Positions 1 through 46,829 of a stretch of DNA of 46,829 nucleotides are shown here, piece by piece. Positions within the stretch are counted from its first letter, which is position 1. Every line of letters starts with the position of its first letter. The translations under genes were made by a program, and so were the position numbers. The DNA comes from a virus. A model generated the notes under the pieces. That model saw nothing but the letters and a program-made list of their open reading frames with translations, did not search any database and was not told the DNA's origin. The stretch is taken from the IMG/VR virus record IMGVR_UViG_3300017971_000391, positions 1 through 46,829 of that record; one strand, given 5' to 3'.

Positions 1-228
1 CGTCACCCGATCATCTGGGTACCGAAACTCGACAGCCGTACGGATGGACCCGTGTACATGGTTGACCACAGCACGTTTTACCCCGTGTGCCTCAAGGGTG
101 ACTACCTGCGAGAATCGGAAGCCACGAAGGCCCCGAACCAGCACAACTTGTACCAGGTCTTCGTCGACCTTACGTACAACTACGTGTGCGTCGATCGGCG
201 ACGGAACGCAGTCCTGTCCACAGGATGA
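1..228 (+). CDS. Probable major capsid protein, 3' end (partial)
   Basis: An open frame enters from the window edge and ends at TGA 226-228, giving 75 residues of a C terminus. The text includes DHSTFYPVCLKGDYLRESE and ends in RRRNAVLST. The position is what one expects of the last part of a major capsid gene: a strong terminator follows at once, then decoration or fibre genes and the head-tail adaptors. The residue pattern is compatible with a capsid C-terminal strand region but carries no diagnostic motif. The name is therefore inferred from position more than sequence. It could also be another abundant head protein. Confidence 0.5.
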   Translation, partial: RHPIIWVPKLDSRTDGPVYMVDHSTFYPVCLKGDYLRESEATKAPNQHNLYQVFVDLTYNYVCVDRRRNAVLSTG

Positions 229-241
229 TCTTTGTGAGTTA

Positions 242-277
242 AGCCCCCCGGCGGTCAATGAGCCGCTGGGGGCTTTT
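242..277 (+). terminator. Rho-independent terminator after the capsid-end gene
   Basis: AGCCCCC-CGGC(GG) pairs with GCCG-CTGGGGGCT around a short TCAATGA-type loop, followed by a TTTT run. It starts 14 nt after the stop codon of the partial upstream gene. It would insulate the highly expressed capsid transcript from the fibre gene at 460. Confidence 0.85.
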
Positions 278-280
278 ATG

Positions 281-347
281 TGCGGCACCTGGTGGGGTGC
301 GAGGGCAATGTGCCAAAGTGTGAGTGGTTCGATTCCGCTCCCGCAGA
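281..347 (+). ncRNA. tRNA-like structure (degenerate, possibly Gly-GCC-like)
   Basis: Positions 323-339 form a textbook tRNA T arm: AGTGG, loop TTCGATT, CCGCT. The flanks TGCGG (281-285) and CCGCA (341-345) pair like an acceptor stem. A loop containing TGCCAA (311-316) resembles a Gly anticodon loop with U33 and GCC. The D and anticodon stems are weak, the variable loop is almost absent and the total length is about 10 nt short, so this is not a standard tRNA. It may be a decayed tRNA, a tRNA mimic or coincidence. The rest of the 229-459 gap holds the terminator upstream and nothing else I can recognise. Confidence 0.25.
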
Positions 348-459
348 CTTGTCCTCTCGGTGACCGAGGGGGTATTCCAGTAACCCACCCAAGGATTGGG
401 GTATCATTGGCCGGCGGGGGCGTTGGCGGAATCCTCTAGTATCACTGAAAGGTGAAACA

Positions 460-1317
460 ATGACCAACAAAGTACGTTACAATGGCGACAACAGCCGACG
501 TGGACTCAGCCCGGCCCTGTGGGGCGATCAAGCCAAAGTCGTGGCCGACCAAGACCTCGGCAAGTGCGTGTTCCAGTTTGAAGACTTCCGCGGCTGGTCG
601 ACCCATACGGTCAACACCAACGCCGTCATCCAGGGCAGCGCTGCTTCCTGGAAAGTTATCGCCTCTGATGGCGTTCTCATCAACCCGCCCGCGACCGTCG
701 ACCTCGCCACCGGTGAGAGTGGAGTGCTGACGATTTCTGGCGCTGATGCCGACAACGACGAGTTGTATCTCTGCAATCCGTACGAATGGCTGAAGCTCGA
801 CGACAGCGTTCCTAACCGAATCAAGTTGGAATGCCGCATGCGCAAAGACGTCCTGACCGACGCCACCTCCAGCTTCTCCTTCGGTCTCACGAAAGTGTCC
901 GACGCAGTGGCAGCGATGTTGACCGATGGCACTGGCGTGCTCGAAGCCAATGTGGACTTCGTGGGCTTCCAGCAGTTGACCGACGACGGCGACGCGATCG
1001 ACCTCGTGTACCAGGCCACCGGCCAGACGCTCAACACGTTGCTCGCGAATGCCGGCACGATGACCGCCAACACGTTCATCAAACTCGGCCTCGAGTACAA
1101 CCCGACGCCCGGCGATCTGAACTGCCTGAAGTTCTACATTGACGGCGTTCACGTCAACCGCGTTGCGAACACGGTCAGCGCTGCGGACATCGCCGCCGCC
1201 ACGTTCCCCGACGCCGTAGCCGTTGTCCCGGTCTTCGGGTTCATCATGAACGGTACCGGCGACGCTTCCTATCCGGCCTTGGATTGGATCGCCGCGGGAC
1301 AATGGTTCGAGAACTGA
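460..1317 (+). CDS. Virion fibre/decoration protein with lectin-like fold (paralogue of 1726-2844)
   Basis: A 285-residue, acidic, beta-rich protein with no signal peptide or membrane segment. The second half (about residues 95-285) reads as a concanavalin/LamG-like jelly roll: strands such as KLECRMRK and KLGLEYNP, and the hallmark FYIDGVHV hairpin near residue 225. The same strand order (FECRF, VGFKV, VDVYVNG, DYIK) is found in the C-terminal half of the 372-residue protein at 1726, so the two are paralogues. The start has AAAGGTGA a few bases upstream. It lies alone between two terminators, which fits an abundant late structural protein. Head fibre or decoration is inferred from its place after the capsid. 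Confidence 0.6.
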   Translation: MTNKVRYNGDNSRRGLSPALWGDQAKVVADQDLGKCVFQFEDFRGWSTHTVNTNAVIQGSAASWKVIASDGVLINPPATVDLATGESGVLTISGADADNDELYLCNPYEWLKLDDSVPNRIKLECRMRKDVLTDATSSFSFGLTKVSDAVAAMLTDGTGVLEANVDFVGFQQLTDDGDAIDLVYQATGQTLNTLLANAGTMTANTFIKLGLEYNPTPGDLNCLKFYIDGVHVNRVANTVSAADIAAATFPDAVAVVPVFGFIMNGTGDASYPALDWIAAGQWFEN

Positions 1318-1354
1318 GTCTGGTTTTCTGACTTACAACTACGACACCAACTAG

Positions 1355-1389
1355 CCCGGTCCTGGGTCCTCCGGGACCGGGTTTTTTTT
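1355..1389 (+). terminator. Rho-independent terminator after the first fibre gene
   Basis: CCCGGTCC pairs with GGACCGGG and is followed by eight T residues (1382-1389). It lies 37 nt after the TGA of the fibre gene. With the upstream terminator it brackets that gene as a single unit. Confidence 0.9.
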
Positions 1390-1404
1390 GGAGCACAAGC
1401 ACCA

Positions 1405-1629
1405 ATGGCAACGCCAATAGCATTACACGACGGGACTGGCATAATAGCCGAAGTACCCGGAAAAGGTATCGTCCTAGCAGCCGGCGATTCGGTTCCAGCA
1501 GACGCGTCTGTTGGGTATTCCCCTGGATGTTTGTTCATTCAGATGGATGGTACTTCGGTAAACACCGTACTGTACGCGAACATCGGTACAGTCACATCGT
1601 CGAACTTCGACGCGCTACAGGGCGATTGA
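1405..1629 (+). CDS. Small virion protein, head-fibre/decoration family
   Basis: A 74-residue protein whose pattern, a Gly-Tyr-Ser-Pro-Gly-Cys turn, then DGTSVNTVLYANIGTVTSS and a terminal NFDAL, matches a family of small structural proteins common next to phage capsid genes (typical form G-Y-x-x-G plus L-Y-x-N-x-G-T-x-T-S-x-x-F). There is a GGAG about 14 nt before ATG 1405, a little far for a strong site. It follows a terminator directly, so it is probably transcribed by read-through or from an unseen promoter. The exact role (head fibre, decoration or stabilisation) is inferred. Confidence 0.6.
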   Translation: MATPIALHDGTGIIAEVPGKGIVLAAGDSVPADASVGYSPGCLFIQMDGTSVNTVLYANIGTVTSSNFDALQGD

Positions 1630-1725
1630 TAGCCCGCACGTACGCTTTCTTGTCAGCAGGCTAGAGAGAGGCCGGGCATTCCGCCCGACAAGATCATCAC
1701 ACTCTGATGTAAAAAGGAAACTGTT

Positions 1726-2844
1726 ATGGGTTCTGCAAACATTCTCCGATTACTCGAAGCCGCCCTGAACGGTGGAGCCGAATCGCTTGACCTCGTGTCC
1801 GGCGATGTTCTGAAGGTTCTCCCAGAGACAGACGACACTGGTTCGATCAATATAGGCGACGGCACAAACGATATGGACGTCAAGGTATTCCTTGGGTCCT
1901 CGGATGAGTTCATCCTGTTCGACGTCGGCAACAGCCGAATCGACGAAGGCGCGGACGGCAAAGGCGTGGACCACAGGTTCTTCGGCGAGACCGCTTCGAG
2001 CGTCATGACATGGGACCAGTCCGCCGATCAGTTGGTGTTCGATAATGCCGACATCCAGTTGGGCGACAACGACCAGCTTCGGCTTGGCGACGCCACCAGT
2101 GGTGACTTGGCACTCACTTGGAACGGCACGTTCCTTCAATGTGGTCCGGCCACCGGCATGTGGGTTGGTGCTCCGAGTCCCGCTGACCCGAACTACCATG
2201 CCACCGCGTATGATTTCTATGATCACTTCACCATGGCTCCGAGCGTTGGCGCGACTGGCGTGTGGCTCGAGACCAAGGTCGACGCCGACACTGACGGTGG
2301 GGAAACCTACACGCTGGCCGACGACGGTGTTGGCGGATTGTGGGAGATCGTTACGAACGACGCCGACAACGACAGCGAGGCTTTCCAGGCCAACGGCGAG
2401 ATGTTTAAGCCCGCCGCGGGCAAGACCATCTGGTTCGAGTGTCGGTTCAAAGTGGACGACGCTGGTCTCTGTGAATACTGCATCGGCCTGGCCGAAGCGG
2501 TTGCCGGCGACGGTATCGACTCCCCGGATGACTGCCTGTGCTTCGTGAACCAGGATGGTACGAGTGACGAGACGATCAAGTTCGTTGGGGACAAGGCCAC
2601 GGCCCAGGACCTGAACGACACGAGCGTAACGCTTGTGGATGACACGTTCGTCACGGTTGGGTTCAAGGTCAATGGCGTGACCAGCGTTGACGTCTATGTC
2701 AACGGTACGCTCATCGCCGCAGCCGCAGTTTTGACCGCGAACATTCCGGTTGAAGCGTTGTCCCCGATCGTCTCCATCCGAAACGCGAGCGCCGCTGTTT
2801 CGACGCTGACCATCGACTACATCAAGTGTGTTCAGTTGGTGTGA
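1726..2844 (+). CDS. Virion fibre protein with beta-repeat stalk and lectin-like head
   Basis: A 372-residue protein in two parts. Residues about 35-145 form short beta repeats of the type INIGDGTNDMDVKVFLGS and ADIQLGDNDQLRLGD, typical of phage fibre stalks. Residues about 160-372 (from FYDHF) form a concanavalin-like jelly roll ending VDVYVNG...TIDYIK, paralogous to the C-terminal half of the protein at 460. AAAGGAAA before ATG 1726 is the ribosome site. The short leader 1630-1725 holds only a small CGGGC/GCCCG hairpin. The domain order (stalk then lectin-like head) suggests a surface-exposed or carbohydrate-binding protein; receptor binding is not proven. Confidence 0.6.
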   Translation: MGSANILRLLEAALNGGAESLDLVSGDVLKVLPETDDTGSINIGDGTNDMDVKVFLGSSDEFILFDVGNSRIDEGADGKGVDHRFFGETASSVMTWDQSADQLVFDNADIQLGDNDQLRLGDATSGDLALTWNGTFLQCGPATGMWVGAPSPADPNYHATAYDFYDHFTMAPSVGATGVWLETKVDADTDGGETYTLADDGVGGLWEIVTNDADNDSEAFQANGEMFKPAAGKTIWFECRFKVDDAGLCEYCIGLAEAVAGDGIDSPDDCLCFVNQDGTSDETIKFVGDKATAQDLNDTSVTLVDDTFVTVGFKVNGVTSVDVYVNGTLIAAAAVLTANIPVEALSPIVSIRNASAAVSTLTIDYIKCVQLV

Positions 2845-2852
2845 TGATTTGT

Positions 2853-2896
2853 ACGATGCCCCTGCCCAAGGTAGCGGCAGGGGCGTCGTTTTTTTG
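2853..2896 (+). terminator. Strong rho-independent terminator after second fibre gene
   Basis: A 14-bp stem, ACGATGCCCCTGCC against GGCAGGGGCGTCGT with one G-T pair, encloses a nine-base loop and runs into a T-rich tail ending at about 2895. It begins nine bases after the TGA of the 372-residue fibre gene. Confidence 0.9.
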
Positions 2897-2920
2897 ACGA
2901 CATCTAGCAAAGGAATGAAA

Positions 2921-3346
2921 ATGTTGACGGACCTTGATCGACCATTACCCGAAGATCACGAAGCCCTACTCAAGACAGCCCTCAAGCTGGAACCCGATCA
3001 CCTACTACCACACGAAGTGGTGGAGTTGTATTGGGACGCCACGCGCACCGCGCGCAGCATGTGCTGCAACATCGGTGTTGAAACGCTGGTAACAATCTGC
3101 TTGCTCGCCAACAGGGCCACGCCTGCTGCCCCTGTCTCTTTCCTGGACATCTGCAAAGACGTCAAGGTCGGGTCGAGGGTACTGGCGCGGTTCCGTGGAG
3201 AGTGGAGATGGGGAGAGTACTTCGGGAACTTCAGCAAGCGCATCCAGGTCCAGATTGATGACGACACGGCCGAGGTTCGGGAGTTCGCTCCCACCTCGGT
3301 GCGTTTGCCCTCCAGAGCAGAATTGAAGATGATCGGGGAAGTGTGA
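2921..3346 (+). CDS. Small virion-associated protein with SH3/Tudor-like barrel
   Basis: The chosen start is ATG 2921, six bases after AAAGGA; ATG 2915 is also in frame but too close to that site, and the frame is open further upstream through the terminator, which is not coding. The product is about 141 residues. The N-terminal half is helical. The C-terminal half, from about residue 80 (VGSRVLARFRGEW, then VQIDDDTAEVREF), reads as a small SH3/Tudor-like beta barrel seen in phage structural accessory proteins. The stop codon overlaps the next ATG (TGATG at 3344-3348), so the two are translationally coupled. Function is unknown. Confidence 0.55.
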   Translation: MLTDLDRPLPEDHEALLKTALKLEPDHLLPHEVVELYWDATRTARSMCCNIGVETLVTICLLANRATPAAPVSFLDICKDVKVGSRVLARFRGEWRWGEYFGNFSKRIQVQIDDDTAEVREFAPTSVRLPSRAELKMIGEV

Positions 3347-3789
3347 TGTCCTATAGGCTGCAGTGTTACGCCGAATTCAGCGGGCGGTTCAACAACGACT
3401 CTGTCAAAGGCGGAGACCGTGGTAAGCCGGCGCAGTTGACCGTCACTGGCGACGAGTACAAGTTCAGAGACGTAGTGGCTGCTAACACCAACACGCTCGT
3501 CTATAACGACAACCTTGGTGGGTTTGTGTTCCTTTGGATACAAACAAACAGGGTTGTGACCATCGAGTTGACTACAAGCGGCACCAACACCGAGGCGCTC
3601 AAGGTCGAACTACCTGGTGGACTTGCCGGCACAGATGGTGTGCTCCAATTCGGCGTACCGTTCATTCTTGGCAGCGATGACACGTACGATGCAGATGCCG
3701 CCGCCGCACGGATCGCCACCATCCGCATTTACAATGAGGACACGACCAGCGGCAACGACGCGATCGTCAAGTGCCACGTAATCAACTGA
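3346..3789 (+). CDS. Hypothetical virion protein
   Basis: ATG 3346 shares its A with the upstream TGA; GGGGA about eight bases upstream acts as the ribosome site. GTG 3343 is a possible but worse start. The 147-residue product is beta-rich and acidic, without membrane segments or cysteine motifs (core phrases TIELTTSGTNTEALKVELPGG and IATIRIYNED). It sits directly before the head-tail adaptor pair, so a head-completion, neck or decoration role is plausible. I do not recognise the family. Confidence 0.5.
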   Translation: MSYRLQCYAEFSGRFNNDSVKGGDRGKPAQLTVTGDEYKFRDVVAANTNTLVYNDNLGGFVFLWIQTNRVVTIELTTSGTNTEALKVELPGGLAGTDGVLQFGVPFILGSDDTYDADAAAARIATIRIYNEDTTSGNDAIVKCHVIN

Positions 3790-3799
3790 GAGGCGCACG

Positions 3800-4519
3800 A
3801 TGGCTGAGTCCACATTATCCCTCACGTATTCTGACGTTCAGTATGAGGTCGGGAAGTTCCTTGGTTGGGACCGAACGGCCGCAAGCTGGACGGCGACGCA
3901 GAACACAGACTTCACTTACGTTTTGAAGCGAGGTCTTCGTCTATTCTATTTCCCGCCCTCGCAGGAACAAGACAAGCCGTACCACGAGTGGTCGTTCCTT
4001 CGCAAGTATGCGAACGTCACCTTGGTAGATGGCAACTCCAGTTACACCCTCGCAGACGACTGCGGCGGGACGGTGCTCGACTTCAGCGCCACCTACGCCG
4101 CTGGATCTGGTCGCCCGCGCCTACGGTCAATCCCCGAGTCCGAACTGCGAGCGCTTCAGTCGTACTCGAACCAAACGAAGAAGTGGCCACTGTACTACGC
4201 AGTTCGCAACCAGGCGATCGCGAACACCGGCCAGCGCTACGAGATGCTTGTCTACCCAACACCTGGCGCGACCCAGGTCAATGCAACCATATCGTATTCG
4301 TACGTCTACGTTCCCAACGTCATGGCGACAGACGCTGTCTACCCAGACGGCGGCGGCATGTACTCCGAGGTCTTACTGTCTGCAATCCTTGCCGCGGCCG
4401 AAGCATCGATCGACGATGACCCCATGGGCAAACACATGGAGCGCTTTGGTCTGCTCATCACAGCAGCCGTGCGTGACGACAAGAATAAGAAGCTGACAGG
4501 CACGGGAGCGAACCTATGA
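3800..4519 (+). CDS. Head-tail adaptor / tail tubular A-like protein, copy 1
   Basis: A 239-residue protein. Its landmarks recur in the next gene: an N-terminal helix then a FPPS/FPPI turn, HEWSFLR, a YTLADD/YDLPRD strand, a VYPTPGAT/LHPTPDST strand, and a C-terminal helix LLSAILAAAE / LASVMSAAE. Such all-helical plus beta-sandwich proteins of this length, placed before the nozzle-like gene, fit the adaptor/gatekeeper (tail tubular protein A) class of podoviruses. A GAGGCGCACG site precedes ATG 3800. The last four bases overlap the start of copy 2 (ATGA). The assignment is by order and pattern, not by a specific motif. Confidence 0.6.
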   Translation: MAESTLSLTYSDVQYEVGKFLGWDRTAASWTATQNTDFTYVLKRGLRLFYFPPSQEQDKPYHEWSFLRKYANVTLVDGNSSYTLADDCGGTVLDFSATYAAGSGRPRLRSIPESELRALQSYSNQTKKWPLYYAVRNQAIANTGQRYEMLVYPTPGATQVNATISYSYVYVPNVMATDAVYPDGGGMYSEVLLSAILAAAEASIDDDPMGKHMERFGLLITAAVRDDKNKKLTGTGANL

Positions 4520-5352
4520 ACTGGCCAATTGAGAACCGAGCAGAAGACAACCAGGTCGATTACTTCTACCTGCGACGCAGGGTTGCGAAGTACCTTCATG
4601 GCAACTACGACATCGCCACGATGGATGACGAGCAGCAGGAAGAGATAAAGGAAGTCATCAACCTCGGATACATGCAGTATTGCTTCCCGCCGATCCTCCC
4701 GCCCGAGGTTGCCGCTGGGACGTCGTACGCGCACGAGTGGTCGTTCATGCGGCCCAAGTGGGAATTCGAGACAGTTGCCGATCAGCGACGGTATGATCTA
4801 CCGCGTGACTGGGAGCGACCCATTGGTGACCTGTGCTACGTGAACACCAACTCGAATCAGTATGTGCCGATCAAGTTCACGTCGGCCTCGCGTCTGCGAT
4901 CGATCGAATACCAAACTGACTACAGCACCTACCCCGAGTGGGCAGCCCTTGAGATCATCGAGAGCGTTGGTGCTGAGCCACAGACACAGGTCCTGGTGCT
5001 ACACCCGACACCTGACTCGACGTATCAACTGGCCATCCAGTATCAGTCGCACTCAAAGAGACTGACCGAAGACGAGCCGTACCCAGTTGGTGGGCAGTTA
5101 CACGGGCCGGGCATCCTGGCCAGCGTGATGTCCGCAGCCGAGCACCACAAGAACAACGCGCACGGGCACCTGCACGATGCCTTCATTCGCGTTCTTGCAT
5201 CGAACGTGGTGCGTGACCAAGAGCGTGGAGCCACGCTGCTCGGTTACAATGGCAACCACCAGGATGAGATCTGGGGGCGCGGCCAGCTTCGCCAAAAGGG
5301 CGGGCTCTACTATAATGATGTGACCTATAATGGAAGTACATATTCCGGGTGA
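4516..5352 (+). CDS. Head-tail adaptor / tail tubular A-like protein, copy 2
   Basis: A 278-residue product starting within the stop of copy 1. It is a diverged tandem duplicate: shared landmarks are FPP, AHEWSFMRPKW, QRRYDLPRDW, VLHPTPDSTYQ and EPYPVGGQLHGPGI. It is 39 residues longer, mainly a C-terminal Gly/Tyr/Asn-rich tail (GLYYNDVTYNG) that could be an extended contact arm. Two adjacent non-identical adaptors suggest two different rings, or a ring plus gatekeeper, at the portal-tail joint. An HNH gene follows four bases after the stop. Confidence 0.6.
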   Translation: MNWPIENRAEDNQVDYFYLRRRVAKYLHGNYDIATMDDEQQEEIKEVINLGYMQYCFPPILPPEVAAGTSYAHEWSFMRPKWEFETVADQRRYDLPRDWERPIGDLCYVNTNSNQYVPIKFTSASRLRSIEYQTDYSTYPEWAALEIIESVGAEPQTQVLVLHPTPDSTYQLAIQYQSHSKRLTEDEPYPVGGQLHGPGILASVMSAAEHHKNNAHGHLHDAFIRVLASNVVRDQERGATLLGYNGNHQDEIWGRGQLRQKGGLYYNDVTYNGSTYSG

Positions 5353-5355
5353 TCA

Positions 5356-5769
5356 ATGATTGAATGCAAGCGATGTCACGAAGACAAATGCGAAGATATG
5401 TTTCCAAAGTGCGCTCGAAAGAGCAACGGACGACAAAGCTGGTGCAAGGCGTGTAACTCTGAGTACGGCTCGAAAAAACGTTCCGAAAACTGGGAAGACA
5501 ACTACTTCAAGCGCTTGTGGAAGGTCTATGGATTAACCAAAGAGGCATTCAGCGAACTTTTAAGTGCCTGTGACGGCTTGTGCCAATGCTGCGGAATTGA
5601 GATGGAACGACGTGTGTCTGCAAGCAAATCTTCAAGCACATTGTGTGTTGATCATGATCATATTACTGGTGATGTGCGCGGTCTTTTGTGCAGGAATTGT
5701 AACATGGCATTAGGGTGTATCGGACACGATCCTAACGTCGCCAAAAACATGGCCAACTATCTCTCTTGA
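5356..5769 (+). CDS. Free-standing HNH endonuclease, endonuclease VII family
   Basis: A 137-residue protein. The C-terminal half has the endonuclease VII (ββα-metal) signature: zinc pairs CQCC near residues 78-81 and CRNC near 113-116, and the catalytic core CVDHDHITGDVRGLLC around 98-113. The N-terminal 35 residues add another CxxC...CxxC zinc site (C4, C7, C30, C33). It sits alone between two tail genes and its DNA looks more AT-rich than its neighbours, both typical of a free-standing homing-type endonuclease rather than a structural gene. A resolvase role like T4 gp49 is possible but less likely from its location. Confidence 0.85.
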   Translation: MIECKRCHEDKCEDMFPKCARKSNGRQSWCKACNSEYGSKKRSENWEDNYFKRLWKVYGLTKEAFSELLSACDGLCQCCGIEMERRVSASKSSSTLCVDHDHITGDVRGLLCRNCNMALGCIGHDPNVAKNMANYLS

Positions 5770-5784
5770 TGATCGGAACACAAC

Positions 5785-7356
5785 ATGGCCAGGAAGCTCC
5801 AACCTGTCAATGCATCCTTCCCAATGGGCGGGATGGATGTTAGGTCTCAGAAAATTGCACAGCCGAATGCAACCTCACCTGACCTGCAGAACGTTCGATC
5901 ATACGATACCATCGAAGACAGGTCCCGCGGTGGGCAACGCCCAGGGCTGACAAAGTACACGGCTAACGCCGCCGTGGCCAATACACGCATCCAGGATATC
6001 GGCTACACGGTGTTCGTGAACAACACCGCTCCAACTGCGACCTCCATAGGCGTCCGAAACACCGTCTTAACGGCCGTGTGCGACGGGAACGTCTACACAT
6101 TCAATACGAGCGGCTTCACACTCGCCACTGGCGGATCAGGCGCATTGTCGAACGCCGCTCCCTGCGTCTTTTCCAGCGACGCGTTCGGGGTCACCTACTA
6201 CGCAGATGGTGTGAACCAGGTCAAGTTCACGGCGGACAACACGACCGTCAACACATGGTCGACAACCGCTGGTGACTTCCCCACCGGTGGGGTTGGGATT
6301 ATGCCGCGCCTGATCGCCTCCTGGCGCGGGCGCATTGTGCTGTCCGGCCTGCGAACGGATCCCCACAATTGGTTCATGTCCAAGCTCGGCGATCCGTTGG
6401 ATTGGGACTACGCTCCTGTCGCTGTCACCGAGGTTCAGGCCGCACAGGGCGGCGTTGGATACGTGGGTAAGCTAGGAGACGTCATCAACTCCCTGGTGCC
6501 GTATAACGACGATGTGCTCGTTGTGGGCTGTGACAAGTCTATCTGGCAGATGGCCGGCGACCCGATGGCTGGAGGCAAGCTCGACCTCATAACCGACAAG
6601 ATCGGCATGGCGTGGGGGCGTCCGTTCTGCCGCGATCAGCGAGGCACAATGTTCTTTTTCAGCACCGGCGCGCGCATCTATCAGATGCAATGGGGTGGCA
6701 AGCCCGAAGAGATCTCCGAGGGAATCAACCCAGAGATCAAGGCCACCGATCTGAACACCAGTATTGTGCGCATGGTGCACGATGATGACCGCGATGGCTT
6801 CCATGTGTTCATCACGCCGCTCACCGCTGGGGCAGCCGAGCACTGGTTCTACGACCAGCGGTCCAACGGTTGGTTTAAGGACGTCTACGCCTCCAACGAC
6901 TTCAACCCAGTGTCGTGCCTACGGTACCTGGGTGACAACGAACGCTTCACACTGATCGGCGGCGAGGATGGATACGTCCGGTACACAGACGACACTGCCT
7001 ACACAGACGACGGCACCAACACGACTAGCTACGTGGTCCTTGGCCCGTTCATGTCTGATGGTGCACACTACCCGCACCTGATCACCGAGATCCAAGGTAT
7101 CCTCGACTCGAGCAGCACCGGCATATTGTACGAGATCCTGTCTGGCGACTCGCCCGACGCAGCGCTGGCATCCGCCGCCTCGCCGTTCGTTGGGGAGGGC
7201 ACGCTCGGTGCCGGCCGCAGTCTGTCGTTCCAACCGCGCGAGCGATCGTTCTACACTTACATCAAGGTCGGGCTCAAAGTGAACACGGCATGGGCAATGG
7301 AAGAAGTCAGAGCCAGGATGTCTGTGATCACCAGTTCAAGAGGAAGGTCTCTCTGA
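5785..7356 (+). CDS. Tail nozzle-like protein (tail tubular B class, beta-propeller)
   Basis: A 523-residue, all-beta protein. The N terminus (MDVRSQK...SPDLQNVRSYD...RPGLTKY) and the middle (IVLSGLRTDPHNW, GDPLDWDY, DDVLVVGCDKSIWQMAGDP, then GMAWGRPFCRDQRGTMFF) repeat short blade-like units as in the beta-propeller nozzle proteins at the end of short phage tails. It follows the adaptor pair (with the HNH gene between) and precedes the fibre by one base, which is the usual order adaptor-nozzle-fibre. I rate the family strongly from pattern and order, but no search was run. Confidence 0.7.
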   Translation: MARKLQPVNASFPMGGMDVRSQKIAQPNATSPDLQNVRSYDTIEDRSRGGQRPGLTKYTANAAVANTRIQDIGYTVFVNNTAPTATSIGVRNTVLTAVCDGNVYTFNTSGFTLATGGSGALSNAAPCVFSSDAFGVTYYADGVNQVKFTADNTTVNTWSTTAGDFPTGGVGIMPRLIASWRGRIVLSGLRTDPHNWFMSKLGDPLDWDYAPVAVTEVQAAQGGVGYVGKLGDVINSLVPYNDDVLVVGCDKSIWQMAGDPMAGGKLDLITDKIGMAWGRPFCRDQRGTMFFFSTGARIYQMQWGGKPEEISEGINPEIKATDLNTSIVRMVHDDDRDGFHVFITPLTAGAAEHWFYDQRSNGWFKDVYASNDFNPVSCLRYLGDNERFTLIGGEDGYVRYTDDTAYTDDGTNTTSYVVLGPFMSDGAHYPHLITEIQGILDSSSTGILYEILSGDSPDAALASAASPFVGEGTLGAGRSLSFQPRERSFYTYIKVGLKVNTAWAMEEVRARMSVITSSRGRSL

Positions 7357-7357
7357 G

Positions 7358-10351
7358 ATGGCATATGGATATGTACCTCCAGGTCGCATCGTTGAGCTTA
7401 ACAACCTTGCCAGGTTGCGTAGACTCAATGGTGCATTTCACGGTGCCAAGGGTGCCGCGATTCGTTATGACCTGCTGACCAACGAGCGCCTGCTGTTCAA
7501 CGCCTCGCCGACGACGTCGGACGTGATACGTGGAGCATCCAACTATCTGTTCCGCTACGGTGGACTCACACCGGAACAGTGGGGCCAAGTGTCGCTCGAA
7601 CTGATCGATCCACCTGGCAATGCAGACCTGGCAGAGGACCTCGACGGCGTCAACACGGTCGTACACTTCCCATACACGACCACCAACACGTCGCTGCAGC
7701 AGGGCTTCGAGCTAGACGTCACTACGCTGTATCCTGTCTACGTGGACATGACAGCTAACACCTGGCACGTCAATATCGTGTTCAAGATGGACAGCGATAT
7801 GAGTGTTGGGCCGAAGCTCAATCACATCTTTGGTGCGAATGGTCTGGACGGCGTTGGCTTGTTCGTGGATGGCAATGATCTCAGGATCCGCGCGAATGAT
7901 GACCTAAACTACTCGTGGACCACCGACGTCGCCCCGGTCGCTGACGGGTGGGCAGGCGCGTACCACAGAGTCTTGCTTATCAACAACAGCGGGTACCTAT
8001 CTGTTTACGTTGACGGCACACTGCAGGTAATGCAGGATTCCTCGGGCGCGCACACGGCTACCGTCATCGAGCTTGGTCTCACGGGAACCCCAAAGTCACC
8101 GCCGGCGGCTGATTGGGTAATTGGCAACGCATCTGCCCACGTCAACACGATGACCTTTCATCAGACTGACCAGACCACCAAGTACTACCCAATGAGGTAC
8201 AAGTACATTGCGGTTGGTGACGCACTGACTGATCCGGTCATCCTCAACTCTACGATCCAACTGACCGAACCAAGTCAGCAAGAGTCGTTCACCGAGACCC
8301 AGGTGCGGCCCGTGATCGTCGTCAAGTCCACACAGGAAGACGACACGGCATCTGGCTACAAGTACCCGGTCAACATCGGTCTGCAGTATGGGACCGCCGG
8401 TGCGATTGACCTGCACTACAATAACACGCGCATCGCGTACCTGGGTGCCGATGGGATCCAGGCTGGCAAGTACGTCCAGGGTATCATCGCTGAGAACACA
8501 ACGCTCGACGACATTCTGAACGTCGAGTACGGTGTGCGCACCGATCTGGGCGTCTCCCTCACGATCACCATGCCCACGTTCACCAACGTGGCGGCTGGCT
8601 CGCACCTGTATTTCTACGACCTCGACGGCAGCGCGTCCAGCGGCCCTGTCACGATCGACATGGACAATGCGAACACCGGATACACGATCAACGGTGAGAG
8701 CACGGCCCAGGTCTACATCAGCCAGGACTGGGGAGCGATCGAGCTTACGAAAGACGCACGCAACGAGAACAACTGGCTGGCCGTCTCGCACGCGCCGTCC
8801 ACGTTTGACTACGTTGAGTCGCTCGCTGCCAACACCACACTGGCTGTGCCCAGCGGGCCTGGCGTGTGTGTTGTGGCTACAACCGGGGCTGCGAGCAGAA
8901 CGGTCAAGCTACCGATAGCGAACACCTGCCTGGGCAAGACCTTCTTCATCAAGAAGGGCGACACGTCTGGTGGCAACATTTGGCTGAATATTGGTGCGGT
9001 CAGCGGCGTGTTCGACATGCCGTCTGTGACGAGCCATCAACTCTATGGCCGGCACGACGCCGCGATGTATACCAGCGACGGAACATCGTCCTTCAAGACC
9101 TGGCGGATGTGCCAGTCTGGTTCTGAGGATGTGCGCACGGTCACCGCCAACACGACGATGGACCACTCGTACACCCAGCACTTCATCTCGAACAACCCGA
9201 CAATCACGATGCCAACTTCGATCACCGGACAGGGCCGCGTGTCGTACTACAAAAAGATCGGTGCCGGCAACTGCATCCTCGACGGGTACGGCGGCGAGAT
9301 GGTGGACGACAACACGGCGTTCACGCTCCGCGGAAAATACAAGGGCCTTGCGCTGATCTCGAGATTCGGTAGCTCGTGGTCGACCATCGGATACGTTAAC
9401 GACAACCTGCACGCCGTCAACACCACTTATACCGTGGCGTGGCCATGCCGCGTGGTGCTCGCTGATGCCTCGGGCGGCTCGTTCACCGTTACGCTGCCAG
9501 CAGCAAACGACTATGGCGACACGTGGTGCGCGGTCAGGAAGATCGATTCGTCTGTCAACACCGTGGTCATCGAGGGCAGTGGTGCCGAGACGATCGACGG
9601 CGACCTGAACCGAACACTCAACGAGCAATGGGACATGCTCGAGTTCGCATCTGATGGCACCACCTGGCACGTTGTTGGAACAGGCGACCACGTGCCCGAC
9701 TTCGCTGTCAGCAACTCGCTCAACGTTAATACCACAAACGGCATCGACATCAACCCAGGGTCGGACACTGACGCGGACCTGATCACCGTTGGTGTGACAG
9801 ACGCGCCGACCATAAGTTGGGATGAGTCGGAAGACGCGTTCGCCTTAAGCAAGTCGCTTAACCTTTCGGCGGATTTGATTTTCACCGGCAGCGACCAAGG
9901 TTTGCCACATGGTGAAATCTATGCGTTTGACACGAACACGACGATCACAATCAGTGGTACCGGCATCGCGAATAAGGTACAGGTTACATCATTCGCCACG
10001 GACGGTGAATCGTCAAATATGACGCCTGACCACACAAACGATCATATCACCGTCGTCAAAGCTGGCAAGTATCTATGTACCGTGAGTGTCGCAGCGGAGA
10101 GCATTGGTGGAACACCGTATGAAATTGGTTTAGGTGTGTTCAAGAACAACGGAGCCACCCACTTCCAAAACTTGCATGCCCATCGTAACCTTTCGGGTGG
10201 TGGTGTCGACGTTGGGTCGATCTCCATGTCTGGTATCATCGACCTCGCGGCCAGTGACACAATTGAAGTCTGGGTGTGGAATGAGACGAATACAAACGAT
10301 GTCATCGTTGACGACATCACTCTTTCGCTTGTTCATATTGCTGGGACCTAA
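7358..10351 (+). CDS. Large tail fibre: LamG-like domain, four beta repeats, C1q/TNF-like tip
   Basis: A 997-residue protein beginning two bases after the nozzle gene, with a ribosome site (AAGAGGAAGG) inside it. Residues 1-95 are a probable virion anchor. About 120-300 reads as a LamG/concanavalin domain (LFVDGNDLRIRAND, LSVYVDGTLQVMQD). Four related modules of about 100 residues follow (about 375-785), each starting with an ANTT/NTTY motif, carrying a xxTxTxP strand and ending in a W-x-V/I-x turn. A connector of short repeats (SLNVNTTNGIDINPGSDT) leads to a C-terminal jelly roll (about 845-997; AGKYLCTVSVAAES, IDLAASDTIEVWVWNE) of the C1q/TNF type found at receptor-binding tips. Probable host-recognition protein. 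Confidence 0.75.
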   Translation: MAYGYVPPGRIVELNNLARLRRLNGAFHGAKGAAIRYDLLTNERLLFNASPTTSDVIRGASNYLFRYGGLTPEQWGQVSLELIDPPGNADLAEDLDGVNTVVHFPYTTTNTSLQQGFELDVTTLYPVYVDMTANTWHVNIVFKMDSDMSVGPKLNHIFGANGLDGVGLFVDGNDLRIRANDDLNYSWTTDVAPVADGWAGAYHRVLLINNSGYLSVYVDGTLQVMQDSSGAHTATVIELGLTGTPKSPPAADWVIGNASAHVNTMTFHQTDQTTKYYPMRYKYIAVGDALTDPVILNSTIQLTEPSQQESFTETQVRPVIVVKSTQEDDTASGYKYPVNIGLQYGTAGAIDLHYNNTRIAYLGADGIQAGKYVQGIIAENTTLDDILNVEYGVRTDLGVSLTITMPTFTNVAAGSHLYFYDLDGSASSGPVTIDMDNANTGYTINGESTAQVYISQDWGAIELTKDARNENNWLAVSHAPSTFDYVESLAANTTLAVPSGPGVCVVATTGAASRTVKLPIANTCLGKTFFIKKGDTSGGNIWLNIGAVSGVFDMPSVTSHQLYGRHDAAMYTSDGTSSFKTWRMCQSGSEDVRTVTANTTMDHSYTQHFISNNPTITMPTSITGQGRVSYYKKIGAGNCILDGYGGEMVDDNTAFTLRGKYKGLALISRFGSSWSTIGYVNDNLHAVNTTYTVAWPCRVVLADASGGSFTVTLPAANDYGDTWCAVRKIDSSVNTVVIEGSGAETIDGDLNRTLNEQWDMLEFASDGTTWHVVGTGDHVPDFAVSNSLNVNTTNGIDINPGSDTDADLITVGVTDAPTISWDESEDAFALSKSLNLSADLIFTGSDQGLPHGEIYAFDTNTTITISGTGIANKVQVTSFATDGESSNMTPDHTNDHITVVKAGKYLCTVSVAAESIGGTPYEIGLGVFKNNGATHFQNLHAHRNLSGGGVDVGSISMSGIIDLAASDTIEVWVWNETNTNDVIVDDITLSLVHIAGT

Positions 10352-10353
10352 AA

Positions 10354-10382
10354 TTGAGAATTCCACAAGCCAACCTGATAAT
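10354..10382 (+). promoter_or_regulatory. Candidate sigma-70-type promoter before the internal virion genes
   Basis: TTGAGA (10354-10359), a 17-bp spacer and GATAAT (10377-10382) lie in the 91-bp gap after the fibre gene, with the next ATG 60 bases downstream preceded by AAAGGGGAAAA. A small AGCG/CGCT hairpin lies in the leader. The hexamers are good but there is only this one copy, so it is a candidate. Confidence 0.45.
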
Positions 10383-10442
10383 CCACTAGCGCAAAAGGAT
10401 TTCGCTGGTTACAATAACTACTGACACACAAAGGGGAAAACA

Positions 10443-11393
10443 ATGGCAGGTACAGCAGGTTTCGGGAAAGCATTTGATTTCAGTGCAGCCGAGGGATATT
10501 TCACCGGCGCGCTGGACGAAATGAAATCCGTTGGGGATAAGGCTTCTGATAGCGTATCCAGGGTTCCCGGGGAATACCAGCAGATCGCGAACAGGTACAA
10601 CCAGCGAACTGCCAAGCTCACTGGAATGCTCGAGGGGTTCGGCGATGTCGAGCGCGAAGAACTGTCAAAGCAATTCGAGCAAGCAAAGGCTGCAAAGCAG
10701 CAGGAATTGATCGGCCGCGGGATGACCCACGGCTCCGCATATGATGCAGCCATGCGTGGTCTCAATCACGACTACCAGGCCAACCTGCGCGCTCTCAATG
10801 CCGATCTCCGCAAGCAGCAAATCGGATATCAGACCCAATGGACTAGCGACGCACTCGCCGCTGCCGGTGTGGTCCCCGAGTCGCGCCTGCGCACGGCCGA
10901 CGCCCAGTTCGGTTTCGGCAAAGAAGGTGCTCTAATGAGAGAACGCGTTGGCCAGTACAAGTCCGCGATGATCTCCCAGCAAGGTGGGCCAGGTACGCTT
11001 GGTTACAGTGCCGGCTCGCAAGGTGGCGGTGGTGGTGCAACCTCTGTCAACTACCCCGACCGCGGCAGGCCGAGCTCCAGCCGTTCGTCCGGTGGCGGAG
11101 GCGGTGGTGGCGGCGGTGGAGGCGGAGGCGGTGGTGGTGGATCCACCGGCAGCTTCCTGAACCCTGGCGGCGGGTGGTACGATTACTTCGCCAACCAGGC
11201 AGTCAACCAGCAGAACCAGGCCAACGACCCGAGCCCGGAACGGAGCACACCGTACCAGCCGCGCGACGATGGTGGCGGACAGCCTGGTGAAATGCAAGAA
11301 AACCCGTACTTCACTCCATATCCAAAGGGCTCGAAGCTGGAAGAGGAATTCATCGAAGAGCAAACAAGAGCAGGCAACTGGCCCCCTAAGTGA
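10443..11393 (+). CDS. Internal virion-like protein with coiled coil and polyglycine tract
   Basis: A 316-residue product. Residues about 25-150 are a long alpha-helical, Gln/Lys/Glu-rich segment (VEREELSKQFEQAKAAKQQE) likely to form a coiled coil. Residues about 215-234 are an uninterrupted run of roughly 17 glycines (DNA about 11094-11142), flanked by Ser/Arg-rich linkers. The C terminus is Pro/Glu/Gly-rich. Its place between the fibre and the giant internal proteins fits an ejection or internal core protein. The glycine tract would be a flexible hinge. The repeat-rich DNA is prone to length change. Confidence 0.5.
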   Translation: MAGTAGFGKAFDFSAAEGYFTGALDEMKSVGDKASDSVSRVPGEYQQIANRYNQRTAKLTGMLEGFGDVEREELSKQFEQAKAAKQQELIGRGMTHGSAYDAAMRGLNHDYQANLRALNADLRKQQIGYQTQWTSDALAAAGVVPESRLRTADAQFGFGKEGALMRERVGQYKSAMISQQGGPGTLGYSAGSQGGGGGATSVNYPDRGRPSSSRSSGGGGGGGGGGGGGGGGGSTGSFLNPGGGWYDYFANQAVNQQNQANDPSPERSTPYQPRDDGGGQPGEMQENPYFTPYPKGSKLEEEFIEEQTRAGNWPPK

Positions 11394-11405
11394 AAGTAAG
11401 AAAAA

Positions 11406-12764
11406 ATGCCCAGGAATCCTTACAAGCGCAACTCCTTTACGCCTCCTTCTCGCGGTATCCAAGGTACCGTCAGCCGATCATTTCGTACGCCGGCCGAAGA
11501 CCGCATGCGGTTCGCGAAGGAGCGTGAGGAAAGCGGCGAGGCCATGATCGGCGACCTGTACGGGTCCACACGTGGCATGGACAAGACCGAGTACGGATAT
11601 CAGACTCGCTACCTGGGCGACCAGGTGGCTGAGTTTGACGCGCGCATGGAACACCTCAACGGCGTCAAGGGTCGCATGGACAAGACTGGCAGCGACCAGT
11701 TGAATGCGATCACAAAGAAGCACGTCGCACTCCAGAAGGCCTATGCCAACGGCCGCATCAATCAACTCGAGATGTTCCGAGGCGCGGCCCAACTTGGCCA
11801 GCAGTTGGGCACGTTCAACTGGAAGGGTCACGTTAAAGGCAAGGGTGCTGTGGTCGGCGACATCTATGATGACGAAGACACCGGCATGGTGATGCACAAC
11901 ACGCCCGAAGGCCGGCAGCCGATCGGCTACACCAAGAAGTACGTTCAAGAGAACACCTACACCGATCCTCGCACCGGCATCACTATCGTACCAACTGCTC
12001 CTGGCAAAGACCCGAAGATCTATCGCGGTGACGAGATCGACTCCACCGACTTCCCGGCTCCAGACAAACTGTACTCAATGTATGAGAAGGTCAGAGGCGA
12101 GTTGTTGGAGAATCCGGCGTCCATGGACATGTCTCCTGAGGATATCGATGAGGCAGCGTGGAACAGAGTGAACGATGGTCTCAACAGGTCCAGGCTGATG
12201 TGGGCCAAGCTGACAGGCAGAGAGGGCCAACTGACCGGTGCCCAACAGACCGAACAGGTGGAAGGTGAGATGAGCGATCAGCCCGCTTCACTCTCGCCCG
12301 CTGTCAAAGCCGAGATACTGAAGAAGCAGCAAGAGGCTGCTGACAAGGCACTCAAGGCCAGCGAGAAGGAACAAGAGAAGGCAGCGAAGCCTGGCACCAA
12401 GGCCAAGCCGAGTGACAGCATGAAAGCCTACGGGCCGCAACTCAAGAACGCGATCGCCGCGGCCGGTGGCGACAAGGACAAGATCGCCCAGGCGAGGGCT
12501 GACTACTGGGACCAAGACCCCGAGTTGAAGGCACGCTATAACAACCCGCTCCCACTGAGGGGCGGAATGAAACAGAGTGACCTGACAGAGGGCACGGTCT
12601 ATATGGTCAACGACAAAAGCGACAACAAAATCAAGCGAGTCGTTTACCTGAATGGCAAGCTGATGGAGTTGGAACAACCAGGCGTAGCGCCGCCGCGCGG
12701 ACCAGCTACAAGAGCAGATGACCCTGGAACAAGGCTTCGTGGAGCAGCCCCAGGATTTTATTGA
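11406..12764 (+). CDS. Putative internal virion protein
   Basis: A 452-residue hydrophilic protein. Residues about 25-145 are mainly helical (MRFAKEREESGEAMIG; KKHVALQKAYANGR). The middle has a small beta region (VVGDIYDDEDTGMV). Residues about 300-345 are a Lys/Glu/Ala-rich coiled coil, followed by a short beta domain (TEGTVYMVNDKSDNKIKRVVYLNGK). No catalytic motif is seen. It lies 12 nt after the polyglycine protein and 31 nt before the 1804-residue protein, so it is probably part of the same internal core or ejection apparatus. Family not recognised. Confidence 0.5.
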   Translation: MPRNPYKRNSFTPPSRGIQGTVSRSFRTPAEDRMRFAKEREESGEAMIGDLYGSTRGMDKTEYGYQTRYLGDQVAEFDARMEHLNGVKGRMDKTGSDQLNAITKKHVALQKAYANGRINQLEMFRGAAQLGQQLGTFNWKGHVKGKGAVVGDIYDDEDTGMVMHNTPEGRQPIGYTKKYVQENTYTDPRTGITIVPTAPGKDPKIYRGDEIDSTDFPAPDKLYSMYEKVRGELLENPASMDMSPEDIDEAAWNRVNDGLNRSRLMWAKLTGREGQLTGAQQTEQVEGEMSDQPASLSPAVKAEILKKQQEAADKALKASEKEQEKAAKPGTKAKPSDSMKAYGPQLKNAIAAAGGDKDKIAQARADYWDQDPELKARYNNPLPLRGGMKQSDLTEGTVYMVNDKSDNKIKRVVYLNGKLMELEQPGVAPPRGPATRADDPGTRLRGAAPGFY

Positions 12765-12795
12765 ACCACTGACAATCTAGCAGTTCGAGGAACTA

Positions 12796-15700
12796 ATGCC
12801 GAACATCATCTCCTGGGACAACATCAATCAAGATGTTGATTCCCTCTCTCCCTCATTGACTAAAGTCGACAACGATCGCTACAAACGAGACGAGTACGGC
12901 AACTGGGTGGATACGCTTGACGGCACAACGCACAGGCGTAATCCGCTCGGCTCTAAGGAAGTCAAGTTTGAGAATATCGTACAAGAGCCCGACCAGCCAG
13001 GCTGGGAAGGCCCGAAATACGGTGACCCTGAGGCATTCAAACGCGGCCAAGCATCCGCCGATCAGGACTACACCCGGGCCAAGAATCTTCATCACAGGAT
13101 CTACGGCAAAGACCTAGGCTTCTCCGAAGAGGACTGGGACAAGGCCCGCGCCGCCGCCAGACGAGGCCGTGAGATCGCCGCCGACGACCGCCCTGGTGGA
13201 GCAGCGGCCTGGGGGTGGAATCTCCCCAGCTTCCTAGCCGGTCGTGGTGGCGAACAGGAAGGCATCAAAGATGTCGACCCCCGCTTCAAAGAATACCTCC
13301 TCGGCGGCGTCGCTGACGGCATGCGCGAGCGAGCCAAGCGTGGTGGCCCCTTTGGTGCAGCCCAGACCATCGGCCGCGGTGTGCAAGAGTCTGTCATCGA
13401 CACCGCCCGCTCGATCCCTAACGTAATGCGAGCCCTGGGCATGATGAGCCCGGAGTCGGCCGAGCGATTGAAGACGGTCAATGAGATCGCCGGCCTTAAG
13501 TACCAAATGGATCCCGGGTCCTACTCTGGCGAAGGGATCGTCGCCCGTGCGCTGGACGCGTCTGTCAAAGAACTGACCGGCGTCGCGCGCGTGAGTGGTC
13601 AATTCCTACAGATGGCCGCAGGTGCTGGCCTGGCGCAGAAGGCCGGTCAGGTCATCGGTGCCGCTGGTGGTACGGCTGTTGGACTCTCGCCCGAGGCAGC
13701 CGGCGCTACCGGTGCACTCACCGGGCGCGCGGCCGGCACGGTCGGTGGCCCGGGCCAGATGTTCGCACTCACCTTCCCGCAGAGCTATGACTTCGCGAAG
13801 GATGAGATCGGCCTCACCGAGACTCAGTCTCGCTTCTTTGGACTGGCCTCTGCCAGCATCCAGGCCGCGATCGAGAAAGCACAGATCGAAGGGCTGCTGT
13901 CCAAGTCTCTCAGCCAGGCCGCGGGTGCAACGCTGCGTCAGCGCCTGAAGAAGTCAATGGCCAACATCGCCCGACAGGTGGCTACGCAGACCACAGAGGA
14001 AGGTCTCCAGGCCGCGGTCGATCCGATGGGCAAAGAGATCATCGACGTCCTGCGAGGCGACGGGTTCGAGATCACCAAGCCGCTCGAGGCAATGGTTGAC
14101 GAGATGGGTGCCAGCGTTCTGTCCATGGCCGTGCTAGCTACGCCCGCTGGACTCGGCGGACTCGCTGGCGGCAAACGGCTGCACCAGAACAGAGAAAAAG
14201 CCAAAGAGTGGATGAGCAAGAGCGAAAACGCTTCCAAGATAGCTGAGTTGATCACTAGTGGGAAGCTGGGGACTAGTAGGAAGCAATGGGCTCAGCTTCC
14301 CCAGGAACTCCAGAAGCTGGCCGGTGAAGGCAGGTACCTGAGCGAGGGCAACCGGCGAGAGGCCTTGGACACGATCCAGGAGGCATACAAAGAGGCAGTC
14401 GGCTTCAAGGCTGTGATGGACCACGTACGCGCCGCCGCCAAGGCCAAGCAGCCACCTGTCGAAGAGACAATCCCGGAGCCGCCGCAGCCGACTGGCCCGC
14501 CGCAACTGCCGGGCGCAGAAGCTGGCGTACAGATGGAAGGCAAAGAGTACGGTCAGCGCCTCGACAAGGATACCAAGAGGATCGCCGAGCACCTGAAGAA
14601 GTTCGTACGCGGCAAGGAGACCGCGGAGGAGCGACGGGCGCGCATGGACATGGCGCGCGCGTTGGCCGAGCAACTGTTAACGGAAGAGGTCGGATCGATC
14701 CGCGCCGTCCAGGGCGGCACGCCAGGCAAGGGCGCTCTCGAGCAGCGGCTGAAGCCGAAAGAGGACATCACCGAAACCACCGTCGATGAGGCCAGAAAGA
14801 TCACTGGTGGCAAGTCCATCATGAACGAGAAGAATCTGTACGGTCCCGATGGCATCATGGACAAGGCGACCAAGAATGCCAAGAAGCGGATCGGCCTGCG
14901 CAAGATCACGGCACTCACACGCAAGGCGATGAGCAAGCTGAAGTCCAAGATCAAGGGCGACAAGTACGGCGACCCGTTCAAGGCGGGTTCGCAGTTCGAG
15001 CAGGAACTCAACAAGCCAGGCATCCGCAGGCTCGCAGAGCGCGCCGCTGATGACGTGGTGCGGTTCCTCGACAAAGAGGGCGGCGACCGGTTCGGCAACT
15101 ACTACGAACAGCAGAACGTAGAAGAGGACGCGATCATCTCCGAGCGCTTCCCCGAGTTTGCTGGCGATACGCCGTACGCTGCGGCGCTCAACCAGTTCCG
15201 GCGCGGCGTCATCAACGCTGTTGCGTCAGCCCAGACCGAACTGTCGAAGAATACCGAAGAGACCATCGGTGTATGGGAAGCCATCCGCAGCACCGGCAAG
15301 CTCCCGATGCTGTTCGAGGGCGAGGCGAAGGGAGAGGGCCGCCCCATCTTCGCGCTGCCCAGGCCCGCAGACTCGAAGGCCGAGGGCCTCTACCCGGAAC
15401 AGTTGGAGCAGATCATTGAAGTCGCCCAGGAGTTACTGGACGCGACGCCAGACGACGTGAAGGCCATACTGCGCGGCGACGCCCCTGTGCCCGATGGCCT
15501 CACGAAGCTGAGCCCCGGCAAGAAGGGTCAGCCGGTCAAGACGCTGAACCACTACATCTACGACTGGTACGGGTACAAGTACGTCACCGGCTCCATGGTG
15601 CGCCGTGCGTTCACATCGTCCAAGGGCCTGGTTGGCAAGATGGCCGTTGAGTTGATGAAGGATGGGGCGGACGTATTTCGAGCGCGAATCAGAACACCGT

Positions 15701-18210
15701 TCGAGGTGGGCGGCGGCACGTCGATGTCCAACAAGGCAGAGAACTACAGGATCATTGACAAGATCCTCGCCATGTTCACGATGGACGTAGGCGGACGGCA
15801 GCAGCCAGACATACAGAAGATTGTCGAGTGGCTCAACGAGCGCGTGCCAGTCGAAGAACTGCAAGCCCGCAGAGAAGAGTTAGGGTTCAATAAACACTCA
15901 GCCGCAACAATCCGCGACATCATCGACACTGTCTGGGTCGCGGAAGGGCAAGAGGACACAGTTCCTCGCACGTTCATCTTCGGCCCGAAGGTCGGCGCGT
16001 ACATGCTCAACAGGATGTCGGACGCCGATCCTCGCAACGCCGACTACAACACGATGGACGTATGGGAGTCGCGGTTCTGGAGATCACTGGTCGATGACGT
16101 ACTGAGCAAAGAAGCTGGCATCTCGAGCGGTGCAGAGCGCAAGGTGTTCATGCGCCTCGCGCGCGAGTTCGCCCAGGTTATGCAGGAGCGCGGGCGAGAC
16201 ATCAGGGTCTCTGCCGGACAGGCGGCGCGCTGGTACCTCGAGAAACAGAAGGCCGCGGACGCAGGGTACGCGAGCGCCGGAGAGATTGAGACGATACCGG
16301 CCCATACGCTGGCCAAGATGAAGGACTGGGAGCACATTCAACTGGGTGCCCAGGAGACCGGCAACATCGGCGACCAGATCGTGCACGCGATCGTCGGCGA
16401 GGATCGTGCCCTACTGGACGTAGAGGCAGAGGACCAGCAGAAGGAGACGCTGCCCAAGAAGCAGGCCGACCGCATGGAGAAGGCCGCCAAGCCAAAGGCC
16501 AAGCCCAAGACCAAGCCCAAGGCGAAGGAGGCAGTCGAGCGGTCGACCGAGGAGCCCGGCAAGGGACGCCCGGGCGTGCCAGCCAAGTACGTGCGCCCCA
16601 ACGGCAACGTCACACTGTACCGGTACTCGCGCCAGGATCGTGGCGACACGTACGAGATCGACCCGGAGAAAACTCAGCCGCAGTCCTACAGCCGCCGCGA
16701 CTACGAGGCCGCCGGGACCAAGCGCACGTTCTTCTACCTGGACCCGGAGCACAAGGAAGCCATCATCGGCAACCAACTGTACGGTGCAGAGGTATCCGCC
16801 GACCGGATCTACAACCTGAAGGAGGACCCCGACCAACTACTCAAGAAGCACAGGTGGGGCGTCAGGGCAGACATCGACAAGATCCTGCGCGTGCTGAAGG
16901 AAGAGGGCTGGGCCGGTGTGCACTACTCCACGGCAGGCATGGACCTGGTCAACCTGTTTGAGAAAACGACCGGCCAGTCGATCGAGCAGCCGGGCGACTA
17001 CGCGCCGCCGAGCGAGCAGCCAGCGGTGGCCACCGCCCCGCAGATGAAGGAAGCGACGCGCATCTCCACACCGCAGTTGGTGGCGTCCCTGTTCCAGAAG
17101 GCCGGTGGCCGCGTTGTCGGCAGCATGGAGCAGATCCTGAAGAACGGCAAGATCCAGATGATGATCCGCGCCTTCAAGGGCTCGGACATCGACACTGGCC
17201 TCGAGGAGATGGCGCACGCCATCCGCCGCCTTGTGGTGACGCGTGACCTGACCGCAAAGCAGCGCGGCTTCAGCGACGACCTACTCACCGCGATCGAGAA
17301 GCGCTTCGGTGTGGTGAACGGCGAGTGGACCGTGGCGGCCGAGGAGGCGTTCGCGCGCGAGTACCGCCAGCGCTTTGCACAGGGTGCCAAGGGCCTGAAG
17401 GTAGCGTCGACCAAGCTGGGCAAGGCTTATGATCGGCTCAGCACGTACCTCACCAACTTCTACAGTAACATCAAGCGCGGACTGTTCGGTGACCAGGAAG
17501 TGTCCAAGGAGATGGACCTCCTGTTCGCAACTCTGATTGAACGCCGTGCGCGCATCGCCCGCGTGTCATCGGAAGAGCAGAAGGTAGTAGCGCAGGCGCA
17601 CCTGAACGTAGACGGCCTGATAGGCAGTCTGAAGGGCGGTGGATTTACGTTCGACCTATCTACAGGCAAGCACGCAGAGACTGGGTACGCAGTCGCCCCG
17701 AGCAAGGCAAGCGAGTTCATTTTCAGGGACGACGTGCCAGACGCAGAGGCGCGCGGAAAGATACTCGAATTCGTAGTCGCCAATTCCAAAGAGCTTGCGA
17801 AGCCTGGCGTCAACCTGGGCGCATGGAGGGACGATGGGTACTACTGGATCGATAGCTCTATCGTGGTGCTTGACAAGGACGAGGCGTCCAGGATCGGAAG
17901 AGAAAACGACCAGGAAGCAATCTGGGACATTGCCAATGGTGAAGAGATACGACTGAAAGGTAAAGAAGATGCCAAAGCGTACGACGACGCAAAAGATCAG
18001 ACGCAGGCTAAAGCAACGATCGGAACGACGAAAGAAGGGCCAAGGATCCGAAGTGGCGAAGGCCAAGTCCAGCCTACGGCCCCAGGGCCTGCGGTCCAAG
18101 GTGTCGGTCCTACTAGCCTTAAGAAACAGGAAGAGGCCAAGCAGAAGGAAGAGGCCAAGAAGAAGAAGGCGCGCGCGGCCCGGATCCGGGCGTCCAAGCG
18201 CAAAACCTGA
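12796..18210 (+). CDS. Giant internal virion/polyvalent protein with ART-like and degenerate zincin domains
   Basis: An 1804-residue protein. About 240-460 contains Ala/Gly-rich hydrophobic helices (QMAAGAGLAQKAGQVIGAAG; SVLSMAVLATPAGLGGLAGG) that could enter a membrane, as in phage ejection proteins. Around 1258-1398 the text LYRYSR...KRTFFYLDPEH...LYGAEV...GWAGVHY resembles the C-terminal ADP-ribosyltransferase-like domain of MuF/polyvalent proteins. About 1425-1595 has LEEMAHAIRR with the EEAFAREYRQRF and TNFYSNIKR helices of phage polyvalent zincins, but the first His of HExxH is replaced. About 1600-1720 is another common phage domain (GYAVAPSK...NLGAWRDDGYYWI). The C terminus is Lys-rich. 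Its stop is followed by an open -1 frame (see 18336). Enzymatic activity is inferred and may be lost. Confidence 0.7.
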   Translation: MPNIISWDNINQDVDSLSPSLTKVDNDRYKRDEYGNWVDTLDGTTHRRNPLGSKEVKFENIVQEPDQPGWEGPKYGDPEAFKRGQASADQDYTRAKNLHHRIYGKDLGFSEEDWDKARAAARRGREIAADDRPGGAAAWGWNLPSFLAGRGGEQEGIKDVDPRFKEYLLGGVADGMRERAKRGGPFGAAQTIGRGVQESVIDTARSIPNVMRALGMMSPESAERLKTVNEIAGLKYQMDPGSYSGEGIVARALDASVKELTGVARVSGQFLQMAAGAGLAQKAGQVIGAAGGTAVGLSPEAAGATGALTGRAAGTVGGPGQMFALTFPQSYDFAKDEIGLTETQSRFFGLASASIQAAIEKAQIEGLLSKSLSQAAGATLRQRLKKSMANIARQVATQTTEEGLQAAVDPMGKEIIDVLRGDGFEITKPLEAMVDEMGASVLSMAVLATPAGLGGLAGGKRLHQNREKAKEWMSKSENASKIAELITSGKLGTSRKQWAQLPQELQKLAGEGRYLSEGNRREALDTIQEAYKEAVGFKAVMDHVRAAAKAKQPPVEETIPEPPQPTGPPQLPGAEAGVQMEGKEYGQRLDKDTKRIAEHLKKFVRGKETAEERRARMDMARALAEQLLTEEVGSIRAVQGGTPGKGALEQRLKPKEDITETTVDEARKITGGKSIMNEKNLYGPDGIMDKATKNAKKRIGLRKITALTRKAMSKLKSKIKGDKYGDPFKAGSQFEQELNKPGIRRLAERAADDVVRFLDKEGGDRFGNYYEQQNVEEDAIISERFPEFAGDTPYAAALNQFRRGVINAVASAQTELSKNTEETIGVWEAIRSTGKLPMLFEGEAKGEGRPIFALPRPADSKAEGLYPEQLEQIIEVAQELLDATPDDVKAILRGDAPVPDGLTKLSPGKKGQPVKTLNHYIYDWYGYKYVTGSMVRRAFTSSKGLVGKMAVELMKDGADVFRARIRTPFEVGGGTSMSNKAENYRIIDKILAMFTMDVGGRQQPDIQKIVEWLNERVPVEELQARREELGFNKHSAATIRDIIDTVWVAEGQEDTVPRTFIFGPKVGAYMLNRMSDADPRNADYNTMDVWESRFWRSLVDDVLSKEAGISSGAERKVFMRLAREFAQVMQERGRDIRVSAGQAARWYLEKQKAADAGYASAGEIETIPAHTLAKMKDWEHIQLGAQETGNIGDQIVHAIVGEDRALLDVEAEDQQKETLPKKQADRMEKAAKPKAKPKTKPKAKEAVERSTEEPGKGRPGVPAKYVRPNGNVTLYRYSRQDRGDTYEIDPEKTQPQSYSRRDYEAAGTKRTFFYLDPEHKEAIIGNQLYGAEVSADRIYNLKEDPDQLLKKHRWGVRADIDKILRVLKEEGWAGVHYSTAGMDLVNLFEKTTGQSIEQPGDYAPPSEQPAVATAPQMKEATRISTPQLVASLFQKAGGRVVGSMEQILKNGKIQMMIRAFKGSDIDTGLEEMAHAIRRLVVTRDLTAKQRGFSDDLLTAIEKRFGVVNGEWTVAAEEAFAREYRQRFAQGAKGLKVASTKLGKAYDRLSTYLTNFYSNIKRGLFGDQEVSKEMDLLFATLIERRARIARVSSEEQKVVAQAHLNVDGLIGSLKGGGFTFDLSTGKHAETGYAVAPSKASEFIFRDDVPDAEARGKILEFVVANSKELAKPGVNLGAWRDDGYYWIDSSIVVLDKDEASRIGRENDQEAIWDIANGEEIRLKGKEDAKAYDDAKDQTQAKATIGTTKEGPRIRSGEGQVQPTAPGPAVQGVGPTSLKKQEEAKQKEEAKKKKARAARIRASKRKT

Positions 18211-18335
18211 GCGACTACGAAACGCCCGAGACACTACAGGCGCGGCAGAAGGCGGCAGATGCAGGACGCATCGACTGGAGCCCGAACACCGGACCCAAGG
18301 GCGCGCGCGAAGGTAAGGCCAAGCCGCCGACCGAA

Positions 18336-21300
18336 GTGGTGCGTGACATCCTAGCACTCGTTGGGATCACGGCCGTCGACTATGACCCGAAGTCGCGACC
18401 AGGTGTGCTAGGATACTACAGCTTCTCGACCACCATGGCGAAGAAGATCTTTGGCAGGACCGGCCGCGAACTTTGGTTGTCCGCCAAAAGCCTGGCTGAA
18501 ATCGGCACGGCCGTGCACGAAGTTGCTCACTTCCTGGACGACAAGTACAACATCAGTGGATTCCAGCGCAGGCTGACACAGGTCGGCGGCATCGAGCCCG
18601 AGGGTGCCCCTGGTATCCTCGAGGGAGCGGACCCCGCTGTGCAGATGCAGTTCCAACTGTTGGACTACTTCGTTGCTCAGAAGGGTGGACTGCGACAAGA
18701 CAAGACCCGCGGCATGGCCGAAGGGTTCGCGGAAGCGGTACGCCTTTACTGTGAGGCCCCCGACCCGTCCGCCGTCCTGGGGCAAGACGTCAAGTCGTTC
18801 CTCGACGCACTCATCCTCCAACACCCCGAGGTGCGCAGCCTCATGGGGCAGACCCGCTCGCAGACCCAGGCATACCTCAACCTGCCCGTAGCCCAGCGCG
18901 TGTCGTTGGCCCTCACCTCGCCTGACGCGCGTAACGCCGACCCGGGCGAGTCCTACTATGCCCGCCAAGACCGCACCGGCAAGTCGCGCGGCTGGTGGCG
19001 TACGTTCGTCCTCAAGGTCCAGAACAAGATGAGAGACCTCGAGCAGATGGAGAATAGAATCAAGAACATCTTTGGTGAGATGTGGGAGAAGAGCGGCGAG
19101 GACGTCAACGAGGCGTGGGATCGATTCCTGCGGACAGTTGGCGGGCTGCCGTCCCAACTCCACATGCTTGCCCAGAGTCGGATCACGTGGCACACTGATC
19201 ACGCCGTCCGCTTTGGCGTCCTGGATCCGATGACGTTCGAGAAGATCGGTGGCAGCGCTGCAAGCATCTTCCAGAACTTCAAGAACAAGAAGATGATTGA
19301 GGACTTTGGTCGCTATATGTATGCCAAAGTCGCGTTGCTGCGTTGGCAGCAGGCGCAGGAAGCCGGCACCGACTACATCATCAGCCAGAACCTCAGGCCA
19401 GAGGAACTGCGTGAGATTGTCAAGCAGACTGAAGAGGGCGAGAATGCCCAGTTGTTCGATGACACGATGAACGCGGTCACCAACTACTTCAACACGCTGC
19501 TCAATCTTGAAGTGGCCCACGGTCTGAAGTCTGCCGGCGAGGCCGCTGCGATGATCGCAACGCACGAGATCTACATGCCGTTCTTCCGCGACATGTCCAG
19601 CGATGTTGCCCAGACATCACGCGGTACTGGCGGTAAGCTGATCGGCGTCACGTCATCCATCCGCAAGATGAAGGGTGGCCACGTGCTGCCAGTGCTCAAC
19701 GTGTACGACGCCCTGGTCGACCGCACGGCCGACGTCATGTCGGAAGTGGTACGCAAGGCATCCGAGTCGAACTTCCTCAAGTTCGTTGAAGTGTCCGGCG
19801 TCAGCGGCGACTTCGTGCGCAAGCTCACCAAGGAAGAAGCCGAGGGAGTCGACGGCGTCACCACGATCGAACGCAACGGCACCAAGTACTACTACAAGAT
19901 CGATCCAGATCTCAAGGACGCGCTGACGCAGCTAGGGCCGCAACTGAGCCCGGTGATGGCCAGCATCCTGGGTTGGGTCGGAGCGCCGACCGACTGGGCG
20001 AAGAAGTTCCTGGTCACCTACAACGTGCCGTTCTTCATGCCGAAGAACTATATGCGCGATCTTAAGACCACGGCACTGCGTGGCCTGCAGGATCTCACTG
20101 GCATCGAGGGTGCAGACACGACGTACCTCACCGCGCGCGCGGCTAAGCGTGGCACCGAGGATATGATGCGTGCGGTGACTGGTAACACCAAGACTGCGTC
20201 CGACGTCGACAAGCTCTACAAGCTGCTTGGCCTGGAGAGACAGACGCGCGTGAAGACATCGCGATCGAAGTCCCGCTCCAAGGGGCAGGTCCGACGTACC
20301 TTCCTTGGGAAGAAGGACCGCACAGGGCTGGAAGCTGCGGCCGACTGGGCAGTCAACACAGCAGAGTACCTCGAGAACGTGAACGACGCAGTCGAACTTG
20401 GGCCGCGGCGCGAGGCGTTCCTGATGACGCTGCAGTTGCTCGGACAGACCGAGGGCTCTGGGTTCTCTGTTGATGAGAATGGCAAGGTCACTGGTGAGGT
20501 CCCGCAGTGGGCTCTGACTCGTGCTGGCAGCAACGCACTCGAGGTCACGACGAACTTCAATCGCCGCGGGCAGTGGCAGCCATACCTCGAGCCGTTGTTC
20601 ATGTTCTTCAACGCAGCGGTACAGGGCACGGCCGGCATGGGCATGACGGCCAGCAAGGCGATCGAGGACATCAAGACCGGCGGCGGCAAGGGCCATGCCA
20701 GGCGGTTCGCGATCATGGCAGCGATGGCAGCCACGGCGAAGATAGCACAGTACTCCATGATGGCAGCGATGCCCGCTGGTGACGACGATGAAGACCTGTC
20801 CATGCTCGACCTATGGGCAGAGAGGGCTGACTACATCCGCGGCACATCGGACGTCTGGATGTTCTCGCCACGGTTCGGAATCAGCATCCCGCGCGAGCGT
20901 GAATGGGGATTCTTCCACCGTGCAGTCGACCAGGCTGTTGCGCACGCTGTGCGTGACGGTGCCAACCCGTGGGCAGTCCACCTGTTCGCCAAGGAACTGC
21001 TCAAGCCAGCTAACCTGTGGAAGGAAACGGTCGAGGAAGTTGACCAGCGTCTCCCGCTGTCCGGCGGCTTGCTGCCAATGACAGCCCAACTGTTCTTCAA
21101 CTACGACATGTTCCGCAGCAAGGAGATCGAGAGCAAGTGGGAAGAAGGCAAACTGCCGAAGTACCGGTACGACGAGCGGACGGGCACACCAGCGCGCTGG
21201 CTCGGTGCCGCGTCCCAAGCCGTTGCTAACACAGTTGGCGTGCCTGATCTGGCGATCGGCCCACAGAAGTGGGACTTCATTATCAATCAGCAGTTAGGCT

Positions 21301-21863
21301 CCGCCCCCGGGAAGCTCATCGAGGACGTGATGGCGATCGCCGCACCTGAAAAAATGCGGCGGAACAACATCCCGTTCGTCGGCCCGTTCCTTACGGATCC
21401 GATCGCCCGCCAATCCATCAGCGACTACTACGAGTTAAGAGAACGCAGTGGGATGGAACTTGACGAGTGGAAGAACGACCGCCGCGATCTGCCTGAAAAA
21501 ACGGTCGCTCGGATACTTGACAACGAGGCAACCATTGGGGTGGCTGATTCGATCCTCAAACTGATTCGAGAATATCCCGATGACAAGTTGACGCGTGAGC
21601 AAAAGTCCATGTACCAAACCGGCATCGCTCGGTGGGCGTTGGAACGAAAGCCACTTGAAACACACCCTAACCTTTTGTTACAATACCTTTCGGATGATAT
21701 TCCAAACGACTTGAAGATGGCGGCTTTCAAGGTGCTCAAAAAGGAGATCACCAAGAAGCCAACCGTAGAAGACATTGACAAACAGAAGCCGGAACGCATC
21801 AAGGCAAAGTATGCCGCGCGCGCAAGGATTCGCCCTCGACTGAAACCCCAAAAGAAGGACTGA
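18336..21863 (+). CDS. Giant polyvalent virion protein with active-type zincin (HEVAH) and LPD38-like region
   Basis: The longest product from GTG 18336 is 1175 residues, but no ribosome site precedes it and the frame stays open and protein-like upstream to about 18123 (for example NLSDYETPETLQARQ from 18204). The true N terminus is therefore probably further upstream and may be joined to the 1804-residue protein by -1 frameshifting. Near residue 60 there is HEVAHFLDD, an intact HExxH zincin site, with EGFAEAVRLY as the usual second helix. Later parts (NVPFFMPKNYMRDLK; NFNRRGQWQPYLEPLFMFFNA) match the large polyvalent-protein-associated region seen in phage ejected proteins. Probably packaged and delivered or acting in the virion. 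Confidence 0.7.
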   Translation: MVRDILALVGITAVDYDPKSRPGVLGYYSFSTTMAKKIFGRTGRELWLSAKSLAEIGTAVHEVAHFLDDKYNISGFQRRLTQVGGIEPEGAPGILEGADPAVQMQFQLLDYFVAQKGGLRQDKTRGMAEGFAEAVRLYCEAPDPSAVLGQDVKSFLDALILQHPEVRSLMGQTRSQTQAYLNLPVAQRVSLALTSPDARNADPGESYYARQDRTGKSRGWWRTFVLKVQNKMRDLEQMENRIKNIFGEMWEKSGEDVNEAWDRFLRTVGGLPSQLHMLAQSRITWHTDHAVRFGVLDPMTFEKIGGSAASIFQNFKNKKMIEDFGRYMYAKVALLRWQQAQEAGTDYIISQNLRPEELREIVKQTEEGENAQLFDDTMNAVTNYFNTLLNLEVAHGLKSAGEAAAMIATHEIYMPFFRDMSSDVAQTSRGTGGKLIGVTSSIRKMKGGHVLPVLNVYDALVDRTADVMSEVVRKASESNFLKFVEVSGVSGDFVRKLTKEEAEGVDGVTTIERNGTKYYYKIDPDLKDALTQLGPQLSPVMASILGWVGAPTDWAKKFLVTYNVPFFMPKNYMRDLKTTALRGLQDLTGIEGADTTYLTARAAKRGTEDMMRAVTGNTKTASDVDKLYKLLGLERQTRVKTSRSKSRSKGQVRRTFLGKKDRTGLEAAADWAVNTAEYLENVNDAVELGPRREAFLMTLQLLGQTEGSGFSVDENGKVTGEVPQWALTRAGSNALEVTTNFNRRGQWQPYLEPLFMFFNAAVQGTAGMGMTASKAIEDIKTGGGKGHARRFAIMAAMAATAKIAQYSMMAAMPAGDDDEDLSMLDLWAERADYIRGTSDVWMFSPRFGISIPREREWGFFHRAVDQAVAHAVRDGANPWAVHLFAKELLKPANLWKETVEEVDQRLPLSGGLLPMTAQLFFNYDMFRSKEIESKWEEGKLPKYRYDERTGTPARWLGAASQAVANTVGVPDLAIGPQKWDFIINQQLGSAPGKLIEDVMAIAAPEKMRRNNIPFVGPFLTDPIARQSISDYYELRERSGMELDEWKNDRRDLPEKTVARILDNEATIGVADSILKLIREYPDDKLTREQKSMYQTGIARWALERKPLETHPNLLLQYLSDDIPNDLKMAAFKVLKKEITKKPTVEDIDKQKPERIKAKYAARARIRPRLKPQKKD

Positions 21864-21865
21864 AA

Positions 21866-22615
21866 ATGAAGTCAATCCTAACATTGATGTTTGCCGTGCT
21901 CCTCGCCGGCCCGTTGTACGGTGAGGTCAAACTGGACTCGCCGAATTCTTTTGCTCGCGACTCCAGGATCCGGCTGGACATCGGTGGACTCGAAGGACAG
22001 GAGTACCGCACGAAGTGGTGGATCAGATCCAACGACGGCCGCGACGCTCCAGATCACGATGTGTTCAACAGTGGGGCGACGTGCGCTGTCTGGGCTGGGC
22101 CTGGTCACTATGAAGCGTTGATCACGGTCGCAGTCATCGATGGCACCGACATCACCTGGTACGACATCGAGCATGAGTTCAAAGTAATTGGCGACGGCCC
22201 CCTCCCACCGCCGGATGATGACGACCCGATCATCCCGCCGCCGAACGATCAATATGATTTTGGCGACGTCGCCGGCGAAGTGGTTAGACTATGCAAGCCA
22301 GTGAAAGACGACAGCAAAGCGGAAGCCGCGGCTCTGATAGCAAACTCCTACCGCAAGCACGGTCTGCTGGCCGTCAAGGGTGACTTCGATGACCAGAACG
22401 ACCTGGCTGACGCCACCTCCGCTGACTTCGTCGCCGAGCTTGGGCTGAACCGCTACCTGCGATGGCGTCCTGTGATGACTCGAATCCGACAACACATGCA
22501 AGGGCTGATGAACGACGACAAGTTGGAGTCGGGCGACATGCCGGCATGGGGCGCTCTCTGGGAAGAGTACGCCAAGGGATTTGATGCAGTGGCCTTGCAG
22601 GGAGTACGACGATGA
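21866..22615 (+). CDS. Secreted protein with beta domain and proline/aspartate linker
   Basis: A 249-residue protein beginning two bases after the previous stop (ribosome site AAGAAGGACTG inside the upstream gene). Residues 1-20 (MKSILTLMFAVLLAGPLYGE) form a clear signal peptide. About 21-110 is a beta-sandwich, PKD/Ig-like (FNSGATCAVWAGPGHYEALI). A linker of Pro and Asp (PLPPPDDDDPIIPPP) follows, then a helical C-terminal domain of about 115 residues with no known motif. A signal peptide on a phage protein just before a protease and holin-like genes points to an envelope-acting or lysis-related role. It could instead be a cargo or host-modifying protein. The stop overlaps the next ATG. Confidence 0.55.
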   Translation: MKSILTLMFAVLLAGPLYGEVKLDSPNSFARDSRIRLDIGGLEGQEYRTKWWIRSNDGRDAPDHDVFNSGATCAVWAGPGHYEALITVAVIDGTDITWYDIEHEFKVIGDGPLPPPDDDDPIIPPPNDQYDFGDVAGEVVRLCKPVKDDSKAEAAALIANSYRKHGLLAVKGDFDDQNDLADATSADFVAELGLNRYLRWRPVMTRIRQHMQGLMNDDKLESGDMPAWGALWEEYAKGFDAVALQGVRR

Positions 22616-23535
22616 GAAGGACAGATCTCTACGCTCTTTCTGATCTTGAAAGGGGACAGATAGAATTCAACAACCGTCGCCTCGAGCGATTCTATTACAA
22701 CGGTCCAGGTGCCTGGGTCCGGCCGACCAGGGCATCGGGGCCAACTGTGTCGCAGATGCACCGCGTCTTCCGCGCGACCCAGCGGGATGTCGACCTGGTC
22801 GAGATCATGGAAGTCGCACACGAGGAGACGTTCGACGAGAAGTTGCCATGGCGCTCCCAGATCCGCGGGACATGCGTTGGACAGGGTGCGGCTACGGCAG
22901 CCGACATGGTGATGTCCGTTGCCTGGCTGGTGTTCAACAAGCTGATCCCCGGGCGCGCGGCCGTTGCGACAGCCTACGCCGGCTCGCGCGTCGAAGTCGC
23001 CAATCGCCCGGGAAGCTGGGACGGCAGCAACGGCGTCTGGGTAGCCAAGTGGGTAAGGGACTGGGGCGTCGCCACGATCCAGGAACTTGGGTTGTCCCAC
23101 GGCGAACTGGCCGCTGACGAAAGACTGGGGATCCGCTGGACCGCATCGCGCGCCGGAGTCCCCGAGAAGTTTGAGAAGATTTCGCGCGAGCGACCGGTCG
23201 CCAACACCCCACAGGTGACGACGGCCGAAGAGTTGATCGCCTGCATGGAGTCTGGCAACCCTGTCATACATGGGTCAAACCTGATCCCGTACGATCGTGA
23301 CACAGATAACGTCGTCGATGTCCGCCGAGCCGGTGGCCATCTGACGGTGTTCGGTGGAATTCGCTGGGTGAACGGCGAGCCCCAGATCAAATACGTTAAC
23401 AGTTGGTCCCGATTGTGGGGACGCAACGGCTGTGTCTGGATCTCGATGAGAGACGCAGTTCGGATTCTGAGCCAAGATGATTCCTACGCCTTCGTTGGAA
23501 TGCAAGGATTGGTTCCATCAATTCCTCTTCTTTAA
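22612..23535 (+). CDS. Papain-fold (C1-like) cysteine peptidase
   Basis: A 307-residue protein with the full catalytic set of the papain fold in order: Gln83 (RSQIRGT), Cys88 (GTCVGQGAATAADM, followed by the active-site helix), His243 (AGGHLTVFGG) and Asn263-Ser-Trp (YVNSWSRLWG). There is no signal peptide or propeptide-like segment. ATG 22612 overlaps the previous stop (ATGA), so it is coupled to the secreted protein. Possible roles are lysis (cutting envelope or peptidoglycan peptides), virion maturation or virion-borne degradation. The position before holin-like genes favours lysis. It replaces the amidase, lysozyme or CHAP endolysin one would expect here; none is recognised in this window. 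Confidence 0.75.
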   Translation: MRRTDLYALSDLERGQIEFNNRRLERFYYNGPGAWVRPTRASGPTVSQMHRVFRATQRDVDLVEIMEVAHEETFDEKLPWRSQIRGTCVGQGAATAADMVMSVAWLVFNKLIPGRAAVATAYAGSRVEVANRPGSWDGSNGVWVAKWVRDWGVATIQELGLSHGELAADERLGIRWTASRAGVPEKFEKISRERPVANTPQVTTAEELIACMESGNPVIHGSNLIPYDRDTDNVVDVRRAGGHLTVFGGIRWVNGEPQIKYVNSWSRLWGRNGCVWISMRDAVRILSQDDSYAFVGMQGLVPSIPLL

Positions 23536-23544
23536 GGAGTAGCC

Positions 23545-23877
23545 ATGAAGATCGTTACGAAAATTTTCCTGCGTAAAGAACTGAGACAGGCTCGCCGCAA
23601 GAATGACGTCGAAGCCGTCGCCCGTTTGGAGCAGACACTGAATGATCCCGACCTCTTGGACTTGGTTCACGAAGCCAACGCCATCGAGTGGGAGTACGAG
23701 CGCGAGCTACGCCTCTTCCAGGCCAAGCAAAGCGGAACCACGGTCAAGGCCGATTTCGGCAGCGCCATCAGTGACTTCTTCGCTTTCCTATTTGAGAACC
23801 GTGAAGGTATCTTCGAGATGATCATGACGTTCATCCAGTTGATCGCTCTGTTCTCACCGGCACCCGAGACAGACTGA
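23545..23877 (+). CDS. Small protein with C-terminal hydrophobic helix (lysis-cassette candidate)
   Basis: A 110-residue protein. Residues 1-65 are helical and highly charged (ELRQARRKNDVEAVARLEQ). Residues about 72-104 are hydrophobic with Phe-rich stretches (ISDFFAFLFENREGIFEMIMTFIQLIALF) broken by one charged turn, which would make one or two membrane-contacting helices. AAGGAGTAGCC precedes ATG 23545. It may be a holin, a holin partner or a membrane-anchored virion protein. No family is recognised. Confidence 0.45.
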   Translation: MKIVTKIFLRKELRQARRKNDVEAVARLEQTLNDPDLLDLVHEANAIEWEYERELRLFQAKQSGTTVKADFGSAISDFFAFLFENREGIFEMIMTFIQLIALFSPAPETD

Positions 23878-23890
23878 AAGGCTCGAACAG

Positions 23891-24193
23891 ATGGACCTCA
23901 TGCAACCAGAAATCGTCGTAGCTCTACTTTCCCTCATAGGCGTTGTAGTCGCTGCATGGTTTAGTTACATCACAAAGCGTGATACCCATGCAATCAACAA
24001 GTCTGTGAATCACATCCAACCCGGCGAGAAGCGTCTCTATCAGCTTGCCGTCGAGGCGAGCCTCCAATTGAACAACATCGACAACCGTGTGAGCGGCATG
24101 GAAAACAAACTTGACGCTCATATCAAAGAGGTGTGTCCGATTCTGGAGGTGTGCAGGGAGAAAACTTCAGGAATCTTACAGGAATCTCCTTGA
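23891..24193 (+). CDS. Holin-like membrane protein (DUF2746-like)
   Basis: A 100-residue protein with one N-terminal membrane helix (IVVALLSLIGVVVAAWFSYI, residues about 8-27), then a basic turn (TKRDTHAINK) and a coiled coil (INKSVNHIQPGEKRLYQLA...LNNIDNRVSGMENKL). The single membrane helix plus helical tail and the VNHxQPGE phrase resemble DUF2746-type putative holins of actinobacteriophages. The size and location at the end of the late operon fit. The gene ends within the next promoter: TTGACT of P1 starts at 24190. Confidence 0.55.
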   Translation: MDLMQPEIVVALLSLIGVVVAAWFSYITKRDTHAINKSVNHIQPGEKRLYQLAVEASLQLNNIDNRVSGMENKLDAHIKEVCPILEVCREKTSGILQESP

Positions 24194-24217
24194 CTTTTCT
24201 GGTTTGTATGCTATGAT
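24190..24217 (+). promoter_or_regulatory. Promoter P1 (sigma-70-like, extended -10)
   Basis: TTGACT (24190-24195), a 16-bp spacer and TATGAT (24212-24217), preceded by TG at the extended -10 position (TGCTATGAT). The surrounding bases TCCTTGACTTT and GTATGCTATG recur almost exactly in P2 at 26930-26957 with the same spacer, which supports both. Transcription would start near 24224 and run into an immediate hairpin/terminator. Confidence 0.75.
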
Positions 24218-24225
24218 TCTAGTGT

Positions 24226-24272
24226 GGGAAGTCTCTTCCCCGGCAGGGCTTGGTGCTCTGTCGGGGTTTTTT
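24226..24272 (+). terminator. Leader attenuator: overlapping hairpin and terminator between P1 and the GroES-like gene
   Basis: At the expected 5' end of the P1 transcript, GGGAAG-TCT-CTTCCC (24226-24240) forms a tight hairpin. Its 3' arm shares bases with the 5' arm of a longer stem, CCCCGGCAGGGC (24238-24249) against GCTCTGTCGGGG (24255-24266), followed by six T residues. The two folds exclude each other in part, and the terminator lies before ATG 24297. It could also terminate late-operon read-through. Confidence 0.75.
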
Positions 24273-24296
24273 CGTTGTTCACACAGAGGAGTAGCC

Positions 24297-24602
24297 ATGT
24301 CAACAGTCCTAGTCCCAGTCAATGAGTACTGCACCGTGCGCGAGCTTGCCAAAGAAAGCAAGTCAGTCATCGCGATGCCAGAAGGGTACAACAAGAGCCA
24401 ACTGATGCGCTGTGAAGTGCTTCAGGTCAGCCCGTTCGGCCTACGCGCCCTCGCCGGCCCCACCTCCCGCGAAGCCCACCAATTCACCACCGGGGCCGTC
24501 GTTCTTTGCGACAGAGGGTCCGCCATCAAAACCGACGACGATGAAGTCCTGCTCGTACGCATGGATGCAGTCGTGGCCGTCGAAGTCGAAGTCGAAGGAT
24601 AA
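24297..24602 (+). CDS. GroES-like (Cpn10-fold) co-chaperonin
   Basis: The start ATG 24297 follows GAGGAG; the frame is open upstream but there it crosses the terminator. The 101-residue product follows the GroES strand plan: VLVPVNEY at the start, VIAMPEGYNKSQLMRCEVLQVSP, then TTGAVVLCDRGSA and a last strand pair DDDEVLLVRMDAVVAV, equivalent to the GroES ending E-x-x-I-L-R-x-x-D-V-L-A-V. Length matches GroES (about 95-110). Residues about 20-30 could be the mobile loop that binds GroEL. Phage co-chaperonins of this kind (for example T4 gp31) redirect host GroEL to capsid folding. The similarity is by fold pattern, so confidence is moderate. Confidence 0.6.
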   Translation: MSTVLVPVNEYCTVRELAKESKSVIAMPEGYNKSQLMRCEVLQVSPFGLRALAGPTSREAHQFTTGAVVLCDRGSAIKTDDDEVLLVRMDAVVAVEVEVEG

Positions 24603-24626
24603 CCCGAAAGGAACCGAGGGACCGAC

Positions 24627-24821
24627 ATGCTCATAAAGGTAGGAGATACCATTCGGACAGACTTCTGCACCGGCGATGTCCAGGAGATCATCGACGGCAT
24701 CAAAAAGCGTTGGACGAGCGACATCTACTACCGCATCAAGGTCACTGATCCCAAGGTGCACTGGCGTCGCCGTAATCAGATTGTCAAAATCGAGGAGGTG
24801 AAGCAGCACCATGCGAACTGA
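24627..24821 (+). CDS. Small hypothetical protein, SH3-like
   Basis: A 64-residue basic protein preceded by GAAAGGAACCGAGGG. The pattern IKVGDTIRTDF...YYRIKVTDPKVHWRRRNQIVKIEEV suggests a single small beta barrel. Its C terminus overlaps the exonuclease start by 11 nt and carries that gene's ribosome site (GAGGAGG), so the two are coupled. It may be a nucleic-acid-binding accessory factor; no family is recognised. Confidence 0.5.
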   Translation: MLIKVGDTIRTDFCTGDVQEIIDGIKKRWTSDIYYRIKVTDPKVHWRRRNQIVKIEEVKQHHAN

Positions 24822-25656
24822 AATTCCGGTTAACTACGACCTACCACCCGAGATCACTCACCAGGAGTTACTCGACCACCTGATGAACAACAGGCGGGTC
24901 ACGTTGTTCTTCGATATCGAAACCCGACCCGCAGACCGTGAGACCCTTGACGATCTCTTCCAGGACGAAGAGGTTAAGCTACCCGAAAACCCCGGGGTCT
25001 TTGATCCTAACAAGATCAAGTATGGAAACACAAAGGACCCTGCAAAACGCGAAGCCAAGCGCAAGGACGAGATGGCTAAGCATGATGCTGCGTTGGCGAG
25101 TTGGCATGATGATTGTCAACAGGCGAAGGATGATGCATGGGCAGCTTTTGTAGACAGGGCCACCCTCAGCCCAGTATCAGGACGGGTACTGGCCGTTGGC
25201 TACGGATTGAAACGAGGCGACGGCGTCCAGCTATGCCTGGATGTTGAGGCCGACAAGGAGATGGATCTGCTGCTGAGGTTCTGGAAGTTTGTTGCGCTCC
25301 TCAAGAAGAGGAGCGGCAAACTTGTCTCTTACAATGGGAATCGATTTGATATCCCGTTCTGTGTGCGACGGTCGTGGGCGTATGAGGACGTAACTCCTCT
25401 GAACCTGCGGACGAAGTACAACAAGATGGAAGACTTCTGCGTTGATGCTTACGAGCACTACAAGTGCGGAGACTACCAAGCCAACATCAAGCTGGACGCA
25501 CTCGCCCGGATGATGGGCGTCCAGCGGAAGTTGGAGGGCATGACAGGAGACATGTTCTGGAAAGAGTACAGGGACAACCCTGAGAGGGCCATGGACTATC
25601 TGGCCCTCGACATCCACTCGCTGGCTGAAGTGGCCATGCGCATGAGAATTGCCTAA
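24811..25656 (+). CDS. DEDDy 3'-5' exonuclease (stand-alone proofreader)
   Basis: A 281-residue protein with all DnaQ-like motifs: Exo I FFDIETRP (Asp35, Glu37), Exo II SYNGNRFDIPF (Asp180) and Exo III YLALD (Tyr263, Asp267), the Tyr marking the DEDDy group. Between Exo I and Exo II about 80 residues (45-125) are a charged, Lys/Asp-rich helical insertion (KDPAKREAKRKDEMAKHDAA) not usual in compact DnaQ domains. The DnaE-type polymerase at 39527 has no exonuclease domain of its own, so this protein is its likely proofreader in trans, or it acts in recombination. It has a GAGGAGG ribosome site. Confidence 0.85.
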   Translation: MRTEIPVNYDLPPEITHQELLDHLMNNRRVTLFFDIETRPADRETLDDLFQDEEVKLPENPGVFDPNKIKYGNTKDPAKREAKRKDEMAKHDAALASWHDDCQQAKDDAWAAFVDRATLSPVSGRVLAVGYGLKRGDGVQLCLDVEADKEMDLLLRFWKFVALLKKRSGKLVSYNGNRFDIPFCVRRSWAYEDVTPLNLRTKYNKMEDFCVDAYEHYKCGDYQANIKLDALARMMGVQRKLEGMTGDMFWKEYRDNPERAMDYLALDIHSLAEVAMRMRIA

Positions 25657-25669
25657 TAGAGGAGCCCAC

Positions 25670-26926
25670 ATGTCGAAGAAAATCTGGCCGAATGACGTTG
25701 TGATCGATGTCCTAGGGGTCACCGGTGAACTATGGTCTGGCAAGACACTGTTCGCCTGCTCCATTGACCCCGCTAACACGCGACAGTATGACTTTGAGAA
25801 GTCAGCAGGCTCGTACGGCGGACTCGGTGTTGACCGAGTTGATGTGCCGACTGTGATGATGGAAGCGTTCGCCAAGAGCAAGAAGCCGTATACCCCCATG
25901 GACGTATTCGTGTGGTGGTACAACGACATCAAGAAACTCGAGCCCGGACAGTTCTCTGTGGTGGTCGCCGACCCAGTCAGCGACATCGAAGACGGGCTGG
26001 TCGAATGGGTCAAGTCGCGCCACAAAGAGTGGGGCTTCAAGACCGCGGATGCGTTCTACTCCACAGGCGGGATCTTCTGGTCGAAAGTCAAGAGCGAGTG
26101 GAAGCGTGTGTTGGCTGACTTGTCCTCGCGGTGCGAGACGTTCGTGTTCACAACGCACTTGAAGAAAATCTGGAAGCATGGCAAGCCCACGAAGCTCTCC
26201 GAGCCCAAGGGCAAGTCCACGCTGATGGAGTTGTCGTCGTTGTTCCTGTACCTTGAGCGTCCTTCCGAACAGATGGTACCGAGTGCCAACGTTCTAAAGT
26301 CACGGCTGGCTATCACCAGCATCAAGAACGGGGAAGTTGTTGTGGTGCCATGTTTGCCGCCGCGGATCGAAGTGGCTACTCCGAAGCAGATTCGCGAGTA
26401 CATCGTGACTCCGCCTGACTACGACAACCTGAAGGAAGACGAAGTCGAGAAAGAGCGCGAACTGTCGGAAGCCGACAAGCTGGAACTGGAACGTGAGATT
26501 GCCGCTGACAAGCGGGCTGCAGAAGAAGCCTCGCTGAAAGCCGCCGAGACCCATAAGAACATCCAGTCGGCGAGAGAGCTTGCGATGCAGCGGCTGCAGC
26601 CGAAGAAAGAAGAGTCCAAGGAAGGGCCGAAGGAAGAGCCGCAGCAGCAAGCGGCCAAGGAAGAGCCGAAGGAAGAGGTGAATGAGTCGCCAATCGACCC
26701 GTCACCGGAAGACAAGCTCACCCAGGAAGAAGCAGCGGCAGTGGTCCTCGAGATCATTGAGAGCGGACACTTGGTCGACGTCGCCCGCGCGGTCTACAAA
26801 AAGTTGTCAGAACGCGGAGTCGACATGAAGGGATTCACAAACCCCGATTGTCTCGAGTCTTACCTCATCCATCTCTCTGTCGAAGAGGCAGAGGGAATGA
26901 AGAAGTGGATGAAAACTTTGGGATAG
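25670..26926 (+). CDS. Sak4-like / AAA_24 RecA-fold ATPase with acidic tail
   Basis: The start ATG 25670 follows GAGGAG (25659-25664). The 418-residue product has Walker A GELWSGKT (residues 19-26), Walker B in FSVVVADPVSD (about 100-110), and the YDFEKS strand typical of AAA_24/Sak4 single-strand annealing ATPases. An R-x-Lys strand (FVFTTHLKKIWK) may be the sensor region. From about 255 to 345 the protein is a Glu/Lys/Gln-rich helical tail with repeated EEPKEE units, unusual for Sak4 (normally about 200-300 residues) and perhaps a docking arm for the SSB. The SSB-like gene follows on its own promoter, an arrangement common in phage recombination modules. Confidence 0.75.
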   Translation: MSKKIWPNDVVIDVLGVTGELWSGKTLFACSIDPANTRQYDFEKSAGSYGGLGVDRVDVPTVMMEAFAKSKKPYTPMDVFVWWYNDIKKLEPGQFSVVVADPVSDIEDGLVEWVKSRHKEWGFKTADAFYSTGGIFWSKVKSEWKRVLADLSSRCETFVFTTHLKKIWKHGKPTKLSEPKGKSTLMELSSLFLYLERPSEQMVPSANVLKSRLAITSIKNGEVVVVPCLPPRIEVATPKQIREYIVTPPDYDNLKEDEVEKERELSEADKLELEREIAADKRAAEEASLKAAETHKNIQSARELAMQRLQPKKEESKEGPKEEPQQQAAKEEPKEEVNESPIDPSPEDKLTQEEAAAVVLEIIESGHLVDVARAVYKKLSERGVDMKGFTNPDCLESYLIHLSVEEAEGMKKWMKTLG

Positions 26927-26929
26927 TCC

Positions 26930-26957
26930 TTGACTTTCCCAAAAAGTGTGCTATGTT
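26930..26957 (+). promoter_or_regulatory. Promoter P2 (sigma-70-like, extended -10)
   Basis: TTGACT (26930-26935), a 16-bp spacer, TATGTT (26952-26957) and TGC directly before the -10. It shares TCCTTGACTTT, the spacer length and GTxTGCTATG with P1. It begins four bases after the ATPase stop and drives the SSB-like gene through a leader hairpin. Confidence 0.75.
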
Positions 26958-26977
26958 TTACAGTAGGTTGATGATCA

Positions 26978-27024
26978 CGGCGGGGTGCACGTTCACCACC
27001 CCGCCGCACCTTTTGATTTTTTCT
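26978..27024 (+). terminator. Terminator-like leader hairpin between P2 and the SSB-like gene
   Basis: CGGCGGGGTG (26978-26987) pairs perfectly with CACCCCGCCG (26997-27006) around a nine-base loop. After four bases comes a broken T-rich tract (TTTTGATTTTTT, 27011-27022). The SSB start and its AGGAGA site lie just downstream. The tract is slightly displaced from the stem, so termination is probably partial: an attenuator or an RNA-stability hairpin. Confidence 0.6.
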
Positions 27025-27044
27025 CTTTAGGAGAACACGAGCTT

Positions 27045-27563
27045 ATGGCAGTCACACACTTCGACGAATTCGATCCCACCAAAGCAGACCAGGGCGGATT
27101 GCCCAAACCCGGCAAGTGCCAGTTGTTGGTCTCGGGAATCGAAGAGCACGACGACAGCGACCGACCGTACATTTCGGTCACGCACGAAATCGCCGCTCAT
27201 GAAGACGAAGATCAGGTCGGAAAGATCTCTTACAACAACTTCTCGCTGACCGGGAAGGCATCCCGCCGGGCTGTCATGTTTGCGGAAGCATGCGGCATCG
27301 TCACGAAGGAAGAGCTTGCACAGGCCGCGGCCGAAGGCACCTCGATTGACATTCCTTACGACAAGGCTTACGGGGCCGTGTACTTCGCAACGCTCGAAGA
27401 GAGCGAGTACAATGGCAAAAAGAAGTGTCGCGCCGAGTGGGACATCAAGCACCTCAACAACGAAGAGTGTGCAGACTACCCATGCAGCCCCGACTATCCA
27501 CGGCCGGAAGTCGCCGACAAGAAGGAAGACAACAAGGGCAACGCTGACAAAGCGCCCTTCTAG
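27045..27563 (+). CDS. SSB-like protein (DUF669-type), acidic tail ending in PF
   Basis: The start ATG 27045 follows AGGAGAACACG; the in-frame GTG further up lies in the leader hairpin and is rejected. The 172-residue product shows the pattern of phage DUF669-type ssDNA-binding proteins: KPGKCQLLVSG, FSLTGKASRRAVMFAEACG, a D-x-x-Y-x-x-AYGAVYF strand and ESEYNGKKK. The tail is acidic and ends ADKAPF, like the C-terminal tip by which bacterial SSBs recruit partners. It is flanked by its own promoter, a leader hairpin and a terminator, so it is a separately controlled single-gene unit as expected for an abundant protein. Confidence 0.75.
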   Translation: MAVTHFDEFDPTKADQGGLPKPGKCQLLVSGIEEHDDSDRPYISVTHEIAAHEDEDQVGKISYNNFSLTGKASRRAVMFAEACGIVTKEELAQAAAEGTSIDIPYDKAYGAVYFATLEESEYNGKKKCRAEWDIKHLNNEECADYPCSPDYPRPEVADKKEDNKGNADKAPF

Positions 27564-27601
27564 GTTCACCACCTTTCTAGGCTCGCCCGCCTAGGTCAAT
27601 T

Positions 27602-27641
27602 ACACAGGACTGGTTTCCTCCGCCAGTCCTGTGTTTTTTTT
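27602..27641 (+). terminator. Rho-independent terminator after the SSB-like gene
   Basis: A perfect 12-bp stem, ACACAGGACTGG (27602-27613) with CCAGTCCTGTGT (27623-27634), a nine-base loop and eight T residues. The 27642-27680 leader of the helicase gene shows no clear promoter, so the helicase probably relies on partial read-through. Confidence 0.9.
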
Positions 27642-27680
27642 GTCTAATCTTGCTTTGCTTCCTTTTCACGGGAAAAACAC

Positions 27681-30014
27681 ATGGAAACTTTGACCGTCGT
27701 TCTAATGGGTATAACCTGGCAATCCCCAGACGTCGATGAGGATGGGCTGGTATGGGGAATCTATCGAACCGAAGATCTTAAGGGCAAGCGCGTGGTGCTC
27801 AAGGGCAAGCTCTCTGAGAGCATGGCAAACCAGGGCATGATGTTCGACGTCACTGGCAAATGGCAACGCGACCGCAAGTACGGTATGCAGTTTGTCTTCA
27901 CCAACTTCTCCCGCCGCAAGCCCAACGGCCGCTGGGGATCCATCGCATTCATGATGCAGGCAGATGGCATCGGCGAGACGATCGCTGACCGTATCTACAC
28001 CAAGTACGGCGAGAAGGCTATCCAGGAACTGATCGACAACCCAGAGGGAGTCGCCGCGGCGATCCCCGGTCTGCGGACAGAGGTTGCGTTCGAGGCGTCT
28101 GAGACGCTCGCCCCATTGCTCAACGAGTCCAAGCTCAAGCTCCCGCTGTTGTCGTTGTTCAAGGGTACCAAGCTGCCCAGCAAGACTGCCAACCGCGTGC
28201 TCGACGCCAGGATACCAGACCCAGTTGATACGATCAAAAAGAATCCGTTCCTCTTGATGGACAACTTCAAGGGGATCGCGTTCAAGCAGTGCGACAGCCT
28301 CCGCCTCAAGCTGAAGCTGCCTACCGACATGCCCGAGCGGATCACCGCGGCATGTCTCCAGACGTTCAACGACGAGAGCGACCAGACGTGGCTCAACGAG
28401 GACACGATCACCAAGGGCATGAGCAAACTGCTCGACGCCCCGCAGGTGAACGCCAAGTACGACCTGGAGACGCTGGTGGAAGCCGGCAAGGTCGTGTCGA
28501 GGCAGGAAGATGACGACCAGGTGTTCTATGCTGAGACGAAGAAGGCAGCGGACGAGCAGGCAGTAGCAGCGGCACTCTTCCAACGTATGGAGGGCAAGTA
28601 CCCAAAGGCATTGTACGACGCCATTGACGCCATCGACGTGGATGATGAGCACGAGATCACCCAACACCAGAAGGATGTCCTGCTGCACAACATCAAGGCA
28701 GGTGGTCGCGTCCTCGTGCTGCCAGGCTCACCTGGTACCGGAAAAACGTATACCCTTGGCCGACTGTTGGCAGAATTCAGTGACTACCACGCGTGTGCTC
28801 CGACCGGCAAGGCGGCTCAGCGATTGACGCAGTCGCTCCCCGGGCGGACGGCGACCACCATTCACAGGATGCTTGAACCCAAGCCGATCTCCGGTGGCGG
28901 ATTCATGTTCACCCTGCAGAACCATGAGGTTGACTTCGACGTGGTGGCGGTGGACGAAGCGTCCATGGTCAACAATGACCTGGCAGCGTCGTTGTTCCGA
29001 GGTCTCAGCCCCCAGTCGTACCTGGTGTTGGTCGGTGATCAGAATCAGTTGCCACCTGTTGGGCCAGGAACCATGCTGCGAGACCTGCAGGCCACAGGGA
29101 AGTTCAAAGAGCTTCGCGACATCGAGCGGAACAAGGGCATGATCGTCCACAGTTGCGCCGCGATCCGCGACCGGAAGACCCCGAAGTTTCACATGACGCC
29201 AACACCTGGCACCAAGGTTATCGAGGAGAAGAATGTTCACCTTGCGATGGCTCCGAAGGACGACAAGAAGGCAGTGTGGATTGACAAGATTTGCCAGACC
29301 ATCGAGAGCGAAGGGCTCAGCTACATGGGCGGTACGACACGCTCCATGCAGGATATCCAGTTCATCACAGTTACACACAGAAATCCGTCTGTTGGCCGTG
29401 AGGTGCTGAATACGAAGCTGCAGGCGAGGTTCAATCCCAACGGCGGCGGGGACCATAAGAAGTTCCGAGTCGGTGACAAGGTCATCTGCACAGAGAACTG
29501 CTTCCTCAAGGCAGATGGCAAGACCGAGAAGGTGTTCGTTGCGAACGGTGACCTAGGGGTCGTGACGCAGAGCATGGAGAAGCGTGTCAAGGTCAAGGTA
29601 ACATCGAGCGGCGAAGAGGTGATGGTGCCGTGCGGCAAGGACGGCGTCGGCTGGGACCTTGGATACGCAATAACATGCCACAAGTTCCAAGGATCTGAGG
29701 CCCCGATCTGCATCGTGGTGATGGGGTCCGACTACGGATCCGAGATGGTGATGTCGCGTGAGTGGCTGTACACAGCCATCAGTCGCGCCAAGGAATGTTG
29801 CATCCTGATCTGCGGCCCAGGACAAGTGGCGGCACAAATACGCAAGGTGCGTATTCATGATAGACTCAGTTACATCCCGAAGTATTGGAGCCTGTGGAAT
29901 GGCGAAGTCAAGATGGCTACCGGACGAACCGAAGAAGCCGAAGAAGCCAAAGATTTTGAAACCGAAATGGTGCCTGATAGTCGACCGCCGAGAACAGATC
30001 CCCTGGACTTTTGA
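27681..30014 (+). CDS. recD2-like: RecD2-like SF1B DNA helicase
   Basis: A 777-residue protein. Residues about 1-330 are the OB-like and helix-hairpin-helix region of RecD2 (GIGETIADRIYTKYG; IPGLRTEVA). Helicase motifs follow: Walker A GSPGTGKT (about 349-356), motif II VDEAS (about 423), motif III VGDQNQLPPVG (about 450), motif V CHKFQGSE (about 665) and motif VI YTAISRAKE (about 696). These place it in the 5'-3' RecD/TraA group. It is longer at the N terminus than a minimal Dda helicase, as in RecD2. It may act at the replication fork or in recombination. Its last 116 bases overlap the ERCC4 nuclease gene in another frame. Confidence 0.9.
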   Translation: METLTVVLMGITWQSPDVDEDGLVWGIYRTEDLKGKRVVLKGKLSESMANQGMMFDVTGKWQRDRKYGMQFVFTNFSRRKPNGRWGSIAFMMQADGIGETIADRIYTKYGEKAIQELIDNPEGVAAAIPGLRTEVAFEASETLAPLLNESKLKLPLLSLFKGTKLPSKTANRVLDARIPDPVDTIKKNPFLLMDNFKGIAFKQCDSLRLKLKLPTDMPERITAACLQTFNDESDQTWLNEDTITKGMSKLLDAPQVNAKYDLETLVEAGKVVSRQEDDDQVFYAETKKAADEQAVAAALFQRMEGKYPKALYDAIDAIDVDDEHEITQHQKDVLLHNIKAGGRVLVLPGSPGTGKTYTLGRLLAEFSDYHACAPTGKAAQRLTQSLPGRTATTIHRMLEPKPISGGGFMFTLQNHEVDFDVVAVDEASMVNNDLAASLFRGLSPQSYLVLVGDQNQLPPVGPGTMLRDLQATGKFKELRDIERNKGMIVHSCAAIRDRKTPKFHMTPTPGTKVIEEKNVHLAMAPKDDKKAVWIDKICQTIESEGLSYMGGTTRSMQDIQFITVTHRNPSVGREVLNTKLQARFNPNGGGDHKKFRVGDKVICTENCFLKADGKTEKVFVANGDLGVVTQSMEKRVKVKVTSSGEEVMVPCGKDGVGWDLGYAITCHKFQGSEAPICIVVMGSDYGSEMVMSREWLYTAISRAKECCILICGPGQVAAQIRKVRIHDRLSYIPKYWSLWNGEVKMATGRTEEAEEAKDFETEMVPDSRPPRTDPLDF

Positions 30015-30432
30015 ATCGGTCACCATCGGGACTGGGAAGTCCGAGAAGCAACTGGTACTGAACCAAAAGCCCGGCACACTCCAGGCCGGCGACTATTCGA
30101 TCGAGGGTATGGAGGACCGCGTGGCGATCGAGCGGAAGAGCAAGGAGGACCTGTTCGGCACGCTCAGTCGGGGACGCGACCGGTTCATCAAGGAACTGAG
30201 CCGCATGAATGAGATGGAGTTTGCCGCGGTGATCGTCGAGTCGGACTGGCTCGACTGCATGCTGAACCCACCGGAGCGGAGCAAGATGGCTCCGGTCTCG
30301 GTGAACGGGATGCATGTGGCCTGGATGATCCGGTACCCCATGGTGCACTGGGTGTGGTCGCCGAGCCGGTTCGTTGCGATGAAGATGTGCTACAAGATTC
30401 TGGATCGATTCTATACGGAGAACTGTGAATGA
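29899..30432 (+). CDS. ERCC4-type (XPF/Mus81-like) nuclease
   Basis: The start ATG 29899 has GGAG eight bases upstream; the frame is open to 29857 but those residues look non-native. The 177-residue product has the ERCC4 nuclease core: VDRREQIPW, LQAGDYSIEG, then VAIERKSKEDLFGTL and RFIKEL, corresponding to the D-x-n-G-D/E-R-K-x3-D motif (Asp in AGDY, Glu-Arg-Lys-Ser). It lacks the HhH2 pair of XPF, so it is a compact phage version that probably cuts branched DNA. It overlaps the helicase by 116 nt and the primase by 4 nt (ATGA). Confidence 0.85.
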   Translation: MAKSRWLPDEPKKPKKPKILKPKWCLIVDRREQIPWTFESVTIGTGKSEKQLVLNQKPGTLQAGDYSIEGMEDRVAIERKSKEDLFGTLSRGRDRFIKELSRMNEMEFAAVIVESDWLDCMLNPPERSKMAPVSVNGMHVAWMIRYPMVHWVWSPSRFVAMKMCYKILDRFYTENCE

Positions 30433-33263
30433 CCAAGACCAAGTGGACCAATTTCAATAACCAGGTCAAGAAGCTCGTCGACTGGAAGGTCGTCGCCGAA
30501 GAGATCCTAGGACTCACGCTCGTCGGCGAGCCCCTCACCACAGGATGGACGAAGTGCCTCAGCGTTGACGGCCACGACGACAACCCATCCGCAGGCTACA
30601 ACCTCGAGACCGGCTACTACAAAGACTTCCGCGACGGCCAGGAAGCATGCTCCACGTACGACCTGATGTGCATGCTGCAGAAGGCCGACACGTTCATGGA
30701 AGCGAAGAAGATCATCGCGAAGAAGTTCGGCATCAAGTGGCCAGCCACCGATCCCAGCGACCCAGAGCATGGCGTCACGTGGCAGCAGTGGAGTGACAAC
30801 CTCGCCAAGCCGTTCTGCAACCGGAAGAAGCCGATCACACTCGAGGGGCTCAAGCGTGCCGGCGCGCGCATGTGCATGCGGTTCAAGGACCCGTGCTTCG
30901 CCCTGCCCATCATGGGCTCGAGCAAGTCGCTGGAGCCGGTGGGGTGGATGTTCTTCCCGCGTAACGGCCAGCCGTTCCAGTACGAGGCTGCCAAGGGTGC
31001 CAAGGCGATCTGCAAGGTACAGGCCGGCGAGACGCCCGCGTTCGTGACCAGCCCTGAGATGTGGGAAGAGATCAACTCGACAGCCGGGAAGAACATCGTG
31101 TGGTGCGAAGGCGGGCCAGACATGCTGGCCGGCATGAGCATGTTCCCCAACGAGATCTTCGTGACGAATGCCCACGGGTGCTCGTCGCCACTGAACGACC
31201 GGCAGAAGCTCGCTGTCATCAACGGCGAGCACGTGCTGACAATCGTCGCTGATGCTGACACACCTGGCATCCGCGGTGCGATCCAGAAGTTCCGAGACTT
31301 TGGAGAGTCCCGGGCCAACGTCCGCGTGCTGACCACGTCGGCCGAGATCGACGAGAAGCATGGGAAGGACTACCGTGATCACCTGCTGGCCAACCAGGTG
31401 AAGTTCTGCTGCGAGGGTCTCGTCGACCCGCCACAGGAACTGAAGCTCGAAAGCCAGGCGAAGATCGAGCAGATGCAACAGGAAGAAATACTAGAAGAGG
31501 AAGAGAGGTTCGAGAACATACACATGAAGGCATCGTTACACATCCTCGACCGCGTCGGCTTGCAGGTCATCGGCTGCGACCCTGCGGGCAAGATGTGTGT
31601 CTACTCGAAGAATACTAGGGCTGTCCTCGAGACAGACAAGATCGCGCAGATGAAGTACCACACCTGGCTGCAGTTTGCCGGGCCAAAGTTTTACGGGGTA
31701 GTAGCCCCTAGTATGAAAGAATGGGAGGCACGCGTGGCCGCTGGAGATAAGAACGCCAAGACCATGATCGAATTCCAAACAGCATTGACGATCGCCTCGA
31801 GCCAGACCGAGTTGCGAGAGTACGACCGCGTCGGGGCTGGGATTTGGCCAGTTATAGACAAGGACGGCGATCACACCGGCGACGTACTAATCATCAAGCG
31901 TGGCGAGGCATACCGTTACACGATGGACGGGCTGTTCACCAAGTTGGAATCGCCGGTATGCGAACGCAGCGTCGCAGACTTTGGGACGAAGTTCGACTGG
32001 TTCGATGAGAAGGTGCTGGCTAACTACCTGAAGCAGGCCCACGATCCTGACTGGCGTGGAGACGTCTACAAGGAACTGTACAGGATGCTGGACGGTTGGA
32101 GATGGCAGAACGACAGCATGGTCCAACTCACAATTGGCCTCATCATGGCCACGACGATCCAGACGATGCATTCGTGGAGACCCATGGTGGCCCTCACTGG
32201 CGAGTCAAACAGTGGCAAGACCATGCTGATGATGGTGATCTCGCGCCTGTTCGGGCGGATTGCACAGTTCTCAGCACGTTCCACGGCCGCTGGGGTGCTC
32301 CAGAACCTGGGGTATGATGCTCGACCGATCCTGTTGGATGAGTTTGACAGTGGGCCAGAGCAAGCGAAGCTGATGAAGGTGTTCAGGGCGGCGTCGCGCG
32401 GCCAGGAGACTCTCATGGGCACGTGCACACACGCTGGCAAGTCGTACCGGATCGTCCACATACCGTGGATGTCGGGGATTCACGCCAGTAGCCGGGACCA
32501 GGCCGACCTGAACCGCATGATCCCCCTCAGGATCCTGACGGCCCTCAAGAACGCCAGGACCCTGGAGATCGCGGACCAGAAGGAACTGAAGGACCTGGGC
32601 CTAAAGATGATCGCAGGGGTCATCGTCACCTCACAGGCGGCTCTGGAACTTGCCGGGCAGCTTATGAAGACCAAAGGCAGCAAGATCCCGTCACGCTACC
32701 GCGAGAGCTACAGCGTGCCGTACGCCAACCTGGGAGCGTTCCTGGGGATCGACGGCGACGCGATCAACGAGGTGATGACCGATTACCTCACCAAGTACGT
32801 GCTGCCCGAGATCGAAGCGATGGACGCTCAGACCGACCAGGAGGCTGTGCTGCTGGACATCCTACAATCGGAAGTCAAGCTAGGGCCAAACGCTCCAGAG
32901 GACGTCGCATCGGTGGCTGAGATCCTGTTCGATCCCAGGTTCTCGAGCTTCCGAGACACGGCCAGGACGAAGGGTGTGGGGTACATCAAATCGAAGAAGG
33001 GACACAAGGTTTGCTTCGTCGGACGACGCCTCACAACGAAGTCTGGAGTGCTCGGATTTAGCATCTGGGCGGACATCCCAAACATCCTCCAGATCCTCGA
33101 AAGATTGCCTGATGAACTGAAGCCGAAAAAGGAAAAGCAAATGGTCGCCGGCACGACCGCTACAGTCGTTTCTGTGGACTACAACATTCTTAAGGCTTGG
33201 GTGAAGAATGTCGTTGGCAACCGTGATGACGATTGTTGGGTCATACCCCCCAAGGATGAGTAG
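30429..33263 (+). CDS. Primase-helicase: Toprim domain plus AAA/SF3-like helicase
   Basis: A 944-residue protein. The N terminus (GWTKCLSVDGHDDNPSAGY...GYYKDF) has the layout of a primase zinc-binding head with most Cys lost. A Toprim core follows: WCEGGPDM (Glu at about 225) and VADADTPG (Asp-x-Asp at about 275). A spacer with coiled coil (MQQEEILEEEERFE) leads to an ATPase: Walker A GESNSGKT (about 592) and Walker B ILLDEFDS (about 634), with a DQADLNRMIPLR arginine-finger segment. The composition is like D5-type primase-helicases but Toprim-based. It should unwind and prime the fork for the DnaE-type polymerase. It is the last gene before the non-coding gap. Confidence 0.85.
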   Translation: MTKTKWTNFNNQVKKLVDWKVVAEEILGLTLVGEPLTTGWTKCLSVDGHDDNPSAGYNLETGYYKDFRDGQEACSTYDLMCMLQKADTFMEAKKIIAKKFGIKWPATDPSDPEHGVTWQQWSDNLAKPFCNRKKPITLEGLKRAGARMCMRFKDPCFALPIMGSSKSLEPVGWMFFPRNGQPFQYEAAKGAKAICKVQAGETPAFVTSPEMWEEINSTAGKNIVWCEGGPDMLAGMSMFPNEIFVTNAHGCSSPLNDRQKLAVINGEHVLTIVADADTPGIRGAIQKFRDFGESRANVRVLTTSAEIDEKHGKDYRDHLLANQVKFCCEGLVDPPQELKLESQAKIEQMQQEEILEEEERFENIHMKASLHILDRVGLQVIGCDPAGKMCVYSKNTRAVLETDKIAQMKYHTWLQFAGPKFYGVVAPSMKEWEARVAAGDKNAKTMIEFQTALTIASSQTELREYDRVGAGIWPVIDKDGDHTGDVLIIKRGEAYRYTMDGLFTKLESPVCERSVADFGTKFDWFDEKVLANYLKQAHDPDWRGDVYKELYRMLDGWRWQNDSMVQLTIGLIMATTIQTMHSWRPMVALTGESNSGKTMLMMVISRLFGRIAQFSARSTAAGVLQNLGYDARPILLDEFDSGPEQAKLMKVFRAASRGQETLMGTCTHAGKSYRIVHIPWMSGIHASSRDQADLNRMIPLRILTALKNARTLEIADQKELKDLGLKMIAGVIVTSQAALELAGQLMKTKGSKIPSRYRESYSVPYANLGAFLGIDGDAINEVMTDYLTKYVLPEIEAMDAQTDQEAVLLDILQSEVKLGPNAPEDVASVAEILFDPRFSSFRDTARTKGVGYIKSKKGHKVCFVGRRLTTKSGVLGFSIWADIPNILQILERLPDELKPKKEKQMVAGTTATVVSVDYNILKAWVKNVVGNRDDDCWVIPPKDE

Positions 33264-33264
33264 G

Positions 33265-33525
33265 GCCGGCGGGAAAAGGTGGGGTTGTAGGGGTTGCTGG
33301 CTCGCTGCAGACCCACTGTCAGCGCAAATGGCCGATATGGCACACAGGCCCGAAAATGGGGCCTAGAACGCTGCCGGATTTTCCAGAGCCTCGATAGACC
33401 TGTTTGAAATTTGGCGAAGCTGAGCGCGAAGCTGGCCCCCTAGGATTGGATCTCCGATCTGGTCCTAGCTGGCCGGCCGCGGTTCGGCGAATTCGCTTTT
33501 CCATTTTTCTTTTCTTCCCGCCGGC
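33265..33525. repeat. Inverted repeat bounding the GC-rich half of the gap
   Basis: Left arm GCCGGCGGGAAAAG (33265-33278) begins two bases after the primase stop. Right arm CTTTTCTTCCCGCCGGC (33509-33525) is its reverse complement with a three-base insertion. The arms are about 230 bp apart, too far for a simple terminator; they may mark a mobile or rearranged segment or paired protein sites. Confidence 0.55.
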
Positions 33526-33590
33526 GACAGCCCCCTATAATAATTTTGGACCAATTAGAAAGAGAGGTTAGTAAAAAAATGTATATATGT

Positions 33591-33621
33591 CTTTCTCTCT
33601 AAAAAAGGGAAAAAGAGAAAG
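33591..33621 (+). other. AT-rich hairpin in the gap
   Basis: CTTTCTCT (33591-33598) pairs with AGAGAAAG (33614-33621) around an A-rich 15-base loop. The upstream bases 33556-33567 (TAGAAAGAGAGG) also carry the purine motif. It sits in the most easily melted part of the window. Confidence 0.4.
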
Positions 33622-33699
33622 AGTAGTAGTTAAGTTCTTATTGTTTCTAGGTTTAGATTTTGCACTTCCTTTTCACTACTTTTCACCCCCAAAGGGACT

Positions 33700-33716
33700 G
33701 TGATCAAAGTGATCAC
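33700..33716 (+). promoter_or_regulatory. Palindromic operator-like site
   Basis: GTGATC-AAAGT-GATCAC is a perfect 6-bp inverted repeat with a five-base spacer, 33 bp before ATG 33749. This spacing suits a dimeric regulator or initiator and also contains two GATC sites. Confidence 0.4.
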
Positions 33717-33748
33717 GGTTTGAGTGTCACCAATTTGACGAGGGAAAA

Positions 33749-34246
33749 ATGGAAAAGCACGGCCCATGTTCGACGTGTCGCGGTATCTGGTTCTGGTCCG
33801 AATTTTCGGTTGGAAGCCTCCGGTGCGTCGCGTGCACGCCGCCGACCGAAAAACTGAAGCGGGGACCTGGCATCATCCAGCCGGACGGGTCGCTTTTGAC
33901 GCCCGAGTCGGTGACCGCCCACATCGAATCGACGATCGTCGCCGCCAGGCTCGCCCGGGCCAGGTCCAAGGTCGGTCCCGGTTGGAAGCATCTACGTAAT
34001 GTGGGGGTGGTGATAGTACCTGCGCTGAGGCAGGGGGTCGCCCCGTGCCGCAAGATGTCCGACGTGCCGGACGCCGTCGTGATCCGGCCGGGCGATCCAG
34101 ACTGGGTCGATCGGAGGGTGATCGAGCGTGCCGTCGCCAAGCGTCGGACAAAAACCCGGGGCAAAACAAAAGCCACGGCGCTCGCTACGGACGTTGCAAC
34201 CAGTCAAGCCGTACGCATTGCACACAAACCTAAGAGGAAAAACTGA
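33749..34246 (+). CDS. Zinc-ribbon protein, function unknown
   Basis: A 165-residue basic protein with GACGAGGG before ATG 33749. The N terminus is a four-Cys zinc site (CSTC at residues 7-10 and CVAC at about 26-29) with tryptophans between them, followed by TPPTEKL, a layout like small phage DNA-binding zinc ribbons. The rest is Arg/Lys/Ala-rich with a very basic tail (KRRTKTRGKTKA, KPKRKN). It follows the putative origin directly, so DNA binding there is a reasonable guess. Strong bases on the opposite strand give long shadow frames; the ribosome site and zinc motif favour this one. Confidence 0.55.
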   Translation: MEKHGPCSTCRGIWFWSEFSVGSLRCVACTPPTEKLKRGPGIIQPDGSLLTPESVTAHIESTIVAARLARARSKVGPGWKHLRNVGVVIVPALRQGVAPCRKMSDVPDAVVIRPGDPDWVDRRVIERAVAKRRTKTRGKTKATALATDVATSQAVRIAHKPKRKN

Positions 34247-34254
34247 GAAACGGG

Positions 34255-34283
34255 TTGACAAATCGCATTTTGTAGCCCATAAT
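34255..34283 (+). promoter_or_regulatory. Promoter P3 (sigma-70-like)
   Basis: TTGACA (34255-34260), a 17-bp spacer and CATAAT (34278-34283), 43 bp before ATG 34327. The -35 is consensus. Unlike P1 and P2 it has no TGC extended -10 and no leader hairpin. It would start the operon running to about 44952. Confidence 0.7.
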
Positions 34284-34326
34284 TACAGGGCAGACTTTGC
34301 TCGTCATTCACCACAGGAGATTCCAC

Positions 34327-34680
34327 ATGACGCGTCGAACGAAGAAGTACCAGGGCCAGCCACGCCGACAACGCGGCGGCGATGCTAAGCCCCAGCCGAG
34401 CAAACAGGAGAAAGAACTCCACAACTTGATCATGGCCCACGCCAAGGATATCTACGCGGCAGCCGCCGGACAACTGATGGCCCGTGGTGAAGGAACTGAG
34501 GAAGATTACGTCGAGATGGCCCGCGAGTCTGTCGACACTTCACTCATCTGGGCACGAGAAGTCCTCGGCATCACTGCCCAGCGAACCGCACCTGCCCAGG
34601 CACAGAAGGGTGCCCCCATTCCGCAACCCATCACTGACGACGCTCCCCCGCCGCCGGTCAAGCCAGTCATCGAGGAGTGA
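34327..34680 (+). CDS. Hypothetical protein, basic N terminus and proline-rich C terminus
   Basis: The start ATG 34327 follows CAGGAGATTCCAC. The 117-residue product has a basic N terminus (TRRTKKYQGQPRRQRGG), a central helical region (KELHNLIMAHAKDIYAAAAGQLMA...ESVDTSLIWAREVLGI) and a Pro/Ala-rich tail. No family is recognised. It is the first gene after P3 and is followed one base later by the SprT-like gene. Confidence 0.55.
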   Translation: MTRRTKKYQGQPRRQRGGDAKPQPSKQEKELHNLIMAHAKDIYAAAAGQLMARGEGTEEDYVEMARESVDTSLIWAREVLGITAQRTAPAQAQKGAPIPQPITDDAPPPPVKPVIEE

Positions 34681-34681
34681 C

Positions 34682-35035
34682 ATGGTTAGCTCCTACGGTG
34701 CGAAGTTCGATCGGAAGGTCACCAAGCTCAGAGGGCTGTTCCCTGCATCCAAGCCAATCAAGATCAAAACCTACCAGGTCCTCAAGATCAACGGCGACAA
34801 ATGCTCGGGCTGCTCCTCTGACTGTGGTGACTACTGGCTGATTCAGATCGAACGCTCGATGAGTTGGGACCTCCTGATCGACACACTGATCCACGAGTTT
34901 GCTCACATCATCGACCTCGAGCGGCACGGCTGGCCAGCCAATGAGACCTGCCACTCCTGTCTACACCGAGACAGTTGGGGCGAAACATACGCCGAAATTT
35001 ACCGGCGATATACGGAGGAAGACTTTGATCAGTAA
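34682..35035 (+). CDS. SprT-like zincin metalloprotease-like protein
   Basis: The start ATG 34682 lies one base after the previous stop, with GAGGAG just before. The 117-residue product has the HExxH site in LIHEFAHIIDL (His71, Glu72, His75) followed by a helix with HRDSWGETYAEIYRRY that supplies a further ligand and the usual W-x-x-x-Y/F. A CSGCSSDCG cluster (41-49) may bind a second metal. The size is like small phage SprT/WLM-type proteins. Substrate unknown. Confidence 0.7.
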   Translation: MVSSYGAKFDRKVTKLRGLFPASKPIKIKTYQVLKINGDKCSGCSSDCGDYWLIQIERSMSWDLLIDTLIHEFAHIIDLERHGWPANETCHSCLHRDSWGETYAEIYRRYTEEDFDQ

Positions 35036-35062
35036 ACCTACACCAACTGAGGAGGAAACTAA

Positions 35063-36250
35063 GTGACCGAGAAACAAATCAGGGCTGCGATTAAGAAGGC
35101 CAAGGGCAACCGCACACAAGCAGCCGAGGCTCTTGGTATCTCCCGCGGGGCGATGTATCACCAGTGCAAAAAGTACGGGATCTCGCCGAAGAGCACGGCC
35201 GTGAAGTTCGTCGAGGAAGATGACCGCCACCGCCAGATGCGGAAGGTCGAAGCCCAGAACCGCAAGCTCAAGGAGCAACTCAAGGCTGAGATCGCGCGAC
35301 GCAAGACGGCCGAGCTTGATATCGAAGAGATGCTCGAGCGGGACAACGTGCTGACCGAGGCGAGCGAGCGGCAGGCAGTCTCCCGACAGTTGGCCCACAT
35401 GAAGGAAGGCAACAAGTCCAGTGGCGGCTGTACGGCGATCATCTGTGCGTCCGACTGGCACCTCGAGAAGAACATCGTCCCCTCGACCGTGAGTGGGCTC
35501 AACGAATTCAACCTCAGCATTGGCCAGAAGCGTATCGACCGCCTGTGGCAGAAGTCTGTCTACCTGGTTGAATTCTTCAAGCACATCGCAGACGTTGACG
35601 ATGTGGTGTTGTGGCTCGGCGGCGACCTGATCAACAACTACCTCCATGACGAAGACGTCGAGGGGAACCTATGCGGCCCAACCGAAGCGATCGCACTCTT
35701 GCAGGATCACGTTTGTTCTGGGATCGATTTTTTGAGCGATCATGTGAACTTGTCACGCGTGATCTGCAACTACGGAAATCATGGACGAACCACCCATCGG
35801 ATGAGATATGCGACTGGATGGAAGACGTCATGGGAATACTTAGCCTACGTCACGATACAGCGTTGCAACCCGGGCCTGGACTTCCAGATCGCCCAGGGTT
35901 ACTTCAACTACGCCAAGATCCAGGGCTACAACGTCCGTTTCCACCATGGCGACAGTGTCCGGTACTCTGGGGGTGTGGGCGGGTTGTCGATACCCATGAA
36001 TAAAGCGATCCAACAGTGGGACAAGGGCGTCAAGGCGAAGCTGTCAATCAACGGACACTACCACCAGTACCTTGACTACTGGTCGTGGGTATCCTGCGGT
36101 TGCTTGTGCGGTTACGATGCGTTCGCTCAGTCGATCAAGGCTGAGTACCAGGAACCAACCCAGACGATCATCTTCCTCGACAAAAGCCGCGGTAAGGTTG
36201 AGTCGATGCCGATCTTCGTCGAGAAACCCAGAAAGAAGCTCTACGTATGA
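35063..36250 (+). CDS. HTH - coiled coil - calcineurin-like phosphoesterase fusion
   Basis: A 395-residue protein with GAGGAGG before ATG 35063. Residues about 1-40 are a Fis-type helix-turn-helix (NRTQAAEALGISRGAMYHQCKKYG). Residues about 55-110 are a coiled coil. From about 125 come the metallophosphoesterase motifs: SDWH (Asp131, His133), LGGDL (Asp188), YGNHGR (Asn239, His240), RFHHGDS (His294/295) and NGHYH (His332, His334). All metal ligands are present. A DNA-binding head on a two-metal phosphoesterase suggests a sequence-guided nuclease or phosphatase; similar fusions occur in phages. Ends overlapping the HAD gene (ATGA). Confidence 0.8.
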   Translation: MTEKQIRAAIKKAKGNRTQAAEALGISRGAMYHQCKKYGISPKSTAVKFVEEDDRHRQMRKVEAQNRKLKEQLKAEIARRKTAELDIEEMLERDNVLTEASERQAVSRQLAHMKEGNKSSGGCTAIICASDWHLEKNIVPSTVSGLNEFNLSIGQKRIDRLWQKSVYLVEFFKHIADVDDVVLWLGGDLINNYLHDEDVEGNLCGPTEAIALLQDHVCSGIDFLSDHVNLSRVICNYGNHGRTTHRMRYATGWKTSWEYLAYVTIQRCNPGLDFQIAQGYFNYAKIQGYNVRFHHGDSVRYSGGVGGLSIPMNKAIQQWDKGVKAKLSINGHYHQYLDYWSWVSCGCLCGYDAFAQSIKAEYQEPTQTIIFLDKSRGKVESMPIFVEKPRKKLYV

Positions 36251-36822
36251 AACGTCTCTTTGTCGATGTTGATGGAATCGTTGCGGACTTCGTCGAGGCG
36301 TCGTTCCGCATGTTCGGGCTCAATAACCCGTACACGCCATACGACAAAATCCGCGACGAGCAGATGTCGTGGGAGTTGCTCGACTACTTCCCTAAAATGA
36401 TCAGTCAGAAACTTTTTTGGGATTTATGTGGGTATAAGTTCTGGTCCACGCTACCGAAGCACGATGAAGCAGACTCCATCATGCAGATAGCCGGCAGTTA
36501 TTTCCGCGACAATATGTGCTTCATGACAGCCCCGTGTCCTACACACGGCTGTGTCGATGGCAAAAAGGACTGGTGCAACAAGCATTATCCACATCTGCCA
36601 TTGTTCATATCTTTGCGTACACAAGATGGTCCAGTGCCAAAGTTTTTTTGTGCTGGCGACGGGAATATCCTGATTGACGACAACACGAAAAACTGCCAGC
36701 GATGGAGAGATGCCGGCGGGGAAGCATTCCTGTACCCACGGCCGTGGAACACCAACCACATGTTCGCACCTGCTGCTCTCCGGCAGTTGGAGGTCTTCCT
36801 CGAGAGGGTTGCCAATGAGTAA
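36247..36822 (+). CDS. HAD-family 5'(3')-deoxyribonucleotidase-like protein
   Basis: A 191-residue protein with HAD motifs: VDVDGIVADF (nucleophile Asp7, Asp9), motif II FMTAPC (Thr at about 95), and motif IV LIDDNTKNC (Asp-Asp at about 150). The NT5C-type order and the N-terminal cap with aromatic residues fit a deoxyribonucleotide phosphatase used by phages to tune dNTP pools. A Cys/His cluster (CPTHGCVDGKKDWCNKHY, about 97-114) in the middle is unusual for the family and may bind zinc. It overlaps its neighbours at both ends. Confidence 0.75.
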   Translation: MKRLFVDVDGIVADFVEASFRMFGLNNPYTPYDKIRDEQMSWELLDYFPKMISQKLFWDLCGYKFWSTLPKHDEADSIMQIAGSYFRDNMCFMTAPCPTHGCVDGKKDWCNKHYPHLPLFISLRTQDGPVPKFFCAGDGNILIDDNTKNCQRWRDAGGEAFLYPRPWNTNHMFAPAALRQLEVFLERVANE

Positions 36823-36943
36823 GTGGCAAGAATTTCAAGCTGCATTCAACGGCAGCCCTGACGAGCTTGCGTTCGCGGGGTTTGCCGTTTGCTGCGTGGT
36901 AATCGTTTTCTGTTTCGCATGCCTTATGAAGGAGACCCAATGA
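36815..36943 (+). CDS. Tiny single-pass membrane protein
   Basis: A 42-residue product, ATG 36815 inside the last codons of the HAD gene with GAGAGGG upstream. Residues about 19-36 (LAFAGFAVCCVVIVFCFACL) are one membrane helix. It carries the ribosome site GAAGGAG for the next gene and overlaps it by four bases. Role unknown; it may be a small anchor or toxin-like peptide. Confidence 0.5.
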   Translation: MSKWQEFQAAFNGSPDELAFAGFAVCCVVIVFCFACLMKETQ

Positions 36944-37758
36944 GCAAAGTTATGGTAGGCATTCCTATGCACAAAGGTGACGTGTGTGCTGCAACGATGC
37001 AGTCAGTCGCGGTCGGGGCCACAGCTAACCACGAGATGAACTTCCAACTGCTTGGTCTATCGCTACTGGCGAAGAACTTCAACATGTTGTTCATCTCCGC
37101 GGTCACGAAGGGCTACGACTACTTCGTCCTGCATCACAGCGATCTCGGCGTACAGGGTATGGTCAGCGATTTCACCAGCGGTAGCTGGATTGACCTGCTG
37201 ATCACCAGGCTGCACGAGAATGAACTGTCAGCACTGTCGTCAGCGGTTGTGATCAAGAGCGATGACGGGGTCACGTCATCCGGCATCCTGACTACCGAAG
37301 GCGACCCGTGGAGTCTTCGACGCACGACGATCAAGGAGCTTAACAGGCTGCCGACCAAGTGTGTGAAGCGAGAGCACCTGCTGAAGGAGTATGATCTCAA
37401 GAGTGAAGAGGCAGGGGCCTTGCTCATCAACAGCGGGCTGCTGATCATGGACATCCGCGATAGCGGCGGGATCTGGCGAGTGAAGGAGTGGACCGGCTTC
37501 AACATCTACGACGAGATCGCGTGGAGCAAAGATGGTGTGCCCGAGTCGTTCACGATCCCCGAGGATTGGAACATGTCGATCTGGTGCCACGAAAACGATG
37601 TGCCGTACGGCTTCACTCGCGAGTTGGTTATCTCGCACATGGGACAGAAGGCATTCATGAACGTCGGTGATTGGGGTGTGGAAGCCGACATGATCCGCCA
37701 GCAGATGAGTGCCGATGAGTACCGTCAAATGGTTGTGAAAGGAAGACGTAATGTGTGA
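36940..37758 (+). CDS. Glycosyltransferase-like protein (GT-A fold)
   Basis: The start ATG 36940 follows GAAGGAGACCCA. The 272-residue product begins VMVGIPMHKGDV, then SVAVGATANHEMNFQLL and YDYFVLHHSDLGVQG, the layout of phage and bacterial GT2-like glycosyltransferases where HSD takes the DxD place. LRRTTIKELNRLP and INSGLLIMDIR fit later parts of the fold, and IPEDWNMSIWCHENDVPYGF could be the acceptor side. It may modify DNA bases or surface sugars. The call is by pattern; catalytic residues are not certain. Confidence 0.55.
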   Translation: MSKVMVGIPMHKGDVCAATMQSVAVGATANHEMNFQLLGLSLLAKNFNMLFISAVTKGYDYFVLHHSDLGVQGMVSDFTSGSWIDLLITRLHENELSALSSAVVIKSDDGVTSSGILTTEGDPWSLRRTTIKELNRLPTKCVKREHLLKEYDLKSEEAGALLINSGLLIMDIRDSGGIWRVKEWTGFNIYDEIAWSKDGVPESFTIPEDWNMSIWCHENDVPYGFTRELVISHMGQKAFMNVGDWGVEADMIRQQMSADEYRQMVVKGRRNV

Positions 37759-38206
37759 GTGCAAGCTCGAAGTCACGCCGTTCTCGATACGCCCGGTCAA
37801 GCCTGACGAATACCGCAGGGGTCGCAGGCTCTACTGGGTCAAGGGAGCGAACGGGCACAAGGGGAACGGGGTCAGATTCATTGTCACATACCCTGGTGGC
37901 TATGATATTGTCGACGTTCCCGAGGACTTCAAAACCGACTTAGCATCAATACCCGTTTGGTGCACACCATTGACCGGCCCGAGGGACCAATACCTCGAGG
38001 AATCAATCCTGCACGATTGGTTCTGTGACCAACAGCTTCCAGGATTCTTCGCCAACGCCAAGATGCGAATGATCATGTCGCTGCTTGACCGCAAGCGATT
38101 CAAAAAGCTGATGGTTTACTGGGCGTTGCGTTTGTTTGGATACGGATCACCACTTGACGTCCTGACGTCGAAGAAAGGCAAAGATGGGAATCAACCCAAA
38201 GGATAG
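37751..38206 (+). CDS. DUF1353 family protein
   Basis: A 151-residue protein with the DUF1353 signature: VDVPEDFKTDLASIPVW, then SILHDWFCDQQLPGF and a C-terminal helix YWALRLFGYGSP. The conserved Asp, His and Trp are present. This family is common in phages, often near lysis or replication genes, and has no proven function. ATG 37751 overlaps the previous gene by eight bases. The last 23 bases overlap the next gene. Confidence 0.75.
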   Translation: MCECKLEVTPFSIRPVKPDEYRRGRRLYWVKGANGHKGNGVRFIVTYPGGYDIVDVPEDFKTDLASIPVWCTPLTGPRDQYLEESILHDWFCDQQLPGFFANAKMRMIMSLLDRKRFKKLMVYWALRLFGYGSPLDVLTSKKGKDGNQPKG

Positions 38207-38666
38207 GATCGGCATCACCAAGGTGCCGTTGTCGTTGTTGCCGCCCGCCCCCCAGGCCCACACAGCACTCGCGTTGCTCGACGGCCTGATCAAGTACGGA
38301 CGCTGGAACTGGCGAGAAGAGAAGGTCTCGGCCAGCGTGTACCTCGACGCCTGCAAGCGGCACCTCGAGGATTGGAACGACGGGCAACAGTGTGCTGCCG
38401 ACTCAGGCGTTCATCACCTGGGCCACGCAGCGGCGTGCTTGTTCATCGTCATGGATGCCGAGCAGTGCGGCAACCTGATTGACGACCGAGCGAGCGTTTC
38501 CAGCGGATGTGAGGAACTCTTCACAGAACTGATCGCGACCGTGAAGAAACTCTACGCCCGTCACCAGAAAGCAGTGCCGGCAACGCCTGCGCTGATCGAG
38601 AACACCGAGTGCTGCTGTGACCGTGCGTGCGACAACGACGATGACATCATGAGGTGTGACAAATGA
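38184..38666 (+). CDS. dATP/dGTP diphosphohydrolase-like protein (DUF5664)
   Basis: A 160-residue helical protein. KYGRWNWREEKVSASVYLDACKRH is given here only as the span from about residue 36 to 56; key parts are KYGRWNWR, ASVYLDA, RHLEDW and SGVHHLGHAAAC, the signature of the DUF5664/dGTP-diphosphohydrolase N-terminal family. The His/Glu/Asp set suits a MazG-like metal nucleotide hydrolase. Members include MazZ of 2-aminoadenine phages, but many occur in ordinary phages. A Cys-rich tail (ECCCDRACDNDDD) may bind a metal. With the HAD nucleotidase it suggests active control of dNTP pools. Confidence 0.65.
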   Translation: MGINPKDRIGITKVPLSLLPPAPQAHTALALLDGLIKYGRWNWREEKVSASVYLDACKRHLEDWNDGQQCAADSGVHHLGHAAACLFIVMDAEQCGNLIDDRASVSSGCEELFTELIATVKKLYARHQKAVPATPALIENTECCCDRACDNDDDIMRCDK

Positions 38667-38902
38667 TGCAGACCAGGTTTGAGTTTGTCGGCGGCGGGCC
38701 GTGCGATGGTGAAGTTTGGACCACCGCCGACCCGCCGGCCCACGTCGAGGTTCCTGTCAACAACGGCGGCTGCACACAGTACGTGTCCGGCAGTCTTCCA
38801 GGGGCCAGCGACAAGATCTTTAAGCATATCTACTACCTGAACACAACGCGAAGAAAGGCCGCGTCGGTCCAGGCATACAAGTACGGAGGGTACATTCAGT
38901 GA
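38663..38902 (+). CDS. Small conserved-type hypothetical protein
   Basis: A 79-residue product; ATG 38663 or 38666 both overlap the previous stop. FEFVGGGPCDGEVWTT and a final YLNTTRRKAASVQAYKYGGYI fit a short family of phage beta-hairpin proteins of unknown role that start with F-x-G-G-P-x-D-G. The following GTG overlaps the stop by four bases. Confidence 0.5.
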   Translation: MMQTRFEFVGGGPCDGEVWTTADPPAHVEVPVNNGGCTQYVSGSLPGASDKIFKHIYYLNTTRRKAASVQAYKYGGYIQ

Positions 38903-39123
38903 GCAAAGGAGACCGAAACCGTTCCAACAACCAGAGGTTCCGCGATGAGTGGGACAGGTACGAAAAACGTAACTCGAAGAAGCTGAGAAAGGTACGCCGT
39001 GAACCGAAGACCACTCAATGGGATGCTGATGGACCCACAGTTCAAGATGTTGACAGCGGAGGTGGTGAGGATGCATGCCCGCCAGGAAGTCTGTTTACCA
39101 GAGTCCCTCCGCTCCAACCTTGA
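38899..39123 (+). CDS. Small basic helical protein
   Basis: GTG 38899 has GGAGGG eight bases upstream, a strong site. The 74-residue product begins with a charged helix (SKGDRNRSNNQRFRDEWDRYEKRNSKK) described here from residues 2 to about 28, with a less ordered tail. Its last 125 bases overlap the next frame, so one of the two starts or ends may be wrong. Confidence 0.4.
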   Translation: MSKGDRNRSNNQRFRDEWDRYEKRNSKKLRKVRREPKTTQWDADGPTVQDVDSGGGEDACPPGSLFTRVPPLQP

Positions 39124-39448
39124 TATCTCCACGTACTACAACGATGTCATTGGCCGCATGGTCATCGACATGAAGACCAAGTTTGCGGCCATGATGAAAG
39201 AGCATATCGTTGTGCACAGGTCGTGGCCCGCCGACTGGTGGCAGGCAGTCAAGGAGAGGTTCGCACCACAGTGGGTCAAGAGATGGTTCCCGGTCAAGTA
39301 CGAGCGGGTAGACATCGACCAGAAGATCTACGCGTCGTGCTGTCCTCACCTGGACATCAAGTTCCGCGACGACGTGAATCACTACCACTTCCAATTCATG
39401 GCCGGCGAGTCGTGTGAAGACTACAGCCTCGACGGGAGTGGCCAATGA
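38999..39448 (+). CDS. Hypothetical protein
   Basis: GTG 38999 has GAAAGG upstream; ATG 39023 or 39029 are alternative starts. The product is up to 149 residues: a helical first half (LTAEVVRMHARQEVCLPESLR), a middle amphipathic helix with many aromatics (SWPADWWQAVKERFAPQWVKRWF) and a beta-rich end (HLDIKFRDDVNHYHFQFMAG). No family is recognised. Its stop overlaps the ATG of the small frame at 39445. Confidence 0.5.
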   Translation: MNRRPLNGMLMDPQFKMLTAEVVRMHARQEVCLPESLRSNLDISTYYNDVIGRMVIDMKTKFAAMMKEHIVVHRSWPADWWQAVKERFAPQWVKRWFPVKYERVDIDQKIYASCCPHLDIKFRDDVNHYHFQFMAGESCEDYSLDGSGQ

Positions 39449-39612
39449 GCTTCTGGTGTCCAGTTGCGGTCACCGTGTTGTACGCTCTCACAGCGTACGC
39501 GGCCGGCGGCGTGACCATGAGGGGTCTTGCGAGTAGATTTGGTGTATCAGTTACGGTTGTCTGTGGAATCATCAACAACAAGAGGTGGAATCATCTTTGC
39601 CCATCTTCATAA
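39445..39612 (+). CDS. Small protein: membrane-like N terminus fused to HNH-type HTH remnant
   Basis: ATG 39445 overlaps the previous stop and has GGGAG six bases upstream. The 55-residue product starts with a membrane-like helix (CPVAVTVLYALTAYAAGG) and continues directly into MRGLASRFGVSVTVVCGIIN plus NKRWNHL, which is the helix-turn-helix that ends many phage HNH endonucleases (pattern LAxxFGVSxxxVxxIxxxxxW). No HNH domain precedes it. This looks like a truncated small membrane gene fused to the tail of a deleted endonuclease. It overlaps the proposed DnaE start region. Confidence 0.45.
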   Translation: MSFWCPVAVTVLYALTAYAAGGVTMRGLASRFGVSVTVVCGIINNKRWNHLCPSS

Positions 39613-42600
39613 TCACAGCCATTACAGTCTGCTTGACGGTGCCCAGCACATCGATACCATGGTCGCGCGCGCCAAGGAGATGGGTCAGGAGGCATTGGGC
39701 TTGACCGAGCACGGGAACCTGCATTCTGCCCGCAAATTCTACTCCGAATGCCGCCGCCAATCCATCAACCCCATCCTCGGCTACGAAGCCTATGTCACCA
39801 CCACAGTGGCCGAGAAGGTGCGTGGACGTGGTACGACTCACCTCACGATCCTCGCGAAGAACAACGCCGGCTGGGCCAACTTGGTCAAGCTGGCTTCCTT
39901 CGCGTCGACAGAGGGCTTCTACGTACGCCCGCGGATTGACCGTGAGCTTCTGTATTCGCACCGTGACGGCCTTATCATCCTGTCAGGGTGTATCGGGTCA
40001 GAATTGTCCCAGGCGTGCCTTAACGAGGACCACAGCGAGTCTGAGGAGATCGCAGCCTGGTACAGCAAGACGTTCGGCGACGACTTCTATCTCGAGATCC
40101 AGGACAACGGCACCACGTACCAGACCAGGTGCCTGAAATCCATCCTGGCCCTCGGCGAGAAGATGAGTCTGCCGTGCGTCGCCACAGCCGACTGTCATTA
40201 CACCAACCCAGACGACCACAACCTCCAGGACGTGATGGTGTGCGTTACCACCGGACGCTACCGCTCCATGCCCAAGGAGTCGCCACGGCTCGAGGAGACG
40301 TGCTATTGGATGAAGTCCGAGCAGGAGATGTTAGAGACGTTCGTCGGCAACGAGGACGCTGTCCGCCTGTCGGCCGAGATCGCCCGCAAGTGCAACGTGG
40401 AGATCGAATCGGGCGTACGGCACTTCCCGTCGTTCGAGGTGCCGGGGGCTCGTGATATTGGTTGCAAGGAATGGACGCGTGGCACCATGTCGACTGGCTA
40501 CGGTTGCTTTGGTGGGCATACTGAGTCAGGAGAGAATGTAACCAGGCTATCACATCGTGCGGCAGCGGCCGAGAAGTATGGTGTGCTGTACGATGACCTC
40601 GGCGACTTGGTTGTGTGCCACACATGTGACAACCGATTGTGTGTTGAACCAAGCCATCTGTTCGTAGGAACGCGCCTCGATAACAACAACGACATGGCAC
40701 GCAAGGGGCGTGCCCCATCGGCGGGACAGAAGCTGACCGAAGAGCAGACGCAGGCTGTTATTGACAGCAGTGACTTGCAGCGTGTGATCGCCGAACGGTA
40801 CGACATCACTCAGGGGCAGGTATCAACCATAAAGAGCGGTGGCAAAAAGTCCCGTCGCTTTGATGACGTCGAGGTGCTCGTGAGAAAGCTGGCATTCGAG
40901 GGGCTGCTGGCACGTAAGAAGCGAGCGGACAAGGAATACGTCGATCGTCTCGAGCGGGAGCTTGGCGTCATTGGCCAACTGGGGTTCATGCCGTACTTCG
41001 CTGTCGTGTGGGACTTTTGCAAGTGGGCAAAGTCCCAGGGGATCCTGTATACAGCGAGAGGGTCCGGCGTGGGATCATTGGTGTGTTACTGCCTTGAATT
41101 CTCACACGTGGACCCATTGGAATATGGCCTGCTGTTTGAGAGGTTTCTGGATCCATCACGGCTTGAGGCCCCGGATGTGGATATTGATTTCGAGAAGGAA
41201 CGCCGCGGCGAGGTGATGGAGTACGTCAAGGACAAGTACGGTGCCGACTATGTGTGCCAGATCGGAACGTTCGGAACGTTCGGTGCCAAGATGGCCCTGA
41301 AGGACGTGGGCAAGGTGGAGCGGATCACGGCCGAGGCTGTCGTCAAGATGGCCAACCTGATCCCGACACTGCCAGGCACGACGCTGGACATGGCTCGCGG
41401 CAAGGTCGAAGAGCTTGACACGATGATCAAGGACTACGACGAGTGCAGCCAGTTGTGGGACATGGCCCGCCGCATCGAGGGTATGGCCAAGTCAGTTGGT
41501 GTGCACGCCGCCGGCGTGGTGATGGGTGACAAGCCGCTGACCGAGTACGTGCCGATCATGCGTGCCCGGGATGGGTCCATTGTCACACAGTGGGACATGA
41601 ACGACTGCGAGGATGCAGGGCTACTCAAGATGGACTTCCTGGGACTCCGCAACCTGTCGATCCTCAGTGCTGCTATTGGCATCATCGAGGACCGTACCGG
41701 CAAGCGGATCGACTGGCACAAGATCCCTCAGGACGACCCGGACGTGTACGCATCGCTCGCGAGCGGTGACACTGCCGGCGTGTTCCAGCTTGAAGCCACA
41801 GGCATGACGGGGCTGCTCAAGAAGATGAAGCCCAAGTGTATCGAGGATATCGTTGCGTGCATCGCGTTGTACCGGCCTGGCCCGCTCGACGCAGGCATGG
41901 TTGACGAGTACCTGGCAGTCAGGAACGGTGAGAAGAAAGCGACGTACGCCCACCCGGACATGGAAGAGATCCTGGGCTACACGTACGGCGTCATGGTGTA
42001 CCAGGAGCAGGTCATGATGGTGCTCCACAAGATCGGCGACATCCCATTATCGGAGAGCTACTCATGTATCAAGGCGATCAGCAAAAAGATCAAGGCCAAG
42101 GTGGATCTGTACCGCCCGCAGTTCATTGCGGGGTGCAGTGCGAAGGGTGTGGACGGGGCCGCATTGTGGGACCAGATTGGAACGTTCGCTCGCTACGGCT
42201 TCAACAAGTCCCACTCGACTGGCTATGCGTTTATTGGGTACCAAACTGCGTGGTTAAAGCATCACTACCCAGTGGAGTACATGGCGGCCCTACTCTCATG
42301 CGACATCTCGCAGAGGAACTTCACTGGACGCGACGGCCTGTGCCAGCACATGGAAGATTGCCAGCGACATGGAATTGAAGTCGCCATGCCTGACGTTAAC
42401 GTGTGCGGGCCGGACTTCCGCGTGCGTGATGGTAGGATCCTGTTTGGCCTGGATGCGATCAAGGGCATACCTCACTCAGCAGGTGTGGCCATTGCCGCAG
42501 CCCAGCCATTCACCGACCTGTTTGACTTCTGTGCCCGCGTGCCGAAGTCAGAGTGCCCACGGGCTGCCATCCGCAACCTGATCAGAGTTGGTGCCATGCC

Positions 42601-43309
42601 AGGCGAGCAGACACGGGAGTCGATGGAAGCGACGCTCGACCGAGCCATGAAGCTGGCTGCGGGAGAGTACAAGAGACCAGAGAAACAGGAAGGGAAGTGG
42701 AATGAAGGACAGCCTGTCTGTGACACTACACGCCTGGAGCGTGAGCGTGAGCTATGTGGCTTCTACGTTACGGGTCATCCTACCGATGCTTGGCCTTGGC
42801 TTGGGTTGCTGGGCAGTGTTCGTGACGATGTCGGTATTTGCCTTGTGGGCGGGGTTGTCACGACGATCAAGGAACGCTTCACACAGTTGGGAAAGAAGTT
42901 CATCACTTTTGTCGTGGACTCGAACGGACACACAACCGAGTGTATCGTCTGGGATCCAGGAAGCAAAGCAGGAATGATGCGGCCTGTCAAGGACGGCAAC
43001 GTCGTGGTGGTGCGTGGCAAGGCTCGCGACCGCTCGACACTCGAGCTTACGGTCATGTCAGTTAAGACCCCTGATGAGTACCTGTCCAAACGCCGGCTCG
43101 GCATCGTCGTCGACTGCCCGGAAAACAGGATTATGCAGGTCGTCGATATGGCGGTCAAGCATGAGAAGTACGATGGCGAGCAGTTCGCCATCCGCGTGGA
43201 CGAAGAGACCTTCCTATCAGAGATCACAGTCAACCTCACCGAGGACCTGCTCCTGGACATGCAGTCCATTGACGGGTGTGACGTGAGCATAATGGAGAGC
43301 AGAAGATGA
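39527..43309 (+). CDS. dnaE: DnaE-type DNA polymerase III alpha subunit with embedded HNH domain
   Basis: Up to 1260 residues. The PHP domain starts at HLHNHSHYSLLDG (about 26) with TEHGNLHS and RPRID...CIGSE; the palm has PDVDIDF (about 548-554) and LKMDFLGL (Asp at about 703); finger, helix-hairpin and a C-terminal OB domain (VGGVVTTIKERFTQLGKK) follow. This is C-family replicase, about 100 residues longer than a bacterial DnaE because residues about 308-441 are an HNH endonuclease. The start is uncertain: TTG 39527 has AGGGG only two bases away, and GTG 39542 or 39563 lack good sites. Typical DnaE begins just before HLHNH. It probably works with the exonuclease at 24811 and the primase-helicase. 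Confidence 0.9.
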   Translation: MRVDLVYQLRLSVESSTTRGGIIFAHLHNHSHYSLLDGAQHIDTMVARAKEMGQEALGLTEHGNLHSARKFYSECRRQSINPILGYEAYVTTTVAEKVRGRGTTHLTILAKNNAGWANLVKLASFASTEGFYVRPRIDRELLYSHRDGLIILSGCIGSELSQACLNEDHSESEEIAAWYSKTFGDDFYLEIQDNGTTYQTRCLKSILALGEKMSLPCVATADCHYTNPDDHNLQDVMVCVTTGRYRSMPKESPRLEETCYWMKSEQEMLETFVGNEDAVRLSAEIARKCNVEIESGVRHFPSFEVPGARDIGCKEWTRGTMSTGYGCFGGHTESGENVTRLSHRAAAAEKYGVLYDDLGDLVVCHTCDNRLCVEPSHLFVGTRLDNNNDMARKGRAPSAGQKLTEEQTQAVIDSSDLQRVIAERYDITQGQVSTIKSGGKKSRRFDDVEVLVRKLAFEGLLARKKRADKEYVDRLERELGVIGQLGFMPYFAVVWDFCKWAKSQGILYTARGSGVGSLVCYCLEFSHVDPLEYGLLFERFLDPSRLEAPDVDIDFEKERRGEVMEYVKDKYGADYVCQIGTFGTFGAKMALKDVGKVERITAEAVVKMANLIPTLPGTTLDMARGKVEELDTMIKDYDECSQLWDMARRIEGMAKSVGVHAAGVVMGDKPLTEYVPIMRARDGSIVTQWDMNDCEDAGLLKMDFLGLRNLSILSAAIGIIEDRTGKRIDWHKIPQDDPDVYASLASGDTAGVFQLEATGMTGLLKKMKPKCIEDIVACIALYRPGPLDAGMVDEYLAVRNGEKKATYAHPDMEEILGYTYGVMVYQEQVMMVLHKIGDIPLSESYSCIKAISKKIKAKVDLYRPQFIAGCSAKGVDGAALWDQIGTFARYGFNKSHSTGYAFIGYQTAWLKHHYPVEYMAALLSCDISQRNFTGRDGLCQHMEDCQRHGIEVAMPDVNVCGPDFRVRDGRILFGLDAIKGIPHSAGVAIAAAQPFTDLFDFCARVPKSECPRAAIRNLIRVGAMPGEQTRESMEATLDRAMKLAAGEYKRPEKQEGKWNEGQPVCDTTRLERERELCGFYVTGHPTDAWPWLGLLGSVRDDVGICLVGGVVTTIKERFTQLGKKFITFVVDSNGHTTECIVWDPGSKAGMMRPVKDGNVVVVRGKARDRSTLELTVMSVKTPDEYLSKRRLGIVVDCPENRIMQVVDMAVKHEKYDGEQFAIRVDEETFLSEITVNLTEDLLLDMQSIDGCDVSIMESRR
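40447..40850 (+). mobile_element. HNH endonuclease embedded in frame within DnaE
   Basis: Between the DnaE text HFPSFEVPG and VEVLVRKLAFEGLLAR lies about 134 residues of a complete HNH_3-type endonuclease: CKEWTRGTMSTGYGCF, RLSHRAAA, the core VVCHTCDNRLCVEPSHLF, GTRLDNNNDMARKGR, and a terminal HTH (KLTEEQTQAVI...IAERYDITQGQVSTI). The reading frame is continuous on both sides. There are no intein splicing residues, and 400 nt is too short for a group I intron carrying this frame. Confidence 0.8.
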
Positions 43310-44133
43310 TACCGATGCCACCTGAGAACATATTCGTGCCATCAGACGACCTGCAGTTCAGCGAACCTGACCACAGGTACTGGTGCATGGAACATCCCGA
43401 CCAGGAACTGACCAGCGTCACCACGCTGATCAAGCAGTACTCCGAGCCGTTCGACGCGGACTACCACTCGGAGCGGATCGCGGAGCGTGACGGCGTTAAC
43501 GCCCAGGAGTTGCGTGACAAGTGGACATTGAACGCCAGCGAGGCATCGACAAAGGGAACCTACGTCCATGAGCAGATCGAGAACATCTGCCACAAGATGT
43601 GCTACCACGAGATCGTCATCCCAACAGATGGCCCGTATCCCAACATGATGCAGGGTGTTGCCAAGTTCTTCGCTAACAACATCAGCCTCGCGTCCGACTG
43701 GGTGCTACCAGAGCACAGGGTGTGGTGGCCAGAGTACGCTCTCGCCGGCACAATCGACCTGGTGGCCTCACGGTTCCGCGGCGTGCCGGCACTGATCGAT
43801 TGGAAGACGAACAAGTCGATGGATATCACGGGCTACCGCAACATGCAGCCGCCGTTCCAGCGTGGTAAACTGAAGCTGCCTGACGCGAACCTGTTCCACT
43901 ACTTCCTGCAGTTGAACATGTACCGCCGGATCATGGCCGAGCGGTATGACTTCAACGCAGAACTGATGGTGATCGTTCACTTGAGCGGCACGAGCTATTT
44001 CGAGTATGAAGCGTCGTTTATGGACGCTCACATTGACAAGATCCTCGAGCGACGAAAGGCCGAGTTGGATGAAATTGCTAACGGTAACCAGGACCGAGGA
44101 GAGCAAGGCCACTGTTGTCAACCTGATAGGTGA
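43306..44133 (+). CDS. RecB/Cas4-like PD-(D/E)XK nuclease
   Basis: A 275-residue protein starting four bases before the DnaE stop ends. Motifs in order: SVTTLIKQYSEPF and GTYVHEQIEN (the G-x-x-x-H of RecB-like nucleases), LAGTIDLVA (Asp of motif II), LIDWKTNK (the D-x-K core) and HYFLQLNMYRR (the Q-x-x-x-Y). This fits phage exonucleases of the PD-(D/E)XK class used for recombination or DNA degradation. No Fe-S cysteine cluster is evident, so it is not a Cas4 proper. Coupling to dnaE suggests co-regulation with replication. Confidence 0.8.
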   Translation: MIPMPPENIFVPSDDLQFSEPDHRYWCMEHPDQELTSVTTLIKQYSEPFDADYHSERIAERDGVNAQELRDKWTLNASEASTKGTYVHEQIENICHKMCYHEIVIPTDGPYPNMMQGVAKFFANNISLASDWVLPEHRVWWPEYALAGTIDLVASRFRGVPALIDWKTNKSMDITGYRNMQPPFQRGKLKLPDANLFHYFLQLNMYRRIMAERYDFNAELMVIVHLSGTSYFEYEASFMDAHIDKILERRKAELDEIANGNQDRGEQGHCCQPDR

Positions 44134-44386
44134 GGACAGATGGTGGCAGGTATTCCCGAACGGACAAGCCTTCAACCTTTTACCCCTCCCACCTGAGCCA
44201 AAGGAGTGCAAGAGATGGTGGAGGGTGGTGTGCATCTTTCCAAACCAGCGGACCCACTACTATGAGGACGGCGAGGTGCTACACTGGGATTGTTGTGAGT
44301 CGCGTGCTAATTTGATTATGGATGATTTTGCAGAAATCGGCGTCACGTGTCAACTACGCGAGATGCCCCAACCAGAGGAAGACTGA
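44069..44386 (+). CDS. Hypothetical protein
   Basis: The start ATG 44069 has AAAGG about ten bases upstream and lies in the last codons of the nuclease gene (65-nt overlap). The 105-residue product has aromatic beta strands (DRWWQVFPNGQAF; KRWWRVVCIFPNQ; YYEDGEVLHWDCC) and an acidic tail. The frame may start later. No family is recognised. Its TGA shares its A with the next ATG. Confidence 0.45.
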   Translation: MKLLTVTRTEESKATVVNLIGEDRWWQVFPNGQAFNLLPLPPEPKECKRWWRVVCIFPNQRTHYYEDGEVLHWDCCESRANLIMDDFAEIGVTCQLREMPQPEED

Positions 44387-44952
44387 TGGAGATGTGCATT
44401 GCTGCTGTCTTTGTTGCCGTGCTTTGCATGGCCATCATGGCGTTCGTCATTCACCATATCATGAAGAAGGCGAACCAAGAGACCGTCGAAGAGTATGAGA
44501 ACTACATCAAGGGGATGAGGGGAGAGATAGATTCCCTCAGGAACCAGAAGGACGACATGAGGAGAAAGATTGATAACCTGGAAGGTAACATCAAGTCATA
44601 TCACGCTACGTCCAACTCCATGCTCAAGGAAGTGGATCACGCCAGGTTAGAGAAGATCCATGCTGATGAAGAGATCGCCGATCTCAAGCAGGCTTGCACG
44701 TTGTTAGAGAATGATATGGATCACGCCAGGCTAGAGAAGATCCATGCTGATGAAGAGCGTGAGTGTGCAGTGCTGGCCATCCAGAATGCATTCGCGGCTC
44801 TTTCTGGGTTCGCTCCTCCACCGAACATAAGCCAGGCAGAAGCCAACACCGCACTGGTGCTGCTCAAGGAAGAGACCAATCACCAGGACCTGCACCAAGG
44901 CATTGGAATAGGTGGGCTTGGTCGCCCGCTGCCGCCGATGGAATTCCACTAA
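44386..44952 (+). CDS. Membrane-anchored coiled-coil protein with internal 28-residue duplication
   Basis: A 188-residue protein. Residues about 3-26 are a membrane helix (CIAAVFVAVLCMAIMAFVIHH), then a long coiled coil (about 35-130). The unit DHARLEKIHADEE occurs twice, 28 residues (four heptads) apart, matching a 41-bp DNA repeat. The C terminus is looser and Pro/Gly-rich. N-in membrane anchoring with a coiled coil resembles spanin or Rz-like and other envelope proteins, but it lies far from the lysis block. Last plus-strand gene before the bidirectional terminator. Confidence 0.55.
   Translation: MEMCIAAVFVAVLCMAIMAFVIHHIMKKANQETVEEYENYIKGMRGEIDSLRNQKDDMRRKIDNLEGNIKSYHATSNSMLKEVDHARLEKIHADEEIADLKQACTLLENDMDHARLEKIHADEERECAVLAIQNAFAALSGFAPPPNISQAEANTALVLLKEETNHQDLHQGIGIGGLGRPLPPMEFH
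44633..44757 (+). repeat. 41-bp direct repeat, 84-bp period, in the coiled-coil gene
   Basis: 44633-44673 and 44717-44757 are identical except one T/C change. The 84-bp offset is exactly 28 codons, so the frame and heptad phase are kept. Confidence 0.9.
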
Positions 44953-44954
44953 CG

Positions 44955-44993
44955 AAAAAAGGCCCAGGTGCTACTAACACCTGGGCCTTTTTC
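44955..44993. terminator. Bidirectional rho-independent terminator between convergent gene blocks
   Basis: AGGCCCAGGTG (44960-44970) and CACCTGGGCCT (44978-44988) form a perfect 11-bp stem with a seven-base loop; A residues precede it and T residues follow it, so it can work on both strands. It lies between the last plus gene and the first gene of the minus cluster. Confidence 0.9.
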
Positions 44994-45003
44994 TATTTGT
45001 AGT

Positions 45004-45222
45004 TTATTTCATGCTGTCCTCCCATGCTCTGATCAGTGGCGCGAATCGGTCGTACGTCGCCTTGCAGTCAGGACACGCCGCCCGCTTGCGTGGGACCTGT
45101 GATCCCTTGTAGCGTTTGGTGTGCCCACACTCGAGTGTCACGATACAACTGTCGGCGGCGTAGTTGGGATGCGATGACGTTCGGTAGTAGTCGAAGTCGA
45201 CGATGTCGCGTTGGAAGCCCAT
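45004..45222 (-). CDS. Small zinc-finger protein
   Basis: 72 residues, ATG at 45222 with AGGA upstream on the minus strand. CIVTLECGHTKRYKG and a later CPDCK give a CxxC-type zinc site (Cys, Cys-Gly-His and C-x-x-C). The basic middle (KRYKGSQVPRKRA) suggests nucleic-acid contact. Last gene of the minus cluster; it ends at the bidirectional terminator. Confidence 0.6.
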   Translation of the reverse strand: MGFQRDIVDFDYYRTSSHPNYAADSCIVTLECGHTKRYKGSQVPRKRAACPDCKATYDRFAPLIRAWEDSMK

Positions 45223-45230
45223 GTCACATC

Positions 45231-45458
45231 CTACATAGCGAATTGACGGCGTTCGCCCGTACTGCTAACGGCAGTCTCAGTACCCACGACGGCACTGCCG
45301 CGGTAATGGGTAACCTCGAGCCGCAGACCAGGGCTGGTGAAAGTGATCTCATCCACGATGCTCTGGGCATGCTCTGCCGTCTCCAGCCGTCCGGTGTACG
45401 TGCTCTTGCGGTTGCCGGCGGTGTGGATAACCCATGCGTCATGTTGTTGTTCACACAT
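45231..45458 (-). CDS. Small hypothetical protein
   Basis: 75 residues from ATG 45458, overlapping the upstream minus gene's stop by eight bases. AWVIHTAGNRKSTYTGRLE and the following helix-strand layout (AEHAQSIVDEITF...LRLEVTHYRG) suggest a small alpha-beta domain. The alternative frame 45224-45454 has no upstream coupling and is less likely. Confidence 0.45.
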   Translation of the reverse strand: MCEQQHDAWVIHTAGNRKSTYTGRLETAEHAQSIVDEITFTSPGLRLEVTHYRGSAVVGTETAVSSTGERRQFAM

Positions 45459-45672
45459 ACTTCTCTGCTGCTTTCTGTGCTGTGGCCACCTTGCGGAAGC
45501 CTCGTTCGAGGATCATCTCCTTGCTATCACTCAGTTGGACAAGGATGATGCGTTTGGGCAGCCCTAGGCTGCTTGTGATACGGTCCACGACCAGCGGGGT
45601 GTCCTTGGATTTCCACCTGTGAATCACACATGTGTCGGTCACCCGCTTGACCGGTCTTTTGTTCCACTTCAT
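45451..45672 (-). CDS. Small basic hypothetical protein
   Basis: 73 residues from ATG 45672 with a very strong site (AAAGGAGGG) seven bases upstream. The product is basic and beta-rich at first (KRVTDTCVIHRWKSKD; KRIILVQLSD) and ends in a helix (FRKVATAQKAAEKYV). No family is recognised. Confidence 0.55.
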   Translation of the reverse strand: MKWNKRPVKRVTDTCVIHRWKSKDTPLVVDRITSSLGLPKRIILVQLSDSKEMILERGFRKVATAQKAAEKYV

Positions 45673-45684
45673 CTCTCCCTCCTT

Positions 45685-45789
45685 TCAGTGGACCTGCCGG
45701 CATCGAAGCCGGGTCCTGACTTGCCACTCGCGGTCACTAGGGCGTTTAACGAGTATCGGCAAGCAGTCGAAACCTTTCAGGCCCATCAT
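45685..45789 (-). CDS. Possible tiny basic protein
   Basis: 34 residues from ATG 45789 (or 45786): MMGLKGFDCLPILVKRPSD, then a basic end with RTRLRCRQVH. CAGGTG lies upstream. The stop is just before the ribosome site of the next gene, which is the packing seen in the rest of the cluster. Too short to be sure. A hairpin (45689-45714, GGACC...GGTCC type) lies within it. Confidence 0.3.
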   Translation of the reverse strand: MMGLKGFDCLPILVKRPSDREWQVRTRLRCRQVH

Positions 45790-45814
45790 GAAGCCCACAC
45801 CTGCACGGCCACGC

Positions 45815-45889
45815 TCAGAGTGGCCACCCCCTCCCGCACCCGTACAGGCAGGGTCGTGTCTTTAGTAGCCCATTGGTCACGCCCTCCAT
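45815..45889 (-). CDS. Possible tiny Cys-containing peptide
   Basis: 24 residues from ATG 45889 (or 21 from GTG 45880, directly after GGAGGG): VTNGLLKTRPCLYGCGRGW. A C-x-x-x-C pair follows Arg-Pro. Downstream of its TGA the same frame continues with AWPCRCGLHDG, so it may be the first half of a small zinc protein interrupted by a stop. The rest of 45890-45964 shows only a 20-residue frame (MTVRLVLRHRSAG...) overlapping the previous stop. Confidence 0.25.
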   Translation of the reverse strand: MEGVTNGLLKTRPCLYGCGRGWPL

Positions 45890-45964
45890 ATTGCTAGGGT
45901 GTTCACCTCCGCACCCGGGTTGCGACCCCGGCCGAACGGTGACGAAGCACCAGCCGCACGGTCA

Positions 45965-46162
45965 TCATTTGATCAGCATGCCAGTGACGACCCAGCCGGG
46001 GTAGTCACGCTTGACGGTTCTGTGTGCCTCACGACCAGCGTCCTGCTTGCTGCAGCCTTTGACCCTAGTCTTGAACTGCATGGTCGACTTGATGAAGCAG
46101 CCGGTCTTTGGGTTCTTAACCCGTCGCGACAACGTCAACTCCGCATCGAATGGATACCCCAT
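45965..46162 (-). CDS. Small basic hypothetical protein
   Basis: 65 residues from ATG 46162, overlapping the stop of the upstream gene by one base (TAATG). Basic, with FDAELTLSRRVKNPKTGCF and KGCSKQDAGREAHRTVKRDY. The strand-strand-helix layout is like small phage proteins of unknown role. Confidence 0.5.
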   Translation of the reverse strand: MGYPFDAELTLSRRVKNPKTGCFIKSTMQFKTRVKGCSKQDAGREAHRTVKRDYPGWVVTGMLIK

Positions 46163-46431
46163 TACTTCACCCCCGAGATCTTGTATACGCCGCGATCGAT
46201 CTCATCGAGCAGGGTCGCGTCGATGTTTGCCACAGCATAGCGGTCGCTGTTGGTCTTGTCCTTGTCGTTCAACTCGCGGGCAGCAGCCAGGGCCTGCTTG
46301 ACCCTGAGGCTTCCACTGACCACCCTGCGGCCGTCGATGATGACCGCCACGTCGAATGGTCCCACCTTGCCCTTGCCGCGTGCGAGCAGCAGGCTGGGGA
46401 GCGTGAAGGGTTGTGTCCAGTTCTTACTCAT
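46162..46431 (-). CDS. Small hypothetical protein
   Basis: The chosen start is ATG 46431, with GAGAGGA upstream; the frame is open beyond but overlaps the neighbour without a site. 89 residues: SKNWTQPFTLPSLLLARGKGK, then FDVAVIIDGRRVVSGSLRV and a helix (KQALAAARELNDKD). Its start overlaps the upstream gene's stop by four bases. Confidence 0.5.
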   Translation of the reverse strand: MSKNWTQPFTLPSLLLARGKGKVGPFDVAVIIDGRRVVSGSLRVKQALAAARELNDKDKTNSDRYAVANIDATLLDEIDRGVYKISGVK

Positions 46432-46715
46432 TTGGGTTCCTCTCGTTGTTCCAGGTACACACCCAACTGGATCGGGCATGCGTCAATGTCGTACATTATC
46501 TTGTGATGTTCGGCCGCGTGCATACAAGCCTTGAAGGTGTTGTACACAAGCATCCCTTCATCGTCGCTGTCCGGGTTGCAATCGGATGGCAAGACTGCAA
46601 CAGGTGGCCCCACTTGGTTCAGGCACAGGACGTGCAGCCCAGTTGCCTCTTTAGATTGGACCACGGCTTTGCGTGCGTCGGGGTCGGCCCACCACGGGTC
46701 TTTGATGTTTACCAT
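46428..46715 (-). CDS. Small hypothetical protein
   Basis: 95 residues from ATG 46715, immediately after the TAA of the upstream gene (TAAATG). It has a WWADPDARKAVVQSKEATG helix, a strand pair (LHVLCLNQVGPPVAVL), an acidic turn (PDSDDEG) and a helix-strand end (YNTFKACMHAAEHHKIMYD). Regular alpha-beta text favours a real gene. No family is recognised. Confidence 0.5.
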   Translation of the reverse strand: MVNIKDPWWADPDARKAVVQSKEATGLHVLCLNQVGPPVAVLPSDCNPDSDDEGMLVYNTFKACMHAAEHHKIMYDIDACPIQLGVYLEQREEPK

Positions 46716-46829
46716 TTACACTCGTCCTCCACAAACTGGTCCAACGCCAGCGACGATGGACTCGGGGTTGGTTAGTACGCGGCCACACTTCAGGCATCGC
46801 CCGGCCTGCAGCCAACACTCGACGTGCTC
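46716..46829 (-). CDS. Zinc-ribbon protein, C-terminal part (DUF6011-like, partial)
   Basis: The frame enters from the right edge and ends with TAA at 46718-46716, 37 residues. The text RCLKCGRVLTNPESIVAGVG followed by PVCGGR matches the small phage zinc ribbon C-x-x-CGR-x-LT-x-PES-x-x-x-G-x-GP-x-C. Such domains are found alone or at the ends of phage replication proteins. Confidence 0.6.
   Translation of the reverse strand, partial: EHVECWLQAGRCLKCGRVLTNPESIVAGVGPVCGGRV

Follow-up and report, generated by a model that had tools for sequence, protein, structure and literature searches.

Our analysis of a 46,829-nucleotide stretch of viral DNA, in the following called the window, leans slightly towards a model according to which the intrinsic terminator at the end of the upstream gene block also gates a promoter placed directly in front of it, P1, with read-through feeding an operon of GroES-like, exonuclease and ATPase genes. 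According to this model, the terminator at 24238-24272 would halt transcripts arriving from the upstream structural/lysis block and, as P1 directly precedes it, would stop most P1 transcripts as well, ending them at about 48 nt. The operon would be supplied by the transcripts that read through, whose share might be constant, as leakage from a good promoter, or increase during infection through an antitermination factor. What the DNA as such shows is a promoter-like site followed by the terminator, the border between the gene blocks and the lack of a promoter between terminator and gene; the use of P1, incomplete termination and regulated read-through are the steps that we infer. The features at the site are as follows.

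24190 to 24217, plus strand: predicted P1 promoter, TTGACT (-35, 24190-24195), 16-nt spacer and TATGAT (-10, 24212-24217), with an extended -10 (TGC ahead of TATGAT)
24226 to 24240, plus strand: hairpin H1, GGGAAG-TCT-CTTCCC, of which 24238-24240 is common with the terminator
24238 to 24272, plus strand: intrinsic terminator with a 12-bp stem, a 5-nt loop and six T
24224 to 24272, plus strand: predicted default P1 transcript of about 48 nt with its 3' end in the T-run, deduced from promoter spacing and terminator position

Read across 24180-24300, the order is TTGACT, 16 nt, TATGAT, TCTAGTGT, GGGAAGTCTCTTCCCC, six T, AGGAG and the ATG at 24297. An earlier sequence-only reading had claimed P1, a small hairpin, a terminator and a T-run, all before the ATG, and all of these are present. 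Counting as a pair any promoter and terminator within 90 nt, we found none when the whole window was shuffled 200 times with its dinucleotides preserved, compared to the single pair of P1 and its terminator on the real plus strand. A strict-rule scan of 2.9 million bases, comprising the fetched loci on both strands and the window and allowing a pair distance within 60 nt, returned one further pair, which has no gene start after it.

P1 scores 10/12 against the sigma-70 type consensus, from which the promoter rules of the host may differ, and it carries in addition the TG of an extended -10. Its hexamers lie within the 16-18 nt spacing of sigma-70 type promoters, and a start near 24224 is plausible from this spacing. 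Scanning viral contigs for the motif gave two unrelated matches, and the 29-base motif of P1 and P2, a second promoter described below, stands ahead of a tRNA gene in another virus (L090), a behaviour that would be expected of an ordinary sigma-70 type promoter. By eye, the P1 spacer shows no 6-bp direct repeat, and TAGTGT at 24220-24225 is a poor and early match to the -10-like pause element as defined in PMC6606751.

The terminator consists of CCCCGGCAGGGC-TTGGT-GCTCTGTCGGGG at 24238-24266 (29 nt, 12 pairs, 9 of them G-C), and this G+C-rich stem runs straight into the six T at 24267-24272, as is typical for intrinsic terminators. Folded alone it reaches -24.6 kcal/mol (z -7.0), a value equalled by none of 200 shuffles. 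It is listed first among 15 in the terminator scan, and its d-score is +48, the d-score being of the d'Aubenton-Carafa type with values to be taken as relative only. Strict terminators, defined by at least 9 pairs, at least 6 G-C pairs and a T-run, occur five times on the real plus strand and in none of 200 window shuffles. The distance from promoter to terminator is about 20 bases. From the stem end to the ATG there are 31 nt, leaving no room for a promoter, and a consensus scan found none between the stem end and the ATG at 24297.

The same placement recurs in the window. Four strong plus-strand terminators, with stems ending at 1383, 2889, 24266 and 27634 and d-scores of 36-48, are followed by co-directional gene starts 22, 32, 31 and 47 nt past the respective stem, and the consensus scan detected no convincing promoter between any of them and its next gene. 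A 9/12 promoter match at 2894-2922 was discounted as it overlaps the start codon. The three strong terminators resembling the one at 24238 are:

1353 to 1389, plus strand: strong terminator before a co-directional gene
2853 to 2895, plus strand: strong terminator before a co-directional gene
27602 to 27641, plus strand: strong terminator after the gene served by P2, 47 nt ahead of a RecD-like helicase gene, d-score +41

Strong terminators just before genes predict read-through or processive antitermination, and genes lying behind such terminators without a promoter in between should depend on upstream read-through, by leakage or antitermination. This pattern is the best indirect argument for the P1 terminator not being absolute. 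Two further sites were observed in the window: a promoter-like TTGACA-17-CATAAT (11/12) at 34255-34283, with a small 5-bp hairpin, GGGCA-GACTT-TGCTC, beginning within about 5 nt downstream, and a symmetrical A-run/T-run hairpin at 44956-44992, which could stop transcription on both strands.

The terminator lies at the border of the structural/lysis and the replication gene block, judging from the gene content on either side.

22612 to 24193, plus strand: end of the upstream operon, with one peptidase-like and two further, small genes; the final stop codon overlaps the -35 of P1
24297 to 24602, plus strand: first gene past the terminator, 101 aa, weakly GroES/Cpn10-like, ribosome-binding site AGGAG
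24627 to 24821, plus strand: small gene of the same operon, 64 aa, no family in Pfam and PHROGs scans
24811 to 25656, plus strand: PolB-like 3'-5' exonuclease, 281 aa, RNase_H_2 and DNA_pol_B_exo2, with relatives in 6 syntenic phage loci
25670 to 26926, plus strand: AAA_24 ATPase, 418 aa, with relatives in L143, L092 and the Planctomycetota contig L173

The upstream genes at 21866-24193 are tightly packed with gaps of 2, -4, 9 and 13 nt; their label as structural/lysis block is based on gene order, sizes and a peptidase match, most of these genes being without family. Past the ATPase gene follow, all on the plus strand, P2, a 172-aa protein, a strong terminator, a RecD-like helicase, an ERCC4-domain protein and a primase-like protein, with DnaE further on. 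The description of the first gene past the terminator as GroES-like is based on weak matches: its product matches phrog_3188 (GroES) with an E of 1.7e-4, but scores 16.8 bits for Pfam Cpn10 against a cut-off of 21.1, and a PF00166 search of twelve phage records including the window gave no Cpn10 match, making the label marginal. Structure predictions of the GroES-like protein, from its single sequence, and of the P2 protein were too poor to be informative. Pfam and PHROGs scans covering most of the larger genes revealed no antiterminator family, and a number of the small genes are without any family. Within the replication block, the reading frame of the DnaE-like polymerase gene at 39527-43309 includes, around residues 309-443, a segment resembling an HNH endonuclease, which may be an intein or an endonuclease inserted in frame, and the primase-like gene is followed at 33264-33748 by roughly 485 nt that are non-coding, rich in hairpins and in part AT-rich, a candidate replication origin.

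P2 and its leader form a similar second site at 26930-27022, which was absent from the sequence-only reading.

26930 to 26957, plus strand: predicted P2 promoter, TTGACT-16-TATGTT, with TTGACTTT and GTNTGCTATG common to P1 and P2
26978 to 27022, plus strand: P2 leader hairpin and T-run, 10 bp, 9 of them G-C, with an interrupted T-run beginning 4 nt past the stem
27045 to 27563, plus strand: 172-aa protein served by P2, of no known family, with a homologous region in L093

A 28-base pattern of P1 and P2 with up to 3 mismatches occurs at these two sites alone, compared to a chance mean of 0.09; as the pattern was built from P1 and P2 themselves, the count is descriptive. In the P2 leader, the stem at 26978-27006 is followed by a ribosome-binding site and the ATG at 27045. 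The hairpin has a d-score of -41 and by its sequence is not a canonical terminator, indicating that the layout of P1 is repeated in part only. The 172-aa protein may be SSB-like, as suggested by its tail ending in KAPF and its place in the operon.

In the collections searched, the window sequence is its own sole record. No relative was returned by megablast of the 22-27 kb region against phages, by scanning viral contigs with the exonuclease, the GroES-like protein or the helicase taken singly, or by tblastn against phages with the protein of 5785-7356, the GroES-like protein and the ATPase, and a search for the exact terminator pattern gave no match. Alignment-based scans with DnaE and RecD yielded 80 loci each with at most 41% identity, a handful of which keep the order exonuclease-ATPase-helicase. 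In the distant syntenic loci L092, L093, L094, L095, L099, L106, L140 and L143, the exonuclease is 31-34% and the ATPase up to 46% identical; none of these loci has a P1-like promoter-terminator-gene module, their leaders being different and some having hairpins before genes. In L140, a repeated dyad TTGTAC...GTACAA at 1996-2024 and 2294-2322 flanks a small HTH gene, and the dyads look like an operator/promoter pair. The second copy abuts a terminator, and a start from this promoter/operator-like dyad would fall inside the stem, so that we read the latter as the terminator of the preceding HTH gene. Two near-identical leader hairpins with paired stem base changes precede two small genes in L092 (1247-1348 and 1625-1716).

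The sole cellular relative of the ATPase, 41% identical, is found on the Planctomycetota MAG contig L173 near tRNA-Pro, the ATPase being present in 1 of 392 sampled Planctomycetota genomes. At 3358-6425 of this contig, just past the tRNA-Pro gene, an HTH_17 gene accompanies the relative of the window ATPase, which is likely an integrated element and may give a weak hint at a Planctomycetota host. The gene preceding the ATPase on L173 has before it a promoter-like site and then a leader rich in hairpins; this arrangement was not counted as P1-like, as the hairpin by the T-rich stretch scores as non-terminator. Phage gene regulation in Planctomycetota is poorly described.

A plain operon-end terminator, in which case P1 would be weak, idle or incidental and another route would serve to transcribe the replication genes, is the unlikely but serious alternative to gating. 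A long operon without interruption ends directly before the terminator, no other strict or strong terminator was found on the plus strand between 2889 and 27602 (2.9-27.6 kb), and the role of the P1 terminator as the end of the upstream operon, an alternative named already in the sequence-only reading, is well supported by this position. Against the plain terminator we count that P1 is one of only two plus-strand sites that combine at least 10/12 matches with an extended -10, compared to 0.085 expected per shuffle, that its motif recurs at P2 before another gene and that no other operon promoter was found downstream of the terminator. Both roles are compatible, as one terminator can serve as upstream operon end and as P1 gate. 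For gating by the P1 terminator, we count in favour that P2 repeats the promoter type and the arrangement of a hairpin in the leader, and we count against it that the P2 hairpin is non-canonical, that no close relative shows the order promoter-terminator-gene to be conserved and that neither an antiterminator gene nor a known antitermination element was recognised.

The site had also been read as a probable attenuator in which hairpin and terminator are mutually exclusive. Of this, a compact promoter-terminator gate ahead of the operon finds support in the sequence, while the classical two-structure attenuator is not well supported. A true two-state switch, in which H1 forms first and holds the foot CCC so that polymerase passes, and a protein or ligand on H1 alters the outcome, seems improbable to us. 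H1 is a real but weak hairpin (between -6.6 and -7.4 kcal/mol when folded alone, a stability matched in 2 of 200 shuffles), and it overlaps the terminator by the three nucleotides CCC at 24238-24240. The two exclude each other at these three foot pairs and not as entire structures, since H1 coexists with a 9- or 10-bp stem, and nine of the twelve terminator pairs survive regardless of H1. The 12-bp terminator (-24.6 kcal/mol) differs by only 1.5-1.7 kcal/mol from H1 combined with the 10-bp (-23.1 kcal/mol) or 9-bp stem (-22.9 kcal/mol), and 6-bp hairpins of the H1 kind occur at 0.92 per kb of window, making one that abuts a terminator foot uncommon by chance. Upon folding of the leader, as had been proposed, the full terminator is favoured at equilibrium (about 95%), its foot pairing with a probability of 0.94-0.99 as compared to 0.01-0.04 for H1. 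When the transcript is modelled simply as a growing chain, 14 nt of which are hidden in the polymerase, H1 persists together with the 9-bp stem until the polymerase is beyond the T-run. The terminator foot touches the T-run, and leaving 2 or 3 G unpaired before it reduces the d-score of +48 to -19 or -40; as foot loss cuts the d-score and H1 folds first in this model, H1 may contribute kinetically to read-through. The fuller version of this idea, in which the 15-nt 5' hairpin would withhold three foot bases and thereby set, within the first 50 nt, a kinetic choice between the ~48-nt RNA and the replication operon, tunable by a hairpin-binding phage factor, we consider highly improbable. With respect to sensing, the P1 leader has no Rfam match at gathering threshold and gives only sub-threshold chance matches up to an E of 10, hence no known riboswitch, T-box, protein-binding leader family or other ligand-binding fold was found in this search. 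The 14 nt from the predicted start to the terminator stem leave no room for a leader peptide. Least probable of all is that the RNA itself, a short stable RNA suggested before at about 50 nt and here predicted to reach the T-run with a corrected length of about 48 nt, is the product and acts in trans. Promoter and terminator do form a minimal unit with a structured product (24224-24273, 50 nt, z -4.2, no shuffle folding as well), for which IsrK of Gifsy-1 is a precedent (PMC4825925), but the terminator and the 15-nt H1 together leave hardly any free sequence for a pairing seed, and neither an Rfam match nor conservation was seen.

Gating of P1 by the terminator would have its closest parallels in other mobile elements. 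In the PR'/tR' region of lambdoid phages, a strong sigma-70 type promoter is followed by an intrinsic terminator, and the downstream genes need read-through brought about by Q antitermination (PMC6606751). The P1 site likewise has a promoter and then an intrinsic terminator before an operon, with a short RNA as predicted default; it differs in that the phage has no recognised Q-like protein, 21Q-type direct repeats are not seen by eye between the -35 and -10 of P1, the terminator is only ~20 nt from the promoter, and replication-type instead of late genes follow. In Gifsy-1 isrK, termination gives an sRNA and read-through an mRNA (PMC4825925), and one promoter with a near terminator would be expected to do the same at P1, where, unlike in isrK, no antQ-like gene adjoins and a pairing of short and long RNA is unsupported. 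HK022 putL encodes an RNA antiterminator of about 70 nt, in which two long stem-loops act to suppress termination (PMC9378689); the P1 transcript also would have two adjacent hairpins at its very 5' end, just past the promoter, but with ~48 nt, a first stem of 5-6 bp and a second hairpin that, with its six U, constitutes a terminator, it does not qualify as a put RNA. Tn916, a mobile element with terminators ahead of co-directional genes needing read-through, as in the window, achieves this by the element-encoded, processive and most likely cis-acting RNA canT (PMC11658703), of which no equivalent was identified in the P1 phage. As we recognised no Q-like protein and see no obvious promoter repeats, the P1 site resembles PR'/tR' or isrK by layout and is not filed as a member of either. 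If P1 is gated, an uncultured phage would control its replication genes by promoter-proximal termination, as lambdoid phages do their late genes, and we judge the P1 site to be a fresh instance of an already known layout type.
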